Below, in pieces: positions 1 through 64,000 of a DNA stretch of 64,000 nt (position 1 is its first letter; every line of letters begins with the position of its first letter). Position numbers and translations under genes: made by a program. Origin of the DNA: an uncultured Bacteroidota bacterium (GTDB taxonomy: Bacteria > Bacteroidota > Bacteroidia > UKL13-3); contig CAINMV010000031.1 of the NCBI GenBank assembly GCA_903850915.1, positions 1 through 64,000 of the forward strand, in the 5' to 3' direction. Under the pieces are notes generated by a model. It was not told the DNA's origin, did no database searches, and saw only the letters and a list, made by a program, of their open reading frames with translations.

Positions 1-544
<544 letters not shown>

Positions 545-679
545 AAATAATAAAAAATTGTGTTCTTGGCTCTTAATTTAAATTTTTAAACTGTCAAAGT
601 TAATTTGACGGTTCCGCTATTTCAATTCTTCAAAGATCTTTAGCTATATAATTTTACTCTTCTAGCTTGCTTTTCAATT
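545..679 (-). other. rRNA operon leader (transcribed spacer upstream of 16S)
   Basis: This AT-rich stretch lies between the 16S 5' end and the promoter array. Read leftward it contains a boxA-like GATCTTTGAA element near 638-647. It also has an inverted repeat around 592-612 (CCGTCAAA paired with TTTGACAG, one mismatch), which could belong to antitermination or to the RNase III processing stem. No open reading frame of interest is present. Confidence 0.6.
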
Positions 680-699
680 CCTTTATTTCTAAAGGGGTG

Positions 700-732
700 C
701 AAAGGTAATGTTTTTCTCTTTATACTTCCAAA
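700..732 (-). promoter_or_regulatory. rRNA promoter P1 (closest to 16S)
   Basis: Read leftward: TTTG at 729-732, 21-bp spacer, TACCTTTG at 700-707. This is an exact Bacteroidota sigma-ABfr type promoter. The predicted start near 695 lies at the edge of the 680-695 palindrome. Confidence 0.8.
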
Positions 733-802
733 TTTATTTTCAAAATATAAAAAGTTTTTATTTTCATTCCCCATAAAACTCCTTTAATTTTTTAAGGGGG
801 CG

Positions 803-835
803 CAAAGGTAAGTGTTTCAATTGCTATCTACCAAA
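803..835 (-). promoter_or_regulatory. rRNA promoter P2
   Basis: TTTG at 832-835, 21-bp spacer, TACCTTTG at 803-810, leftward. The downstream palindrome at 781-797 differs in sequence from the other units but still pairs (CCTTAA with TTAAAGG, one bulge). Confidence 0.8.
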
Positions 836-895
836 TTTATTTTCACTTTTCTTTGCTTTCTGTTTTATGAACGTTCCTTTATTTCTAAAGGGGGG

Positions 896-928
896 CAAAG
901 GTAACTGTTTCAATTGATATCTACCAAA
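896..928 (-). promoter_or_regulatory. rRNA promoter P3
   Basis: TTTG at 925-928, 21-bp spacer, TACCTTTG at 896-903, leftward. The CCTTTA-GAAA-TAAAGG hairpin sequence occupies 876-891. Confidence 0.8.
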
Positions 929-988
929 TTTATTTTCACTTTTCTTTACAATTTCTTTAATGAGCTTTCCTTTATTTCTAAAGGGGGG

Positions 989-1021
989 CAAAGGTAAGTG
1001 TTTGTATTGGTATTAGCCAAA
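989..1021 (-). promoter_or_regulatory. rRNA promoter P4
   Basis: TTTG at 1018-1021, 21-bp spacer, TACCTTTG at 989-996, leftward. The hairpin at 969-984 is identical to that of P3. Confidence 0.8.
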
Positions 1022-1060
1022 TTTATTTTCACTTTTCTTTGCAATTATTTAATGAGCTTT

Positions 1061-1088
1061 CCTTTGTTTATAAAGGAGTGCAAATGTA
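1061..1088 (-). promoter_or_regulatory. Degenerate fifth rRNA promoter unit
   Basis: TACATTTG at 1081-1088 fits the -7 box, and a 5-bp palindrome (CCTTT/AAAGG) follows at 1061-1076. No TTTG is found 19-21 bp further upstream. This looks like the weakened outer edge of the array. Confidence 0.45.
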
Positions 1089-1253
1089 CTGCATTAATTA
1101 ATACTCTTGTGTTTTATTCTAGTGTAGTTTTCCACATTTTATGTATGTCGGATCAAAAGATTTCACCGAAAGGTCTATAAACAAAGGAGCTCAGGATTTA
1201 ATACAATGCGTTATATCACAGTGCTTAATTCTACTTTGGCTTGGCACTAGATT
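1089..1253. other. Intergenic, nothing recognised
   Basis: AT-rich spacer between the promoter array and the 3' end of the aldehyde dehydrogenase gene. I see no convincing gene, RNA or terminator in it. Confidence 0.5.
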
Positions 1254-2918
1254 CTACATCTCGCGATTGCCTACCCAAACAAAACGATTATTTATATAAT
1301 TGGGATTGGTAAAGGTGCCGTTACCACTTGGGTTGCCTCCTGTTACATGAAAATCGGAAAACGCAGCATGCTGATTTACAAAGGCGGCTCCTCCTAAATT
1401 AAATGATACAGGCGTAAAGGCATTATTCATGGCACTGGCAATCTGCGCCTTCACCGCTGTATCAGTGCAGAAGGCTAAACATGTAATGGCCCCATGCTCC
1501 ATGGCCATTTTGCTTGCTAAATGAATACATTCGTCAATACTAGCACATTTAATAACGAAGGCTATGGGGCCAAATTGCTCGGTCTCATATATCGATTTGT
1601 CTTTTGATTCTAATGCTATTAGTATACTCGATGCGGTTCTGGCGCTCTCAAATTCGTCGTTTTTAATACTCTCGGATTGCAACAACTGGATGCCTCCGAT
1701 GCTTTTTGCATGCTGCACACGCGCTAAGGTTACATCGCTTTGTATTGCACCAAAGGTTGGGGCAGCAGCCTTAGGGTTGTTAATAATGCCTTTAACAGCA
1801 TCCATAAGGGCTTGTACGCAATCAGAATAACTTACCTGCCCCTGTGGCGTGCTCACCCCGTCCTCTGGTATAAAGATGTTTTGGGGCGAGGTACACATTT
1901 GTCCGGAGTATAGGGTTAACGAAAATGCAATGTTTTGCATCGTTGCTTTAATATCGTTGGTGCTATGCAAGATAACAGAGTTTACCCCCGCGTTTTCGGT
2001 GAAGACCGTTTTTCCTTTTAGGCTCTCAATGTACTTTCCAAAGGTGGTGCTTCCGGTATAATCAATGATTTTTATCGCCGGATCTTCTGCTAGTATTTTA
2101 GTAATTGGTTCGGCTTGGGTATCTACCGCTAACTGGCACACACAGGGGTCTATACCATTTTCGTGCAGCACTTTTTGAAGTTCTGCTATTACAATTGCTA
2201 TTGGCAAAATGGCTTTTGAATGTGGCTTAACAATTACCGTGTTCCCGGAAATTAAGGATGCATAGACGCCTGGAACGGTATTCCAAGTAGGGAAGGTTGA
2301 ACAACCTATGACTAAACCAACACCTTTGGCTACCGGCTTCCAGTTCTTTTGTAACACTAAATCAAATTTACCTAAATTCTTTTTCCATTCTGCAGCTTTT
2401 GGATAGCGCTCCAACTCTGCTAGTCCTTGCACAATGGCTTCCATAGCGCGATCAGCAGAATGTGGCCCACTAGCCTGAAAGCTCATTAAAAAGCTTTGTC
2501 CCGTGGTATGCATGGTGGCATAGGCGATTTCGAAAAATCTAGACTTAATGCGTTCAAGGCTTTCAACCAGGATGCCTGCACGGACATGGATATCAATATC
2601 GCGCCATTGCAAAAAAGCCTGCTGTGATTTGGCTATAATTTGCGCCACTGGATAAGACGGGTAGCGAACACCAATGCCTATTTGAAGATATGGAGAAATC
2701 TCCTCTCCAAGCATTGTTTTTGAATCACCTTGTAATAGTTGGGTGAAGTCGTTATTCATCTGCATCGAAAAATCGCGTTTGCCGTTGGCGTCTGCATCAT
2801 CGGCATAGGACTTTGGATTTTCTGTATAAGCAGCATAGCAATAGCGCTTAAATATGGCATCGGTAGCCTCTGTGATTTTGTATTTGTGCTTTTCGTATAG
2901 AGAAATGTTGGTGTTCAT
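1254..2918 (-). CDS. paaN: Aldehyde dehydrogenase-family protein, PaaN type (phenylacetic acid degradation)
   Basis: The 554-residue protein has the aldehyde dehydrogenase fold marks: TFPTWN near 208-213, a GSTTFG nucleotide-binding turn at 289-294, the general base Glu308 in TENAG and the nucleophile Cys342 in GQMCTSPQ. The long N-terminal region of about 110 residues before the dehydrogenase core matches the stand-alone PaaN subfamily, which lacks the MaoC hydratase half of fused PaaZ. PaaN proteins are associated with opening or oxidising ring-derived aldehydes in phenylacetate breakdown, but the exact step for this short form is not well settled. No paaABCDE oxygenase genes lie nearby, so the pathway role is inferred. 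Confidence 0.75.
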   Translation of the reverse strand: MNTNISLYEKHKYKITEATDAIFKRYCYAAYTENPKSYADDADANGKRDFSMQMNNDFTQLLQGDSKTMLGEEISPYLQIGIGVRYPSYPVAQIIAKSQQAFLQWRDIDIHVRAGILVESLERIKSRFFEIAYATMHTTGQSFLMSFQASGPHSADRAMEAIVQGLAELERYPKAAEWKKNLGKFDLVLQKNWKPVAKGVGLVIGCSTFPTWNTVPGVYASLISGNTVIVKPHSKAILPIAIVIAELQKVLHENGIDPCVCQLAVDTQAEPITKILAEDPAIKIIDYTGSTTFGKYIESLKGKTVFTENAGVNSVILHSTNDIKATMQNIAFSLTLYSGQMCTSPQNIFIPEDGVSTPQGQVSYSDCVQALMDAVKGIINNPKAAAPTFGAIQSDVTLARVQHAKSIGGIQLLQSESIKNDEFESARTASSILIALESKDKSIYETEQFGPIAFVIKCASIDECIHLASKMAMEHGAITCLAFCTDTAVKAQIASAMNNAFTPVSFNLGGAAFVNQHAAFSDFHVTGGNPSGNGTFTNPNYINNRFVWVGNREM

Positions 2919-3055
2919 GTGGCAAATTTAGAAATAATATGAGAATGATACTTAAAATGCTGAAATAGACATTAAATGACATATTGATTGGGCTATTTTG
3001 GTCAACCCCTAATAGATAATTTATATTAATAATACTTGCCAAAGACATTGTATAG

Positions 3056-3712
3056 TTAGAATCGCGACGGCACCTTTATTTCTATGTCCTCCTGTTTCAC
3101 CGGGTGCTGAAATACCACTTTGCACGCATGTAAATTAATGGAGCTGTCGCTATTGGGCTTGGGGTAGCCATACTTTAAATCGCCCACAATGGCGCAGCCT
3201 ATAGCCGCCATCTGTGCCCGAATTTGATGGTGCCTGCCTGTATGGAGGAGTATTTCTATTAGTGTACTGCTTGCTCTTTTCTCAATTACACGATACTCTA
3301 ATTTGGCCGGCTTGCTCTGGGGTGTAGCTTTTATATGTGCCTTGGCGGTGTTGTTGGTTTCATTTCGAGTTATGTGATGCTCCAACGTGCCGCTCTCGGC
3401 TGGCGGATATCCTGCAATTTCGGCGCTATAATATTTCTTTATTTCATGGGTCTGTAACGCTTTGCTCATGCGCACCGCAGCTTTACTGGTGCGTGCAAAT
3501 AGCACAATGCCACTAACAGGCCTATCGATACGATGCAATACCCCTAAATAAACATCGCCTGGCTTGTTATACTTTTTTTTGATGTAGCTTTTTACCCAAT
3601 CACTTAAAGGCATATCGCCAGTGTCATCACCTTGCACCAGCCAACCCGATGGCTTGTTAACCGCCAATATATGGTTGTCTTCATATAAAATAGTAGGCTG
3701 CTGATGTCTCAT
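3056..3712 (-). CDS. RluA-family RNA pseudouridine synthase
   Basis: It isomerises a uridine in rRNA or tRNA to pseudouridine. The catalytic motif HRIDRPVSG supplies the active Asp, and GRHHQIRAQM is the conserved C-terminal signature of the RluA/RluC/RluD family. The start at 3712 (MRHQQPTI) gives 218 residues, and I preferred it to an upstream in-frame start because family members begin at the ILYEDNHILAVNKP segment. There is no N-terminal S4 domain, so the target cannot be assigned. A -7 box lies only 12 bases upstream, which implies a very short leader. Confidence 0.88.
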   Translation of the reverse strand: MRHQQPTILYEDNHILAVNKPSGWLVQGDDTGDMPLSDWVKSYIKKKYNKPGDVYLGVLHRIDRPVSGIVLFARTSKAAVRMSKALQTHEIKKYYSAEIAGYPPAESGTLEHHITRNETNNTAKAHIKATPQSKPAKLEYRVIEKRASSTLIEILLHTGRHHQIRAQMAAIGCAIVGDLKYGYPKPNSDSSINLHACKVVFQHPVKQEDIEIKVPSRF

Positions 3713-3723
3713 AACTTCAAGGG

Positions 3724-3731
3724 CAAAGATA
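3724..3731 (-). promoter_or_regulatory. -7 promoter box of the pseudouridine synthase gene
   Basis: TATCTTTG read leftward, ending 12 bases before the chosen ATG. No clear TTTG is seen at the right distance upstream, so this is a half-supported promoter. Confidence 0.4.
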
Positions 3732-3853
3732 AGGGCAATTCTAAAATAGTGACAACTATTAAAATACACTACTGTTTGTGAAATTCCTTTTGCTAATAAA
3801 ATGTGGATGTATTCTGTGGTTTTTTTTATATCCTTGCACCAACCTTACCAACT

Positions 3854-4444
3854 ATGATTCCTAGATTATTTGAATACGATCAGTTTCTTATCGATGAGAA
3901 CGTGCAGTTTCTTAAATTTCATAATGAATATAAAATATACAACAACGATGGTTTACTCATCGGTAGCGTCGAACAAAAAATTGCAGGATGGCAGAAACTT
4001 CTTATGCTTTTTATTAAGAAATCGATGATGCCTTTTTATTTGGAAATACTTGATGAGTCTGGAGCAAAGGTTGTTTCTCTGCGTCGTGGCTGGACTTTTT
4101 GGATGTCGAAAATTACTTTGACGGATCAAAATGACAATTTAATTGGCTTTTTGAAACAACAGTTCAAGTTTTTTAAACCGACTTTTATTATTCTCAATAG
4201 CGAAGAGAATCCGGTGGCAGCAATCACCGGCGACTGGAAGGCCTGGGATTTTAAAATTGTTTCTGCAGAAGAGACTTCCATTGGAACCATAAACAAAAAA
4301 TGGAATGGTGTGGCAAAGGAGCTTTTTACCAATGCCGACAAATATACCGTTTCCATTAACCCCGAATATAATGAGGACTTGAATAAAGTTATAATTCTAT
4401 CTGCTGCAATCACCATAGACATGGTTCTTAAAGAACAACAATAG
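3854..4444 (+). CDS. Phospholipid scramblase-related (LURP-one/Tubby-like) protein
   Basis: The 196-residue protein shows the repeating strand pattern of the scramblase/LURP family. Examples are LLIGSVEQK, GWTFWMSKITLTD, GDWKAWDFKI and, near the end, GTINKKWNGVAKELFTNADKYTVSI followed by a hydrophobic C-terminal helix. That tail resembles the end of animal phospholipid scramblases. Bacterial members have no established lipid-moving activity, so function stays open. The start at 3854 (MIPRLFEYDQ) is preferred to 3803 because the extra residues are not family-like. It is divergent from the pseudouridine synthase gene. Confidence 0.75.
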   Translation: MIPRLFEYDQFLIDENVQFLKFHNEYKIYNNDGLLIGSVEQKIAGWQKLLMLFIKKSMMPFYLEILDESGAKVVSLRRGWTFWMSKITLTDQNDNLIGFLKQQFKFFKPTFIILNSEENPVAAITGDWKAWDFKIVSAEETSIGTINKKWNGVAKELFTNADKYTVSINPEYNEDLNKVIILSAAITIDMVLKEQQ

Positions 4445-4448
4445 TAGC

Positions 4449-4475
4449 AAAAAGGCCATATTGGCCAGCTTTATT
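4449..4475 (+). terminator. Possible terminator after the scramblase-like gene
   Basis: Inverted repeat GGCCA-TAT-TGGCC (4454-4466), flanked by an A-run on the left and a weak T-rich stretch on the right. The stem is short and the T-run is broken. Confidence 0.35.
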
Positions 4476-4507
4476 TGTAAACTAAATTCTTTGTTATTTA
4501 AGCCGAC

Positions 4508-5971
4508 TTGAAAATCACGAACTTTATTCATAGCAAGAAAAAGGCTTTTGAATCTCCTCATGCTCCATTTTGGTGGCTTACAGCAGGGATTATGGCGCTC
4601 CTAACGTTACCGAAATTAATGCAGGATGGTATGTTTATGGATGCGATGCTCTACACAAGTGTAGCACATAATCTAAGCCAAGGGTTCGGTAGTTTTTGGT
4701 TTCCACAATTCGGAGCTCATAACATTGCCGATTTGCCGTCCTTTCATGAACAGCCTCCACTAGTATTTGGTATTGAATCCTTGTTTTTTATGGTGTTCGG
4801 AAGTAGCATGTATGTGGAGCGTTTTTATACCTTCCTTACTATGCTTGCAACAGCAGGGCTGATGCTTTTATTGTGGCGCAGCATTTACCAAAATGATCAT
4901 TCTATTAAAAAAGTGGGATGGCTCGCGTTAATTTTATGGATTACTATTCCTGTTTGTTTTTGGACGTACACTAACAATATGAATGAAAATACGATGGGCG
5001 TGTTTACGCTTTTGTCAGTGTTGTTTATTTATCATTCGTTTCAATCAAAAAAACACCAAATTTGGCTTTGGATTTTTGCCGGTGTTGGAGTCTTTCTGGC
5101 GACAATGAGTAAAGGCATTCCTGGATTCTTCCCAATTGTAACGCCCCTTTTATATTGGACCCTGCAACACAAAATAACGTTCAAAAAGGCTACAGTGATT
5201 ACGTTGGTTATTTCTTTGGTGCCATTGCTAATTTATCTTATTTTACTATACTTTCCCGATTCGAAGGAAAGCTTAACAAACTATTTTATTAAACGTGCGT
5301 TACAACGCATAAAGGAGGTGCCAACAGTGAATAATAGGTTTTATATCATAGAACGATTGTTTATGGAGCTACTCCCGCAATTGCTTTTTTTATTGCTCTT
5401 CTTTGCCTTGTCTCGGTGGAAAAAGTGGAGGCCCGCCGCTATATATAATAAAGGTGAAGCCTTTTTTTTCATTGCTGTCGGTCTTTCAGCATCGGCGCCA
5501 CTTTTACTCACCCTAGTTCAAAAGGGGTTTTATTTTGTTCCTGCTTTGCCATTTTTTGGAATCGGCTTCGGAATGCTCATTGCGCCATATGTCACATCCT
5601 GGATTTCAAAGCTTGCATATTCTAAAAAACCGCTTTTTATTTTATCCTTATTTAGTGTTGTGTTTTTTCTTACTACACTAACAATTACTGCTTTTCAAGT
5701 TGGCAAAGCGAGTAGAGATAAAGTATTACTTCACGATATTTATCAAATTGGAGCAATAGTGCCTAAATATACTATTGTTGGCGTTACCCCAGAAATATGG
5801 GATAATTGGAGTTTACAGTGCTATTTTGTGCGCTATTTTAATATTAGCGTAGAACCCAACCGAGAGTCCGAATACAAAATAATTTACAAAAAAGACGCAA
5901 AATATGTAATGAGCGGCTACAAAGCAATTCCTTTAAACACTATTGACTACGTTCTTTTTCAGCGAAAATAA
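4508..5971 (+). CDS. Polytopic membrane glycosyltransferase, GT39/ArnT-like
   Basis: The 487-residue protein has about ten to twelve hydrophobic segments. Its first loop is like those of PMT/ArnT enzymes (FMDAMLYTSVAHNLSQG and HEQPPLVFGIESLF, acidic residue plus aromatic cluster). Such enzymes move a sugar from a lipid-phosphate carrier to a protein or lipid on the outer face of the inner membrane. The start is TTG at 4508; the next ATG (residue 29) would cut off the cytoplasmic lead-in to the first helix. The C-terminal part is a small soluble domain of about 80 residues. Acceptor and donor cannot be told. Confidence 0.7.
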   Translation: MKITNFIHSKKKAFESPHAPFWWLTAGIMALLTLPKLMQDGMFMDAMLYTSVAHNLSQGFGSFWFPQFGAHNIADLPSFHEQPPLVFGIESLFFMVFGSSMYVERFYTFLTMLATAGLMLLLWRSIYQNDHSIKKVGWLALILWITIPVCFWTYTNNMNENTMGVFTLLSVLFIYHSFQSKKHQIWLWIFAGVGVFLATMSKGIPGFFPIVTPLLYWTLQHKITFKKATVITLVISLVPLLIYLILLYFPDSKESLTNYFIKRALQRIKEVPTVNNRFYIIERLFMELLPQLLFLLLFFALSRWKKWRPAAIYNKGEAFFFIAVGLSASAPLLLTLVQKGFYFVPALPFFGIGFGMLIAPYVTSWISKLAYSKKPLFILSLFSVVFFLTTLTITAFQVGKASRDKVLLHDIYQIGAIVPKYTIVGVTPEIWDNWSLQCYFVRYFNISVEPNRESEYKIIYKKDAKYVMSGYKAIPLNTIDYVLFQRK

Positions 5972-6063
5972 AGCACAACATTGCCAATTCTGAAACAAAT
6001 TTTGACGGACTTAAAACGAGCAAAGTCATAATTTCAATAGTTTCCATAACTTTAGATAATTAG

Positions 6064-6071
6064 TATCTTTG
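6064..6071 (+). promoter_or_regulatory. -7 promoter box of the GbsR/MarR regulator gene
   Basis: TATCTTTG, 20 bases before the ATG at 6091. A TTTC about 19 bp upstream is an imperfect -33 element. Confidence 0.5.
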
Positions 6072-6090
6072 CGTTTCAACACTAACAATC

Positions 6091-6597
6091 ATGCAATTAG
6101 AAGAAGCTAAGGAAAAATTTGTGAATGCCTGGGGGACTTTAGGCAGCAATTGGGGTATTAATCGCACGATGGCGCAGGTTCATGCTTTACTTTTAGTAAG
6201 CAGTAACCCTATGAGTGCGGAGGATATTATGGCTGAATTAAACATAAGTCGCGGTAACGCAAACATGACTGTACGCGAATTAATTAATTGGGGATTGGTT
6301 TATAAAGTAAATCAGAAAGGAGAACGTAAGGAATTTTTTGAAGGGGAGAAAGACATTTACAAAGTAGCGAAACGTGTACTCATAGAACGCAAAAAAAGAG
6401 AGCTTGACCCGATTTTTAAAATATTATCTGATGTGAAAACTATTGAAGGCAGTAAAAGTGATCCAGAAGTAAAGGCCTTCACCGATCGCATTGCCGATAT
6501 TAATGATTTGGTAAACAAAGCAGACACTTTTGCGCATATCATTATTAAATCCGACGAGCATTGGTTTATGAATAGCCTGATGAAATTGATGAAATAG
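6091..6597 (+). CDS. GbsR/MarR-family transcriptional regulator
   Basis: The 168-residue protein has a winged helix-turn-helix at about residues 35-85 (MSAEDIMAELNISRGNANMTVRELINWGLVYKV). The GNAN in the recognition helix and the following helical dimerisation part are typical of the GbsR group. GbsR regulators often control osmoprotectant or membrane-related genes. Here the nearest genes are an upstream glycosyltransferase on the same strand and hutH convergent downstream, so the target is not evident. It has its own promoter. Confidence 0.85.
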   Translation: MQLEEAKEKFVNAWGTLGSNWGINRTMAQVHALLLVSSNPMSAEDIMAELNISRGNANMTVRELINWGLVYKVNQKGERKEFFEGEKDIYKVAKRVLIERKKRELDPIFKILSDVKTIEGSKSDPEVKAFTDRIADINDLVNKADTFAHIIIKSDEHWFMNSLMKLMK

Positions 6598-6603
6598 TAT
6601 CCT

Positions 6604-6632
6604 CGGCCTTAAGTGCGTTAAGGACTACCGAA
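6604..6632. terminator. Inverted repeat between convergent genes
   Basis: CCTTAA-GTGCG-TTAAGG (6607-6623), extended by CGG/CCG outside, lies between the regulator gene and hutH. It has no clean T-run, so a terminator role is only suggested. Confidence 0.35.
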
Positions 6633-6670
6633 TATGGATTGCTTTAGGAATATAAAATTAACCTTTTTAA

Positions 6671-8161
6671 TTAAGGCGCGGATGTTTCCATCAGAAAGGA
6701 CTTCGCATTTTGTAAAATATCATACATCACCACATCCTCGGAAATGATTGGCACCTTAACGCGAAAATCTTCGTGAAGTTTTTGTAAAATTGGGGATGTT
6801 TTGTTGTTGGTTCGAAAATCCAAAGCTTGTGCCGCACATGCAAGTTCAATTCCGAGCACCTGCATTACATTATGCACCACTTTGTAGCATTTGGTGGCCG
6901 CGTTCGCTCCCATACTCACATGGTCTTCTTGGCCATTACTACTTACAATACTATCTACACTTGCAGGAGTACAATATTGTTTGTTTTGCGAAACAATGCC
7001 AGCTGCCGTATATTGAGCAATCATAAAGCCTGAATTTAACCCCCCATTGGGTGTTAGGTAATGTGGTAAACCTCGTTCGCCACCCATTAGTTTATAAATA
7101 CGTCGTTCGCTTATATTGGCAATTTCGCTTAATGCAATGGCTAAAAAATCGAGATGCATGGCCAATGTTTGCCCATGAAAATTTCCTCCACTAATTATTA
7201 AGTCTTCGTCTGGAAAAAGATTCGGATTGTCGGTAACGGCATTTATTTCAGTTTCAAATGTTCGTTGCACCTGGGCCACCACATCACGAGTAGCACCATG
7301 TACCTGTGGGATGCATCGAAAACTGTAGGCATCTTGAACCTGATCTTTTTGAAGTTTCGTGATCTTGCTCCCTTCAAGCAAACGCATGATATTTTTTGCA
7401 GCAGCCACTTGACCGGCATGCGAACGAATCTGGTGGGTATAGTGCCAAAAAGGTTCTTCCCGGCAATAAAAAGCATCTGCGCTTAACGCGGCTATAGCAT
7501 CTGCCCAAGCAATAATTTTATTGGCCATCATAATACTCCAAACGCCATAAGCACTCATAAATTGGGTGCCATTTAAAAGTGCTAAACCTTCCTTTGCCTG
7601 AAGTTTCATTGGCTTAAGGCGCAATCCTTGCCACACTTCAGACATCTCATATTTTACCCCTGCAACCTTAATTTCACCCATACCTAAAATAGGCAAACAC
7701 AGGTGTGCTAGTGGAGCAAGATCGCCGCTCGCACCCAAACTGCCTTGCTGGTAAACCACCGGGAGAAGATTTAAATTAAACATGTCGAGTAAACGCCAAA
7801 CCGTTTCTAGCTGCACCCCACTATGGCCATAACTTAGTGATTGTACTTTCAATAAAAGCATAATCTTTACAATTTCGTCGGGTACCGTTTCCCCAGTTCC
7901 GCAAGCATGGCTTTTCACCAAATTCTCTTGAAGTTGTTCCAACTGAGAAGCGTCGATAACAGTATTGCAAAAGGACCCAAAACCAGTATTAATTCCATAA
8001 TACACTTTACCGGTATCGGCAAGTTTAGAATTAAGATATTCTTTTGCTTTTACTATCGCTTCTTTCGACTCTTGTGAAAGTTGAATAGGCCTATTTGATG
8101 AGATAATTTCAATAATTTCCTCAATACTTATTTTGGGACTGATGGTATAATAATTCTCCAT
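6671..8161 (-). CDS. hutH: Histidine ammonia-lyase
   Basis: It removes ammonia from L-histidine to give trans-urocanate, the first step of histidine breakdown in the cytoplasm. The Ala144-Ser145-Gly146 triad in GSLGASGDLAPLAH forms the MIO electrophile. YYGINTGFGSF at about 54-64 supplies the catalytic Tyr. The length of 496 residues fits the family (about 500), and the C-terminal SNGQEDHVSMGANAA segment is a further HutH mark. The later pathway genes hutU and hutI are not beside it. Tyrosine ammonia-lyase or aminomutase activity is possible in relatives but less likely. Confidence 0.92.
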   Translation of the reverse strand: MENYYTISPKISIEEIIEIISSNRPIQLSQESKEAIVKAKEYLNSKLADTGKVYYGINTGFGSFCNTVIDASQLEQLQENLVKSHACGTGETVPDEIVKIMLLLKVQSLSYGHSGVQLETVWRLLDMFNLNLLPVVYQQGSLGASGDLAPLAHLCLPILGMGEIKVAGVKYEMSEVWQGLRLKPMKLQAKEGLALLNGTQFMSAYGVWSIMMANKIIAWADAIAALSADAFYCREEPFWHYTHQIRSHAGQVAAAKNIMRLLEGSKITKLQKDQVQDAYSFRCIPQVHGATRDVVAQVQRTFETEINAVTDNPNLFPDEDLIISGGNFHGQTLAMHLDFLAIALSEIANISERRIYKLMGGERGLPHYLTPNGGLNSGFMIAQYTAAGIVSQNKQYCTPASVDSIVSSNGQEDHVSMGANAATKCYKVVHNVMQVLGIELACAAQALDFRTNNKTSPILQKLHEDFRVKVPIISEDVVMYDILQNAKSFLMETSAP

Positions 8162-8185
8162 AAAAAAGTTGCAATTTACTTTATT

Positions 8186-9424
8186 TTATAAATTCAGGGT
8201 ACGAAGTTTTTTGGCCTTAATTGCGGTAAAAGAAACCACCATTAATGACACAACCCCACCAAAAATAATACTTGGACCGATACCCATCCATTGGGCCATT
8301 AATCCGCTTTCAAATGCACCAAGTTCATTACTGCTTCCAATAAAAATATTATTTACCGAAGAAACACGCCCTTTCATATTTGTTGGTGTATAAAGCTGCA
8401 TGATACTGCCACGAATTACCACACTAATACCATCGAAGGCGCCGCTTAAGAACAACAAAATAAATGATAGCCAAAAAAATGTACTGAACCCAAACCCAAT
8501 AATACAAAGTGCAAAACCACCAACGGCCCATAAGAGTACTTTACCGGCATTTTTTTGCAATGGCACGAACGCCAATGTGAGCGTTGTTATCATAGTTCCA
8601 ATGCCTGTAGCAGCCTTTAATAGACCGAATTCGAAAGAGCCCACATGCAAAATATCGTGGCATATTGCGGGCAAAAGGGCTACGGCACCTCCAAAGAAAA
8701 CAGCAAATAAATCTAATGAAATGGAGCCAATTATCAACTCATTTCGAAACACAAATCGCACCCCTTCTGTTACTTTCTTCCACAGCCCTTCGTCTTTGTT
8801 TACTTCATGAATAACATGCTGGTAAGGTATTGTTTTGTAAATTAGAAATGAAAAAAACAATAAAGCGGCATCAATTAAAAATACATTGCTAATGCCTAAA
8901 GGCTGAATCAACAAACCACCGAGTGCTGGTCCAATAGCTGCTGATAATTGCCACAAACTACTATTCCAGGTTACTGCGTTTTTTATGTTGTTTTTGTCGG
9001 TCACCAAGGTTGGCCAAAACCCAAACATAGCTGGCCAAATAACGCCTCTGAGCAATCCAGTTATGAAAATCACAATAAAAATTGGAGCAACCCCAAAGGT
9101 TGTTAAAACCTGTCCAGTATCTCGAGATATAAAATAGAAAAGCGATGAAGTTAGTGCAAGGCAAAGGCAAACCGCAGTGATAATCTTTTTACGATTTAGG
9201 ATATCGGCTAAATGACCGCCATATAGCGCTATTAAAATATACGGAATGGCTTCGGCCAAACCGGCCATACCAAGCGAAAGCGGTTGTTTGGTAATTTGAT
9301 AGATTTGCCAAGCAACCGTGACGCTTTGAATTTGAATGGAGGAATTGAGTAAAAAACGTGCTACAGAATACCTTCTAAAATTTGGAATACGCAAGGAAGC
9401 GAGTGCATCATGTTTTTCAGTCAT
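8186..9424 (-). CDS. MFS transporter, DHA3-like (MFS_3 family)
   Basis: The 412-residue integral membrane protein has about twelve predicted helices. The N-terminus LRIPNFRRYSVARFL and the loop GGHLADILNRKKII (motif A between helices 2 and 3) are typical of the EntS/MFS_3 branch of proton-driven exporters. Substrates in this branch include siderophores and drugs; nothing here points to one. It starts 5 bases downstream of the retropepsin-like gene on the same strand and is probably co-transcribed with it. Confidence 0.85.
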   Translation of the reverse strand: MTEKHDALASLRIPNFRRYSVARFLLNSSIQIQSVTVAWQIYQITKQPLSLGMAGLAEAIPYILIALYGGHLADILNRKKIITAVCLCLALTSSLFYFISRDTGQVLTTFGVAPIFIVIFITGLLRGVIWPAMFGFWPTLVTDKNNIKNAVTWNSSLWQLSAAIGPALGGLLIQPLGISNVFLIDAALLFFSFLIYKTIPYQHVIHEVNKDEGLWKKVTEGVRFVFRNELIIGSISLDLFAVFFGGAVALLPAICHDILHVGSFEFGLLKAATGIGTMITTLTLAFVPLQKNAGKVLLWAVGGFALCIIGFGFSTFFWLSFILLFLSGAFDGISVVIRGSIMQLYTPTNMKGRVSSVNNIFIGSSNELGAFESGLMAQWMGIGPSIIFGGVVSLMVVSFTAIKAKKLRTLNL

Positions 9425-9429
9425 CCCAA

Positions 9430-9867
9430 CTATTTTTTCGGTTTTAGTCCAGTTAACTCCAAACTCATCGTTTTTGTTTGGTAGTTTATAATGGCTTTGT
9501 TATTCACCAAAATATCATTGCCAATAATAAAATGAAACTTCTGCAAGCCATGCATTTCATAAAGCTGGTGGATGTGTGAATAGTCGATGAGGGCCACATT
9601 TTGTTTGAATTTAGCTTCACCCAAAGAAAACTTAAGTTCCGTTGCAAACATCAATATATCAGCGCTTCCTAGTCCTCCTGCTTTATCGTCGAGTAAGTGC
9701 AGATGTTTATCTCCCAAGTGCTCTTTCACAAAGTCGAGATCAAAGGCACTTGAAGTAGCTCCTGTATCAACCAAGGCCATAAATTTCTTTCTAAATATCG
9801 TTATGTCAGTAAAAATATGAGCTCCATTTTCTTTGAACTGAAACGCCAAGTTTAATTTTGTTCTCAT
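9430..9867 (-). CDS. Retropepsin-like (clan AA) aspartic protease domain protein
   Basis: The 145-residue protein has one aspartic protease active-site motif, LVDTGATSS (Asp34), followed later by FIIGNDILVNNKAIINY, which matches the hydrophobic-Gly flap/psi-loop region. A single motif means it would act as a homodimer, as retroviral proteases do. No signal peptide is seen, so it is probably cytoplasmic. The substrate is unknown. It is the first gene of an operon with the MFS transporter. Confidence 0.75.
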   Translation of the reverse strand: MRTKLNLAFQFKENGAHIFTDITIFRKKFMALVDTGATSSAFDLDFVKEHLGDKHLHLLDDKAGGLGSADILMFATELKFSLGEAKFKQNVALIDYSHIHQLYEMHGLQKFHFIIGNDILVNNKAIINYQTKTMSLELTGLKPKK

Positions 9868-9885
9868 GATTTTTAATTATTAGTT

Positions 9886-9916
9886 AAAAAAAATGCTGCC
9901 AAAATCTATGACAGCA
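9886..9916 (-). terminator. Probable terminator of mdh
   Basis: Read leftward, TGCTG (9912-9916) pairs with CAGCA (9894-9898) and is followed by eight T. The stem is short, but the T-run is clean and it lies just beyond the mdh stop. Confidence 0.5.
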
Positions 9917-9979
9917 ATTTTATTGGGGCGAGGTTGGTAAAATTAGCACTATCGAGGTGCAATGATAGCAATCTTTTTA

Positions 9980-10909
9980 TTAAAGTGTAGCTAAAACTGC
10001 GTTCATGCTGCGAACAGCTTCGGCACTTTTTGCAAATTCAGCTTGCTCCTCTTCATTCAATTTGTAATCTATAATTTTCTCCCATCCGTTTTTTCCTATT
10101 ACCACAGGCACACCCAAGCAAATGTCGTTTTGTCCATATTCACCTTCTAAAGAAACACAGCAAGGGAAGACTCTCTTTTGATCTTTGATAATACTTTCAA
10201 CCAAGGCGCCGACTGCGGCACCAGGAGCATACCAAGCAGATGTTCCAATTAATTTGGTAAGTGTTGCACCTCCTACCATTGTGTCAGCCTTTACTTGATG
10301 AAGATGATCTGCACTTAATATATTACTTACTGGATTGCTGTTTAATGTGGCCAAACGAGTAAGTGGAATCATTGTTGTATCGCCGTGTCCGCCAATTACA
10401 GTGCCATGGAGGTCAGCAGGAGAGCAATTTAGAGCAAATGAAAGATATGTTTTAAAACGAGCACTATCTAAAATACCGCCCATTCCAATAATTTTATGTT
10501 TTGACAAACCAGAAGTTTTCAAGGACAGGTATGTCATTGTATCCATTGGGTTACTAACGATAATAATAATGGCGTTAGGGGAATATTGTAAAATTTTGGC
10601 CGTTACACTTTTCACAATATTGGCATTTGTACCAATCAATTCCTCACGCGTCATCCCGGGCTTGCGCGGAATTCCTGATGTGATAACCACCACATCGCTA
10701 CTAGCTGTTTTAGTAAAGTCGTTAGTGCTTCCTGTTATTTTAGTATCAAAGCCAAGCAAGGAGGCTGTTTGGAAGATATCCAAGGCTTTACCTTCAGCTA
10801 AGCCTTCTTTAATGTCGAGCAATACCAGTTCATGGACCATGCCTTTACGGGTGATGTTGTCGGCGCAGGTTGCACCTACGGCCCCTGCTCCTACGATTGT
10901 AACTTTCAT
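9980..10909 (-). CDS. mdh: Malate dehydrogenase (NAD-dependent, LDH-like type)
   Basis: It interconverts malate and oxaloacetate in the TCA cycle. It has the Rossmann GAGAVG motif at 7-12, the substrate-binding loop PRKPGMTREEL with Arg82 and Arg88, Asp148/Arg151 in LDSAR and the catalytic His175 in GGHGDTTMIP. The PGM context of the mobile loop favours malate over lactate. The start at 10909 (MKVTIVGAG) gives 309 residues, the family length; the upstream 19 residues are not family-like. A matching promoter sits 27 bases upstream. Confidence 0.95.
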   Translation of the reverse strand: MKVTIVGAGAVGATCADNITRKGMVHELVLLDIKEGLAEGKALDIFQTASLLGFDTKITGSTNDFTKTASSDVVVITSGIPRKPGMTREELIGTNANIVKSVTAKILQYSPNAIIIIVSNPMDTMTYLSLKTSGLSKHKIIGMGGILDSARFKTYLSFALNCSPADLHGTVIGGHGDTTMIPLTRLATLNSNPVSNILSADHLHQVKADTMVGGATLTKLIGTSAWYAPGAAVGALVESIIKDQKRVFPCCVSLEGEYGQNDICLGVPVVIGKNGWEKIIDYKLNEEEQAEFAKSAEAVRSMNAVLATL

Positions 10910-10935
10910 TGAGTGTGGTGTTTTAAGAATGGCTG

Positions 10936-10967
10936 CAAATATAGGAATGGAAATGAAGCTGCGCAAA
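10936..10967 (-). promoter_or_regulatory. Promoter of mdh
   Basis: Leftward: TTTG at 10964-10967, 20-bp spacer, TATATTTG at 10936-10943. Both boxes match the Bacteroidota consensus. Confidence 0.7.
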
Positions 10968-11273
10968 CAAGATGATGTAAATCAGTATTTCAATACACTT
11001 TTAAACTAAAAAAAAGGTGGCATTAATTTAACAAATAATGAATTTAACAATTGAATTATAACCTTTTTTTAGCCAAAACTAACCTCTAAAAATTATATTA
11101 TTGAGGCTTAGATTGAGATAAATAACAATTAATTAATCTTTCGTTATTCTCCAATTTAATTCCTTTAATTTGGGAATCGACGATAAAACCTAAAGAAATA
11201 ACTTCAAAACCCGCCTTCGATTTAACACTGCCTTAACAATACAATAACTTTATTTGCATTAAATTATATAAAT
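10968..11273. other. Intergenic region between divergent mdh and phosphate genes
   Basis: About 300 bp of AT-rich sequence. I see no gene. The rightward element TTTATTTG near 11249-11257 is an imperfect -7 box for the phosphate operon, with no clear -33 partner. Confidence 0.4.
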
Positions 11274-11924
11274 ATGGCTTCATTAAATTCAATTTTTCAA
11301 TATTTTGTGCCTAAAGACAGGATTTTCTTTCCTTTGTTTGAGGAAGCTACTACCAATTTATCAAAAATGGGAGATGTCTTGGTTGAAGTAGTTAATGCAC
11401 CCAATATGGAGGAACGCAACACGAAAATTAAGCTAATCGAAGATTTAGAGCATCGTGGAGACGAAATCACCCATCAAATATTTTTAGAGTTGAGTAAAAA
11501 CTTCATTACTCCATTTGACCGCGAAGATATCCATTACCTTGCTTCTGCTATTGATGATGTTGCCGATTATATCCATGGGAGCACAAGCCGGATACTTTAC
11601 TATAAAATTGATAATATTTCTGACCATATAAAGAAGCTGTCTGAGCTCATTATGCAAAGTACAAAAGAGCTTGAGAAGGCTGTTGTTGAGCTTAGAAACA
11701 TGAAGAACCTACGTAAAATAACAGATGCTTGCGTTAGAATCAACAGCATTGAGAACCAGGCTGATTATGTGTTTGACACAGCAGTAGCGCAGTTATTTGA
11801 ATTTGAATCAAATGCGATAGAATTAATCAAACAGAAAGAAGTGCTTGGTTCTTTGGAAACTGCCACAGATAAGTGCGAGGATGCTGCTAATGTAATTGAG
11901 TCCATTATTGTCAAATATGCTTAA
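11274..11924 (+). CDS. DUF47/PhoU-like phosphate transport accessory protein
   Basis: The 216-residue, mostly helical protein carries the two acidic metal-binding clusters of the PhoU/DUF47 family (EDLEHRGDEITHQIF and DREDIHYLASAIDDVADYIHG). Family members sit beside low-affinity PiT phosphate transporters and are thought to modulate them. That is the arrangement here: the PiT gene starts 80 bases downstream on the same strand. Confidence 0.9.
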   Translation: MASLNSIFQYFVPKDRIFFPLFEEATTNLSKMGDVLVEVVNAPNMEERNTKIKLIEDLEHRGDEITHQIFLELSKNFITPFDREDIHYLASAIDDVADYIHGSTSRILYYKIDNISDHIKKLSELIMQSTKELEKAVVELRNMKNLRKITDACVRINSIENQADYVFDTAVAQLFEFESNAIELIKQKEVLGSLETATDKCEDAANVIESIIVKYA

Positions 11925-12004
11925 ATATTGATTTAATCCGATTTGCATTGCAAAGGAGATTTATGATTCTTTGATTTTAACCCAACGTTTTCCAAAAAAC
12001 CTAT

Positions 12005-13699
12005 ATGTCATTCATCATTATCATCATTGTTCTAGCGTTAGTATTCGACTATATTAATGGTTTTCATGATGCCGCCAATTCGATAGCAACAATAGTCTCA
12101 ACAAAGGTACTAACTCCATTGCAGGCGGTTATTTGGGCGGCTTTCTTCAACTTTATAGCTTTTAGTATTTTTAAAGACCATGCGGTAGCCAATACCATAG
12201 GTAAGACAGTAAGAACCGAATTTGTAACACTTCCTGTTATTTTTAGTGGTTTGATCGCTGCAATAATTTGGAGTCTTCTTACTTGGTGGTATGGCATTCC
12301 ATCATCGTCATCGCATACCTTAATTGGTGGATTTTCTGGTGCCGCCATATGCTATGCTTTGATCTCCCAAGGAGCTACACCTATTTTTCAGATTGTAGAT
12401 AGTGACAAGATAACAAAAACAGTTTTGTTTATTTTCCTTGCCCCTTTAATTGGCATGGCGATTTCTATTTTCTTTGCATTGGTTACCATCAGTCGAGATA
12501 CTTGGTTAAAATGTGCGATTTTAGTTGCCTCATCTGTAGGTATTTGGTTGCTATTTATTGATTTCCAAGAAAATAAGATTAACGAAAATATTGCGAAGTA
12601 CTTTAATGTTGAAAAGTATCAATATGAGTATGATAAATTGTCCTATAACATTTCTAATAATGGCGATACTGCAACAATTACAAAGTTAGAAAACACTCAT
12701 AAAAAAATTGAGAAGGCTCGAATGAGTGCAAATTCCTGCAAAGAATTTACTGGAAAGTATGAATTCGAAAGTGCCAGTGCAGTTGCTAACGAAATTATAA
12801 GTAATGTGAACATAAAGGAAATCGAGAAAATTAAGTTAAAGGATAAAATCCAGAGTTATTTCAAGGTAGATCAACATAAAATACTTGCCGAAAAAGACCC
12901 TTCCCAAAAAGCGGATTATGAATATGCACTCAAAAGTGCAAATTTAATGATACCGTATGCAAATCGATATCATGAATTAGGATTTGATGCTATGGTAGAT
13001 TCAATGTTAAGTAAAGTGGTTTTGAACGGCAATGAAGTTGCTGAATTTAAGAAAAAAATCAAAGTAGATGTTAAAGCCGATCTAGCTAAAGAAATTGAGA
13101 AAGCAGATAATAAAATTCTACGTTATGGAATTATAGGAATGCTTGGATTGTTCATTTTTGCTTTTATCTATAATGAAAAGATGAACGAGCCCAAAGTTAG
13201 CCGTACAGCAAACATGTTCAAAAGATTACAGCTGGTGTCATCTGCTGCATTTAGTATTGGACATGGCGGTAACGACGCTCAAAAGGTTATGGGCATTATT
13301 TCAGTGGCATTTGTTGCTAATGGTACAATTCCTGACATTAAATCAATGCCTGAATGGGTTCCGCTGGCATGTTATACCGCAATTAGTTTAGGCACCTTGA
13401 GTGGGGGGTGGAGAATTGTAAAAACCATGGGAACCAAAATCACGAAAGTGACTCCTTTAGAAGGCGTATGTGCTGAAACTGCAGGAGCAACTACTCTGTT
13501 CTTAACAGAACAAATGGGAATTCCTGTTTCAACAACACATACTATCACCGGCTCTATAATGGGAGTGGGCGCAACTCGTCGCTTAAGCGCTGTAAGGTGG
13601 GGTGTTACTTACCAGTTACTTTGGGCTTGGATATTAACTATTCCTATTTCAGCATTGTTAGCTGCGTTGATTTATTTTATAGTGCACTTTTTTGTATAG
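12005..13699 (+). CDS. pit: Inorganic phosphate transporter, PiT family
   Basis: It is a metal-phosphate/proton symporter of the inner membrane. The two PiT signature repeats are clear: GFHDAANSIA near residue 20 and GHGGNDAQK near 420. The halves are separated by a hydrophilic insert of about 170 residues (roughly 200-375) bounded by a hydrophobic segment on each side, which makes the protein 564 residues long. Lys- and Glu-rich helices dominate the insert. The upstream DUF47 gene is its likely partner. It ends just before a strong bidirectional terminator. Confidence 0.93.
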   Translation: MSFIIIIIVLALVFDYINGFHDAANSIATIVSTKVLTPLQAVIWAAFFNFIAFSIFKDHAVANTIGKTVRTEFVTLPVIFSGLIAAIIWSLLTWWYGIPSSSSHTLIGGFSGAAICYALISQGATPIFQIVDSDKITKTVLFIFLAPLIGMAISIFFALVTISRDTWLKCAILVASSVGIWLLFIDFQENKINENIAKYFNVEKYQYEYDKLSYNISNNGDTATITKLENTHKKIEKARMSANSCKEFTGKYEFESASAVANEIISNVNIKEIEKIKLKDKIQSYFKVDQHKILAEKDPSQKADYEYALKSANLMIPYANRYHELGFDAMVDSMLSKVVLNGNEVAEFKKKIKVDVKADLAKEIEKADNKILRYGIIGMLGLFIFAFIYNEKMNEPKVSRTANMFKRLQLVSSAAFSIGHGGNDAQKVMGIISVAFVANGTIPDIKSMPEWVPLACYTAISLGTLSGGWRIVKTMGTKITKVTPLEGVCAETAGATTLFLTEQMGIPVSTTHTITGSIMGVGATRRLSAVRWGVTYQLLWAWILTIPISALLAALIYFIVHFFV

Positions 13700-13724
13700 C
13701 TAATTTAGTACAGCATAAAAAGTC

Positions 13725-13757
13725 AAAAAGGAGTTTCGGTTTTCGAAACTCCTTTTT
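13725..13757. terminator. Bidirectional terminator between pit and the HU gene
   Basis: A perfect 14-bp inverted repeat (AAAAAGGAGTTTCG, 5-base loop, CGAAACTCCTTTTT) with an A-run on one side and a T-run on the other. It can stop both convergent transcripts. Confidence 0.9.
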
Positions 13758-13775
13758 GTACATTAATCGATATAT

Positions 13776-14078
13776 TTACATGTTCGACTTTATGACCTCG
13801 TCACTTTTCTTGACTTTGTCCATAAAGGTTTTCGCCGGTTTAAATTTGGGGATGAAATGCTCCTCAATTACCATGGCCGTGTTTTTTGAAATGTTACGTG
13901 CTATTTTTTTTGCACGTTTTTTAAGAATAAAGCTCCCAAACCCTCTAAAATAGATATTTTTGCCATCAATCATATTGCTTTTAATTTGTTTCAGAAAAAC
14001 TTCAATTGTATTCTGAACGTCGGTTTTGTCAAGATTTGTCTTAGAAACAACCTCATTGACGATGTCGGCTTTGGTCAT
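13776..14078 (-). CDS. HU/IHF-family DNA-binding protein
   Basis: A small histone-like protein that bends DNA as a dimer. MTKADIVNEVVSKTNLDK starts the family fold. FRGFGSFILKKRAKKIARN is the strand that leads to the DNA-clasping arm, and its tip residues IPKFKPAKTF follow. The start at 14078 is chosen because all family proteins begin with M-T/N-K-x-[DE]; the 15 upstream residues do not fit. With 100 residues it is slightly longer than HU (90) at the C-terminus. It is divergent from mutY with 80 bp between them. Confidence 0.92.
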   Translation of the reverse strand: MTKADIVNEVVSKTNLDKTDVQNTIEVFLKQIKSNMIDGKNIYFRGFGSFILKKRAKKIARNISKNTAMVIEEHFIPKFKPAKTFMDKVKKSDEVIKSNM

Positions 14079-14158
14079 ATAACTTGTAGTTAGATAAATA
14101 CAAATATTGTAATGTAAAGTCATATAAACAATTATTTTTTTAAAATAACGAATATTTT

Positions 14159-15217
14159 TTGAAGAATATACATAACTTACTGATTACATGGTACTTAAAA
14201 AATCTAAGGGCACTTCCTTGGCGTGAAACCACCAATCCATATAAAATATGGCTTTCAGAAATTATTTTGCAACAAACCAGGGTGGATCAGGGATTGCCCT
14301 ATTATCATCGTTTCATTGGTCAATACCCTACAATTTCCGATTTAGCCAACGCGCCCGACGATGAGGTGATGAAGCTATGGCAAGGCCTTGGCTATTATAG
14401 CCGGGCTAAAAACCTGCTTCATACTGCCAGAATAATTGCCACAGAATACCATGGGGTTTTTCCGACTACGTTCGAATTGATAAAACAAATGAAGGGCATC
14501 GGCGATTATACTGCCGCGGCAATAGCTAGCTTTGCTTTTAATGTAAAACAGCCCGTTTTAGATGGAAATGTGTACCGATTTATTACCAGACTTTATGGCA
14601 TTGAAACGCCTATAGACAAAAAAGAAACTCGAAAAGCAGTGATGGAGGTGCTACTTCATTTGATGGATGAAACGCAAAAACCCGCAGTCCTAAATCAGGC
14701 GTTGATGGAATTTGGAGCACTTCAATGTACACCGAAGAAACCGAAATGTGAAGCGTGTCCGTTTGTTCAAGATTGTTTTGCCATTAAGGAAAATAAAGTT
14801 GGCATACTTCCCATGAAAGGAAAACCAATAAAAATAAGAGACCGCTATTTAAATTATTTTGTTTTTATAACGCCCGACCATCGAACGTATATTAAAAAGA
14901 GAATAGAAAAGGATGTTTGGCTAAATCTATACGACTTCCCCCTCATTGAGACACTCACAAACCAAACCATGAAAGAGCTTACCCTGCACCCCGACTTTAA
15001 AACATGGACTAAAAGCTCAAAAGTGAAAGCCATAGAAGTTTGTCCACTTGTATTGCATAAACTTAGCCATCAAAATCTTTTTGTTACTTTTATTGTTTTA
15101 CAGATAGATAAGCCTCTTAAATTAAAAAATTCTCCTATATTTGAAATTGAAAAAAACATAATAAATTCATTTGCGGTGCCGAAAGTAATTGAGAATTTTC
15201 TGCATCGTATTCGTTAA
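14159..15217 (+). CDS. mutY: A/G-specific adenine DNA glycosylase
   Basis: It excises adenine mispaired with 8-oxoguanine. The catalytic Glu34 lies in SEIILQQTRV. The helix-hairpin-helix GIGDYTAAAI lies at 113-122, and the second catalytic Asp135 in VLDGNVYRF. The iron-sulfur cluster cysteines C190, C197, C200 and C206 match the C-x6-C-x2-C-x5-C rule. The C-terminal NUDIX-like 8-oxoG reader domain is present. The start codon is TTG at 14159; no ATG exists before residue 71, which would remove the active site. It leads the mutY-ssb-gldE gene order common in Bacteroidota. Confidence 0.95.
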   Translation: MKNIHNLLITWYLKNLRALPWRETTNPYKIWLSEIILQQTRVDQGLPYYHRFIGQYPTISDLANAPDDEVMKLWQGLGYYSRAKNLLHTARIIATEYHGVFPTTFELIKQMKGIGDYTAAAIASFAFNVKQPVLDGNVYRFITRLYGIETPIDKKETRKAVMEVLLHLMDETQKPAVLNQALMEFGALQCTPKKPKCEACPFVQDCFAIKENKVGILPMKGKPIKIRDRYLNYFVFITPDHRTYIKKRIEKDVWLNLYDFPLIETLTNQTMKELTLHPDFKTWTKSSKVKAIEVCPLVLHKLSHQNLFVTFIVLQIDKPLKLKNSPIFEIEKNIINSFAVPKVIENFLHRIR

Positions 15218-15249
15218 AAACAATTTTAAAAACCTTTTAATTAAACATT

Positions 15250-15678
15250 ATGGCCTCATTAAACAAAGTCATGCTTATCGGACGCTTAGGAAAAGATCCG
15301 GAAGTAAAAACATTTGAAAATGGTACTAAAGTAGCCAAGGTAACCTTAGCCACTAGCGAAAAGTACAAAGACAAAACTGGCAATCTCGTTGAAAACACCG
15401 AGTGGCACAACCTTGAAATTTGGGGTGACCTTGCCAAGATTGCAGAACAATACCTACGAAAGGGGAAATTAATTTATGTGGAAGGGAAAATTAAAACAGA
15501 CAGCTGGGAAGATAACGGTGCTAAGAAGTACCGCACAACAATTAGAGTTTCCACACTCACGATGATTGGATCCAACCCAGACGACAATTCAGATAAGGCC
15601 GCGGCATCTGGAAAGGAACCTATGCCTAATCCTGATGATTTCATCAATTCAAATTCGGTAGACGATCTGCCATTCTAA
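15250..15678 (+). CDS. ssb: Single-stranded DNA-binding protein
   Basis: An OB-fold protein that coats single-stranded DNA. It has the N-terminal MASLNKVMLIGRLGKDPEVK, the WHNLEIWGDLAKIAEQYL core, and a flexible tail ending in the acidic DDLPF tip that recruits partner proteins. The 142 residues are within the usual range. It sits 32 bases after mutY and 16 before gldE, probably in one transcript. Confidence 0.95.
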   Translation: MASLNKVMLIGRLGKDPEVKTFENGTKVAKVTLATSEKYKDKTGNLVENTEWHNLEIWGDLAKIAEQYLRKGKLIYVEGKIKTDSWEDNGAKKYRTTIRVSTLTMIGSNPDDNSDKAAASGKEPMPNPDDFINSNSVDDLPF

Positions 15679-15694
15679 AATCAAATCTTCAATA

Positions 15695-17068
15695 GTGCCC
15701 CCCGAACACACAAATATTTTTTTTTTAGCAATCATAAACCCAAATTTGAATATTTATGATAGCGGCGTAATAATCGCTTGTGTTTTTTTCATTATACTTT
15801 GTGTGTTCTTGGGCGCTTTGATTGCGGGCAGCGAGAACGCGTTCTTCTCACTCTCTCCTACCCAATTGAGGGCTTTGGATGATGAGCAAACGCCAAAATC
15901 TAAAATCATTTTATGGCTTATAAATAAGCATAAAATTCTATTGGCGACTATATTAATTGCTGGTAACTTTATCAATGTTACGGTAGTCATGCTGAGCACG
16001 TATCTTATTAATCTAATCTTCGATTTCTCCACCTACCCAGCAAGTAGAATTATCATTGAAACTGTAATCGTGACTTTCATTATTGTGCTTTTTGGCGAAG
16101 TACTTCCGAAACTATATGCATCTCAAAATGCTGGAAAAGTAAGCAAGCTAATGGCTTGGCCAATGTTTCGCCTTAGTCAAATTTTAAAACCATTTGTATG
16201 GTTATTGTCTCGTACCTCTGCCATCATCGACAAAAGAATTACCAAAAAGGGACACACAGTTTCCGTTGATGAATTAAATTACGCCATCGATATTACAAGC
16301 GATAAAGACACTCCGAAGGAAGAGAAATTGATATTGAAAAATATTGTAAATTTTGGAGAAACCGACGTGAAACAGATTATGAAACCGCGGATGGATGTTG
16401 CTTATCTCGAAAATAACATGAATTTTTACGAGGTACTCCAACGTGTTCGACAATGGGGGTATTCGAGGTTTCCGATTACACACAAAGGCTTTGACAATGT
16501 TGAAGGGATTTTATTTATTAAAGATGTTCTGCCTCAAATAAACCAGCCGAAAGATTATGCATGGCAAGAGCTGGCGAAACCTGTGAAATTTGTGCCTGAG
16601 AATAAAAAAATTGACGACTTGCTGAAAGATTTTCAAGAAGAAAAAACACATATGGCCATTGTGGTGGATGAATATGGTGGTGGATTAGGGATCGTCACTA
16701 TGGAAGACATAATAGAGGAAATCTTCGGAGAGATGAATGATGAATTTGACGAAGAAGAAACACAATATAGCCAACTCGACGATTACAACTATGTATTTGA
16801 AGGGAAAACTAAAATCACGGATATGTGCAGAATCATAGGCCTCGATGATGACTATTTCGATGAATACAAAGGAGAATCTGAAACAATTAATGGACTTATT
16901 ACAGAAATCTTTGAGAAGATCCCTAATATTGGACAGAAGCTGGTTATAGGCACCATCGACTTTAAAATTGAATCGGTAGATAAGCGAAAAATTAATCGTG
17001 TGAAAATAACGAAACCTTCTATTCCGAATTCGAATATTGAAAGCCCTACAAGCACAAAAATAATTTAA
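15695..17068 (+). CDS. gldE: Gliding motility-associated protein GldE (CNNM/CBS-domain membrane protein)
   Basis: The 457-residue protein has an N-terminal CNNM (DUF21) domain with about four membrane segments (residues 25-160). Paired CBS domains follow at about 220-345, and a C-terminal CorC/HlyC domain with the MAIVVDEYGG motif comes last. General family members are linked to magnesium or cobalt export. The position after mutY and ssb matches gldE of gliding Bacteroidota, where it supports GldD. gldD, which usually follows, is missing here. The start is GTG at 15695. Its stop overlaps the convergent lysS stop by 4 bases. Confidence 0.85.
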   Translation: MPPEHTNIFFLAIINPNLNIYDSGVIIACVFFIILCVFLGALIAGSENAFFSLSPTQLRALDDEQTPKSKIILWLINKHKILLATILIAGNFINVTVVMLSTYLINLIFDFSTYPASRIIIETVIVTFIIVLFGEVLPKLYASQNAGKVSKLMAWPMFRLSQILKPFVWLLSRTSAIIDKRITKKGHTVSVDELNYAIDITSDKDTPKEEKLILKNIVNFGETDVKQIMKPRMDVAYLENNMNFYEVLQRVRQWGYSRFPITHKGFDNVEGILFIKDVLPQINQPKDYAWQELAKPVKFVPENKKIDDLLKDFQEEKTHMAIVVDEYGGGLGIVTMEDIIEEIFGEMNDEFDEEETQYSQLDDYNYVFEGKTKITDMCRIIGLDDDYFDEYKGESETINGLITEIFEKIPNIGQKLVIGTIDFKIESVDKRKINRVKITKPSIPNSNIESPTSTKII

Positions 17069-18588
17069 TTGCTTTTTGCTTCCATTCGCATCTGAGGGAA
17101 CAGCAGCACATCTTGAATAGAATGCTGGTTGGTCATAATCATCGTTAATCTATCAATACCAATACCAATGCCACTTGTAGGTGGCATACCGTATTCTAGC
17201 GCTCTTAGAAAATCGTAATCAATAAACATCGCTTCATCGTCGCCACGCTCCATTAATGCCACTTGTTCTTCAAAGCGTTTACGCTGATCTATTGGATCGT
17301 TTAATTCGCTGTAGGCATTGGCTAATTCCTTGCCATTAACGATTAATTCGAAGCGCTCCACCAAACCGGGCTTGCTACGATGTTTTTTGGTGAGCGGGCT
17401 CATCTCCTCTGGATAGTCGATTATAAAAGTAGGCTGATTGTAAGTTGCTTCGCATTTTCCCCCAAAAATCTCATCTACCATTTTACCTTTACCCATAGAG
17501 GCGTCAGCATGTATTTCAAGCTGCTTGCAGGTTTCACGCAGTTGCGCTTCATCCATTGCAGAGATGTCGATGCCTGTATGCTCTAAAATCGCATCATACA
17601 TACTTATTCTTTTGAATGGCGCTTTAAAGTCAATCGTTTTATCACCCATGGTGACCACCGTTGTACCATGCAATTCGAGTGCTATTCGCTCTAGTAACTT
17701 CTCTGTTTGCTCCATCATCCAAAAATAATCCTTGTATGCGGCATACATTTCCATCACTGTAAATTCAGGATTGTGTGTGCGATCCATCCCTTCATTTCTG
17801 AAGTCTTTGGCAAACTCATAAACTCCATCAAAGCCACCTACAATTAACCTTTTAAGATAGAGCTCATTGGCAATTCTTAGATAAAGTGGCATATCTAATG
17901 CATTATGATGGGTGGTAAAAGGGCGCGCTGCTGCACCACCCGGAATGGGTTGCAAAATAGGTGTATCCACCTCGAGCATTCCCAGTTCGTTGTAGAAATT
18001 GCGAATGATTTGAACAATACGCGTTCTACTTTTAAAAACTTCTCGTACTTCCGGATTGATAATTAAATCGGCATACCGTTGACGGTATCTAAATTCCGGA
18101 TCGGTGACTGCATCAAAGGTCTCGCCTTCTTTCTCCTTCACTATGGGCAATGGCTTCAAGGCTTTTGAAAGCAACGTAACTTCCGTTGAATGTACCGAAG
18201 TTTCTCCTGTTTTTGTAATAAATCCATATCCTTTAATACCAATAATATCACCAATATCGAGTAACTTCTTAAACACCACGTCATAGAAAGTTTTGTCTTC
18301 TCCTGGGCATATATCATCGCGACGAATATATACCTGAATCTTACCAAACGCATCTTGTAAAACAACAAAAGCCGCCTTCCCCATATCACGAACACTCATT
18401 ATACGACCCGCAATACAAATATCATTAAACTGATCTGCGTTCTCGAGATTGAAATTCCTTTTTATATACGCCGAATAATGCGAAACGGGATAAAGAGGTG
18501 CTGGATAGGCATTAATCCCTAAGTTTTCGATTTCTTGAAGTTTTTGACGACGTATTATTTCTTGTTCGCTCAATTCTGAATAGCTCAT
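17065..18588 (-). CDS. lysS: Lysyl-tRNA synthetase (class II)
   Basis: It charges tRNA-Lys. The N-terminal OB-fold anticodon-binding domain covers about 60-180. The class II motifs follow: motif 2 around FRNEGMDRTHNPEFTVMEMY and motif 3 PPTSGIGIGIDRLTM. The start at 18588 (MSYSELSEQE) gives 507 residues, the normal length; an upstream in-frame extension of 52 residues does not resemble the family. The stop codon overlaps that of convergent gldE, so there is no room for a terminator between them. Confidence 0.95.
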   Translation of the reverse strand: MSYSELSEQEIIRRQKLQEIENLGINAYPAPLYPVSHYSAYIKRNFNLENADQFNDICIAGRIMSVRDMGKAAFVVLQDAFGKIQVYIRRDDICPGEDKTFYDVVFKKLLDIGDIIGIKGYGFITKTGETSVHSTEVTLLSKALKPLPIVKEKEGETFDAVTDPEFRYRQRYADLIINPEVREVFKSRTRIVQIIRNFYNELGMLEVDTPILQPIPGGAAARPFTTHHNALDMPLYLRIANELYLKRLIVGGFDGVYEFAKDFRNEGMDRTHNPEFTVMEMYAAYKDYFWMMEQTEKLLERIALELHGTTVVTMGDKTIDFKAPFKRISMYDAILEHTGIDISAMDEAQLRETCKQLEIHADASMGKGKMVDEIFGGKCEATYNQPTFIIDYPEEMSPLTKKHRSKPGLVERFELIVNGKELANAYSELNDPIDQRKRFEEQVALMERGDDEAMFIDYDFLRALEYGMPPTSGIGIGIDRLTMIMTNQHSIQDVLLFPQMRMEAKSN

Positions 18589-19316
18589 GGTTGTATTTTC
18601 TTTTCGGTAAGAACCGCGAAGATAAATGTAAAATAGTGAATGATGAAAAACTATTCCAGGCAATAAACCTACATGAAGTAGATTGGGGTTATACCGAATT
18701 TGATGTTCTGGTATTTTTAAAATATCGACAGACACTGTTATCACTAATTTGATGAAGTATGTCAGATGTTATGAATCCATTTGCTTCATAAAATTAACAG
18801 GAAATTCAATTAATGTTTTAAAACTCCTATAATTCATTTACTACCCTTAATAACAAACGAACGTTTACTAGGCTTGGGCGACCCGTTTGTAATATTGTGA
18901 TTTGATGATGCATTTAGCCCGCTAGCTTTTCTTTTGCTGCTTATGGTAGCATTCGCCAAAGCTCCTTAGGTGTGTTCTGTTTCTAGCGATGTTCGTTAGT
19001 TTGTATTTGGCTCCAGCGGAGAGACCTGTTTCTAGAATTGCAATTTGATAATGAATTTAACGCCTTAGATGACAACTGTTTACAGCTCATTAAAAGAAGA
19101 ACATCCTAATTTATTGCAAAAGCTTGAAGTTGAATTTGACGGAATGTGTTTATTCGGTTTTTTTGCCTTTTTAATGGCCATAAGGCAGCTACTATAAGGT
19201 TAAAGACAAAGAATAGCCTATTTTCTGGAAGTCTTAAACACTAGTTTAATTTCTAAGTGATTTACTTCAGAGCTTCAAATGCTGAATTTTACGAGGTATG
19301 GTGCAATTGCATTTTT
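18589..19316. other. Long intergenic region with decayed sequence
   Basis: About 730 bp without a credible gene. The left part (18589-18740) should hold the lysS promoter; a weak leftward TATCTTCG lies near 18618-18625. The middle contains diverged direct repeats. The right part (19060-19260) contains short protein-like stretches in broken frames, which suggests remains of a lost gene, but I cannot name it. Confidence 0.5.
18873..19062. repeat. Diverged direct repeats in the lysS-GT2 spacer
   Basis: A block beginning GCGACCCGTTTGTAATATTG (from about 18878) is echoed by GAGACCTGTTTCTAGAATTG (from about 19021). Both are followed by a similar GATTTGATGATG / AATTTGATAATG and by GCATTTAGC / GAATTTAAC. 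A partial third copy (CTGTTTCTAGCGATG) starts near 18980. The spacing of the two best copies is about 143 bp. Together they look like degenerate members of an intergenic repeat family. Confidence 0.5.
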
Positions 19317-20261
19317 TTATGCGATTGTTTCGGCTCGCTTCACCTCGTCGACAACAAAATTTGGTCGTCCTCGAGCTGCATCGAGTGCCCTCCAAACATA
19401 CTCTCCAATAATACCCAATGCCATCATCTGAAACGCGGAAACAAAAAGAAAAGTGACCATCATCGCACTCCATCCTTCCACAGAGATATCGCCACGTATC
19501 CGAGAAATGATAATAATAATACCATAAATAAGTGCGATGCTCCCCAGCGTTAAGCCAACCAACGATATCATACGAATGGGGGCAAAAGAAAAGGCTACAA
19601 AAGAGTCGATAAACAGTTTTACTTTTTTCTTCAATGTCCAACGCGACTTTCCTAGCTCTCGCTTTCGTCGGGTGTATGGGATATTTACAAAATCATAGTC
19701 TAGCCAGGATAGTAGGTAAATCTGATTGGTATTTCGTTCGTTTATCTTGAGTACATCCTCTTTAAGTTGCCGATCAAAAAGCACCAAATCAAATCCACCC
19801 GGAGGTACATTTTTAAGTGCGTATTTTTTGATTAAACGATGGTAAGTGTTTGAAAATAATTTCTGTGTAAAGCCTTCCTCTCTATTTTCTCTGTTTGCCA
19901 CTACAAACTTTATGCCTTTAAGCCAATAATCATACATTTTTGGTATCAATTCTGGAGGATCTTGCAAATCGGCTGCAAGTATTACATTGCAATCACCTGT
20001 GGCATAGTGCATCCCAGCAAGTATGGCATTATAAGAGCCCACATTACCGGCAAGCTTAACCAAGGTTACCTTGGACGGAAATTGTGTTTTAAACTTCATC
20101 AATTCTTTATACGTTCTATCCTTGCTTCCATCATCGACCATGACGTATTCAAAGCTCGTATCAACATCAAAGTGCTTTTCGTTCGCAATTAGTTCAGAGG
20201 TAGTTGAAGAGATATTCTCCTCATTAAAATAACACGGTATAATAACGGATATTTTTGGCAT
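19317..20261 (-). CDS. Family 2 glycosyltransferase with two C-terminal membrane helices (GtrB/DPM-like)
   Basis: The 314-residue protein starts MPKISVIIPCYFNEENI. It has the GT-A motifs VDDGSKDRT (UDP/GDP binding) and AADLQDPPEL (metal binding), and ends in two hydrophobic helices around 225-290. Enzymes of this shape transfer a hexose to undecaprenyl phosphate on the cytoplasmic face; the product feeds membrane GT39-type enzymes such as the one at 4508-5971. The start at 20261 is preferred over an upstream one that overlaps the promoter. Confidence 0.88.
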   Translation of the reverse strand: MPKISVIIPCYFNEENISSTTSELIANEKHFDVDTSFEYVMVDDGSKDRTYKELMKFKTQFPSKVTLVKLAGNVGSYNAILAGMHYATGDCNVILAADLQDPPELIPKMYDYWLKGIKFVVANRENREEGFTQKLFSNTYHRLIKKYALKNVPPGGFDLVLFDRQLKEDVLKINERNTNQIYLLSWLDYDFVNIPYTRRKRELGKSRWTLKKKVKLFIDSFVAFSFAPIRMISLVGLTLGSIALIYGIIIIISRIRGDISVEGWSAMMVTFLFVSAFQMMALGIIGEYVWRALDAARGRPNFVVDEVKRAETIA

Positions 20262-20275
20262 GGATATATATTTCA

Positions 20276-20283
20276 CAAAGATA
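20276..20283 (-). promoter_or_regulatory. -7 promoter box of the GT2 gene
   Basis: TATCTTTG read leftward, 15 bases before the ATG and just downstream of a terminator, so it gives the gene a separate transcript. Confidence 0.5.
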
Positions 20284-20309
20284 ATTTCTGAATGCATTAA
20301 AATAAAATT

Positions 20310-20347
20310 AAAAAGCCACCCTCCCGAAAATGGAAGGATGGCTTTTT
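20310..20347 (-). terminator. Terminator of the sprF-sprF-gldJ transcript
   Basis: AAAAAGCCA and TGGCTTTTT frame a hairpin with an imperfect inner stem (CCCTCC against GGAAGGA). The T-run lies on the correct side for leftward transcription, 16 bases after the gldJ stop. Confidence 0.75.
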
Positions 20348-20362
20348 AATCTATTGAAAGGA

Positions 20363-21832
20363 TTAATATCCGTTACCTTTTTTCTTGCTTTGGTTGTTTC
20401 CTTTTGCTCCTCCCAAACGCTCCATTGCACAGCGGAAACCAAGTGTGCTTAAATCTTGAGTTTCTTCTAGGAATCGGCGTGTGCCTGGTGTTAACCAATA
20501 TGCACGATCGTTCCAAGAACCACCTTTATACACGCGGGCTTTATTGTTGATTAAAGTAGCTGTGCCGTAATCATATTTTTGTTCATCTTGTTGATAGCTT
20601 TCTTCATCTTGATATCCGATGTTATCTGCTTTTTTGTAGTTGTGACGATTTGCATTTTCTTCTGGGGTAACATCACGATATTTAATTCTACCTAACGAAT
20701 CCTTTTCCATTACATAACCATCAGGATCAAGTTGTTTTGTTTTATACACATTACCACGGAAGGCACGGAAGTCATTCATATCTTCACCTGAAAGGGGGCG
20801 ATAAACGTCCATTACCCATTCGCTCACATTACCTGCCATGTTATACAACCCAAAATCGTTTGGATAATTTGATTTAACGGGAGTAGTAATGAATCCGTTG
20901 TCATTTAATTTGCTAGCGATACCAGCATTATCTCCTCTTCCCCTTTTGAAGTTGGCCATAATTTCGCCTCGTTTTTTCTCTGGTCCTTCAGCTCTAACTG
21001 TTAAACCATTCCAAGGATAGACTTTACGTGTATTGATATTTTCTTCACCTTTATTCGCATTCCCATTAAAAGCTGATGCAGCATATTCCCACTCTGCTTC
21101 TGTAGGCAGTCGGTAATCTGGTAAAAATATACCATCCTCAATTCTAACTCGACGTGTACCTGCGCCATGGGGATCTAAGTCTTTCAATTGTCCTTTCTCG
21201 CGAATTGCACCTTCATATTGGCCTTGTAGGTAAGCTTCAGTATTAAAGTTACCTTCATTTTGTTGATCTGGATCTGGTTTCAAGATGCCTTCACGAATTA
21301 AAATCATCTCATTTACACGGTCGGTGCGCCAATCACAAAAACGACTTGCTTGCACCCATGTTACACCCACTACTGGATAATCTTGATATGAAGGGTGACG
21401 TAAATAATTATTTACGTATGGCTCATTGTATGCTAATTTGCTTCTCCAAGCTAATGAATCGGGCAAAGCTGCATTATAAACTGCTGGATTATCGCCTCCA
21501 AAAACACGAGATAACCAATATAGATATTCTAAATATTGATAGTTTGAAACTTCGGCTTCATCCATATAGAAACTAGGAACTGTAACACGACGTTCTGCAT
21601 TATTATTATCGTACAATACATCCTGCTCTTGTGAACCCATGGTGAAAGTTCCTCCTGGGATAAGAATAAGATTCGGACCAGTTTCCTGACCTTTGTAGTT
21701 ATACCTTTGAAAACCACCCCACTTTGGGTCGTTTAATTTCCAACCGGTGGTGGCTGATTTTGGTTTCTTACATGAAGATGATAACAAAGCTAAGGCTATC
21801 ACTCCCAAAAGACAAAATTTAAATCCTTTCAT
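20363..21832 (-). CDS. gldJ: Gliding motility/T9SS lipoprotein GldJ (sulfatase-modifying-factor fold)
   Basis: The 489-residue protein has a lipoprotein signal (LLSSSC, Cys at about 21) and a formylglycine-generating-enzyme-like domain. Marks of that domain are LILIPGGTFTMGSQ, VTVPSFYMDEAEVSNYQYLEYL, YRLPTEAEWEYAA and, near the end, RVYKGGSWNDRAYWLTPGTRRF. The segment TGWKLNDPKWGGFQ followed by QETGPN is typical of GldJ rather than GldK. Adjacency to porU and porV matches the arrangement known in Flavobacterium johnsoniae. The protein is a periplasmic outer-membrane lipoprotein needed for gliding and type IX secretion in relatives; it is not an enzyme there. Confidence 0.85.
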   Translation of the reverse strand: MKGFKFCLLGVIALALLSSSCKKPKSATTGWKLNDPKWGGFQRYNYKGQETGPNLILIPGGTFTMGSQEQDVLYDNNNAERRVTVPSFYMDEAEVSNYQYLEYLYWLSRVFGGDNPAVYNAALPDSLAWRSKLAYNEPYVNNYLRHPSYQDYPVVGVTWVQASRFCDWRTDRVNEMILIREGILKPDPDQQNEGNFNTEAYLQGQYEGAIREKGQLKDLDPHGAGTRRVRIEDGIFLPDYRLPTEAEWEYAASAFNGNANKGEENINTRKVYPWNGLTVRAEGPEKKRGEIMANFKRGRGDNAGIASKLNDNGFITTPVKSNYPNDFGLYNMAGNVSEWVMDVYRPLSGEDMNDFRAFRGNVYKTKQLDPDGYVMEKDSLGRIKYRDVTPEENANRHNYKKADNIGYQDEESYQQDEQKYDYGTATLINNKARVYKGGSWNDRAYWLTPGTRRFLEETQDLSTLGFRCAMERLGGAKGNNQSKKKGNGY

Positions 21833-21911
21833 GGTAATTTGAAAACTTATTAATGCTTAAACGGCATTCTACAAATTGTATTGTGCAAGTATAGTTAAAA
21901 AATATATAAAA

Positions 21912-22895
21912 TTAAAATCCAGGGCATTTTAGGGCACGATAGCGAATTCTCTTGGTCCTTTCGTTACAGAATTGATATGTGGCAGTAAGCTCATGGGCGG
22001 TTTTACCAGCACTTCTTAAATTTGAAACAGTGAAATCAGCGCTATATCCGAATTTAAAGTCGCCTTGACGAAAGCCGATTAGAGCGATTAAAGCATCCGA
22101 GTTTGGAGCTGTTTGACGGAACCATAAACCCGCTACCAATGGACCTTTATTTAAATAAAAACCAACATTAACTTGGTTAAATTTACCTTGCGACATAATC
22201 AAAATATTGGGTGAAAATGTAGCATCCGGCTCCTTCTTGTCATCCAATGGAATCACAAGTCCTCCATGTACTGTTAATCGACGTGGCAATGTGGTTCCTG
22301 GACCTGTAGCATCGAAGAATGATTGTGCAGGTTCGGTTAAATTATGACACGCAAAGCCCGCATAAAACTTCTTAGAATATACCAAAAATCCAGCTGCGAA
22401 ATTTGCGGAAGTAACAGCCTTGTCGATGCGTGTTTCGTTGGTTGGATTGACAAATCCTAGTTGTGCAATAATTTGATCACCCCAACGTAATTTATCCCAT
22501 TGTAAAGATTTGTTAAAGAAACCAGCTTGAACCCCAAATCGGAAATTTACACCGCTTTCTGTTTCTAATTCATAGGCATAGGCTGCATTGACGTGGTTTG
22601 CTGTTAATACCCCTTCACCTGCTTTATCATTGGTAAACATGAATCCAAATCCACCCCCAATTTCTCTAGAGCGTTGGTCATAAGAGCCATTGAAAGTAAC
22701 AAACCCTCCTGGCAGTCCATAATATTGCATGCGATAGGCTAATGCGATTCGTCCGCACTCACTACCTGCAAATGCAGGATTGGTATACATCGGATTCGCG
22801 TAAAACTGCGAGAACTCAGGATCCTGAGCCTGCAATTGCGTGGCAGCCAGCGTAAATAATAAAGCTGCTATTGAGAAGCGTAGTTTATTCAACAT
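21912..22895 (-). CDS. PorP/SprF-family type IX secretion outer-membrane protein (copy 1)
   Basis: The 327-residue protein starts with a signal peptide ending at TQLQAQ. The family opening DPEFSQFYANPMYTNPAFAGS follows, then repeated beta-strand patterns of an outer-membrane barrel. The family motif YGLPGGFVTFNGSYDQ and the end SAGKTAHELTATY are clear. Such proteins help export or anchor T9SS substrates. It is a close paralogue of the next gene upstream (22938-23915), 42 bp away, and lies before gldJ. Confidence 0.9.
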   Translation of the reverse strand: MLNKLRFSIAALLFTLAATQLQAQDPEFSQFYANPMYTNPAFAGSECGRIALAYRMQYYGLPGGFVTFNGSYDQRSREIGGGFGFMFTNDKAGEGVLTANHVNAAYAYELETESGVNFRFGVQAGFFNKSLQWDKLRWGDQIIAQLGFVNPTNETRIDKAVTSANFAAGFLVYSKKFYAGFACHNLTEPAQSFFDATGPGTTLPRRLTVHGGLVIPLDDKKEPDATFSPNILIMSQGKFNQVNVGFYLNKGPLVAGLWFRQTAPNSDALIALIGFRQGDFKFGYSADFTVSNLRSAGKTAHELTATYQFCNERTKRIRYRALKCPGF

Positions 22896-22937
22896 TTTAC
22901 AAATATATATTAATAGAATTTAATAAAAAAATGATTT

Positions 22938-23915
22938 TTAAAACCCAAAGGTTGGACTTGGAATAAGACGTTTTTGGCCCTTAGTTCCAACATGGTAAAT
23001 AATGGCAAACTCATGCGCTGCTTTCCCGGCACTCCTTAGTTGAGAAATTATAATATCGAGGCTATATCCAACTTTAAACCGCCCCTTTTGAAACCCAACC
23101 ATACTTATGATGGCATCGGAATTAGGGGTAGTTTGTCGAAAGTAACTCCCTATTGAAAAATGCGCTTTGTGCAATGTCACACCCAAATTTAATTGGTTAA
23201 ATGCATCTTGAAACAGCAATAAAAAATTTGGTGAAAGCGTTGCTGATGTTGTATTTTGTGGATTTATTGTAAACAAAGCACCTCCATGAACGGTGTAGCG
23301 GCAAGGTAAGATTGTTCCGGGCCCGCTTTCGCCAAAAAATGATTGATTGGGTTGAGTGAGATTGTGCACCGCTATTCCAGCATAGAATTTCCTAGAATAT
23401 ACAAGAGCCCCTGCATTGAAATTAGCCAACGTAATCGACCTGTCGACTAGTGTTGTATTCGTTGGCGTTAAAAATCCGAGTTGGGCGATAATATTATCAC
23501 CCCAGCGCAATTGGTTCCATTGCAATGATTTTTGAAGAATGCCGGCCTGTATTCCAAACCTAAAACAAAATTTATCCATTACCTCCTTTTCAAAAGAATA
23601 AGAAGCATACACATGATTTGCTGTTAATACGCCCTCTCCTGCTACATCGTGGGTGTACATAAACCCCAATCCGCCTTTTATCTTTTTTATGTGTTGATCG
23701 TAAGCTATATTCTGAGTAACAAAACCTCCTGGCAACCCATAATATTGCACCCGAGACGCCAATGAGATGCGATTGAATTCACTGCCTGTAAAGGCAGGGT
23801 TGGTGTAAATCGGATTATTGTAAAACTGAGAAAAATCAGGATCTTGAGCGTCCATTGGGACGCTCCAAAATGTTAAAACAAATAAAAAGATTAGCAGGTA
23901 AACGTTTTTTTTCAT
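22938..23915 (-). CDS. PorP/SprF-family type IX secretion outer-membrane protein (copy 2)
   Basis: The 325-residue protein has a signal peptide ending near VPMDAQ and the same opening (DPDFSQFYNNPIYTNPAFTGS). Much of it aligns without gaps with copy 1, including YYGLPGGFVTQN and SAGKAAHEFAIIY, so the pair arose by tandem duplication. It is the first gene of the leftward sprF-sprF-gldJ unit and is divergent from porU. Which substrate each copy serves is unknown. Confidence 0.9.
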   Translation of the reverse strand: MKKNVYLLIFLFVLTFWSVPMDAQDPDFSQFYNNPIYTNPAFTGSEFNRISLASRVQYYGLPGGFVTQNIAYDQHIKKIKGGLGFMYTHDVAGEGVLTANHVYASYSFEKEVMDKFCFRFGIQAGILQKSLQWNQLRWGDNIIAQLGFLTPTNTTLVDRSITLANFNAGALVYSRKFYAGIAVHNLTQPNQSFFGESGPGTILPCRYTVHGGALFTINPQNTTSATLSPNFLLLFQDAFNQLNLGVTLHKAHFSIGSYFRQTTPNSDAIISMVGFQKGRFKVGYSLDIIISQLRSAGKAAHEFAIIYHVGTKGQKRLIPSPTFGF

Positions 23916-24084
23916 GGATTAGGGTTCAATTTTAATAAACTAAATATTTGGGCAACACAGGCAATGTTGTAAAATTAGTGTCATTCTAAAGCTATGGACA
24001 AATAAAAATGAAAAGGTTGCGTTTATACCCAAAATCTTTTTTAATTTTACAAACCTATATATTCTTTTAAATATTCAACTTACG

Positions 24085-27000
24085 ATGACAAAACGACAAT
24101 TTTTGTTCTTTATTTTGTTTTCACTTGTTTTTCAACTTTGCTATAGCCAGAAGTCGACAGTTATTTCAAAACAATTGAACTGGCGATATGAAAGAACTCA
24201 ATTAAAAGAAGGCACGCGGCCAATTTCAATTATTACTTCAGATGAGGCGAGTTTAACGAATCAAGCCTTACCGATTATTTTCTTGCAACAACCAATAAAT
24301 GGGAAAGAGAATATCGTTGCAACGCTAGTAAATGTTAAAACACAAATTGTTGATGCTACATTGCTCGACCCTCAAGTTCAAATGCAACTCACTTCTGCAT
24401 TTTCGATAAAAACCACCACCGCAATACTAAACAAAAAAGCAATTGCAACCTTCGGCATCATTGGACTTAGAATAAACGACAATAAAGAAATTGAGGCATT
24501 ATCTTCCTTCAATTTAGAGATTACATCGACTACTGCGTTAAATAAAACCATCGGCAGCACTCAATTTAAGAGCAGCTCTATTCTTTCGCAAGGCGACATC
24601 CATAAACTTGCCATTGCCAATACTGGATTTTATAAAATCGATTATACCTTCATTAAGAATTTAGGTTATGACATGGCCTCCCTCGACCCCAGAAAAATTC
24701 ATATCTATAGCAAAGGCGGTGGCATGCTACCGAGAGCCAATAGCACCTATAGAGAAGACGACTTACCCGAAAATGAAATTTATGTAAATGGCGAAAATGA
24801 TGGCCATTTCGATGCCGCGGATTACGTTGTGTTTTATGGAACAGCACAAACCGTTTGGCGAAACGCCAGTGGCAAATACACGCATATCAGTAATTACTAT
24901 GACGAGACCACCTATTATTTTCTTCGTGTAGATGCTAATCCCGGTTTGCGCGTGGCATTCAAAGCAGACCCGACGGGCTTGCCAAATAAAAGTGTAACTA
25001 GCGGAGATGCCTATTTTGTGCATGAACTAAACAAAGTAAATGACTATCAAAGTGGCGCAGAATTACTTGGTGAATCCTTTGGAAAAAACACCACACAAAA
25101 TTTCAGCTTTAACATTCCCGACCTCGACATTACCCAAGACGTTCAATTCCGTTCGATCGAGGTAGCGCACTCTGTTGCGTCGAACACCTATTTCAGCATT
25201 TCGAACAATGGGTTTCCTATCATCACACGTCTATGCAACAGCATCGAAGAGTCTTTCGACAAACCTTATTATTCTGAAAACGACACGAAAGAAGCCAACT
25301 TTAAAGTAAATAGTGGGAATTTCAATATCACCTATACCTTTAATAAAAACGGCAATAACGATGCCAGAGGCTGGCTCGATTTTTTCGAGATTGTGGCGCG
25401 TAAAAACTTATCCCTAACTGGCGGTCAGCAGTCCTTCCGCGACATTAAAAGTGTAGGTGTAGGTAACATAGTAAAGTTCATAGTAAATACAGCCCAAAAT
25501 CCAAACATTTGGGATGTCACCAATCCAATTCACCCTTCACAAGTGCATACCAATTTCACTGGCTCAAGTTCTGAATTTATTGGCGCTGCCGACTCCCTTC
25601 GTGAGTATGCAGCATTTATCGATGCCCCAAATAATTTCTTCATCCCAGTTAGCAAAGGAAAGGTAACCAATCAAAATTTGCATGCCACCCCTTTCTTCGA
25701 TCTACTTATTGTCGCCTATCCCGATTTCCTTTCCGAGGCTAACCGCCTTGCCAATCATAGACGAACTCATGATGGCCTGCGTGTTTTTGTAACCACACCT
25801 CAACAAATTTACAATGAATTTAGTGGAGGAGCTCAGGATATTACAGCCATTCGTGAATTTCTGCGCATGATGTACAATAAAGCCAACTCGCCTGCCGACG
25901 AGCCGAAGTACTTGTTGCTCTTTGGTGATGCTTCATTTAACTACAAAGAAGATCGTGTTTTTGTGGAAGCCGACAACCGATATTACAACAACACCAATTA
26001 TGTTCCCACCTTCGAATCCGACAACTACTACGATACTGATTCCTATGCTAGCGACGATTATTTTGGGCTGCTTGATGACGATGAAGGACTATGGCTTCCA
26101 GGCAGCTTCGAGGCCATGGATATTGGAATTGGCCGACTACCTGTAGGCACCTTAGAGCAAGCGTCACAGATGGTAGATAAAATTTTACGTTATGAAAGTC
26201 CTGAAGCACTTGGTGATTGGCGAAATTCCTTAATGTTCATTGCAGACGACCAAGATTACAACAGCCATTTAAAAGAATCGGAGATTGTTTCTAACATTGT
26301 TTCTAACGATCATAAAGAATTCAATATCAATAAAATTTATATTGATGCCTATAAGCAAATTTCATTAGGAAGTGGATACAGCTTTCCGGATGCCACTGAT
26401 GCCGTAAATCGTGGAATGCAAAAGGGGAATTTAATTTTTAATTATACTGGTCATGGAAGCAGCATTCAGCTTGCTCATGAAAGTTTACTTACTGCCAGTC
26501 GCGATATCGTGAATTGGAAAAACAAATACCAGATGCCCTTGTTTTTTACAGCCACTTGTGAATTTACCGAGTTTGACCACATTGCCAAAGTTAGCGCAGG
26601 CGAAGATGTAATTTTGAATCCAAATGGAGGTGGCATTGCCTTGCTTACCACTACCCGTGTAGCTTACAGCAATGTAAACTCAGATTTAAACATTAATTTC
26701 AACAGTAAAAATGCCTGTGAGAAAAGCGCATTAGGAGGAAGCTGTATAGGTGACATTATGAAACTCACAAAAAACAAAAATGGCGTTAATTCAAATCCTT
26801 CAGCGAAACATTTTATATTACTTGGAGATCCAAGCATGCGACTTGCAGTTCCAAAATACATTGTAAACACTTCTAAAATTAATGGCCATGCAATAAGCAT
26901 CGCTTACGATACATTACGTGCATTGCAAAAAGTAACCATCGAAGGCTATGTTTCCAATTTAACTGGCGATACTCTTACACAATTTAATGGTGAAGTTTCT

Positions 27001-27951
27001 GTTACTTTATATGACAAGCCCGCGAGTTACGTAACCCTTGCCAACGATGCTGATAGCTATAAGCAGTCGTTTAGCATGCAAAAAAACTTTATTTTCAAAG
27101 GCATTTCGGCTGTAGTCAATGGCAAGTTTAAAATTGACCTGGTGATACCAAAGGACATCGCCTATAATTTTGGCCAAGGAAAAATAAGCTATTATGCCTA
27201 CGACAAAATAAATAATGTAGATGGCTCGGGCAGCTATGCAGGCATCATTATTGGAGGCTCCGACAATACCGCAGGGTCTGATAATGTTGGGCCACAAATA
27301 CTTTTATTTATTAACGACACCACCTTCATGGATGGAGGCAGCACACATCAAAACCCATTGCTTTATGCAAAAATATTTGATGAAAATGGGATCAACACTA
27401 GTGGCGTTAGCATCGGCCATGAAATGACCGCCATTCTTGATGGCAACACCTCGCAGCCTAGCATTTTAAACGACTTCTATCAAGGCACCTTAAACAATTT
27501 CCAAAATGGAACCATTAGTTTCCCCTATTACAATCTCAGTTTAGGGAATCATGCTATTGATTTAAAAGTATGGGACATCTACAATAACTCCGGAACTGCA
27601 CGTATTAACTTTATTGTTGTTGATAAACAGGCATTAAACATCTCTAAACTGATGAGCTACCCCAACCCTTATTTGCCAGAGAGGGGTGATGCAATTTTCA
27701 GCTTCGAACATAATAAAGCCGGAGAATCCTTAAATGTGACTATAGACGTTACAGATAGTTATGGCCAGAAGGTGATTTCACTAAATATGGCGGAGAGCAA
27801 TGGTAGTGCTCGTTTCGATGAGCTTCGATGGAATGGAGAAAATGAGCATGGGGGCTCGATGGCATCAGGAGTTTATTTTTTCAAGGCCACCGTAAAAGAC
27901 AAGTACGGCAATACTGTGAGCCAGACAAGCAAATTGGTAATTCTTCGATAA
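24085..27951 (+). CDS. porU: Type IX secretion system sortase PorU (C25 peptidase)
   Basis: The 1288-residue protein has a signal peptide (ends CYSQ). It has a long N-terminal beta-rich region and a gingipain-type C25 catalytic domain with His790 in NYTGHGSS and Cys825 in FTATCEFTEFDH. It ends in an FlgD-like/CTD tail (SYPNPYLPERGDAIFSFEH and ASGVYFFKATVKDKYGN). PorU sits on the cell surface, removes the sorting domain of T9SS cargo and joins the cargo to anionic lipopolysaccharide in Porphyromonas. It is followed by its partner gene porV and divergent from sprF/gldJ. Confidence 0.93.
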   Translation: MTKRQFLFFILFSLVFQLCYSQKSTVISKQLNWRYERTQLKEGTRPISIITSDEASLTNQALPIIFLQQPINGKENIVATLVNVKTQIVDATLLDPQVQMQLTSAFSIKTTTAILNKKAIATFGIIGLRINDNKEIEALSSFNLEITSTTALNKTIGSTQFKSSSILSQGDIHKLAIANTGFYKIDYTFIKNLGYDMASLDPRKIHIYSKGGGMLPRANSTYREDDLPENEIYVNGENDGHFDAADYVVFYGTAQTVWRNASGKYTHISNYYDETTYYFLRVDANPGLRVAFKADPTGLPNKSVTSGDAYFVHELNKVNDYQSGAELLGESFGKNTTQNFSFNIPDLDITQDVQFRSIEVAHSVASNTYFSISNNGFPIITRLCNSIEESFDKPYYSENDTKEANFKVNSGNFNITYTFNKNGNNDARGWLDFFEIVARKNLSLTGGQQSFRDIKSVGVGNIVKFIVNTAQNPNIWDVTNPIHPSQVHTNFTGSSSEFIGAADSLREYAAFIDAPNNFFIPVSKGKVTNQNLHATPFFDLLIVAYPDFLSEANRLANHRRTHDGLRVFVTTPQQIYNEFSGGAQDITAIREFLRMMYNKANSPADEPKYLLLFGDASFNYKEDRVFVEADNRYYNNTNYVPTFESDNYYDTDSYASDDYFGLLDDDEGLWLPGSFEAMDIGIGRLPVGTLEQASQMVDKILRYESPEALGDWRNSLMFIADDQDYNSHLKESEIVSNIVSNDHKEFNINKIYIDAYKQISLGSGYSFPDATDAVNRGMQKGNLIFNYTGHGSSIQLAHESLLTASRDIVNWKNKYQMPLFFTATCEFTEFDHIAKVSAGEDVILNPNGGGIALLTTTRVAYSNVNSDLNINFNSKNACEKSALGGSCIGDIMKLTKNKNGVNSNPSAKHFILLGDPSMRLAVPKYIVNTSKINGHAISIAYDTLRALQKVTIEGYVSNLTGDTLTQFNGEVSVTLYDKPASYVTLANDADSYKQSFSMQKNFIFKGISAVVNGKFKIDLVIPKDIAYNFGQGKISYYAYDKINNVDGSGSYAGIIIGGSDNTAGSDNVGPQILLFINDTTFMDGGSTHQNPLLYAKIFDENGINTSGVSIGHEMTAILDGNTSQPSILNDFYQGTLNNFQNGTISFPYYNLSLGNHAIDLKVWDIYNNSGTARINFIVVDKQALNISKLMSYPNPYLPERGDAIFSFEHNKAGESLNVTIDVTDSYGQKVISLNMAESNGSARFDELRWNGENEHGGSMASGVYFFKATVKDKYGNTVSQTSKLVILR

Positions 27952-28005
27952 TGAAAGATGTCTATAAAATGCGCTGTGTGATTTTTATATATTTGAAAAA
28001 TAGAT

Positions 28006-28013
28006 TATGTTTG
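28006..28013 (+). promoter_or_regulatory. Possible -7 promoter box before porV
   Basis: TATGTTTG, about 97 bases before the porV ATG. No good -33 partner at 19-21 bp, so weak support for a porV promoter separate from porU. Confidence 0.3.
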
Positions 28014-28109
28014 TAGCCCGTCATATATTAATAATCTCCTTACTATAAATAGATGAAACAATTTTACCTTTAAATTTTAATTACATATCAAGGTAAATTT
28101 CTTTTTAAC

Positions 28110-29339
28110 ATGAGCAATTTGAAACAATTCGTTTTGGGAGCGGTAGCTTGCTTTGCAGTCTTTGCATCTAAGGGTCAAACCATCCAAAAAGTCACAAGTA
28201 AAAATCAACTATTAGGATCACGTAATGTGATTACCACTGCGGTTCCCTTCTTGACGATAAGTCCGGATGCCCGTTCGGCAGGTATGGCAGATTGTGGAGT
28301 AGCCACCTTTGCTGATGTAAACTCGATGCATTTTAATCCAGCGAAATATGCTTTCGTTGAAAAAAATGGAGGACTGGGCGTTTCCTATACACCATGGTTG
28401 CGCCAGCTGGTTCCCGATGTTTCATTAAGCTATATTTCACTTTATGGAAAAATCGATAAGATGTCAGCAGCGGCATTAACGATGCGCTACTTTTCATTAG
28501 GTAGCATACAATTCACGGATGACTTTGGTGCTTCGTTAGGAGATCAAAAACCCAATGAATTCGCTATTGACGGAGCTTATTCAAGAAAACTAAGCGATAA
28601 TTTCTCTATGGGTGTAGCATTACGCTTCATCTATTCCAATTTAGTACCTAATTTGCCATCGATAGGCGCATCAACTGTTAAAGCAGGTGTAAGTGGTGCT
28701 GGTGATATCTCAGCCTATTACAAGGATAACACTAAAATTTCGGGCATGAAAACCACCTATGCTTTTGGCGCTAACATCCAAAATATGGGGGCTAAAATTA
28801 GCTACACCAATTCACAGAACAAGGATTTTATTCCAACCACCTTACGACTTGGAGCTAGCGGTAACATGGAACTTGATCAATACAACATGTTAATGCTAAC
28901 CGCCGAATTCACCAAGTTACTTGTTCCAACCTTACCATCGTATTTCTCTAACATCAGCGGATCTGATAGTATTGGGCCCGATGGGAAGAAACCAATACAA
29001 TTTGGCAAAGATGCTAATGTAGGTGTTGTTAAAGGCATGTATCAATCCTTTTATGATGCACCTGGAGGATTTAAGGAGGAAATGAGAGAGTACAATTGGA
29101 GCCTAGGCGCTGAATATTGGTACGACAAACAATTTGCACTTCGCACTGGTTTCTTTCATGAGCCAATGACCAAAGGAAATAGAAAGTATTTCACTTTTGG
29201 TGCTGGTTTGCGATATAATGTATTTGGTTTAGACTTTACCTATTTGGTACCCATTGGGCAACAGCATCCATTACAAAACACACTTCGTTTTAGTTTAGTG
29301 TTTGATTTCGATGCCTTCGGGAAAGAACGAGAATATTAA
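28110..29339 (+). CDS. porV: Type IX secretion system outer-membrane protein PorV (LptO)
   Basis: The 409-residue FadL-like barrel has a signal peptide ending at FASKGQ. The family motif is FLTISPDARSAGMADCGVATFADVNSMHFNPAKYAF. PorV binds the C-terminal signals of T9SS cargo and carries them from the translocon to the PorU sortase. The porU-porV pairing with gldJ nearby is conserved in gliding Bacteroidota. Confidence 0.93.
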   Translation: MSNLKQFVLGAVACFAVFASKGQTIQKVTSKNQLLGSRNVITTAVPFLTISPDARSAGMADCGVATFADVNSMHFNPAKYAFVEKNGGLGVSYTPWLRQLVPDVSLSYISLYGKIDKMSAAALTMRYFSLGSIQFTDDFGASLGDQKPNEFAIDGAYSRKLSDNFSMGVALRFIYSNLVPNLPSIGASTVKAGVSGAGDISAYYKDNTKISGMKTTYAFGANIQNMGAKISYTNSQNKDFIPTTLRLGASGNMELDQYNMLMLTAEFTKLLVPTLPSYFSNISGSDSIGPDGKKPIQFGKDANVGVVKGMYQSFYDAPGGFKEEMREYNWSLGAEYWYDKQFALRTGFFHEPMTKGNRKYFTFGAGLRYNVFGLDFTYLVPIGQQHPLQNTLRFSLVFDFDAFGKEREY

Positions 29340-29428
29340 TCACAATATCCAGCGAATTAATATGCATTAATTTGCAAAGTTAATTTGCAATGCAACTCTA
29401 TCTTTAAAAAATTTAATTTCAAATAAAT

Positions 29429-29908
29429 TTGAATATACGTGTCGGACATGGCTTTGATGTGCATTCCCTAGTAGAAGGCGATGGTGTTTGGCTTGGTGGT
29501 GTAAAAATACCTTACCACCAAAAGCTTGATGGGCATAGCGATGCCGACGTTTTGATACACGCCATTTGTGATGCGTTATTAGGTTCGCTTAGCCTGCGCG
29601 ATATCGGCTATCATTTCCCCAATACCGACCTTGCATTTAAAGGTATAGACAGCAAAAAACTCCTAGCACATGTAATGGAATTACTGGATGCTAGAAGTTA
29701 TAGAATTGGAAACATTGACTGCACTGTAATTGCAGAAAACCCTAAAGTAAATCCACATATAGATGCGATGTTAGATTGTATGGTTCCTATTTTAAAAATT
29801 GGTCGAGACGACCTATCAATTAAGGCAACCACCAACGAAAAAATGGGCTATGTCGGTCGCGGGGAAGGCATTGCAGCGCATGCTACATGCCTAGTAATGA
29901 AAAAATAA
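29429..29908 (+). CDS. ispF: 2-C-methyl-D-erythritol 2,4-cyclodiphosphate synthase
   Basis: It is a trimeric zinc enzyme of the MEP isoprenoid pathway that makes MEcPP from CDP-ME 2-phosphate. Metal ligands Asp10, His12 (GFDVH) and His44 (SDADVLIHAICDALLGS) are in place, as is the C-terminal TTNEKMGYVGRGEGIAA signature. The start is TTG at 29429, giving 159 residues; no ATG lies before the essential GFDVH motif. Confidence 0.96.
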   Translation: MNIRVGHGFDVHSLVEGDGVWLGGVKIPYHQKLDGHSDADVLIHAICDALLGSLSLRDIGYHFPNTDLAFKGIDSKKLLAHVMELLDARSYRIGNIDCTVIAENPKVNPHIDAMLDCMVPILKIGRDDLSIKATTNEKMGYVGRGEGIAAHATCLVMKK

Positions 29909-29931
29909 TTGCCTCCGAGACAGGTTGAAAT

Positions 29932-30537
29932 TTACAAAGAAGCTGCGTATCGACGGTTTACTTCATTCCAATTTATTACATTCCAGAATGCTGCAACATA
30001 ATCGGGACGACGGTTTTGATAGTTTAAATAATAGGCATGCTCCCACACATCCAAGGCTAGAATTGGATTACCGCAACGTACACCTTCGATATCCATTAAT
30101 GGATTGTCTTGGTTGGCTGTAGAGCATATTATTAGTTGCCCCTCTTTCACACAAAGCCAAGCCCATCCGCTGCCAAAGCGCGTGATACCCGCTTTTCCAA
30201 ACTCTTCTTTGAATTTTTCCATTCCACCTAAATCGGTTTCGATTGCAGCTGCTAATTCTGGAGAAGGTGTTCCTCCTTCGGCACCAAGAATGCTCCAAAA
30301 CAATGAGTGGTTAAAATGTCCACCACCATTGTTGCGAACCACCATTGCGTATTGACTAATGTTAGTACAAATTTCTTCAATAGACAAGTTCTCGGCAGGA
30401 GTTCCGGCCAACGCATTGTTTAAATTTGTGATATAGGCCTGGTGGTGCTTACTATGGTGGATTTCCATAGTGCGTTCATCAATATGTGGTTCTAACGCAT
30501 TGTATGCGAAGGCTAATTGTGGTAAGGTAAAAGACAT
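29932..30537 (-). CDS. sod: Superoxide dismutase, Fe/Mn family
   Basis: It converts superoxide to oxygen and peroxide. The 201 residues include the metal ligands His27 ([12 protein letters not shown]), the His of [10 protein letters not shown], and Asp/His in [12 protein letters not shown]. The Gly-Gly before HFNHSLFW and the Gln in STANQDNPL are more like manganese or cambialistic enzymes than strict iron types. No signal peptide is seen, so it is cytoplasmic. Confidence 0.95.
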
Positions 30538-30581
30538 AATAGTATAATTAAAAATATTAAAATTAAAATTGAGAATTGCTT

Positions 30582-30971
30582 TTATTGAGGTTTAGCTACA
30601 TTTATTTTATCGTGAACAATATAGAAGTTGGTTATCCCTTTTTCGACCATTTCCTTCTTAAAAGCCAAGGCTTCAAATTTAAAATGAAAATCTCCAACGC
30701 GTACTTTAAAATTAGGTGGTTCATAAAGAACATAAGATGGCATATCAGGAAATGCTGTTAAGAAATTAGCGTTGATGGCGTATGCGTCGTTGCGAGAGGT
30801 ACCTTGAAAAATCTGGTACCTGAATCCATTGTGCTTTGTATCGAGACTATTACTAACTTTTTGATTCTCGAGCTTCTGCGTTATCTTATCATCGCAGACA
30901 AATCGGATACTTTGCGCTTGCGAACAAAAACCCGCTAAAAAAATCATTAGAAAAACGAAAGCCCTAAACAT
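30582..30971 (-). CDS. Exported SPOR-domain-like small protein
   Basis: The 129-residue protein has a signal peptide ([20 protein letters not shown]). It then has a single domain with the pattern [22 protein letters not shown] and [21 protein letters not shown]. This pattern is typical of SPOR domains, which bind glycan strands lacking stem peptides at the division site. It is probably periplasmic. Its promoter box lies 7 bases before the ATG, so the mRNA would have almost no leader. Confidence 0.7.
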
Positions 30972-30978
30972 TGTGATG

Positions 30979-30986
30979 CAAAGGTA
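30979..30986 (-). promoter_or_regulatory. -7 promoter box of the SPOR-domain gene
   Basis: TACCTTTG read leftward, ending 7 bases before the ATG at 30971. No clear TTTG at the usual upstream spacing. Confidence 0.45.
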
Positions 30987-31019
30987 AGATTTTAAATATT
31001 TATGTATTCATTTTATGTG

Positions 31020-31757
31020 TTAATTCTTCCCTCTTTGGCGCAAGGCCTCAAAAAGCGTAATTCCAGTTGCCACCGACACGTTTAGCGAACCTATTGAGCC
31101 TTGCACGGGTATTGAAGCTTTAAAATCGGCCATCTGCAATACTGCAGGGCTAATGCCTTTATCTTCGCTACCCATGATTATTGCCACAGGAGACACAAAA
31201 TTTACTTCATAAATAGCCGACTTGGTTTTTTCTGTACATGCGACCAAATCAATACCCGATTCCTTCAAGTAATTGAGGGTTGTTTTCAGGTTATTCACCT
31301 TACTAACAGCGATATGATGCAAAGCACCTGCAGATGTTTTTATAGCATCTTCATTTATAGGTGCTGCGCCGTTAGAAGGAATCACAATGACATGAACACC
31401 TGCACAATATGCGCTTCGTGCAATAGCACCAAAATTCCGGACATCTGTTACCCCATCGAGCACTAGGATAAGAGGCACCTCACCACGTTCAAAAATCTGA
31501 GGCACAATTACTTCAATATCATCGTACTCAATATCAGTAATAAATGCAGCAACACCTTGATGATTTTTGGTTGTTAGTCGATCTATTTTCTCTTTGGGGA
31601 CATAATTAATAAACAACTTACGATCGTGAACCAAGTTCTTTAATTCGAAAATTAAATCGCCACGCAAACCGTTTTGAATGAATATTTTATCCATGGTTTT
31701 GCCCGCTTCTATCGCCTGCATTACTGCATGAATACCATAAATTAGATTACTTTTCAT
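31020..31757 (-). CDS. rlmB: TrmH-family RNA 2'-O-methyltransferase, RlmB-like
   Basis: The 245-residue SPOUT enzyme has the three family motifs: VTDVRNFGAIARSAYCAGV, VAIIMGSEDKGIS and IPVQGSIGSLNVSVATGI. The N-terminal small domain that binds RNA (YGIHAVMQAI, KEKIDRLTTKNHQGVAAFI) matches RlmB, which methylates the ribose of G2251 in 23S rRNA. A tRNA target cannot be excluded. Confidence 0.88.
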   Translation of the reverse strand: MKSNLIYGIHAVMQAIEAGKTMDKIFIQNGLRGDLIFELKNLVHDRKLFINYVPKEKIDRLTTKNHQGVAAFITDIEYDDIEVIVPQIFERGEVPLILVLDGVTDVRNFGAIARSAYCAGVHVIVIPSNGAAPINEDAIKTSAGALHHIAVSKVNNLKTTLNYLKESGIDLVACTEKTKSAIYEVNFVSPVAIIMGSEDKGISPAVLQMADFKASIPVQGSIGSLNVSVATGITLFEALRQRGKN

Positions 31758-31805
31758 TTTTCTTTTTCATTAGATGAACGTTGGTGTTGGAGACATGATA
31801 TTCGT

Positions 31806-33365
31806 TTATTTTATGTCGAGCTTCAATCTTTCTGTTTGGTTGGCAGTTTTCCAAGCCACCTGAAACACAAGTCGTGCTATGGTCTCCATCTTCTCGAAAT
31901 TTATTTTCTCTATTGTATCTGTCGACTTATGATAATCAGCATGCAGCCCTGTGAAGAAGAATATGACCGGCACTCCATTTTTTGCAAAGTTGTAGTGGTC
32001 GCTACGAGAATAAAATTTGTTTTTATCTTCGACATCAAATTTGAAATCGAGCTTTAACTTTGTATAATCATCGTTACATTTTTCCAACAACTGCTTTAAT
32101 TCGCTACTATGTTTAGTGGAGCCAATTGGATATACATAATTGGGATTTTGCAAAGCGGAGTAGGTTGAGTCAACCCTACCAATCATATCAATGTTCAAGT
32201 CGAGAACAGTCTTTTCTAACGGTACCCGCGGATTACTCACATAGAAGTTAGAGCCAAGAAGGCCCTTCTCTTCTCCGCTAAAAGCACAGAAGAGGATACT
32301 TCGTCTCGGGCCATTTCCGGCACTTTTAGCAATAGCGAATGCCTCGGCGATTTCGATTAATGCTGCGGTGCCACTTCCATCATCGTCAGCACCATAATAT
32401 ATTTTACCTTTATGCATTCCCAAGTGATCATAATGCGCAGAAATAACGACAAACTCATCTTTAAGATCAGAACCCTCTACATAGCCAATCACATTATCAC
32501 TTGTAGGCACTGATGAGATTCTATCCAACTCAATAGAGAATCTATTTTTACTAGCAAAATGAATGGGCTTGTGTTTTTTAGTTGTTTTCTTTGCAATACG
32601 AGAAAGTTTCATACTGTCGGTGCCCAACAATTTTGAAGCCACCGTTAAGTTGGTATAGAGAATTGGAAAACTCACCTCATAAATACTTTGCACTAGCATT
32701 GGAGTTGCGTCGTTTACTAGATTCCTTTTTATTTCGTTGCTCTTACCATAAAAAGCATCATCAATGAAAATCACAGCTGCGGGTTTGTATTTTGAGATTC
32801 TATTCAGCTTTAGTGTTGTGTTATGATACCAATCACTGTGCGATATATTACCTGTTATCAAGGACTTGCCTTTATGGTAAGGTTCATCATTAAATAGTAC
32901 AACTATTTTATCTGTAAGATTAGTGTCATTAGCATAATCATTAAAACCTGGCGCATCGATACCATATCCCATAAAAACGACCTGCTTTTTGTAAACGAGT
33001 CCATTTCTAACATCCGCTTGCACGTAAAAATCTTTCAAGTATTCGTAACGTTGCAACGAGTCGAACAGTGTAACATCTCTTGATTTACTACGTATGTATT
33101 TATAACTTTGATAGTAGGTACCAGTGCCTCCCATTTGTTGAATGCCTATCAATCCAAATTTAGATGCGATATACTCTGCGGCTCTAACAAGTCCTGGTGT
33201 GCCGGTTTCTCTTCCTTCTGTTGAAGGTGAGGCAATATATGTTAAGTTGTCTTTTAAGTCATAGGCCGTAATAGTCGTTGAAAAACTTCTGGCAATAGTG
33301 TCAATTTGAGCCTGTGCACCAAAAACAATAAACGTGATAATTAAAAATAGCAGATATTTTTTCAT
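31806..33365 (-). CDS. Secreted M28-family metallopeptidase
   Basis: The 519-residue protein has a signal peptide ending at FGAQAQ. It has an inserted PA-like region (about 130-270) and an M28 zinc aminopeptidase domain. Metal-binding motifs are AHYDHLG, ADDDGSGTAALIE, FSGEEKGLLGS, NIDMIGR and, at the end, DHYNFAKNGVPVIFF. It probably trims peptides in the periplasm or outside the cell. No T9SS tail is present, so export is by the Sec route. Confidence 0.9.
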   Translation of the reverse strand: MKKYLLFLIITFIVFGAQAQIDTIARSFSTTITAYDLKDNLTYIASPSTEGRETGTPGLVRAAEYIASKFGLIGIQQMGGTGTYYQSYKYIRSKSRDVTLFDSLQRYEYLKDFYVQADVRNGLVYKKQVVFMGYGIDAPGFNDYANDTNLTDKIVVLFNDEPYHKGKSLITGNISHSDWYHNTTLKLNRISKYKPAAVIFIDDAFYGKSNEIKRNLVNDATPMLVQSIYEVSFPILYTNLTVASKLLGTDSMKLSRIAKKTTKKHKPIHFASKNRFSIELDRISSVPTSDNVIGYVEGSDLKDEFVVISAHYDHLGMHKGKIYYGADDDGSGTAALIEIAEAFAIAKSAGNGPRRSILFCAFSGEEKGLLGSNFYVSNPRVPLEKTVLDLNIDMIGRVDSTYSALQNPNYVYPIGSTKHSSELKQLLEKCNDDYTKLKLDFKFDVEDKNKFYSRSDHYNFAKNGVPVIFFFTGLHADYHKSTDTIEKINFEKMETIARLVFQVAWKTANQTERLKLDIK

Positions 33366-33521
33366 GGCATTGCAAAAGTGCTTAATTTTTAGCGAAAAAA
33401 AGACCCTAGTTTTCTTCTTCTTGCAGAGTTTAGACTTGCTAATAATATTATTTTTTGCATTGGATAAAAAAAATCCTGCTTCTTAAATGAAAACAGGATT
33501 TGAAATTATATTCAACAAAAA

Positions 33522-33851
33522 TTAAACTGCAAAACTTTCACCGCATCCACAAGTGCGGGAGGCATTTGGATTAATAAAGTTAAACCCTTTACCATTAAGG
33601 CCATCGCTAAAGTCGAGCTCAGTGCCAAAAAGGTAAAGAAAACTCTTCATGTCAACGGCAATCTTCACGCCCTTATCTTCGAAATATTGATCACCTTTTT
33701 GTGCTTCGTTGTCGAAGTCGAGTTTATAGGTGAGGCCACTACAACCTCCACCAGTAACACTTACCCTTAAAAAATACTCACTTCCTAATTGCGCATCGCG
33801 AATGAGATTATCTACTTTTAATTTGGCTTTGTCGCTAACGGTGATACTCAT
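33522..33851 (-). CDS. iscA: Iron-sulfur cluster assembly protein, IscA/ErpA type
   Basis: The 109-residue A-type carrier has the three conserved cysteines Cys37 (GGGCSGLTY), Cys101 and Cys103 (TCGCGESF). It carries Fe-S clusters from the IscU scaffold to target proteins. It lies last in an iscS-iscU-iscA unit with 47 bp to iscU. Confidence 0.93.
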   Translation of the reverse strand: MSITVSDKAKLKVDNLIRDAQLGSEYFLRVSVTGGGCSGLTYKLDFDNEAQKGDQYFEDKGVKIAVDMKSFLYLFGTELDFSDGLNGKGFNFINPNASRTCGCGESFAV

Positions 33852-33898
33852 AACAGCTCTATTTAAATTCCAAAATTATACCGAACGAATTCTTAAAA

Positions 33899-34303
33899 TT
33901 AATGCGCTGCTATCGGTTCAAGATTGTTCTTAGTACGATAGTCGTTGATTGCCGCTTTAATCGCATCTTCTGCCAACACCGAACAATGTATTTTCACTGG
34001 AGGCAAAGCCAATTCTTCCACAATATCCATGTTATCGATTTTCAGCGCATCGTCGATACTTTTACCTTTCAACCATTCTGTTGCCAATGATGATGAAGCG
34101 ATAGCACTTCCACATCCAAAAGTTTTAAATTTTGCGTCTGTGATAGTTCCTGTAGCGTCATCCACTTCAATTTGCAGGCGCATTACATCGCCGCATTCAG
34201 GAGCGCCAACGAGGCCTGTGCCTACGTTATTTTTACTTTTATCCAACGTTCCAATGTTACGAGGATTGCTATAATGATCGATAACTTTTTCTGAATATGC
34301 CAT
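33899..34303 (-). CDS. iscU: Iron-sulfur cluster scaffold protein IscU
   Basis: The 134-residue scaffold has its ligand residues Cys37 (PECGDV), Asp39, Cys64 (FGCGSA) and Cys107 (IHCSVLAEDA). The LPPVKIHC segment is the chaperone-recognition site. It receives sulfur from IscS, whose gene is 60 bp upstream. hscA, hscB, fdx and iscR are not in the neighbourhood. Confidence 0.95.
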   Translation of the reverse strand: MAYSEKVIDHYSNPRNIGTLDKSKNNVGTGLVGAPECGDVMRLQIEVDDATGTITDAKFKTFGCGSAIASSSLATEWLKGKSIDDALKIDNMDIVEELALPPVKIHCSVLAEDAIKAAINDYRTKNNLEPIAAH

Positions 34304-34363
34304 TTTTTATAGTTTGTTTTTTTGTGATTGAAATTATACTTTGGTTGTGGTGTTTAGATGAAA

Positions 34364-35578
34364 TCAATGTTCCGCCCATTCGATTGTTTTAAGGTCGATA
34401 CCTTCTTTAAACATCTCCCATAGCGGGCTCATTTCGCGAAGCTTCGTCACTGCTTCCTTTGTTTGATTAATAGCAAAGTCAATTTCTTCTTCTGTCGTAA
34501 AACGACTCAATCCAAAACGAAGTGAGGAGTGTGCCAATTCATCGTCAAGACCCAATGCTTTGAGCACGTATGAAGGCTCCAAAGAAGCTGAAGTACATGC
34601 TGAACCGCTTGATACCGCTATGTCTTTCACCCCCATCATTAGACCCTCTCCCTCTACATATTTAAACGAAATATTTGTGCAATGTGGCAAGCGATTTTCT
34701 TTATTGCCATTCAGGTAACTCTCTTCCAATTCTAGCAAGCTATTATCGAGACGGTCGCGCATTTTTGAAAGTCGTGCGGCATCTTGATCCATTTCCAAGC
34801 GTGCCAATTCGCATGCTTTTCCGAAACCAACGATACCCGGAACATTTAATGTGCCACTGCGCATACCACGCTCGTGACCACCACCATCCATTTGAGCAGT
34901 TACCTTAACGCGAGGATTTTTACGACGAACGTATAATGCACCTATACCCTTAGGGCCGTACATTTTATGAGCTGTAAACGATAATAAATCGATACCAAAC
35001 TCATTCACATCCGTATTCACCTTACCTACCGCTTGCGTGGCATCGGTATGCAATAATGCACCGTGCTTGTGCGCTATAGCGGCTATTTCTTTAATTGGCT
35101 GAATAACACCAATTTCATTATTCGCGAACATCACCGACACTAAAATTGTAGTTGGTTTCATGGCTGCTTCAAGATCTTCTAGATTTAATAAGCCATCAGA
35201 TCCTACTTCGAGATAGGTTACCTCTGCGCCATGCTTTTCGAGATGCTTACAAGTATCCAAAACTGCTTTATGTTCGGTAGTTAGCGTGATGATGTGATTG
35301 CCTTTTTCGGAATACATTTCAAACACCCCTTTTATGGCTAAGTTATTACTTTCGGTAGCCCCAGATGTGAATATAATTTCCTTTTCACTAGCGCCTATCA
35401 CCATTGCCACTTGCTCGCGGGCATAGTCCACGCCTTCCTCCGCTTTCCAACCGAAAGGGTGGTTACGGCTTGCGGCATTGCCAAAGACTTCTGTAAAAAA
35501 AGGAAGCATTTCCTGCAGAACACGAGGATCTACGGGCGTTGTAGCGTTGTTGTCGAGGTATATTGGTAGTTTTAACAT
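34364..35578 (-). CDS. iscS: Cysteine desulfurase IscS
   Basis: A PLP enzyme that takes sulfur from cysteine. PLP-binding Lys lies in [18 protein letters not shown], and the active-site Cys in [17 protein letters not shown]. The long flexible Cys loop and 404-residue length mark the IscS rather than SufS/CsdA type. It is the first gene of the isc unit. Confidence 0.96.
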
Positions 35579-35619
35579 TTATGAAATTTGCTCTAAAATA
35601 TGCTTGTTTAGAACGATTA

Positions 35620-35627
35620 CAAATATA
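35620..35627 (-). promoter_or_regulatory. -7 promoter box of the isc operon
   Basis: TATATTTG read leftward, 42 bases before the iscS ATG. The -33 position holds only a loose TTCT/CTTT match. Confidence 0.5.
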
Positions 35628-35711
35628 CGCCAATTTTATTAATTAGAAAGAGAATAAATAAAAAATATAAGAAAGAAGTAAAAAACAGCTTGAAAGAGCG
35701 TAATATTAAAA

Positions 35712-36530
35712 TTACCAGCCACCAGAGGCACCGCCACCGCCGCTACTTCCGCCACCAAAGCCACCGAAGCCGCCGCCACCGCCGTAACCACCACCACCAG
35801 AGAATCCACCCCAACCACCGCCACCATAGCTCGATGGACGATCGAGACCCAAAAGCTTGCGTGCAGCGAGATATGAAATACCATAGAGTAACATCGCATT
35901 TCGAATTTTTTTCTCGGTGCGAATATTGGAATAAACAGCAAAAAAGATAAACAGTAAAAACACCAACACAGGTATCACAAAAGACTTGGATGAGTATTGT
36001 GGATCTAGAACTGGCTTCATTTTAAATTCACCTCCTATATATCCAGTAATAGCATTTAATGCCCCTTTGGTGCCTTCAAAATATTGTTGTTGTTTAAACG
36101 ATGGTATTATTATTTGTCGAATAATTTCGCCACATCTTCCGTCGGTAAGCACTGGCTCTAGTCCGTTCCCAACATGTATCCTGGCCTGGTGCACATCCAT
36201 AACAATTAGAAGTAGCGCTCCGTTGTTATTTTTCTTTGAGCCAATACCCCACTTCATAAAAAGCTCTTGCGCATAGGTGAAGATGTCAAAATCGCCGATG
36301 GTAGGTTCAATTACAATAGCGATTTCGTTCGATGTAGTATCGCGGTATAGCTCCAAAATCCCTTCCAATGAATTGACCTCCTCTGCGGTAAGTATGCCGG
36401 CGAAATCATAAACCATTTTAGGGGGATCGGGCCTATTGCGCACTTCGGCAGCGAAAACTGAAAAAGAACACAAAAGTAGTGTGACGAATACTATGAAGCG
36501 AGACAATTGATGTCGAAGTAATGGTGCCAT
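35712..36530 (-). CDS. TPM-domain protein with signal peptide and glycine-rich tail
   Basis: The 272-residue protein has a signal peptide ending at SVFAAE and a TPM domain. The domain runs from PPKMVYDFAGILTAEEVNSLEGIL through the acidic NGALLLIVMDVHQARIHVGNGLE to about residue 165. One membrane helix near 195 and a C-terminal tail almost wholly of Gly and Ser with a few Phe/Trp follow. TPM domains are proposed to act in photosystem repair in plants and as membrane-linked helpers in bacteria; the bacterial role is not settled. The start at 36530 avoids a 17-base overlap with the upstream gene, and an ATG at 36551 is possible. Confidence 0.8.
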   Translation of the reverse strand: MAPLLRHQLSRFIVFVTLLLCSFSVFAAEVRNRPDPPKMVYDFAGILTAEEVNSLEGILELYRDTTSNEIAIVIEPTIGDFDIFTYAQELFMKWGIGSKKNNNGALLLIVMDVHQARIHVGNGLEPVLTDGRCGEIIRQIIIPSFKQQQYFEGTKGALNAITGYIGGEFKMKPVLDPQYSSKSFVIPVLVFLLFIFFAVYSNIRTEKKIRNAMLLYGISYLAARKLLGLDRPSSYGGGGWGGFSGGGGYGGGGGFGGFGGGSSGGGGASGGW

Positions 36531-36534
36531 GCTT

Positions 36535-36993
36535 TTATTTATTTTTACCAAAACTTACTTTATTACTTAGTTCATTTGTATCATTGGCATTGCGCGGAAA
36601 GAAATGCTGTAGTTTTTTGCCGGCCGACTCCACACCTTCTATGATACCTTTTGCAAAAGCTCCATTTTTAAAATAGATAGCCATATTTTCAGCCGTCTCC
36701 GCCCAAAAACCCTCAGGTACCACTTGATTAATCCCCAAATCACCGATGATTGCAAATTGCTTTTCACGCTTATTTAAATAGATAAGCACCCCATTACGAA
36801 GTTCTGTTTTGTTCATTTCGAGCAAATCAAAAACTTCAGCGGCACGATCTAAAATGGGTATATCACAGTTCTTATCCACATGCACTCTTATCTCACCGGA
36901 GGTAAGCAATTCAGATGTTTCAATTGCGTTCTCCACCAAATTTTGATCGGCGAGAGACAAGAGAACATGAGATCCAAAGATATTGAGATTCAA
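36535..36993 (-). CDS. TPM-domain protein, short form
   Basis: The 152-residue protein without signal peptide is a stand-alone TPM domain (TSGEIRVHVDKNCD, NGVLIYLNKREKQFAIIGDLGIN, GAFAKGIIEGVESAGKKL). It lies between the lemA gene (6 bp upstream) and the longer TPM gene. The LemA-TPM-TPM trio is a frequent Bacteroidota operon, which suggests a shared membrane complex. Confidence 0.82.
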   Translation of the reverse strand: MNLNIFGSHVLLSLADQNLVENAIETSELLTSGEIRVHVDKNCDIPILDRAAEVFDLLEMNKTELRNGVLIYLNKREKQFAIIGDLGINQVVPEGFWAETAENMAIYFKNGAFAKGIIEGVESAGKKLQHFFPRNANDTNELSNKVSFGKNK

Positions 36994-36999
36994 AACGGA

Positions 37000-37602
37000 T
37001 TAATCTTTAAATTTGTCTTTGTAATCGGGTGCATTTTCTGTACCCGCCTGATTTTGAAAAAAGGCTTTCTCTTTAAATCCGAAAAGCTTTGCGAAGATCA
37101 TTCCTGGAAAACGCATTACCGAGAGGTTATAGTCTTGCACAGCAGTATTAAAGCGCTCCCGATACACAGAAACTCTATTTTCAGTTCCTGTTGTTTCATC
37201 CATCAATTTATTATAACCTTCTGTTGCTTTTAAGTTAGGATAATTTTCTACTATTACAGAAATCATACGCTGCTGTGAAGCCACATTCTTTTGGAACGAT
37301 TCAATTTGTTCCGGCGTTAAATTCTTTGGATCTAACTGCGGCAAACCGCCGTTGGATGCACTTGCGCGTGCGTCAATAATTTCTTTAAGCGTTGACTTCT
37401 CGTAATTTGCTTCTTGCTTTACTGTTTCAATTAAGTTGTTTAACAAGTCGTTTCTTCTTTGATATTGAAGATTTAAATCGCCCACAGCTTTCTCAACTGC
37501 TACGTTTTTTGTAATCATACCGTTGTATGAGTTACAGCCCCAAAAGCCAAGAAGGGCAATTAATGCCACTAGAATTATTAAAGATCGGTTACGGGTATTC
37601 AT
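37000..37602 (-). CDS. lemA: LemA-family protein
   Basis: The 200-residue protein has an N-terminal hydrophobic segment ending near GCNS. This could act as a signal anchor or lipobox (LGFWGC). A helical bundle follows with the family motifs DLNLQYQRRNDLLNNLIETVK and RFPGMIFAKLFGF. LemA proteins sit at the membrane; their job is unknown. It heads the LemA-TPM-TPM unit and has a strong promoter. Confidence 0.92.
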   Translation of the reverse strand: MNTRNRSLIILVALIALLGFWGCNSYNGMITKNVAVEKAVGDLNLQYQRRNDLLNNLIETVKQEANYEKSTLKEIIDARASASNGGLPQLDPKNLTPEQIESFQKNVASQQRMISVIVENYPNLKATEGYNKLMDETTGTENRVSVYRERFNTAVQDYNLSVMRFPGMIFAKLFGFKEKAFFQNQAGTENAPDYKDKFKD

Positions 37603-37634
37603 TGTATAAAACGTTTATATTTTAAATTTCAGAA

Positions 37635-37666
37635 CAAAGGTAACTCTTAAAACCAGGCTTTACAAA
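37635..37666 (-). promoter_or_regulatory. Promoter of the lemA-TPM operon
   Basis: Leftward: TTTG at 37663-37666, 20-bp spacer, TACCTTTG at 37635-37642, 32 bases before the lemA ATG. It is a full consensus match. Confidence 0.75.
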
Positions 37667-37929
37667 AATTATTTAGAAAACATGTTTTTAACCTAAATAT
37701 TCTTTTGAATTAATAAATAGTAGGCAAGCCTTACTTTAAATATACTCATTAAAAATAGATTGTAAGAGTTTGAAATTAAGGAATGATGGATAAAAAGCAA
37801 ACACTACTAATTCTGATAAAATAGGTTACCTCGATTTAACAAATGCTTAAAAAAAATTACACTCGAAATTGTTGTTTTCTCAAAAAAAACCATTTATTTG
37901 CCATTAACATATCTAATTTTTTACAACAC
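37667..37929. other. Intergenic upstream of the secreted Asp-box protein
   Basis: AT-rich region. TTTATTTG near 37894-37901 is an imperfect rightward -7 box. An in-frame upstream ATG at 37843 exists but would place 29 extra residues before a normal signal peptide, so I treat this stretch as non-coding. Confidence 0.4.
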
Positions 37930-39885
37930 ATGAAGAAGTTTTTTACATTATTATGCTGTGCACCGTTAATTTTGATGGCTCAAGCGCCACAGCGAGTAGA
38001 CACAAGGGCCATTAAAGAAGCGAATGCCGTTAAAGCGAGTGAGATGCAGTCGCCGGTGGTGAATAAATTGAGATCAGCCCCAATGCATAAAACCAATGGC
38101 GATGCACCCGTTTATGGAGCAAAAACCATCGGTAATACATTATACGATTTACAATCTAACAATTCCTTGGCGAGCCGCTTACAGGTCTATCCGAATGGAA
38201 AAATAACTGCTGCATGGACCACTTCATCTGATGGTGGAACATCTTACTCTCAACGTGGAACGGGTTATAACCAACGATCTGCTGGAGTTTGGCGTAAAGC
38301 ATTGCCAAACAATAGCCGTTTTGAAACGAGCCGCGTAGGTTGGCCTTGTGTTGGAGTTGCCACTTTTGGCAGTGTAGAAAAAGAGTACGTTTTTGCTCAT
38401 GCTGTTGCCACTTCTGGGCTAACAGGAGGATTCGTTTTCTCGACCAACACCGGAATAGGAACAGATTTCACTGCTGGAGGTACCGTTTTAAACGACACAT
38501 ATAATACTGCTACCACCCCTGGACCTATTTGGGCGCGTTCAGCTACAGCTGGAACAAAAATTGTTTTGATTTCGTGCTTTGCCGACTCATCATCGAGCTA
38601 CCCTGTTAACTACTACAAAAATGGCGTTAAAAGACCTATCACCTATTCAATATACAATGCAGCAGGCCAGGCATGGGTAACCAAAAATGCCGTTTTACCA
38701 GGATACGACAGCACACGTTATGATATCGGAAACGCTGATGATTATGCTGTTGATGCATTAGGAAATAAAATCCGGATTGTTATTGGCGGATTGTTTGATG
38801 ACTTAGCACTATGGTCGAGCGATGATGGTGGTGCAAATTGGAATAAAGTAATTATTGATTCCTTTAAAAGAGCCAATCCAACTCCACGTACTTCACCAAA
38901 GCCAATGAATAATGGTGCGGTTGCGGTTTCTATCGATGCTAGTGGCGTAACACATGTTGCTTACCCTATTTTAGGCGCTGCTTGGGATTCGGTAGACGGA
39001 ACCACGATTTCGAATTATATTTTCTACGGAACAGACAGAGAAGGAATTGCCTATTGGAATGACAAAAAAGATTTGAATGGCAAATACAGTCCAATCCAAG
39101 TGATTGGTGGGACTCCAGACATGGATGGCGATGGGGTGATTACTTTAGCCGCAAATGCACGTAGTCGTACTTATGGTGGCTATGGCTCTGCCCTGTCATT
39201 CACACAAAACGGTGCAAGTGTTTCATATGCAGCATTATCCAATCAACCAATGTTATCTTATGATAGCAAAGGCAATGTTTTTTGCACCTATATCGCCCCA
39301 ATAGAAAACGATGAATCTGCTGATGCAGAGAACTTCAATGACATCTTCGTTGTATATTCAAAAGATGGAGGCAAAACATGGGGAGATCCTCAAAACCTAA
39401 CTCAAACAGCAGGATTTGAAGATTTCTATCCTACCACAGCCAGAACAGCTGATAATACTTTAAAGGTGATGTACTTCTTAAAAGATGACGTTGGTATCTC
39501 AGTAAACAACGCAAACAACCCAGAAACAACAACACGTGTAAATTACATGGAGATTCCTGTTTCAAAAATATTAAGTGATAGCGTAGGTAAATTCCCTAAT
39601 GGAATTAACCCTGCTTATGTTGATGCTGACTTTAAAGTTTCTCAAAATTACCCAAATCCGTTCCACGGCTTTACTCAAATTGATTTTACTGTAAGCACAA
39701 CATCAGATATTACTTTTACCGTTACTGACCTACTCGGAAAAGTATTATTTACAGAGAACAGCGCCAACACAGAAGCTGGCAAACACAGCATCTATTTCAA
39801 TTCTGGAGCATTAAGCACTGGCATTTATTTCTATACTATAAGCAACGGAACACAAAAAGTTACCGAAAAAATGATTGTAGAATAA
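37930..39885 (+). CDS. Secreted Asp-box (BNR/sialidase-fold) protein with T9SS sorting tail
   Basis: The 651-residue protein has a signal peptide (MKKFFTLLCCAPLILMAQAP). A long beta-propeller-like region follows with Asp-box repeats (SSDGGTSY, SSDDGGANW, SKDGGKTW), as in sialidases and related propellers. The C-terminal domain of about 80 residues (SQNYPNPFHGFTQIDF ... STGIYFYTISNGTQKVTEKMIV) is a type A T9SS sorting domain. It is therefore expected on the surface or outside, delivered by PorV/PorU. No sialidase catalytic FRIP Arg motif is evident, so enzyme activity is doubtful. Confidence 0.82.
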   Translation: MKKFFTLLCCAPLILMAQAPQRVDTRAIKEANAVKASEMQSPVVNKLRSAPMHKTNGDAPVYGAKTIGNTLYDLQSNNSLASRLQVYPNGKITAAWTTSSDGGTSYSQRGTGYNQRSAGVWRKALPNNSRFETSRVGWPCVGVATFGSVEKEYVFAHAVATSGLTGGFVFSTNTGIGTDFTAGGTVLNDTYNTATTPGPIWARSATAGTKIVLISCFADSSSSYPVNYYKNGVKRPITYSIYNAAGQAWVTKNAVLPGYDSTRYDIGNADDYAVDALGNKIRIVIGGLFDDLALWSSDDGGANWNKVIIDSFKRANPTPRTSPKPMNNGAVAVSIDASGVTHVAYPILGAAWDSVDGTTISNYIFYGTDREGIAYWNDKKDLNGKYSPIQVIGGTPDMDGDGVITLAANARSRTYGGYGSALSFTQNGASVSYAALSNQPMLSYDSKGNVFCTYIAPIENDESADAENFNDIFVVYSKDGGKTWGDPQNLTQTAGFEDFYPTTARTADNTLKVMYFLKDDVGISVNNANNPETTTRVNYMEIPVSKILSDSVGKFPNGINPAYVDADFKVSQNYPNPFHGFTQIDFTVSTTSDITFTVTDLLGKVLFTENSANTEAGKHSIYFNSGALSTGIYFYTISNGTQKVTEKMIVE

Positions 39886-39905
39886 CTACTTCAGTTTAAT
39901 TTAAC

Positions 39906-39942
39906 AAAAAAAATGCCCGCGATAATCGCGGGCATTTTTTTT
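39906..39942 (+). terminator. Strong terminator after the T9SS-tail protein
   Basis: ATGCCCGCGA (39913-39922) and TCGCGGGCAT (39926-39935) form a perfect 10-bp GC-rich stem, with an A-run before and eight T after. Confidence 0.92.
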
Positions 39943-40078
39943 GTTACTCAATGCCATCTTATTATCTTCGGTCACACTTAAATAACTACTTTTGTGGACT
40001 GTAAAACAGCAAAAAGTATTTCATAAAAAGCGAATTCCGCTTATCTGTTTTTAACTTTAGAAATTCACGTAACAACAT

Positions 40079-40669
40079 ATGGCCTTATTGATTCTCATTC
40101 CCATCTTTCTGCTTCCCGGTTTTTTGCTGTTGTTTCATCTTTACCAACGTTTTTTTGATGGCAACACTTTAATGCTAGGATTAGCGGCGCTCATAATAAT
40201 ATTAGGTGTCTTTGTTTACAGCTTTTATCGGATGCATTGGGATGAAAAACTAACCCTTGCCACGTCAAAATACGCCCTCCGATTTAATGATGAACGCCAA
40301 ACTGCTGGAATACCCTTACTAACCAAAAATTTCATACAGCATGGCAATACATGGGATACGAAATTAGATTCTATATCCGACAAAAGTCGGTTTGTTCTTA
40401 TACAAAAAATGATAGAAGAAAACGACCAACAAAATGCTGCCGAACAAGAATTTAATTTTATGGCGAGAGCCCTCAACGATTCTCAAGTGCAGTATTTGAA
40501 GATACAATATAATTTCACCACCAAAAACTATTATGGCGAAACCTCTATAGGCAAACTATCACGCCCTTCGTATTCTATAAATGCATTAAAAATATTTGAT
40601 GAATGTTGTACCGAAGTTTATAACAGAAGACAGGTTGACAGCATTTTGGCAGGCCACGATAAGCCTTAA
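40079..40669 (+). CDS. Hypothetical membrane protein with two N-terminal helices
   Basis: I do not recognise a family. The 196-residue protein begins with two membrane helices (about 2-22 and 31-51). A soluble part of about 145 residues follows, rich in charged and polar residues. It includes a Glu/Gln-rich helix (EENDQQNAAEQEF) and ends with CCTEVYNRRQVDSIL. It stands alone between a terminator and the TonB-dependent receptor gene, with 82 bp to the latter. Confidence 0.7.
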   Translation: MALLILIPIFLLPGFLLLFHLYQRFFDGNTLMLGLAALIIILGVFVYSFYRMHWDEKLTLATSKYALRFNDERQTAGIPLLTKNFIQHGNTWDTKLDSISDKSRFVLIQKMIEENDQQNAAEQEFNFMARALNDSQVQYLKIQYNFTTKNYYGETSIGKLSRPSYSINALKIFDECCTEVYNRRQVDSILAGHDKP

Positions 40670-40751
40670 AATTTCTCAAAACCTCATTTATCCACCGTGG
40701 AATGATTTAATTTTATAATCGCATTTATATAATTATTTTCACCGTCGCAAA

Positions 40752-43589
40752 ATGCCATATATGAAACACCTGTTTACTTATATATTCTTTTTTATCGCCA
40801 CGGTGGGATTCGCTCAAAATGCTAGCCTAACAGGCAAGATAACGGATGCAGATGACAAAAGTGAATTGATTGGCGTAAACATTTCCATCATTGGCACTCC
40901 ACTAGGAGCTGCATCAGATATCAACGGCAACTACACCGTAAAGAACATTAAGCCTGGTATTTACAATATACAATTCTCTTACACTGGTTATGAGAAAAAG
41001 TTAGTTACCGGCATACGTTTTAGTGCAAATGAAAATAAAACATTAAGCATTATACTGAAAACTGCTGTTGCAAATATTGACGAAGAAGTTGTTATTATAG
41101 GTCAAAAGCCTTTAGTAGATGTAGAAAAAGGCAAGAGTGAATCCAATATCAAAGGAGAGACTATTGAGGCTGCGCCTCAGCGTGGCATCGAAAAAATCAT
41201 CAACTCACAACCTGGCGTAATGAATTCACCATCAGGAATAAATATTCGCGGTGGCCGAACCTATGAAACTGGCTTTTACATTGACGGTGTGAGCGCCACG
41301 GATCCATTGGCAGGAACTGGTTTTGGCGTTGATTTAGGAAGTAACGCCATTGATGAGGTAGAAGTAACTACCGGCGGTGCAGGCGTAGAATATGGCAATA
41401 GTACGGCTGGCGTTATCAACACAAAAACCAAGGCCGGTGGGGATAAAACCGCCTTCTATATTTTATATAAACGCGATAACTTTGGCTTCAACAAGAACAG
41501 CAATGCCGTTTTCAACCAACAAAATGCAGAGTTTAATGTTTCGGGCCCTGTTCGAGGCACCAAAAAGAAATTAAAATATTCTGTGGCCTTGAAAGGTGCA
41601 TTCACCGACGAATTTTATAAGAATCCCGCAAATCAAGTAATCTCCTCACTTTATTCGACCGCGTGGAGCCCATACCAGAACAATCGATGGAGTTCATTAA
41701 TAAAATTCAACTATGAAATAGATTCACGTAATCGCCTTGCTTTTACCTATTTAAAATCGCTAAATATAAATCAGGATGTAAACATGTTGCGTGTAATGGG
41801 CAACGATGCGAGCTTTAATCCCGGCTATCAATTTGCCTTTCAGCAACAGATGGACAATGCCAACACATTTACCCACGACAATAACCTGCAAATTTTGCAG
41901 TGGAATCATAGTAGCGGCAAGCGATTTGCATTAAAAGCCATTGCCTCTCGCTTGTATGTTCACTTGCGTGCCGATGCCAACGGCAGAGCTTGGCGACCAC
42001 AAACAGTAAATGGTGAGTTCGATCCCAACAGTATTATCACTGCTCCAGTTAACTATTTCAATCCTGACGACAATACGGTATTTGTGGAAGCCGCTAGTGG
42101 ATTTTATAACAACGGAGGTATAGCTACACTTTGGCACGACCACGTGGTAGAGCAATATACTGGAAACCTTACTGGAAGCTTAATTTCAAAGAATACATTA
42201 AACCGTTTATTTTTTGGAGGTGAATTTAAACATCAAGATTTGCAATGGATTGACATAGACAAACCTTGGATTGGAGCTCCAATAACGCTTGCCAATGGAC
42301 AACAAACACAAAGTTATCGTTTGGGAAATTATAGTGATGTTTGGCATGTAAAACCCAACAATTTCTCTCTGTTTGTAAGTGATAAAATAAAATACAAAGG
42401 ACTAATCGCTGACATGGGCCTTCGCTATGAACTATGGTCATTGGGTACGTTTGTTGATGATGCTGTTGCCAATCCACGCTCTCCCATCCGAGATGAGATA
42501 AGAGCAAGTTATACTAAAAACACCTTTGCCCTTTTTGATCGCCGTTATAAAATGCGATTATTACCTCGTGTTTCCGCTTCATTCCCAATACGAGAAAACC
42601 AGGTATTGTATTTCAATTATGGCCATAGCACCGTAATGCCGCATCCATCGTATATTTATGCTGGATTAGACCCATATTATACCGATAGAAGCACCTTGTC
42701 GCGCGTTGGAAACCCTGATCTAAATCCAGAAGTGGATATCAGTTATGAGTTGGGTTTAAAAACTCAAATCACCAATAATGATGCCCTAGGAATAACAACC
42801 TATATTAAGGACAAATATGACTTTATTACCTCTGTAAGTATTTTAGTACCCGATATCACAGGCAGAGATGTATCGAGAACATTAAGAATAAATAGTGATT
42901 ATGCGCGTATGCGAGGTATTGAGGCTGTCTATATCAAAAGAATTGGAAAATGGTTCTCAGGACAAGCGTCCATTGCCTATAGTGTAGCTACAGGGCAGAG
43001 TGCAAGTGCGAATGATGCTTTAAAAGATTTGCTTAATAGCGGTGCACGCGAAGACACGAAAGAATTTTATTTAGCCTGGGACAGACCCTTTGATTTTAAA
43101 ACAAATGTAACTTTAATAAAAGACAATGAAAAGCCATTTTGGTTTATTAAGAAGCTAGATAAAATGTCGCTATATACAGAAGTGGTTTGGCGCAGTGGAA
43201 AGCGTTATACGCCTTACATTTTTACTGGAAACGAGCCGTCGAGTGGCCGCCCTATTTATGTAGTTGATGCCAACCCAGAAAACAAATTCTCGAAATTGAG
43301 CGACCCTTGGTTTTGGGTAGATATGAATTTTAAAAAATGGTGGAACTACAAGAAGATGAAAGTGGCATGGACAGTTGAAATCACCAACTTATTTAACAAC
43401 AAAAACACTGCCATTGTAAACCCGGTAACAGGCATGGCATTTAAAAATGGTGATGATGTTCCAACAGAATGGAAAGACGCACGTTTTAACGATCCTCGTG
43501 ACCCTAGAAGTAACAATATACCCGCTACCGACCCAAGCCGTTTCCTAGAACAACGTCATTTTTTAACCGGGGTAAGTTTAAAATTTTAA
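40752..43589 (+). CDS. TonB-dependent outer-membrane receptor with carboxypeptidase-regulatory-like N-domain
   Basis: The 945-residue protein has a signal peptide (MKHLFTYIFFFIATVGFAQ after a possible second start at residue 4). The CarboxypepD_reg-like domain follows at about 25-110 (LTGKITDADDKSELIGVNISI). A plug domain at about 125-235 (NIRGGRTYETGFYIDGVS) and a barrel ending in Phe complete it. It imports a large or scarce ligand with TonB energy. There is no SusD-type partner next to it, so it is not a classic polysaccharide uptake pair, and the ligand is unknown. Confidence 0.9.
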   Translation: MPYMKHLFTYIFFFIATVGFAQNASLTGKITDADDKSELIGVNISIIGTPLGAASDINGNYTVKNIKPGIYNIQFSYTGYEKKLVTGIRFSANENKTLSIILKTAVANIDEEVVIIGQKPLVDVEKGKSESNIKGETIEAAPQRGIEKIINSQPGVMNSPSGINIRGGRTYETGFYIDGVSATDPLAGTGFGVDLGSNAIDEVEVTTGGAGVEYGNSTAGVINTKTKAGGDKTAFYILYKRDNFGFNKNSNAVFNQQNAEFNVSGPVRGTKKKLKYSVALKGAFTDEFYKNPANQVISSLYSTAWSPYQNNRWSSLIKFNYEIDSRNRLAFTYLKSLNINQDVNMLRVMGNDASFNPGYQFAFQQQMDNANTFTHDNNLQILQWNHSSGKRFALKAIASRLYVHLRADANGRAWRPQTVNGEFDPNSIITAPVNYFNPDDNTVFVEAASGFYNNGGIATLWHDHVVEQYTGNLTGSLISKNTLNRLFFGGEFKHQDLQWIDIDKPWIGAPITLANGQQTQSYRLGNYSDVWHVKPNNFSLFVSDKIKYKGLIADMGLRYELWSLGTFVDDAVANPRSPIRDEIRASYTKNTFALFDRRYKMRLLPRVSASFPIRENQVLYFNYGHSTVMPHPSYIYAGLDPYYTDRSTLSRVGNPDLNPEVDISYELGLKTQITNNDALGITTYIKDKYDFITSVSILVPDITGRDVSRTLRINSDYARMRGIEAVYIKRIGKWFSGQASIAYSVATGQSASANDALKDLLNSGAREDTKEFYLAWDRPFDFKTNVTLIKDNEKPFWFIKKLDKMSLYTEVVWRSGKRYTPYIFTGNEPSSGRPIYVVDANPENKFSKLSDPWFWVDMNFKKWWNYKKMKVAWTVEITNLFNNKNTAIVNPVTGMAFKNGDDVPTEWKDARFNDPRDPRSNNIPATDPSRFLEQRHFLTGVSLKF

Positions 43590-43724
43590 GTTCCTATTCT
43601 TTTCATTTCCTTTTTTTTAGGCAAAAGTAATCTGTGCAGGCTTTAAATTGGAGCAACAATTCATGGTTTAAATCACACAAACATGATCCTTCCCCAGAAT
43701 TCGAAAATGACACAATGAATTCCT

Positions 43725-43732
43725 TATCTTTG
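43725..43732 (+). promoter_or_regulatory. -7 promoter box of pruA, giving a leaderless mRNA
   Basis: TATCTTTG ends 4 bases before the ATG at 43737. TTCG at 43700-43703, with a 21-bp spacer, is a near match to the -33 TTTG. Transcription should begin at or within a base or two of the start codon. Confidence 0.6.
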
Positions 43733-43736
43733 TGGC

Positions 43737-45368
43737 ATGAACAATGTAGTTAATTTCTCAGCCGCAATAAACGAAAACGTATTAAATTATGCACCTGGAA
43801 GTGCAGAGAAAAAAGCCCTAAAAGCTGCTTTGACAGAGGCTAGAAGCAAAGTTTTAGATATTCCAATGTATATCAACGGAAAGGAAGTTCGTAGTGGAAA
43901 CACGAAAAGAATTGCACCTCCTCACGATCATAAGCATACCATTGCAAACTTTCACAAAGGAGATGGCACCCATGTAACAGCTGCCATTGAAGCAGCACTG
44001 CAAGCTAAGGAAGCTTGGGAGCTTATGCCATGGGAAAATAGAGCTTTAATATTTTTAAAAGCTGCCGATTTAATTGCAGGCCCTTATCGTGCAAGACTAA
44101 ATGCAGCGACTATGTTAGGTCAGAGTAAAAATGCCTTTCAAGCTGAAATTGATGCAGCATGTGAGATGATAGATTTCCTTCGTTTCAACGTGCAGTTTAT
44201 GCAAGAAATATATCGCGATCAGCCAATCTCCTCTAAAGGTGTTTTCAATCGTGTAGAATATCGTCCATTAGAAGGTTTTTGTTTAGCCGTTACCCCTTTT
44301 AATTTCACCGCTATTGCCGGCAACTTACCAACAAGCATGGCTATGATGGGCAATGTTGTTGTTTGGAAAGCTGCTGAAACGCAAACCTATGCTGCGAATA
44401 TTTTAATGAAGATATTTTTGGAAGCGGGACTGCCTGATGGAGTCATCAACTTAATTTATGTTGATGGACCGACAGTTGGTGAAAAATGTTTCAGCCATCC
44501 TGAATTTACTGGCCTTCATTTTACAGGGAGCAGTGGTGTTTTTAAAGGTATGCTTAAAACTATTTACAGCAATTTAGATTTGTACAAATCCTTCCCTCGT
44601 TTTGTAGGTGAAACCGGAGGAAAAGATTTTATCGTTATACATCCATCAGCACTTTTAGATGTTGCAGTAGCCAATTCAATAAGAGGCGCTTTCGAATATC
44701 AAGGACAGAAGTGTTCGGCCACCTCACGTGTTTACATTCCACAAAGCATGTGGAATGACTATAAAACTTTGTTGACTCAAGAACTAGCAAAAATAAAAGT
44801 TGGACCAACCGAGGACTTTAGAAACTTTGTAAATGCTGTTATTGATGAGAAGTCGTTTAACAAAATCACTTCATATATTGACAATGCAAAGGATGACACA
44901 GCCAATGTTGAAATATTATTTGGTGGCACTTACGATAAATCGAAAGGATACTTTATTGATCCAACTGTGTTAGTGGCTAAAAGACCTGATTATATTACAA
45001 TGTGTGAAGAGATTTTTGGTCCGGTTTTAACGCTATTTATTTATCAAGACGAAGATTTTGATTCCACCTTGAAACTTGTAGATTCCACATCGCCTTACGC
45101 GCTTACAGGTGCAGTATTAGCACAAGACAGGCATGCAATTGAAAAGGCTAAAATAGCATTACGCAACAGCGCTGGGAATTTCTATATCAACGATAAACCC
45201 TCAGGAGCTGTTGTTGGCCAACAGCCGTTTGGTGGAGCACGCGCCAGTGGAACAAATGATAAAGCAGGAAGCAAATTAAATTTATTGCGTTGGGTATCGG
45301 TACGCACCATTAAAGAAACCTTGGTACCAGCAACAAATTTCGGCTACGATTTTTTGGATGAAGAATAG
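43737..45368 (+). CDS. pruA: L-glutamate gamma-semialdehyde dehydrogenase (P5C dehydrogenase)
   Basis: It oxidises glutamate semialdehyde (from proline via P5C) to glutamate with NAD. The 543 residues and long N-terminal part match the single-function, mitochondrial-like P5CDH group. Active residues are Cys326 (YQGQKCSATSRV), Glu292 (VGETGGKDF) and Asn189 (TPFNFTA). The proline dehydrogenase partner (putA/prodh) is not in the window. The start at 43737 is supported by the promoter box directly before it. Confidence 0.93.
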   Translation: MNNVVNFSAAINENVLNYAPGSAEKKALKAALTEARSKVLDIPMYINGKEVRSGNTKRIAPPHDHKHTIANFHKGDGTHVTAAIEAALQAKEAWELMPWENRALIFLKAADLIAGPYRARLNAATMLGQSKNAFQAEIDAACEMIDFLRFNVQFMQEIYRDQPISSKGVFNRVEYRPLEGFCLAVTPFNFTAIAGNLPTSMAMMGNVVVWKAAETQTYAANILMKIFLEAGLPDGVINLIYVDGPTVGEKCFSHPEFTGLHFTGSSGVFKGMLKTIYSNLDLYKSFPRFVGETGGKDFIVIHPSALLDVAVANSIRGAFEYQGQKCSATSRVYIPQSMWNDYKTLLTQELAKIKVGPTEDFRNFVNAVIDEKSFNKITSYIDNAKDDTANVEILFGGTYDKSKGYFIDPTVLVAKRPDYITMCEEIFGPVLTLFIYQDEDFDSTLKLVDSTSPYALTGAVLAQDRHAIEKAKIALRNSAGNFYINDKPSGAVVGQQPFGGARASGTNDKAGSKLNLLRWVSVRTIKETLVPATNFGYDFLDEE

Positions 45369-45384
45369 TTTAGTATAACTAAAC
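45368..45384 (+). other. Inverted repeat after pruA
   Basis: GTTTAGT-ATA-ACTAAAC, a perfect 7-bp stem starting at the last base of the pruA stop codon. No T-run follows, so it may act as an mRNA end stabiliser or an operator for tssD rather than a terminator. Confidence 0.4.
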
Positions 45385-45407
45385 AAGAACTATTAAATAA
45401 AACAACT

Positions 45408-45806
45408 ATGCTTTACAATGCAAAGCTCTCTTTGGGCGACCAACAATACGATGTGATACAATGCAGCTATTGCTTTCGCAGAGATGTAGATTCTAAAGGC
45501 CGACCAACGTCAGGCATTTTCGGCGGTACTATCGAGCTCACCATAGAATCTTCGACAGATACAGAAATACTCGTGGCGATGTTGAATAATAAATATCAAG
45601 CACAACATGGTGCTATTCGTTTTTTTAAAAGTAACGACTCAAACAGCCTTAAAACACTTGTTTTTAATGATGGCTTCATCATTGCCTATCAGGAACATAT
45701 GGATTTAAGCGCAACACATCCCATGACCATTAAATTTACCATTTCTGCGCGTAAGATAAGTGTAGGCGAAGCTTCACACGAAAACGATTGGCCAAACCAC
45801 ATTTAA
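45408..45806 (+). CDS. tssD: Type VI secretion tube protein TssD (Hcp), Bacteroidota form
   Basis: The 132-residue protein matches the Bacteroidota Hcp/TssD family throughout. Marks are an N-terminal AKLSLGDQQYDVIQCSYCFRRDVD, then GRPTSGIFGGTIELTIESS, and SATHPMTIKFTISARKISVGEA with the closing H-x-N-x-W. Hcp forms hexameric rings that stack into the T6SS inner tube. No tssB, tssC, tssF, tssK, vgrG or ClpV gene is near. It is an orphan that may serve a system elsewhere or a non-T6SS use. Confidence 0.88.
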   Translation: MLYNAKLSLGDQQYDVIQCSYCFRRDVDSKGRPTSGIFGGTIELTIESSTDTEILVAMLNNKYQAQHGAIRFFKSNDSNSLKTLVFNDGFIIAYQEHMDLSATHPMTIKFTISARKISVGEASHENDWPNHI

Positions 45807-45821
45807 CCGAATCGCTACTAA

Positions 45822-46508
45822 TTAAAATCCAAAAGCCAATAAGATGGCGAAACTTATTGTTGGCACAGAAAGATCGTCCCAGCCATTAACACTTAACATT
45901 TCTACAACAGTGGTAAGTGCTGCAAATATCAAACCTTGTTGAATAAGTAGACTGCTCGTCAGCGGCGACAAAAAATACATTTGTATGCCCCAATAAATAA
46001 TTAACGATGAAAGAAAAAAGCCAAGACAACCACCTATACTTTTTGTAAATCCCATTATTTTAAATTTCTTCAACGGCGTATTAATACCAACAGCTGCTGC
46101 AACAGTATCGCTAAAAACCAATGTTGTTAAAGGAATAAAAAAACAAATCTGATAATTATCACGCAATCCAAAAATTGTGCAGGCTACAATGCCCAAAGGA
46201 TATAATACACTGCCAATACTTATTCGGTCGACGGCATGCACAGAGGGAAGTTGCCCTTTGCGCAACATCAACCAAGTCAAGATTGAAAATACGGTTCCAA
46301 GCGCAACAATCGTAGCTAAATGTGGATGGAAAATTGGGATTAGCAAAGCAATACAGCCACAACTAATATGAATAAATTTTCGAGTTAATTCGGCGTTGAG
46401 TTGATACCTTTTATACATTAATTCACTAACTAAAAACATCGTACCGAAAGCAAACGTAAAACCTAATGAAAGTAAAACCTCATGTTTAAAATCAAATTCT
46501 ATAGACAT
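45822..46508 (-). CDS. SEC59/DGK1/VTE5-like membrane lipid kinase
   Basis: The 228-residue protein has about six or seven membrane segments and the opening ELTRKFIHISCGCIALLIP, typical of the dolichol/phytol/diacylglycerol CTP-kinase group. The mid-section VDRISIGSVLYPLGI and TLVFSDTVAAAVGI also fits. Members phosphorylate isoprenoid alcohols or diacylglycerol using CTP. It is divergent from a CDP-alcohol phosphatidyltransferase and a CdsA-like gene, which points to membrane lipid metabolism. Confidence 0.72.
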   Translation of the reverse strand: MSIEFDFKHEVLLSLGFTFAFGTMFLVSELMYKRYQLNAELTRKFIHISCGCIALLIPIFHPHLATIVALGTVFSILTWLMLRKGQLPSVHAVDRISIGSVLYPLGIVACTIFGLRDNYQICFFIPLTTLVFSDTVAAAVGINTPLKKFKIMGFTKSIGGCLGFFLSSLIIYWGIQMYFLSPLTSSLLIQQGLIFAALTTVVEMLSVNGWDDLSVPTISFAILLAFGF

Positions 46509-46554
46509 AGCAAAAAATTAATTTTATATTGCAAGGTAATTTTTTTTAGACAGC

Positions 46555-47133
46555 ATGAAAAAATATTTTACAGTTCCTAATCTTCTAAGTGCGTCAAGGC
46601 TGTTTATGTTTCCGTTTCTTCTATACTTCGCTTATAATGAAAATCGAAGTTTTTTTACGTGGCTATTTATATTTAGTTTATTCACGGATATCGCAGACGG
46701 GTTTATTGCACGACGATTTAACATACAAACAGAATTTGGTTCTAAACTCGATTCATGGGGTGATCTGACGAATTATGTCGCTGTGCTTTATGGCATTTGG
46801 CAGTTATGTTGGACTGATTTCACAAATCACCTTTTTGGATTCGTGTTGCTATTCAGTTTGTACTTTCTGGGCACCTTACTTATGTTATTAAAATTCAAGA
46901 AGTTAATTGGTATGCATTTATATATCTCCAAGGCCACGGGCTATGTTCACGTTTTTTTTGTTTGCGCGTGGTTACTGTTTGGATTTAATAACACCATTTA
47001 CTATATCGCTATATGCATTGGGTTATATAGCTTAATAGAAGAAATAATGTTGACTGTATTATTGAAAAAGCCAGGCCAAAATTTAAAAAGCTTGTATTGG
47101 GTAATGCGAAATCGCAAAGATTTGTTGTCGTGA
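46555..47133 (+). CDS. CDP-alcohol phosphatidyltransferase family protein
   Basis: The 192-residue membrane protein carries the complete active-site motif D-x2-DG-x2-AR-x8-G-x3-D-x3-D at Asp45, Asp48-Gly49, Ala52-Arg53, Gly62, Asp66 and Asp70. It joins a CDP-activated lipid to an alcohol head group in the inner membrane. The exact head group (glycerol phosphate, serine, inositol, etc.) cannot be read from the sequence. The CdsA-like gene follows after 40 bp and could supply the activated lipid. Confidence 0.88.
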   Translation: MKKYFTVPNLLSASRLFMFPFLLYFAYNENRSFFTWLFIFSLFTDIADGFIARRFNIQTEFGSKLDSWGDLTNYVAVLYGIWQLCWTDFTNHLFGFVLLFSLYFLGTLLMLLKFKKLIGMHLYISKATGYVHVFFVCAWLLFGFNNTIYYIAICIGLYSLIEEIMLTVLLKKPGQNLKSLYWVMRNRKDLLS

Positions 47134-47173
47134 AAAACCTAGAACAATTTACCTCATAACCCCCACACAAATT

Positions 47174-47905
47174 ATGTTTATTGTTGTCCTAATTATATCT
47201 ATGGTTTCAATTAGTATTGGCTCAATCACATTTGCCATACTCAATAAAAAATCATCCTTGGAAATCTCCCAAGAGAGAAACAAAAAACTAATCACCTACG
47301 TTATAATTGTGTTCGGCTTATATACAAGCATCGCCTTTATACCCATTGCACTTTATGTAATTACCTCTGCCATAATAATAATTGCACTCAGAGAAATATT
47401 GAGTGCCTCTGCAAAAACCAAAAATAATTATTTTAAAGTCATCACATTCACGATTAGCATTCCTATTTTCTATTTTTTCGCGCAATTTATCAAGACCATA
47501 GCCATGCCCATCCAGCTTTTCACGTATTTCATTGTGGTTCATTTCGATGGGTTTAGTCAAGTTTTTGGAGAGAGCTTCGGCAAACATCGTTTATTACCTA
47601 AAGTAAGTCCTCAAAAAACATGGGAAGGTTTCCTTGGGGGATTATCCATTTCATTGTTTCTAGGAATAATCGTTTATTGGCGTACTGCTCTTTTTAGAGA
47701 TCAAGGCGAAGCAATTTTGTTTACCGGTTTAATTGTTTTGGCTGCCTTTATCGGTGATGTGCTTGGGTCTTGGTTCAAGCGCGTTTGCGGCATTAAAAAC
47801 TACAGCAATTTATTACCTGGGCATGGTGGAATTTTGGACCGTTTCGACAGTTTTTTTATGGCTGGAGCTATAATTCAAGTAGTTCAGAACATTTATACAC
47901 CATAA
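47174..47905 (+). CDS. CdsA-like phosphatidate cytidylyltransferase family protein
   Basis: The 243-residue protein has about seven membrane segments and the C-terminal CdsA signature from Ser199 to Asp225 (SWFKRVCGIKNYSNLLPG, then HGGILDRFD). One signature position differs: the Asp after Lys208 is Asn209. CdsA makes CDP-diacylglycerol from CTP and phosphatidic acid. The changed residue and the association with a CDP-alcohol transferase suggest a special paralogue rather than the housekeeping enzyme, though this is inference. Confidence 0.8.
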   Translation: MFIVVLIISMVSISIGSITFAILNKKSSLEISQERNKKLITYVIIVFGLYTSIAFIPIALYVITSAIIIIALREILSASAKTKNNYFKVITFTISIPIFYFFAQFIKTIAMPIQLFTYFIVVHFDGFSQVFGESFGKHRLLPKVSPQKTWEGFLGGLSISLFLGIIVYWRTALFRDQGEAILFTGLIVLAAFIGDVLGSWFKRVCGIKNYSNLLPGHGGILDRFDSFFMAGAIIQVVQNIYTP

Positions 47906-47928
47906 GAAGCCTTATTTTACAAGGCTTC
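47906..47928 (+). other. Stem-loop directly after the CdsA-like gene
   Basis: GAAGCCTT and AAGGCTTC form a perfect 8-bp stem around a 7-base loop, starting at the first base after the stop codon. No T-run follows. It probably marks the mRNA 3' end or protects it. Confidence 0.5.
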
Positions 47929-47991
47929 CGCACCTATCCACATCTTTTCAACAAACTAGGCAATTCTCTTCTATAAAGACGCATTTATAGT

Positions 47992-47999
47992 TAGGTTTG
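47992..47999 (+). promoter_or_regulatory. Candidate -7 promoter box of the SMC operon
   Basis: TAGGTTTG lies 89 bases before the SMC ATG. The -33 site holds only TTCT at 19 bp, so the promoter is tentative. Confidence 0.35.
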
Positions 48000-48088
48000 T
48001 AAGCTTGATTCGAAATGCCGAAAGTTCACTGGCATATTCAAATTTTCTAGTGTTAGAAACACGACTTCAGTAAATTAAATTAAAAGGA

Positions 48089-50752
48089 ATGTTAAATAAA
48101 ATAGTACTTATAAATTCAGCTTCTTACAGCAAAGCGGTGCTCAATTTAAACGTGGATTCGTTGCAGCTTGTTGGCCCTAACAACGTAGGTAAGAGCTCAA
48201 TTATTAATGCACTTAATTTCCTTTTTATTATTGATGGTAATAAAATGCAGTTTAGTGGCGATCGAAGTTTTCAAACTTCAATTCATTTTTATTTCCCATC
48301 GCACAACAAGAGTTACATTATATTTTCAATTAGCAAAAAAGGCGACTATTGTATTGTATTGCGACGCACCCCTGATAAGCAATTGGAATATTATAAAGTA
48401 GATAGTGGATATAAAGATGAGCTCTTTATTAAAACAACCAAAACACGAGAAACTATTATTGATTTCGAGGATTTTTTAATTGGTTTAGAGGCGCAAGGGA
48501 TAAAATACCACCTTTTACAAACACGCGAGGAAGTTTTTCAGTTGGTTTACCAGCGTGATATGAATTCACAAGGCGTAGTATGGTTAAAAGACACCATCAA
48601 ATCGCGAGGTCTGAGCAACAGCTTTACCAAAATTTACATGAATTTGTTTAACCCGAAGCTAATCAAAAGCGACACGTTAAAAGATTCATTAATTATTGCC
48701 GACAATCGAGAGAGTGAAAATGTAAGTTTTAGTGAAAGAGATAAATACAATTTATTAGAACTTGATAAATTAAAAAACCAGATAGACAAAATCTCATCGG
48801 TAAAAAACGACTTCCTCACCTTTAAAACAATATTCGAGAAATATCAAGAGAAGTACAACAAAACTGGGGAGCTTTACTATGAATTTTTAGAGAAGCACAA
48901 CCGTGACATTGAATTACTAGAAGAGCAAACAACGAGTTTAGAAGCTGAGATTGACAAGCTCCATCAGCGTATAAATGATGAATTAAATCCCGAGAAAGAC
49001 AAATTACTCATTCATATTGGTTCGCAGAAAAGCGAACTAAAAAACAAGACCGATGTATTTGAAGGCACCTACAATCAATTTAAAGAAATCAGCAGTTATG
49101 AGCCCATCGACTTCTTGAACGAGCAGATTTCTAATTTATCGGGGCCGAGAGCTGATATAGAATTTCGTTTGCAGACCGTTGCTCGTCAAAAAGTATCTAG
49201 TCAGGAGGTGATGGAGGAGATTCACGAGCTTCAAGATAAAATTGAGGCATTGAAAAAAGATGTAGAGAATTATGACAATTTACTCATCAACAATATCGCG
49301 GTAGATGACGATGTAAAAACCTTGCTAAATAGTGTATTGAGCAAAGAAGTATTGCGATTGCCAAAAGAGCGCATTCAAAAAATCGTAAACAAAGCCAACG
49401 ATTTACTTAAAATATTCGACGGTCAGATTGATATAAGCGAGTTAAAGAAAGAAACTGTTGAGAGCGTTGAGAAATACACAAAACAACTAACTAACTTTCA
49501 ATCGAAACTATTCGATTCCCAGGAGCTTTTAAAAGTGATGGTAGAGAAAGAAAGCTTCGAAAAGCAGCTATTAGATATTGACGCAAAAATATCAGATATA
49601 AACAAGAAAAAAGAGCGCATTGGCAACCAACATAATTTGCAACGGCAGATGGATGCTTTAAATGAAGAAATATCAATACTTTCAAACAAATTAATACCCG
49701 AGAGTGAAAAAAAGCTTGCTAAACTTCGCAAGGAGACTGCAGATGTAGAGCAGCTCATCAATAAAAAGAACGAGCAGAAAATTGACCTTACAAGCAGAAA
49801 GCGCGATTTAATTGTATGGCATAATGAGCTCCGCGATGAGAATTTAAGTCCGGTAGTACACAAATATGGAGAGGACAAAATTGACGCTGTGTATCGCAAA
49901 TTAAAAAATGAAAATCGCGATAAAAACGACTTAAAGATAAGTAAAGATGAGTCGTTTATGAACTTAAAACTCAAGCTAGACAATAACATTGCCAGCGAGC
50001 GGGAATTTATAAAATTTGTAGAAGATGAGATTGCAACTTTAAAAGACAAAGAACAAGCCATTGACACCCTTTTGCAATCGGTGGCCAACGACTTCTCCAT
50101 TCCGACCCTTGAGCTCTTGAATAAATTTAATGACTTTAAGGAATTCGTTAAACGCTTCAACACCCATTTATCGAACTATACCGTATCTAACATTGAAAAA
50201 ATATCGATTACTGTGGTCGACAATGAGCGTTTAATAAACGACTTAAAGAAGATTGGAAGTATCCAGGCCATCCCAAAAGACCTATTGTTATTGAACTTCA
50301 ACAAGCCTGATAACATTCAGATATTAGACCGTTATCTTAAATATTCGCGTAAAGTAGAGTTTAAAGAGATGTTTGAGTTAATTGTTGAGATTCAAAAAGG
50401 AGGCAAAAAAGAGCGCGTCGATATTAGCAAGCAAATTGAGAGTGATGGAACAGACCGTATGATTAAGCTATTTATATTCCTTACCTTAATTAAGTGGATG
50501 GTGGTAGATGAAGTTGAAAACAAAATTGTAATTTATATTGATGAAGGTGGGCAGTTTGGTAATATAAACCGGAAAGAAATTATTCGTTTCTGTAAAGAAA
50601 ACAATATTGTACCCATCTTTGCGGCACCTGATGGTATAGTGTTACCTGATATTGAAAAATACTATTTCCTAATACCTGATTCAGCCGGAAAGGTAATTGT
50701 TAATGAAACCCGTTCCATAAACGCCAAAACAAGCAATAACGATTATGTATAA
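48089..50752 (+). CDS. SMC-like ATPase of a MukB/MksB-type condensin
   Basis: The 887-residue protein has an N-terminal Walker A (GPNNVGKSS, 29-37). A long Lys/Glu-rich coiled-coil runs roughly from 230 to 720. A C-terminal head carries a signature-like SDGTDRM at 785-791 and Walker B IVIYIDEGG (Asp818, Glu819). The order of these parts is that of an SMC protein. The closing FCKENNIVPIFAAPDG resembles MukB/MksB heads. The coils are short and I see no clear globular hinge or zinc hook. Together with the next two genes it forms a likely SMC-kleisin-KITE complex that loads on or extrudes DNA. RecF/RecN-like or abortive-infection ATPases are alternatives. Confidence 0.7.
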   Translation: MLNKIVLINSASYSKAVLNLNVDSLQLVGPNNVGKSSIINALNFLFIIDGNKMQFSGDRSFQTSIHFYFPSHNKSYIIFSISKKGDYCIVLRRTPDKQLEYYKVDSGYKDELFIKTTKTRETIIDFEDFLIGLEAQGIKYHLLQTREEVFQLVYQRDMNSQGVVWLKDTIKSRGLSNSFTKIYMNLFNPKLIKSDTLKDSLIIADNRESENVSFSERDKYNLLELDKLKNQIDKISSVKNDFLTFKTIFEKYQEKYNKTGELYYEFLEKHNRDIELLEEQTTSLEAEIDKLHQRINDELNPEKDKLLIHIGSQKSELKNKTDVFEGTYNQFKEISSYEPIDFLNEQISNLSGPRADIEFRLQTVARQKVSSQEVMEEIHELQDKIEALKKDVENYDNLLINNIAVDDDVKTLLNSVLSKEVLRLPKERIQKIVNKANDLLKIFDGQIDISELKKETVESVEKYTKQLTNFQSKLFDSQELLKVMVEKESFEKQLLDIDAKISDINKKKERIGNQHNLQRQMDALNEEISILSNKLIPESEKKLAKLRKETADVEQLINKKNEQKIDLTSRKRDLIVWHNELRDENLSPVVHKYGEDKIDAVYRKLKNENRDKNDLKISKDESFMNLKLKLDNNIASEREFIKFVEDEIATLKDKEQAIDTLLQSVANDFSIPTLELLNKFNDFKEFVKRFNTHLSNYTVSNIEKISITVVDNERLINDLKKIGSIQAIPKDLLLLNFNKPDNIQILDRYLKYSRKVEFKEMFELIVEIQKGGKKERVDISKQIESDGTDRMIKLFIFLTLIKWMVVDEVENKIVIYIDEGGQFGNINRKEIIRFCKENNIVPIFAAPDGIVLPDIEKYYFLIPDSAGKVIVNETRSINAKTSNNDYV

Positions 50753-50812
50753 CATCCCTGTTAGCATAGCAAAAACAAAATCCAACAACAGCCTATAATT
50801 AGAATTTAGCCC

Positions 50813-52033
50813 TTGCTCATCGCCGAACCAAAAACCGTCCTCAACTTCCTCTCCGATAAATTTGATTTTATGTTGGAGTTGATTGCTATGAACAAGAGCG
50901 ATGCGATTATTCATGACGAAAAATTAAAAAAGCTGTGTAAAAAAGAAGGTATCGATTGGCAGAAACTCATCGACTATAAAATTATTCGAGAGCTTCAACA
51001 GGGAGACTATGAATTACGAAAGCCGATAGAGATTTTTATTAATTATATCAGTGAAGACTATAAACTAGACCTTCCAGAGAACATCCGCAAGTACTTTAAT
51101 TCTATAGAGGAAATTTACGAGAAGATGTTAAGCGAGGAGAATCCACAGTCCTTGCAGCGTTTGATATCGGGTATGATAGATGAGGTACAGCAATTTATTG
51201 AAACCATTGAAAGCAACACACGTAGTTTACTTAATGAAAGTAAAGAGTTAAAAGCCAACGTGCGAAAAATTGAGTACGTGGAAAAAATAAAAAGGGCCAC
51301 TTATTTTATCGATTTTTATATAGTTCCTTTAAATAAAATTTTAGATGCCAATCATAAAGGATCGGTAATTCACAAACTTAGTTTAGTGCGTGAGCAAGGA
51401 AATAAAGAGCGCATCAACCATCCTGACTTTGCGATCCGTTCTTTGTATGAGAAACTGTATAACCAGGTGATAAGTGCCAATGTGGAGCTGGTAAAAAACT
51501 CTAAGGTGCTAACAAAAGAATTGCTTCCACTTTTAGAACGCATTAAAACAGAGTCACAGATATTAGCTGGATTCATGGAATTTCTAAAAAAGCCAAATTC
51601 GTATGACACCCCCGATTTATTAAAACGTACCCGACATGCCACCTATGACCCTGATGCCTTTTTTGCGGCAAAAGATATTTGGGATCAGTTGGTAAAACAA
51701 GACGATATTGTGGTAAGCATGGCTGATGGGCAGCAGGAGTTAGAGTTGCCATGGGTATTTGATCGCGTGAAATACAAACGAATTATTACACAATCGCTTC
51801 CCATTAAAAACTATTTTCGATGGAGCAACGATCTCATTCAGCAGGAAGTGACAAAACAAGATTTCGATTTTGATAAATTCTTTGCCATGAGCGCGTTAAT
51901 TTTCGAAGATGACTTTCATATACAATTTGAAGATGAAGAGCGCGTAGAAGTTAAATTTAGTGGCCTCACGCTCGATGTACCCAACCTAACCATCGATCGC
52001 AAAACAAAAAATAGCATAAAGAACAAAAAATAA
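50813..52033 (+). CDS. Probable kleisin subunit, MksF/MukF/JetA-like
   Basis: The 406-residue, mostly helical protein has a predicted winged-helix-like N-terminus (DWQKLIDYKIIRELQQGDYELRKPIEIFINYI). A helical middle follows with QQFIETIESNTRSLLNESKELKAN. The C-terminal part is beta-rich and acidic. Size, helical layout and position between an SMC gene and a MukE-like gene fit MksF-type kleisins; the family call rests mainly on context. The start may be TTG at 50813 or ATG at 50870. It lies 60 bp after the SMC gene and 1 bp before the next. Confidence 0.6.
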   Translation: MLIAEPKTVLNFLSDKFDFMLELIAMNKSDAIIHDEKLKKLCKKEGIDWQKLIDYKIIRELQQGDYELRKPIEIFINYISEDYKLDLPENIRKYFNSIEEIYEKMLSEENPQSLQRLISGMIDEVQQFIETIESNTRSLLNESKELKANVRKIEYVEKIKRATYFIDFYIVPLNKILDANHKGSVIHKLSLVREQGNKERINHPDFAIRSLYEKLYNQVISANVELVKNSKVLTKELLPLLERIKTESQILAGFMEFLKKPNSYDTPDLLKRTRHATYDPDAFFAAKDIWDQLVKQDDIVVSMADGQQELELPWVFDRVKYKRIITQSLPIKNYFRWSNDLIQQEVTKQDFDFDKFFAMSALIFEDDFHIQFEDEERVEVKFSGLTLDVPNLTIDRKTKNSIKNKK

Positions 52034-52034
52034 G

Positions 52035-52559
52035 ATGGAGTACCCAAATCAACATCAACAAATTGTAAAAGAACTCTTAGATGGTAAATTTATTTTGTCG
52101 CAGAGTAATCCGCTTTATGAAATAATAAAGTCAAATATTGAGTTTTATAAAGACTTTTTCAAAGCTACCTTCGGCTATGATATTCTTCAGAAGAAAACCT
52201 ATTTCTTTTTAACGAGTGATGAAAGCAATGAAAAGCTATCAAGAGATATTACAATTTTTACGGGTATCATCTCATACGAATTAGATAATGAGGGGAAGAA
52301 TTTCCAAGATTTGATTCGATTTAGCATTTTCGAATATGAGCAAGTAGATTTTATGGTAAGGAATTCAATTTATTTTAATGTGCTTGAAAGCATTGATTTT
52401 GGTGATACCCGTCGTTTTTTATCGCGCCTTGCTAGGATTAACCTCATTGAAGAATTAGAAGGCGATAAATTTCGTTTCACCGAAGCTATTGATTTGTTCT
52501 TTGACTTTGCTCTCACCGTGATTGAGCAAAAGAAAGAAAAACAGGCAGGAAAGAAGTAA
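52035..52559 (+). CDS. Probable MksE/MukE-like condensin subunit
   Basis: The 174-residue protein has an N-terminal helical part, then YFFLTSDESNEKL and ITIFTGIISYELDNEGKN. A winged-helix region follows near 120-165 (DTRRFLSRLARINLIEELEGDKFRFTEAIDLFF). This profile, a small acidic dimer-like protein with paired winged helices, is that of MukE/MksE/JetB, which binds the kleisin. Its start codon lies one base after the previous stop, so the two proteins are translationally coupled. No JetD/MksG nuclease gene follows; a terminator and convergent rplQ come next. Confidence 0.6.
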   Translation: MEYPNQHQQIVKELLDGKFILSQSNPLYEIIKSNIEFYKDFFKATFGYDILQKKTYFFLTSDESNEKLSRDITIFTGIISYELDNEGKNFQDLIRFSIFEYEQVDFMVRNSIYFNVLESIDFGDTRRFLSRLARINLIEELEGDKFRFTEAIDLFFDFALTVIEQKKEKQAGKK

Positions 52560-52616
52560 GCAATGTATTGAATAGTCGTTTGTTTGTAAGGCAGCTATTT
52601 TAAAAGAACATATCAT

Positions 52617-52654
52617 AAAAAAAGGCAATCAAATTAATTTGATTGCCTTTTTTT
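52617..52654. terminator. Bidirectional terminator between the SMC operon and the ribosomal protein operon
   Basis: A perfect 12-bp inverted repeat GGCAATCAAATT/AATTTGATTGCC (52624-52647), flanked by seven A and seven T. It serves both convergent operons. Confidence 0.92.
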
Positions 52655-52670
52655 ATTTAGCAGAATGAAA

Positions 52671-53204
52671 CTATTCTTCTGTAGTTTCTTCCGTTGCTGT
52701 TTCAGCTTTAGGAGCCGATTTCTTTGCTCTAGGCTTTTTAACTTCTGGTTCAGCTGATTCGTCGGCACTTGCAGCAGCTTTAGTTTTTCCACGACGTGTT
52801 TTCTTAGCTGGAGCTTCAGCAGCTTTTGATGGTTTAGTATAGATATCGTTAAAGTCAACCAATTCTATCATTGCCATTTCAGCATTGTCACCCATGCGAT
52901 TTTCAGCTTGGAGCACACGTGTATAACCCCCTGGACGATTTGCAATTTTATTAGAAATGTTACCAAACAATTCTTTTATTGCTTCTTTATCTTGAAGATA
53001 ACTAAACACTACACGACGGTTTGTTATTGTATCTGTTTTACTTTTTGTAAGCAAAGGCTCTACATAACCGCGTAATGCTTTAGCTTTAGCCAACGTTGTA
53101 AAAATTCGTTTGTTGGTGATTAAAGCAGTTGCCATATTGCTTAACAACGCTCTTCGGTGAGAGGCCGTTCTGCTTAATTTGTTAATTTTATTTCCGTGTC
53201 TCAT
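52671..53204 (-). CDS. rplQ: Ribosomal protein bL17
   Basis: The core of about 115 residues matches bL17 ([58 protein letters not shown]). A Lys/Ala/Glu-rich C-terminal tail of about 55 residues extends it to 177 residues, as is usual in Bacteroidota. It is the last gene of the operon, just before the terminator. Confidence 0.96.
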
Positions 53205-53283
53205 GATATACTTTTGTCGTCGTATTCGAACCGTTATTACCGGTTATTATTATAATTCTATATTAACTAAACTCAATTGAGTA

Positions 53284-54276
53284 TTAATCTTGATCAATTT
53301 TGTATTTGTAGATATCCATACCGAAAGTCAAGCCTTTTTCGCGAACCAACTCTTCTAATTCAGTTAGCGACTTCTTACCAAAATTACGGAACTTTAATAA
53401 GTCGGCGATGTCATATTTCACTAAGTCGGAAAGCGTACGTATTTCAGCAGCTTTAAGACAGTTGTAAGCACGAACTGAAAGATCTAAGTCTGATAATGGC
53501 GTTTTCAAAATCTTGCGTGTTTGCATGAATTGTTCGTCCACTTCTGGAGTTTCTACGCGTTTTGGCACATCTAAAGTCATGTTTTCATCACTGAACAACA
53601 TAAAATGGTGTATTAAAAGCTTCGCTGCTTCTTTCAAGGCATTTTCAGGGTGAATTGATCCATCGGTAGTAACTTCAAGAACCAATTTCTCGTAATCCGT
53701 TTTTTGCTCTACGCGATAATCCTCAACAGAATATTTCACATTTTTAATCGGTGTAAAGATTGAGTCAACAGCGATGTAACCAATTGGAGCACTTTCTGGT
53801 TTGTTATCTTCAGCAGATAGGTAACCTCTTCCTTTCGCCACTTGGATTTCCATTTCAACTGTAAGCGATGGATCCATGTTGCAGATAACCAAATCAGGAT
53901 TTAGTATATCGAAAGAGTTTGTATGCTTACCGATATCACCGGCAGTCATTTTATCTTGACCTTTTATCGAAATGAAAATTTTCTCAGTACTGTTAATTTC
54001 CATGCGCGATTTGAAACGCACTTGTTTTAAATTCAAAATTATCTCCGTAACATCTTCAACAACACCTTTGATAGTAGAGAATTCGTGATCTACCTTGGGC
54101 ATACGTAAGCTAATGATAGCATATCCTTCCAAAGACGATAACAAAATGCGACGCATAGCATTACCGATAGTCACGCCATAACCTTTCTCCAATGGTCTGA
54201 ATTCGAACAAACCAAAGAAATCGGTTTCTTTGTGCATTATAACTCTGTCTGGTTTTATAAAAGGTACTATTCCCAT
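53284..54276 (-). CDS. rpoA: RNA polymerase alpha subunit
   Basis: The 330-residue protein has the N-terminal assembly domain ([31 protein letters not shown]) and a C-terminal DNA- and activator-binding domain ([23 protein letters not shown]). The start at 54276 ([12 protein letters not shown]) gives the normal length; a 27-residue upstream extension runs into the rpsD spacer and is not family-like. Confidence 0.97.
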
Positions 54277-54334
54277 GTGATATTTGTGTATTATTATATT
54301 AATTAAAAACTTGGAAAATTTAAAAAGACAAAGA

Positions 54335-54937
54335 TTATTTAGAGTATAACTCGACAATCAGTTGTTCTTTAATTTTTTCCGGTATTTGATCTCGTTCAGG
54401 ATAGCTAACGAACACCCCGCTCATTTGCTTTTCGTCGAATTCAATCCAATTAAACTTTTTACGAGAAGAAAGAGAATTTATTATCATTTCCAATGATTTT
54501 GATTTCTCACGAACTGCAATAACATCACCTGGACGAACATGGAATGAAGGTGTATTCACTACTTCACCATTAACAGTAATGTGTTTGTGCAACACTAACT
54601 GACGAGCTGTAGTACGATGTTTTGCGATTCCCATACGGAAAACGGTATTATCCAAACGAGCTTCTAAAAAACGCAACAAGTTTTCACCTGTAATTCCTGG
54701 TTTAATTAAAGCGGTATGGAATGTTTTGCGGAATTGACGTTCCAACACACCATACGTGTATTTTGCTTTTTGTTTCTCCATTAACTGTACAGAGTATTCC
54801 GACTGCTTGCTACGCTTGCGGCTTTGTCCATGCATTCCCGGAGGATAGTTTTTCTTTTCAACTGCTCTGTCCGGTCCAAAAATCGCCTCTCTGAATCGAC
54901 GGGCTATCTTTGCTTTAGGTCCTGTATAACGTGCCAT
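54335..54937 (-). CDS. rpsD: Ribosomal protein uS4
   Basis: The 200-residue primary 16S-binding protein has the S4 RNA-binding domain ([31 protein letters not shown]). The N-terminus [15 protein letters not shown] lacks the zinc-binding cysteines, so it is the C-minus form. In many bacteria it represses its own operon; no leader site was recognised here. Confidence 0.97.
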
Positions 54938-55023
54938 TTTTTTGAATTACGAATTAAAAATTACCAAATACGATAAACTACTTTTCCAAATACTTATTTA
55001 TTGCTGTGCTAAATACAATGGTA

Positions 55024-55413
55024 TTATACACGACGTTTTTTCGGTGGGCGACAACCATTGTGTGGCATTGGAGTAACATCAGTGATAGACATTACCTCTA
55101 TACCAGCCGCACCCAATGTACGAATTGCTGAATCTCTACCTGCACCCGGGCCTTTGATGAATACATGAACTTTTCTAAGTCCAGCATCGGTTGCTACCTT
55201 GGCGCAATCGTTAGCTGCTGTTTGCGCAGCATAAGGGGTGTTTTTCTTTGACCCTTTAAATCCCATTTTACCTGATGAAGCCCATGATATCACTTGTCCT
55301 TGTGTATTGGTAAGAGATATGATACAGTTATTGAATGAAGCTTTAATATGAGCTTCTCCAATAGCATCAACAGCTACGGTACGTTTTTTAACTACTTTTT
55401 TTGCGGTTGCCAT
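55024..55413 (-). CDS. rpsK: Ribosomal protein uS11
   Basis: The 129-residue platform protein of the small subunit ends in the family motif [18 protein letters not shown]. It has the usual place between rpsM and rpsD in the alpha operon. Confidence 0.97.
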
Positions 55414-55446
55414 CCTATACGATTATAATTTACTGTTGTTAATTAA

Positions 55447-55824
55447 TTACTTGGTTTCTTTTTTCTTTCCTGCTACCGTTTTACGTTTACCTTTACGGGT
55501 ACGAGAGTTGGTACGGGTTCTTTGTCCGCGAGTTGGCAGACCTTTACGGTGGCGAATACCACGGTAGCTACCAATATCTTGAAGACGTTTAATATTCAAG
55601 GTAGTTTCTGAACGCAACTCCCCTTCCACTTTAAAACCTTCGGTAATTGCTTTACGAATGTGATTTAAATCCTCATCGTTCCAATCAGAAACCTTTTTGC
55701 TAATGTCGATTCCGGCATTAGTTAAAATTTTAGTAGCGCGGGAAACTCCGATGCCATAGATGTAAGTCAAACCGATTACACCTCTTTTGTTTTTTGGTAG
55801 ATCTATACCTGATATACGTGCCAT
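55447..55824 (-). CDS. rpsM: Ribosomal protein uS13
   Basis: The 125-residue head protein of the small subunit contacts the tRNAs. [26 protein letters not shown] and [22 protein letters not shown] are textbook motifs. Confidence 0.97.
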
Positions 55825-55911
55825 TTACTTTAATTACGAATTTAAAATTACGAATTTAATAACTTCATTGTTGGTTTAACATAGTACATTAAGGTACTAC
55901 GCTGAGATCAA

Positions 55912-56028
55912 CTATCCCTGACGCATTTTATACTTAGGGTTCTTTTTGTTAATGATGTATAAGCGCCCTTTTCTACGAACGATTTTACAATCCACACTAC
56001 GTTTCTTGATTGATGTCTTAACTTTCAT
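55912..56028 (-). CDS. rpmJ: Ribosomal protein bL36
   Basis: A 38-codon frame on the minus strand translates as [20 protein letters not shown]... and ends in PKYKMRQG, matching bL36. The family Cys/His zinc site is largely missing (only one Cys, no CNPRHK-type end), so it is a C-minus form. It lies between infA and rpsM as expected. Confidence 0.93.
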
Positions 56029-56040
56029 TTTCTTTTTAGA

Positions 56041-56259
56041 TTACTTATATCTGTATGAAATTCTTCCTTTACTTAAATCATAGGGTGACATTTCTATTTG
56101 CACCTTGTCACCTGGTAATATCTTAATATAGTGCATCCGCATTTTTCCAGAAATATGAGCAACAATCACATGACCATTTTGTAATTCCACCTTAAACATT
56201 GCGTTTGATAAGGCTTCCTTAATAACTCCGTCTTGTTTTATTGACGATTGCTTTGACAT
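56041..56259 (-). CDS. infA: Translation initiation factor IF-1
   Basis: A 72-residue OB-fold protein that blocks the ribosomal A site during initiation. [34 protein letters not shown] is the family core. It sits 42 bases after secY; no map or adk gene lies between, unlike in some other bacteria. Confidence 0.97.
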
Positions 56260-56301
56260 ATATTTTTTTCGAACTGCGAATTTACGGTTTTTATCTCGGT
56301 T

Positions 56302-57636
56302 TTACATACTCGGCTGTGCCTGAGTTCTTCCTTTAATACGATTTCCTCCCTTCATCAAACCATCATAATGGCGCATAGTCAATTGACTTTCAATTTGTTG
56401 CAATGTATCTAAAAGCACTCCAACCATAATTAAAAGTGATGTGCCTCCAAAAAACTGAGCAAAGCTACTTGACAATCCAAAAACTCTTGTTAGGCCCGGC
56501 ATAATCGCAATTATTGCTAAGAATATAGAACCTGGCAATGTAATACGTGACATAACATTATCAATGAAATCAGCAGTAGACTTACCTGGCTTAATTCCTG
56601 GCACAAAACCATTATTACGTTTCATCTCATCCGCAATTTGTACCGGATTAATAGTGATTGCAGTATAAAAATAAGTGAAAGCGATAATTGTTAAAGCCAA
56701 GAAGATATCATAAATCCATGAGTTTTGTGAGTTGAAGTTAATCGAAACACCTTGCCAAAATGGACTCTTCGGGAACAATTGAGCGATAGTTCCTGGAATA
56801 AACATAATTGCTTGAGCAAAAATGATAGGCATTACACCTGCTTGATTTACTTTAAGAGGAAGCCATTGGCGAGCACCACCGTATTGTTTGTTTCCAATAA
56901 CACGTTTTGCATATTGTACTGGGATCTTACGTGTACCTTGAACCAATAAAATGGTGAAGGCGATTACGAGCAATAAGAAAACGATTTCGACCAAGAAGAT
57001 AAACAATCCGCCACCACCTTGTGTACTTCTAGCTATGAATTCGCCTTGAATTGCCTGAGGGAAACGAGCCAAGATACCTACCATGATAATTAATGAAATA
57101 CCATTTCCAATGCCTTTATCAGTGATTCTTTCACCCAACCACATTGTGAATACGGTACCGGCTATTAAGAATATAATTGTAGAAACTAAAAATGCAAAGT
57201 TATCATTCACAATTGGACTTTGACCTTGACCACCACGTAGGGTAGCTAAGAAACCAAAAGCTTGAATAAAAGTGATAAGAATCGTAAAAATACGTGTGTA
57301 TTGGTTTAGTTTCGTTCTACCTTCTTCTCCTTCTTTTGCCATACGCTGAAACTGAGGCACAGCGATAGTTAAAAGTTGAATAACGATAGAAGCAGAGATG
57401 TAAGGCATAATACCGAGGGCCAAGATCGAAGCACGACCAAAGGCACCACCCGCAAAAGTATTTACCAATCCCAACAAACCACCTGAGCTGTCGGCTAATT
57501 TAGATGAATCGATTCCAGGTAATACAATGTACGAACCGATACGGAACATCAATAAATACATAAAGGTATTGATGATTCTTTTTCTCAAATCTTCAATACT
57601 GAATATATTTTTTATGGTGTCTATGATTTTTTTCAT
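56302..57636 (-). CDS. secY: Preprotein translocase subunit SecY
   Basis: The 444-residue channel subunit of the Sec translocon has ten membrane segments. Signatures include the plug-region GGAFGRASILALGIMPYISASIVIQ and NRIKGRTQ near the end. Its ATG overlaps the rplO stop region at 57636, so the genes are translationally coupled. Confidence 0.97.
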   Translation of the reverse strand: MKKIIDTIKNIFSIEDLRKRIINTFMYLLMFRIGSYIVLPGIDSSKLADSSGGLLGLVNTFAGGAFGRASILALGIMPYISASIVIQLLTIAVPQFQRMAKEGEEGRTKLNQYTRIFTILITFIQAFGFLATLRGGQGQSPIVNDNFAFLVSTIIFLIAGTVFTMWLGERITDKGIGNGISLIIMVGILARFPQAIQGEFIARSTQGGGGLFIFLVEIVFLLLVIAFTILLVQGTRKIPVQYAKRVIGNKQYGGARQWLPLKVNQAGVMPIIFAQAIMFIPGTIAQLFPKSPFWQGVSINFNSQNSWIYDIFLALTIIAFTYFYTAITINPVQIADEMKRNNGFVPGIKPGKSTADFIDNVMSRITLPGSIFLAIIAIMPGLTRVFGLSSSFAQFFGGTSLLIMVGVLLDTLQQIESQLTMRHYDGLMKGGNRIKGRTQAQPSM

Positions 57637-58085
57637 TATTTGGTAACGTTAGCGGTTCCTCCTACTGATTCTATAATTGTTTTTGCGGCGTCGGTGAATG
57701 CATGACAAGTAATATTTAACTTGTTTGTGAGTTTACCTCTACCTAATATTTTAATTTTAGCTTTTTTAGATGCCAAATGGAATTGTTTAAATGTATCCAT
57801 TGTGAAATCGGTCACATTATGTTTTTCAGACAACGCTTGTAATGTGTCTAAGTTAATGCCGACATATTCTACGCGGAATGGATTTTTAAAGCCCACTTTT
57901 GGTAAGCGGCGTTGTAAAGGCATTTGTCCACCTTCAAATCCCATTTTTCGGCTATAACCCGAACGCGACTGGGCTCCTTTGTGACCACGGGTTGATGTAC
58001 CTCCATGTCCACTACCTTGTCCTCTACCAATACGCTTACGTTTTTTGGTTGAACCTTCGGCTGGTTTTAATGAACTTAAATTCAT
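57636..58085 (-). CDS. rplO: Ribosomal protein uL15
   Basis: The 149-residue protein begins MNLSSLKPAEGSTKKRKRIGRG and is rich in Gly/Arg/Lys in its first 60 residues (GQGSGHGGTSTRGHKGAQ). It is a 23S rRNA-binding protein, and the stop abuts the secY start. Confidence 0.97.
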   Translation of the reverse strand: MNLSSLKPAEGSTKKRKRIGRGQGSGHGGTSTRGHKGAQSRSGYSRKMGFEGGQMPLQRRLPKVGFKNPFRVEYVGINLDTLQALSEKHNVTDFTMDTFKQFHLASKKAKIKILGRGKLTNKLNITCHAFTDAAKTIIESVGGTANVTK

Positions 58086-58109
58086 GTTATATTTTTTTTA
58101 ATTTAAAAA

Positions 58110-58289
58110 TTAAATATTTTCTACTTTAACTAAATGACTAACCTTATTCACCATTCCCATAATTTGGGGTGAATCATGACGCACGACAGAGCTATTTACC
58201 TTACCCAATCCTAATGCTTTAACGGTACGTTTTTGAGTCTCAGGGCGTTCGATTACGCTGCGTACTAGGGTTACTTTTATTTGTGCCAT
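58110..58289 (-). CDS. rpmD: Ribosomal protein uL30
   Basis: A 59-residue frame on the minus strand: [20 protein letters not shown], then [12 protein letters not shown] and a C-terminal [14 protein letters not shown]. It is a clear uL30 in the expected place between rpsE and rplO. Confidence 0.95.
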
Positions 58290-58308
58290 ACTTTCTTTTT
58301 GTAAATGA

Positions 58309-58827
58309 TTAACCGTTAAACACTTTATTTAAACTAATACCACGCTGTTGAGCTACAGTAACAGAATCGCGCATTTTAACCAATGCGTCAATTGTTGCTT
58401 TAACCACATTGTGCGGGTTAGAAGACCCTTTTGATTTCGCCAATACGTCGGTGATACCTGCACTCTCTAATACAGCACGCATTGCACCACCTGCAATTAC
58501 ACCTGTACCATGCGATGCTGGTTTTAAGAATACATCACCACCACAATATTTGCCAATTTGTTCGTGAGGCACAGTACCATTAATAATTGGAACCTTGATA
58601 AGGTTTTTCTTTGCGTCTTCTACTGCTTTGGTAATAGCATCAGTAATTTCCATTGCTTTACCTAAACCATGTCCTACGATACCGTGACTATCGCCAACAA
58701 CTACGATTGCAGAAAAACTAAATGTTCTACCACCTTTTGTAACTTTAGCTACACGATTTACCGATACCAAACGTTCTTTTAGTTCAAGTTCGCTTGATTT
58801 TACTCTTTTTATATTTGTTTGAGACAT
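58309..58827 (-). CDS. rpsE: Ribosomal protein uS5
   Basis: The 172-residue small-subunit fidelity protein has the S5 double-stranded RNA-binding domain ([21 protein letters not shown]) and the C-terminal [32 protein letters not shown] segment. Confidence 0.97.
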
Positions 58828-58851
58828 ATAATGTGTTGTTCTTATATAAAA

Positions 58852-59205
58852 TTAAAATTGTAAACCACCTTCACGTGCACCTTCGGCCAAACTTTTAACA
58901 CGTCCGTGGTAAAGGTAACCACCTCTATCGAATGCTACTTTGGTAATACCCAAGGCAATTGCTTTTTCAGCGATAGCTTTACCCACCATCTTAGATTTTT
59001 CTACTTTCGGCGTTTTGTCTGTGATTGATTTAGAAGATGCAGCTACAATAGTAGATCCTGTTAAGTCGTTCACGAGTTGTACATAAATATCTTTATTGCT
59101 ACGGAATACAGATAAACGTGGTTGCGCGGCAGTACCTGATATTTTGTTACGAATGCCTCTTCTAATTTTGGCACGACGGGCTAATTTCTTTTGTTGTAGG
59201 TTCAT
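58852..59205 (-). CDS. rplR: Ribosomal protein uL18
   Basis: The 117-residue 5S rRNA-binding protein has the marks [19 protein letters not shown] and [25 protein letters not shown]. Confidence 0.97.
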
Positions 59206-59273
59206 GACTTTATTTTTATGCGGCTATCAATTTTGTGAAACAAACTGCTGATGGCCTATATTTAATTTTACTA

Positions 59274-59828
59274 TTATTTACCTGCTGATTTACCTGCTTT
59301 TTTACGTAATATCTCACCAGTAAATTTGATACCTTTTCCTTTAAACGGTTCAGGTTTACGAAGTGAACGAATTTTAGCAGCTACTTGACCTATTAATTGC
59401 TTATCATGGCTTTCGAGGTAGATGGTAGGATTTTTACCTTTCTCTTGTTCAGCTCTAACTTTTACTTCAGATGGAATTTGAAGATAGATATGATGGGAGA
59501 ATCCTAAGGTAAGGTCTAAAATTTGACCTTCAGCTACTGCTTTATAACCAACACCCACGAGCTCTTGTTGAGTTTTGAAACCAGTAGAAACACCTGTTAT
59601 CATGTTATGTACCAAAGAGCGGTATAGACCGTGCATTGATAACAAACGCTTCGTTTCGGCAGGGCGTTCCAAAGTTAATATGCCATTCTCGATGGTAAGT
59701 TTAAGGTCGGAATCAACTTTTTGAGTTAAAGTTCCTTTCGGACCTTTCACTGTTACCAAATTGTTGTCAGCAACTTTTACCTCCACTCCGGCAGGGATAT
59801 TAATGGGCTTTTTTCCTATACGCGACAT
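59274..59828 (-). CDS. rplF: Ribosomal protein uL6
   Basis: The 184-residue protein has two similar domains. MSRIGKKPINIPAGVEVKV opens it, and the GKGIKFTGEILRKKAGKS end lies near the factor-binding site of the large subunit. Confidence 0.97.
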   Translation of the reverse strand: MSRIGKKPINIPAGVEVKVADNNLVTVKGPKGTLTQKVDSDLKLTIENGILTLERPAETKRLLSMHGLYRSLVHNMITGVSTGFKTQQELVGVGYKAVAEGQILDLTLGFSHHIYLQIPSEVKVRAEQEKGKNPTIYLESHDKQLIGQVAAKIRSLRKPEPFKGKGIKFTGEILRKKAGKSAGK

Positions 59829-59885
59829 TTCTGTATTGTTGTTTTAAGTGTTATGTACTTAATGAACTTTTTAATTTGATGAAAA

Positions 59886-60281
59886 TTAATAAACGTAGCA
59901 AAGAACTTCTCCTCCGACATTTTCTTTGCGGGCCTCTTTATCCGTCATCACACCTTTTGAGGTAGTGATAATGGCGATTCCCAAGCCGTTTATAACACGG
60001 GGCATTTCCATGGCACCCTTGTATTTTCGCAATCCGGGGCGACTAATGCGCTCCATTTTACTAATAGCAGGCTGTTTTGTTACCGGATTGTATTTTAAAG
60101 CTATCTTAATGACGTTCTTGTTTTCAACAACATCAAATTTATAATTTAAAATATAACCTTTCTCGAATAACACGCGTGTTATTTCTTTTTTGAGATTTGA
60201 CCCAGGAATTTCTACAATTCTGTGGTTAGCCTTAATGGCGTTTCTCAATCTGGTTAAGTAGTCTGAAATTGGATCAGTCAT
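59886..60281 (-). CDS. rpsH: Ribosomal protein uS8
   Basis: The 131-residue central-domain 16S binder runs from MTDPISDYLTRLRNAIKANH to TSKGVMTDKEARKENVGGEVLCYVY. uS8 represses the spc operon in E. coli by binding the rplE start region; I did not identify the matching site here. Confidence 0.97.
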   Translation of the reverse strand: MTDPISDYLTRLRNAIKANHRIVEIPGSNLKKEITRVLFEKGYILNYKFDVVENKNVIKIALKYNPVTKQPAISKMERISRPGLRKYKGAMEMPRVINGLGIAIITTSKGVMTDKEARKENVGGEVLCYVY

Positions 60282-60343
60282 TTCTTATAATTGTTTACTG
60301 ATTGAACCTAATGTTTAATCTTTTATATATATATTCCTTTAAA

Positions 60344-60613
60344 TTACCAACTGCACTTTGTTACTCCGGGGATTTTACCTGCCAAAGCGAATTCGCGAAA
60401 TTGGTTGCGGCATAGTCCGAATTGGCGCATGTAACCGCGTGGTCGTCCTGAAATCTGGCAGCGATTACGCTGACGTACTTTCGAGGAGTTACGGGGTAAC
60501 TTTTGCAATTCATCCCAATTACCGTCTTTTTTTAGCTGAGCGCGGCGATCGTGAAAAAGCAATTCTAAATGAACTCTCTTTCTATCTCTCGCTTTAATAC
60601 TTTCTTTTGCCAT
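60344..60613 (-). CDS. rpsN: Ribosomal protein uS14 (zinc-free long form)
   Basis: With 89 residues it is the long form. [29 protein letters not shown] is the core, and the paired CxxC motifs of the short zinc form are absent. Confidence 0.97.
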
Positions 60614-60630
60614 GTAATATGATGTATAGT

Positions 60631-61182
60631 TTAATTATTTTTTTGGAATGGTAAACCGTATTGTTTCAATAACTCTAAACATTCTTCGTCTGTCTTTGCA
60701 TTAGTGACGAAGGTGATATCCATACCAGCGATTCTGCTTACTTTGTCAATATTGATCTCCGGGAAAATCAATTGTTCGGTGATACCCATCGTGAAGTTCC
60801 CTCTTCCGTCAAATCCTTTTACTTTTAATCCACCGAAATCACGAACACGTGGAAGTGATATAGAGATAAAACGTTGTAAGAATTCATACATTGTTTCTTT
60901 ACGAAGTGTTACGCGGGCTCCGATTGGCATTCCTTGACGTAACTTAAAATTTGAGATGTCCTTACGAGATTTAGTTTTTACTGCACGCTGACCAGAAATT
61001 ATGGTCATTTCTTCTACTGCAGCATCTACAATTTTCTTATCTGCTACGGCTGCTCCCAATCCCTGGTTCAAACAAATCTTCTCCAGTTTCGGAACCATCA
61101 TCGCATTTTTATATCCGAATTTCTCCTGCATGGCAGGTACGATTACTTCGGTATAACGGGTTTTAAGTGTAGGTTGGTACAT
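60631..61182 (-). CDS. rplE: Ribosomal protein uL5
   Basis: The 183-residue 5S rRNA-binding protein has [35 protein letters not shown] and PFQKNN at the end. It is in the standard spc operon place. Confidence 0.97.
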
Positions 61183-61204
61183 TGTAATTTATTTTATTCC
61201 CTGA

Positions 61205-61552
61205 TTACTTGATTATTTCTTTATTCTCTGTAGCTCTAGCAAAGCGTTGTAATTTACCCTGCTCGTCAAGCTTACGTCCCACACGAGTAGCCGTATTGTT
61301 ATACCATAACATTACGTTAGATATAGATACTGGTGCTTCCATGGTGATAATACCTCCGTTTGGATTTTTAGCATCAACTTTAGGTTTCAAGTGTTTCTTC
61401 GCTAAGTTAACACCTTCGATTAAAATGCGGCGTGTTTCAGTATTAACTTCTAACACACGACCTTTCTTTCCTCTATCGTCGCCAGCAATCACAACCACTT
61501 GATCGCCTTTTTTGATTTTTAATTTTGGTTGTTTATTGAATTTTCTTTCCAT
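61205..61552 (-). CDS. rplX: Ribosomal protein uL24
   Basis: The 115-residue KOW-domain assembly starter of the large subunit has LKIKKGDQVVVIAGDDRGKKGRVLEVN and a C-terminal extension shared by Bacteroidota. Confidence 0.97.
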   Translation of the reverse strand: MERKFNKQPKLKIKKGDQVVVIAGDDRGKKGRVLEVNTETRRILIEGVNLAKKHLKPKVDAKNPNGGIITMEAPVSISNVMLWYNNTATRVGRKLDEQGKLQRFARATENKEIIK

Positions 61553-61579
61553 GATATGGAGTATTGTACTTATAAATAA

Positions 61580-61948
61580 TTATAAAACTTCCGGGGCCAA
61601 TGATACGATTTTCATAAATTGTTTCTCACGCAATTCGCGGGCTACTGGGCCGAAGATACGAGTACCACGTGGCTCGTCGGCGGCGTTAAGTAATACACAT
61701 GAATTATCATCGAAACGAATATAAGAACCATCAGGGCGACGAACTTCTTTGCGGGTACGAACCACAACAGCTTTTGACACTGTTCCTTTCTTTACACCAC
61801 TGCTCGGCATCGCATCTTTTACGGTTACCACTATTTTATCGCCTAAAGAAGCATAACGCTTTTTAGATCCTCCCAACACACGGATAACTAACACTTCACG
61901 TGCACCGCTGTTGTCTGCTACTTTGAGTCTCGATTCGTTTTGTACCAT
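61580..61948 (-). CDS. rplN: Ribosomal protein uL14
   Basis: The 122-residue protein begins [24 protein letters not shown] and ends [12 protein letters not shown], exact family marks. It is one of the best-conserved large-subunit proteins. Confidence 0.98.
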
Positions 61949-61974
61949 TTTTTAATCTGTTAATTTGAAACCGG

Positions 61975-62229
61975 TTATTTTGCTTTTTCAATAACTGCTA
62001 CTAAACGGAAACGTTTATTTTTACTCATTGGGCGTGTTTCCATGATACGCACCGTATCGTTTATGCCACATTCGTTCTTTTCGTCGTGTGCCATAAATTT
62101 AGAGGTTTTCTTTACAAACTTACCATATTTAGGGTGCTTCACTTTACGTTCTACACTTACGGTAATGGATTTCTCCATCTTGTTGCTTACCACTTTGCCG
62201 ACAATCTCTTTTCTAAAATTTCTTTCCAT
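61975..62229 (-). CDS. rpsQ: Ribosomal protein uS17
   Basis: The 84-residue OB-fold 16S binder has [32 protein letters not shown] and [20 protein letters not shown]. Confidence 0.97.
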
Positions 62230-62272
62230 GTATTGGATTGATTTTGAGTTATATTATACTGGTGAACTATTG

Positions 62273-62488
62273 TTATTCCGCTTTAGGCTCGTTATTCTTG
62301 CTGATTAAGCGGCTTTGTTTTTCGGTAAGCAAACGTGCAATCTTTTTGCGGGTTGCTGTTATACGTGCAGTAGACTCTACCTGTGAAATTGCATGTGTGA
62401 ACTTCATTTTGGTATACGCTTCTCTCTCCTCTTTTATTGTTGAGTGAAGATCCTTGTCACTTAAACTTACTATATCTTTATTTTTCAT
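62273..62488 (-). CDS. rpmC: Ribosomal protein uL29
   Basis: The 71-residue helical protein near the peptide exit tunnel matches the family pattern (LSDKDLHSTIKEEREAYTKMKF, ITATRKKIARLLTE). Confidence 0.95.
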   Translation of the reverse strand: MKNKDIVSLSDKDLHSTIKEEREAYTKMKFTHAISQVESTARITATRKKIARLLTEKQSRLISKNNEPKAE

Positions 62489-62508
62489 GGATATGAAGGA
62501 TTTTGTAA

Positions 62509-62937
62509 TTATGCTATAGCCTCGTCGTAATCGGGGCGAACGGTGAATTTTGTATGGAATGGCAACTTGTTAGCAGCTAAACGCATGGATTCTTTCGCGA
62601 TTGCCAAAGAAACGCCTTCGATTTCGAATAGAATTCTTCCTGGTTTTACTACTGCTACCCAATATTCAGGAGCTCCTTTACCCTTACCCATACGTACCTC
62701 TGCAGGTTTCTTGGTAATCGGTTTGTCAGGGAATACACGGATCCATACTTTACCTTCACGTTTCATGTGACGTGTTAAAGCGATACGGGCAGCCTCTAAC
62801 TGACGTGCTGTTAGCCAGCCTTCATCCAATGATTTTAATGCAAAAGTGCCGAAATCAATTTGATTTCCACGCTTAGCATAACCTTTGATCTTGGCTTTAT
62901 GCGTTTTGCGAAATTTGGTCTTCTTTGGTTGTAACAT
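62509..62937 (-). CDS. rplP: Ribosomal protein uL16, first gene of this operon
   Basis: The 142-residue protein begins [24 protein letters not shown] and has [39 protein letters not shown]. In most bacteria rpsC precedes it. Here the upstream 430 bp hold no ribosomal gene but do hold a strong promoter and a structured leader, so transcription begins with rplP. Confidence 0.97.
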
Positions 62938-63078
62938 GGTTCTTAACTACTCTTTAGTGATTCAGTGAAGCAAAATTTACTAAGGTAGTCAAGGAGTTCA
63001 GAGATGGGATTGTAATCCCGGGAACCTATGATAACATTAGTAAATTATACAATTCAATGTATTTTTACTAAAATTTTG
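62938..63078 (-). promoter_or_regulatory. Structured leader RNA of the rplP operon, candidate r-protein control element
   Basis: The leader of about 140 nt between the promoter and rplP can fold into one long hairpin. Its base is AATTTACTAA/TTAGTAAATT (63037-63046 with 62974-62983, perfect 10 bp). A middle stem GGTTC/GAAC-CC follows with a small bulge. An apical GGGAT-TACA-ATCCC helix (63006-63019) tops it. No T-run follows it, so control would be at translation or by protein binding. No known leader class was recognised. Confidence 0.5.
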
Positions 63079-63084
63079 GGACGG

Positions 63085-63115
63085 CAAAGGTAAGATTAAC
63101 TTTTATATATCCAAA
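63085..63115 (-). promoter_or_regulatory. Promoter of the rplP (spc-alpha) operon
   Basis: Leftward: TTTG at 63112-63115, 19-bp spacer, TACCTTTG at 63085-63092. It is a full consensus match and uses the same -7 box as the rRNA promoters. Confidence 0.8.
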
Positions 63116-63366
63116 TGTTTTTAGAAAATATTTGAATTTATTTCAATTCTGGCGTTTCTGTATCTGATGTGCCGAAGTTTTTAGAATATTGTCAAAACAC
63201 AATTCTCAAACGGGCCGCCCCTAAGGGGATAAATACACCCTATTCGCAATGGCCATGTGCCTTTATTATTGTGTTTTTAGTTTCAAAAATACCGCTTTAG
63301 TGCTAAATTTAAGCGATCTAAACTCATTTTATTCGTTTGGATTAAAATTATGACCTTTGCCGAACT
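63116..63366. other. Intergenic between divergent rplP operon and hydrolase gene
   Basis: AT-rich except for a GC-rich patch with a CCCC-TAA-GGGG palindrome near 63222-63232. The rightward GACCTTTG near 63351-63359 is a one-mismatch -7 box placed about 8 bases before the hydrolase ATG. No r-protein gene or remnant is visible. Confidence 0.45.
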
Positions 63367-64000
63367 ATGAATATCGTCCTACTGCACGGATTTTGTGAAG
63401 ACCGATCGATATGGAATGCACTAATCCCGCATGTCAAAAACAACGCTGAATTATTGACGCTCGACCTGCCTGGGTTTGGAAGTCAAAACGAGCAATTTTT
63501 GCATGGTAATTCGATTGAGGCCATGGCGGACTTCATTAAAGTAGCATTGGAAAAACGAAATATAAACGTGTGCGTTCTAATTGGTCATTCACTTGGTGGT
63601 TACGTTACGTTGGCCTTCGCCCGAAAATACCCACACCTGTTGCATGGCATGGGCTTATTTCATAGTAATGCGTTTGCCGATTCGCAGGAACGCAAGGCGG
63701 CTCGTTTGAAAACTATCGATTTTATAAAAACAAATGGAGCAACTACATATCATCGTGCACTAATTCCAAGCCTCTTCCAAACAAACGCATCGCCAACTTT
63801 AGTGGAAGAAACAATTGCTGCCGCTAAATCAGCAAAGGCCGAGGGCATCATCGCTGCCCTTAGCGCCATGCGTAATCGTAACGATAGCTTGGATGTGCTT
63901 CAAAATTGGAACAAACCAATACTCTTCATCGCCGGCAAATACGACGCAGTCATCACTAAAGAAAGCATTTTTGAACAGGCCGTATTATGCAATACAGCTA
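63367..64000 (+). CDS. Alpha/beta-fold hydrolase, partial (runs off the right edge)
   Basis: The visible 211 residues begin MNIVLLHGFCEDRSIWNALI. The nucleophile elbow GHSLGGY has Ser75, and the acid Asp193 lies in FIAGKYDAVI. The catalytic His should lie beyond base 64000. The HGF oxyanion-loop motif and compact lid region suggest a small-ester or BioH-like hydrolase; the substrate is unknown. No signal peptide is seen. Confidence 0.85.
   Translation, partial: MNIVLLHGFCEDRSIWNALIPHVKNNAELLTLDLPGFGSQNEQFLHGNSIEAMADFIKVALEKRNINVCVLIGHSLGGYVTLAFARKYPHLLHGMGLFHSNAFADSQERKAARLKTIDFIKTNGATTYHRALIPSLFQTNASPTLVEETIAAAKSAKAEGIIAALSAMRNRNDSLDVLQNWNKPILFIAGKYDAVITKESIFEQAVLCNTA

What the first reader, a model, noticed from the sequence alone, without database searches (positions are those of the whole stretch)
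48089..52559. Compact three-gene SMC/kleisin/MukE-like operon without a nuclease partner
Seen directly: an 887-residue protein with Walker A (GPNNVGKSS), long coiled coil, signature-like SDGTDRM and Walker B (IVIYIDEGG). Two tightly spaced downstream genes (60 bp, then 1 bp) encode a helical 406-residue protein and a 174-residue winged-helix-like protein. Known: MukBEF, MksBEF and Wadjet JetABC share this make-up, but Wadjet adds JetD/MksG, and Mks/Jet operons usually place the SMC gene after the kleisin and MksE genes. Here the SMC comes first, its coils are short, no clear hinge is visible and no nuclease follows. Inference: a divergent Bacteroidota condensin, either for chromosome organisation or a nuclease-free relative of the anti-plasmid Wadjet system.
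Basis: partly seen in the sequence, partly recalled or inferred. Interest (0 to 1): 0.78.

Follow-up and report, generated by a model that had tools for sequence, protein, structure and literature searches.

The report
Nuclease-free MukBEF-like condensin, SMC gene first
Three neighbouring genes encode a small DNA-looping (condensin) machine related to a bacterial anti-plasmid weapon that has no DNA-cutting part here, is inherited like an ordinary core gene, and is the only condensin we could find in a bacterial family that lacks the usual one.

Summary
In detail: 48089-52559 encodes an SMC ATPase (887 aa), a kleisin (406 aa) and an MksE/KITE protein (174 aa). The predicted kleisin's best PDB match is MukF and the SMC's is MukB; the third protein matches Pfam MksE (8.7e-20). 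So it is a MukBEF/Mks/Jet-type complex in an unusual order (SMC-kleisin-KITE).

Relatives explain the missing nuclease. In three family members, several Flavobacteriaceae and others, a JetD-like Toprim gene sits between SMC and kleisin. A distant outgroup has kleisin-KITE-SMC-JetD. The window's order is that four-gene cassette rearranged and without the nuclease.

The two forms behave differently. Nuclease-bearing copies are shared between genera at 91-97% SMC identity where SecY is only 71-83% (horizontal, defence-like). In the window's family the SMC is in 32 of 35 genomes (SecY also 32 of 35), its tree shares 20 of 24 splits with SecY, and ScpA is absent from all 35. No JetD-like gene lies elsewhere in the window's genome.

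Best reading: a Wadjet-type complex without its nuclease, working as a resident chromosome condensin. Loss of JetD giving MksBEF has been proposed; this family offers comparative evidence. Function is untested; gain/loss history within the family is unresolved.

The parts
48089..50752 (+). SMC-type ATPase (MukB/MksB/JetC-like, 887 aa); Walker A 29-37, coils about 217-396 and 461-695, apical conserved block 393-450, signature 784-791, Walker B 813-819
   Evidence: ORF; Foldseek top hit MukB E 1.5e-15, then Rad50, Smc5/6 and JetC; profile match to MukB/JetC-like SMCs 99.5%, E 1.5e-22; invariant motifs
50813..52033 (+). MukF-like kleisin (406 aa, TTG start)
   Evidence: No family hit by sequence; AlphaFold model's best PDB match is MukF, E 3.8e-5 over 481 alignment columns, MukF also among the VIA-align matches with Z 10.8-12.6; conserved in all loci
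52035..52559 (+). MksE/KITE subunit (174 aa)
   Evidence: Pfam PF21980 MksE E 8.7e-20, 72.1 bits against a cut-off of 27; below the NCBIfam MksE equivalog cut-off

Best explanation
The three genes encode a KITE-type SMC-kleisin complex of the MukBEF/MksBEF/Jet superfamily. Two SMC subunits are bridged by the MukF-like kleisin and its MksE partners and probably use ATP to extrude DNA loops. The lineage descends from a four-gene Wadjet-like cassette whose SMC gene is followed by a JetD-like Toprim nuclease. In the window's lineage the nuclease is absent and the complex was kept as a resident chromosome-organising condensin, in bacteria without a recognisable Smc-ScpAB. Shown here: subunit identities, conserved ATPase motifs, absence of the nuclease gene and of Smc and ScpA, near-universal and vertical inheritance in the family, and the contrasting horizontal spread of nuclease-bearing relatives. 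Inferred: loop extrusion, a chromosomal role, and loss (rather than gain) of the nuclease at the base of the group.
For: Subunit identity. Sole recognisable condensin: ScpA 0/35 in the family and no SMC over the Smc cut-off; one MksE in the genome. No JetD-like gene elsewhere in the window's genome. Presence in 32/35 family genomes, equal to SecY's 32/35. SMC tree against SecY tree: 20 of 24 splits shared (shuffled mean 0.27, maximum 3), Mantel r 0.82 without the window's genus with 0 of 2000 permutations as high, one strongly supported conflict. Strong constraint in the genus: trio 85-90% identical while neighbouring pgsA- and cdsA-like genes are 47-59%, dN 0.07-0.11 against 0.33-0.44. Nuclease-bearing relatives: JetD-like gene between SMC and kleisin (G028's copy passes the Pfam JetD_C cut-off); outgroup G363 has kleisin-MksE-SMC-JetD-like. 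Nuclease-bearing SMCs are 91-97% identical between genera whose SecY is 71-83% identical. Precedent: P. [quoted passage not shown]
Against: No experiment. Three family genomes lack the trio and also lack ScpA (G007, G010, G030), so it may be dispensable, although assembly gaps are possible. Many other Bacteroidia lack both ScpA and any MksE, so lack of a recognised condensin is tolerated and absence of ScpA is weak support for a housekeeping role. The gene neighbourhood is not conserved across the family. The nucleases of G014, G016 and G028 are only 31-36% identical while their trios are 56-78% identical, so the nuclease may have been regained or swapped. The root lies on a distant outgroup (about 19% identity). 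A trans-acting nuclease of another family is not excluded.
Confidence: 0.66

Rival explanations
1. The trio is still a plasmid-defence complex that works without a dedicated nuclease, by sequestering or compacting small circular DNA, or by recruiting an unrelated nuclease in trans.
For: The closest nuclease-bearing relatives look like defence systems, and three family members carry a JetD-like gene inside the operon.
Against: No JetD-like gene in the window's genome or in 32 of 35 family genomes; JetD_C elsewhere in the family only in two genomes that carry a separate canonical Wadjet; near-universal presence and vertical inheritance are unusual for a defence system.
Confidence: 0.2
2. The trio is an accessory DNA-repair or replication-associated SMC complex (Rad50 or Smc5/6-like role), not a global chromosome organiser.
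For: Foldseek also aligns the SMC with Rad50 and Smc5/6; three family genomes do without it.
Against: The partners are a MukF-like kleisin and MksE, not Mre11 or Nse subunits, and MukB is the best SMC match.
Confidence: 0.12
3. On history only: the nuclease-free form is the older state and the JetD-like gene was added several times to a chromosomal condensin, turning it into a defence system.
For: The window's nuclease-free genus branches first inside the group; the three nucleases in the family are far more divergent than their trios.
Against: The outgroup already has the nuclease right after the SMC gene, the same SMC-nuclease adjacency as in the four-gene form, which favours an ancestral nuclease; the tree needs 6 changes and does not settle direction.
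Confidence: 0.3

Closest known systems
MksBEF of Pseudomonas aeruginosa
   Same: Three-part SMC/kleisin/MksE complex; [quoted passage not shown]
   Different: There the order is kleisin-MksE-SMC and it works beside Smc-ScpAB; here the SMC gene is first, the SMC is only 887 aa, the MksE falls far below the NCBIfam equivalog cut-off, and no ScpA is present
Wadjet / JetABCD / MksBEFG
   Same: Same SMC, kleisin and KITE classes; the four-gene relatives carry a JetD-like Toprim protein and the SMC of the Nonlabens copy matches DUF3584, the JetC family
   Different: The window has no JetD; even the four-gene relatives have the order SMC-JetD-kleisin-KITE and a shorter nuclease (261-279 aa against about 390)
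MukBEF of Escherichia coli
   Same: MukB and MukF are the best structural matches
   Different: MukB is far longer (1467-residue chain); sequence similarity is not detectable by phmmer or hmmsearch against the PDB
Smc-ScpAB
   Same: Also a KITE-type SMC complex
   Different: No match to the Smc or ScpA families above cut-off; those genes were not found in this family

Membership tests
MukBEF/MksBEF/Jet superfamily (KITE-type SMC complexes) | MukB/JetC-like SMC with intact Walker A, signature and Walker B | tested here: met
MukBEF/MksBEF/Jet superfamily (KITE-type SMC complexes) | MukF-like kleisin | tested here: met
   Foldseek top hit MukF E 3.8e-5; met by fold only, sequence profile comparison was weak
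MukBEF/MksBEF/Jet superfamily (KITE-type SMC complexes) | MksE/KITE subunit | tested here: met
   PF21980, E 8.7e-20
MukBEF/MksBEF/Jet superfamily (KITE-type SMC complexes) | Head-kleisin-neck contacts in the assembled complex | not testable with these tools
   No complex prediction available
Classical MksBEF (Pseudomonas/Corynebacterium type) | Gene order mksF-mksE-mksB | tested here: not met
   SMC gene first in the window and in the trio loci
Classical MksBEF (Pseudomonas/Corynebacterium type) | NCBIfam MksE equivalog above cut-off | tested here: not met
   19.5 bits against 400
Wadjet (JetABCD) | JetD Toprim nuclease in the operon | tested here: not met
   Absent in the window; no JetD_C or JetD-like gene in the genome
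Wadjet (JetABCD) | Restriction of small circular plasmids | not testable with these tools
   Needs an experiment
Smc-ScpAB | Smc and ScpA above family cut-offs | tested here: not met

The most novel reading that the evidence does not exclude
An SMC-first Wadjet lineage was disarmed and became the resident, sole chromosome condensin of a bacterial family that has lost Smc-ScpAB, while its armed sisters still spread as defence cassettes: a natural series showing defence-to-housekeeping conversion of an SMC complex.
Probability: 0.5. Interest if true: 0.78.

Novelty: new variant of a known kind. Interest (0 to 1): 0.63.

Why it matters
Whether MukBEF and MksBEF are retired defence systems is an open proposal (PMC10586767), and the condensin of some Bacteroidota is unidentified (PMC10197239). 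Here armed and unarmed versions of one operon occur inside a single family, and the armed and unarmed forms differ in how they are inherited, so the conversion can be tested by adding or removing one gene.

Tried and rejected
Sequence searches of the kleisin against Pfam, NCBIfam, PADLOC and the PDB gave nothing significant; only the fold identified it. The PDB sequence search with the SMC profile returned only coiled-coil matches. Profile comparison of the kleisin with standard Mks/Jet kleisins was not significant. Profile comparison of JetD-like with canonical JetD gave low probability (4.7%, E 0.0085) but aligned the E, DxD and LEQE motifs; Pfam, PADLOC and conserved residues carry that assignment. 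The VIA-align ranking mixes generic helical bundles with MukF, so it is not used alone. Mutual exclusion with Smc-ScpAB was tested: 0 of 35 nuclease-free against 3 of 11 nuclease-bearing genomes have ScpA (my tally), but ScpA is also missing from many Bacteroidia without the trio, so this is weak. The SMC has no full-length match on plasmids. dN/dS could not be given because dS is saturated. Defence-island context of nuclease-bearing loci was not clear: only L177's two downstream genes gave weak defence-model hits.

Full report
The observation. Searches confirm three co-directional ORFs at 48089-50752, 50813-52033 and 52035-52559, 60 bp and 1 bp apart. They lie between a phosphatidate cytidylyltransferase-like gene and the convergent operon that ends in rpoA and the L17 ribosomal protein gene, on a 74 kb contig of a 2.94 Mb, 99.65% complete genome.

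Identity of the parts. The third protein matches Pfam MksE (PF21980) at 8.7e-20, well over its cut-off. The SMC scores below the cut-offs of the AAA and SMC_N families, but its AlphaFold model matches MukB best (E 1.5e-15), followed by Rad50, Smc5/6 and JetC, and its profile matches a profile of MukB/JetC-like SMCs along most of its length (99.5%, E 1.5e-22; that profile includes the two outgroup rows, so it is not fully independent). The middle protein has no significant sequence match, yet among 350,542 PDB chains the best Foldseek match of its model is MukF from MukBEF, the only match below 0.001 (E 3.8e-5), with more MukF chains at ranks 2, 3 and 5-7. Model confidence is moderate (mean pLDDT 74 and 69). 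The ATPase motifs are essentially invariant across 82-83 relatives. The coil apex holds a conserved block (FDGxID), a probable small hinge, whose fold was not resolved.

Distribution. In the window's family (35 genomes) the SMC is found in 32; SecY, an essential gene by general knowledge, is also found in 32 by the same kind of search. Gene order is the same in the loci examined, while the flanking genes change between genera. In an even draw of 345 genomes of the phylum only the window's genome and one other had a full-length match, so the system is concentrated in a few Bacteroidota lineages, mostly uncultured. ScpA is absent from all 35 family genomes and no Smc reaches its family cut-off there, though ScpA is found in 283 of 345 genomes across the phylum. 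ParB is present in the window's genome. The trio's MksE is the only one in the window's genome.

The missing nuclease. In G014 and G016 an extra gene (261 and 279 aa) lies between SMC and kleisin, and in G028 one of 265 aa. Its conserved residues are E143-N, D186-x-D188-xx-G and LEQ near the C-terminus, matching the TEN, GDID-x-HG and RLEQE motifs of canonical JetD proteins from the same phylum. G028's copy passes the Pfam JetD_C cut-off, and the G028 and Nonlabens copies match PADLOC JetD. The same four-gene order SMC-JetD-kleisin-MksE occurs in Mesonia, Arenibacter, Nonlabens and other genomes. A distant outgroup has kleisin-MksE-SMC-JetD-like (G363). In both layouts the nuclease directly follows the SMC, so the three-gene order is most simply the rearranged cassette with the nuclease removed. 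The SMC of the Nonlabens copy matches DUF3584, the JetC family. The search with the JetD-like profile finds no copy in the window's genome, nor elsewhere in the family beyond the three in-operon genes.

Two modes of inheritance. In the family the SMC and SecY trees share 20 of 24 splits (shuffles: mean 0.27, maximum 3), and distances correlate (r 0.82 without the window's genus, 0 of 2000 permutations as high); there is one strongly supported conflict, G009 with G014. In the nuclease-bearing Flavobacteriaceae the SMC is 91-97% identical between genera whose SecY is 71-83% identical; family pairs with SecY 70-75% have SMC 67-73%. So armed copies move between genera, and unarmed copies in this family are inherited with the species. 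Within the window's genus the trio is 85-90% identical while the adjacent lipid-synthesis genes are 47-59% and SecY is 92-94%.

What is not settled. The tree needs at least six changes of nuclease state and does not fix their direction. The three nucleases inside the family are 31-36% identical although their partners are 56-78% identical, which suggests regain or replacement, or faster evolution. Absence of ScpA is weak evidence of a housekeeping role, because other Bacteroidia families lack ScpA and MksE altogether. Loop extrusion and a chromosomal role follow from the family, not from data here.

Known background. Wadjet is JetA/B/C (kleisin, KITE, SMC) plus the Toprim nuclease JetD; it has been proposed that MksBEF of P. 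[quoted passage not shown] In C. glutamicum and Pseudomonas the order is mksF-E-B-G (PMC10123090). A Hi-C study found no known condensin in two gut Bacteroidetes, one of which shows an arm-alignment signal, and suggested unidentified SMC complexes (PMC10197239); that study concerns other lineages than this family. No paper found in the searches made describes the SMC-first operon, but subscription journals and preprints are mostly not held.

Verdict. A new variant of a known kind: an SMC-first, nuclease-free MukBEF/Jet-type complex, probably a disarmed Wadjet relative kept as a resident condensin.

Noticed in passing
L176 8839-9403 (Bacteroidota SSA2): The JetD-like gene of the four-gene form is broken into two ORFs and no MksE was found downstream: a decaying copy, in a genome that has ScpA.
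   Followed up: partly
L116 8700-13115: Two genes with Por secretion-system tails (318 and 1149 aa) sit between the SMC and kleisin genes.
   Followed up: partly
L092 4792-10584 (G051): Standard-order kleisin/MksE/SMC (1051 aa, MukB N-terminal domain) followed only by a 171 aa protein without a Pfam match, in a genome without ScpA: another candidate condensin.
   Followed up: no
L087 4369-5307; L089 10670-11623: Fourth genes (312 and 317 aa) after kleisin-MksE-SMC have Toprim-like motifs (CEN, CDWD); the L087 one was scanned and has no Pfam match: probably divergent JetD/MksG.
   Followed up: partly
relatives G036, G038, G040, G042-G046, G050, G052, G056, G057: Genomes of other Bacteroidia families with neither ScpA nor any MksE match: no recognised condensin at all.
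   Followed up: no
L175: A trio contig labelled Candidatus Competibacteraceae (Pseudomonadota) groups inside the Bacteroidota trios; either transfer or a misbinned contig.
   Followed up: no
L084 5111-11666; L085 2994-9582: Two family members (G015, G031) carry a separate canonical JetABCD Wadjet as well as the nuclease-free trio.
   Followed up: partly
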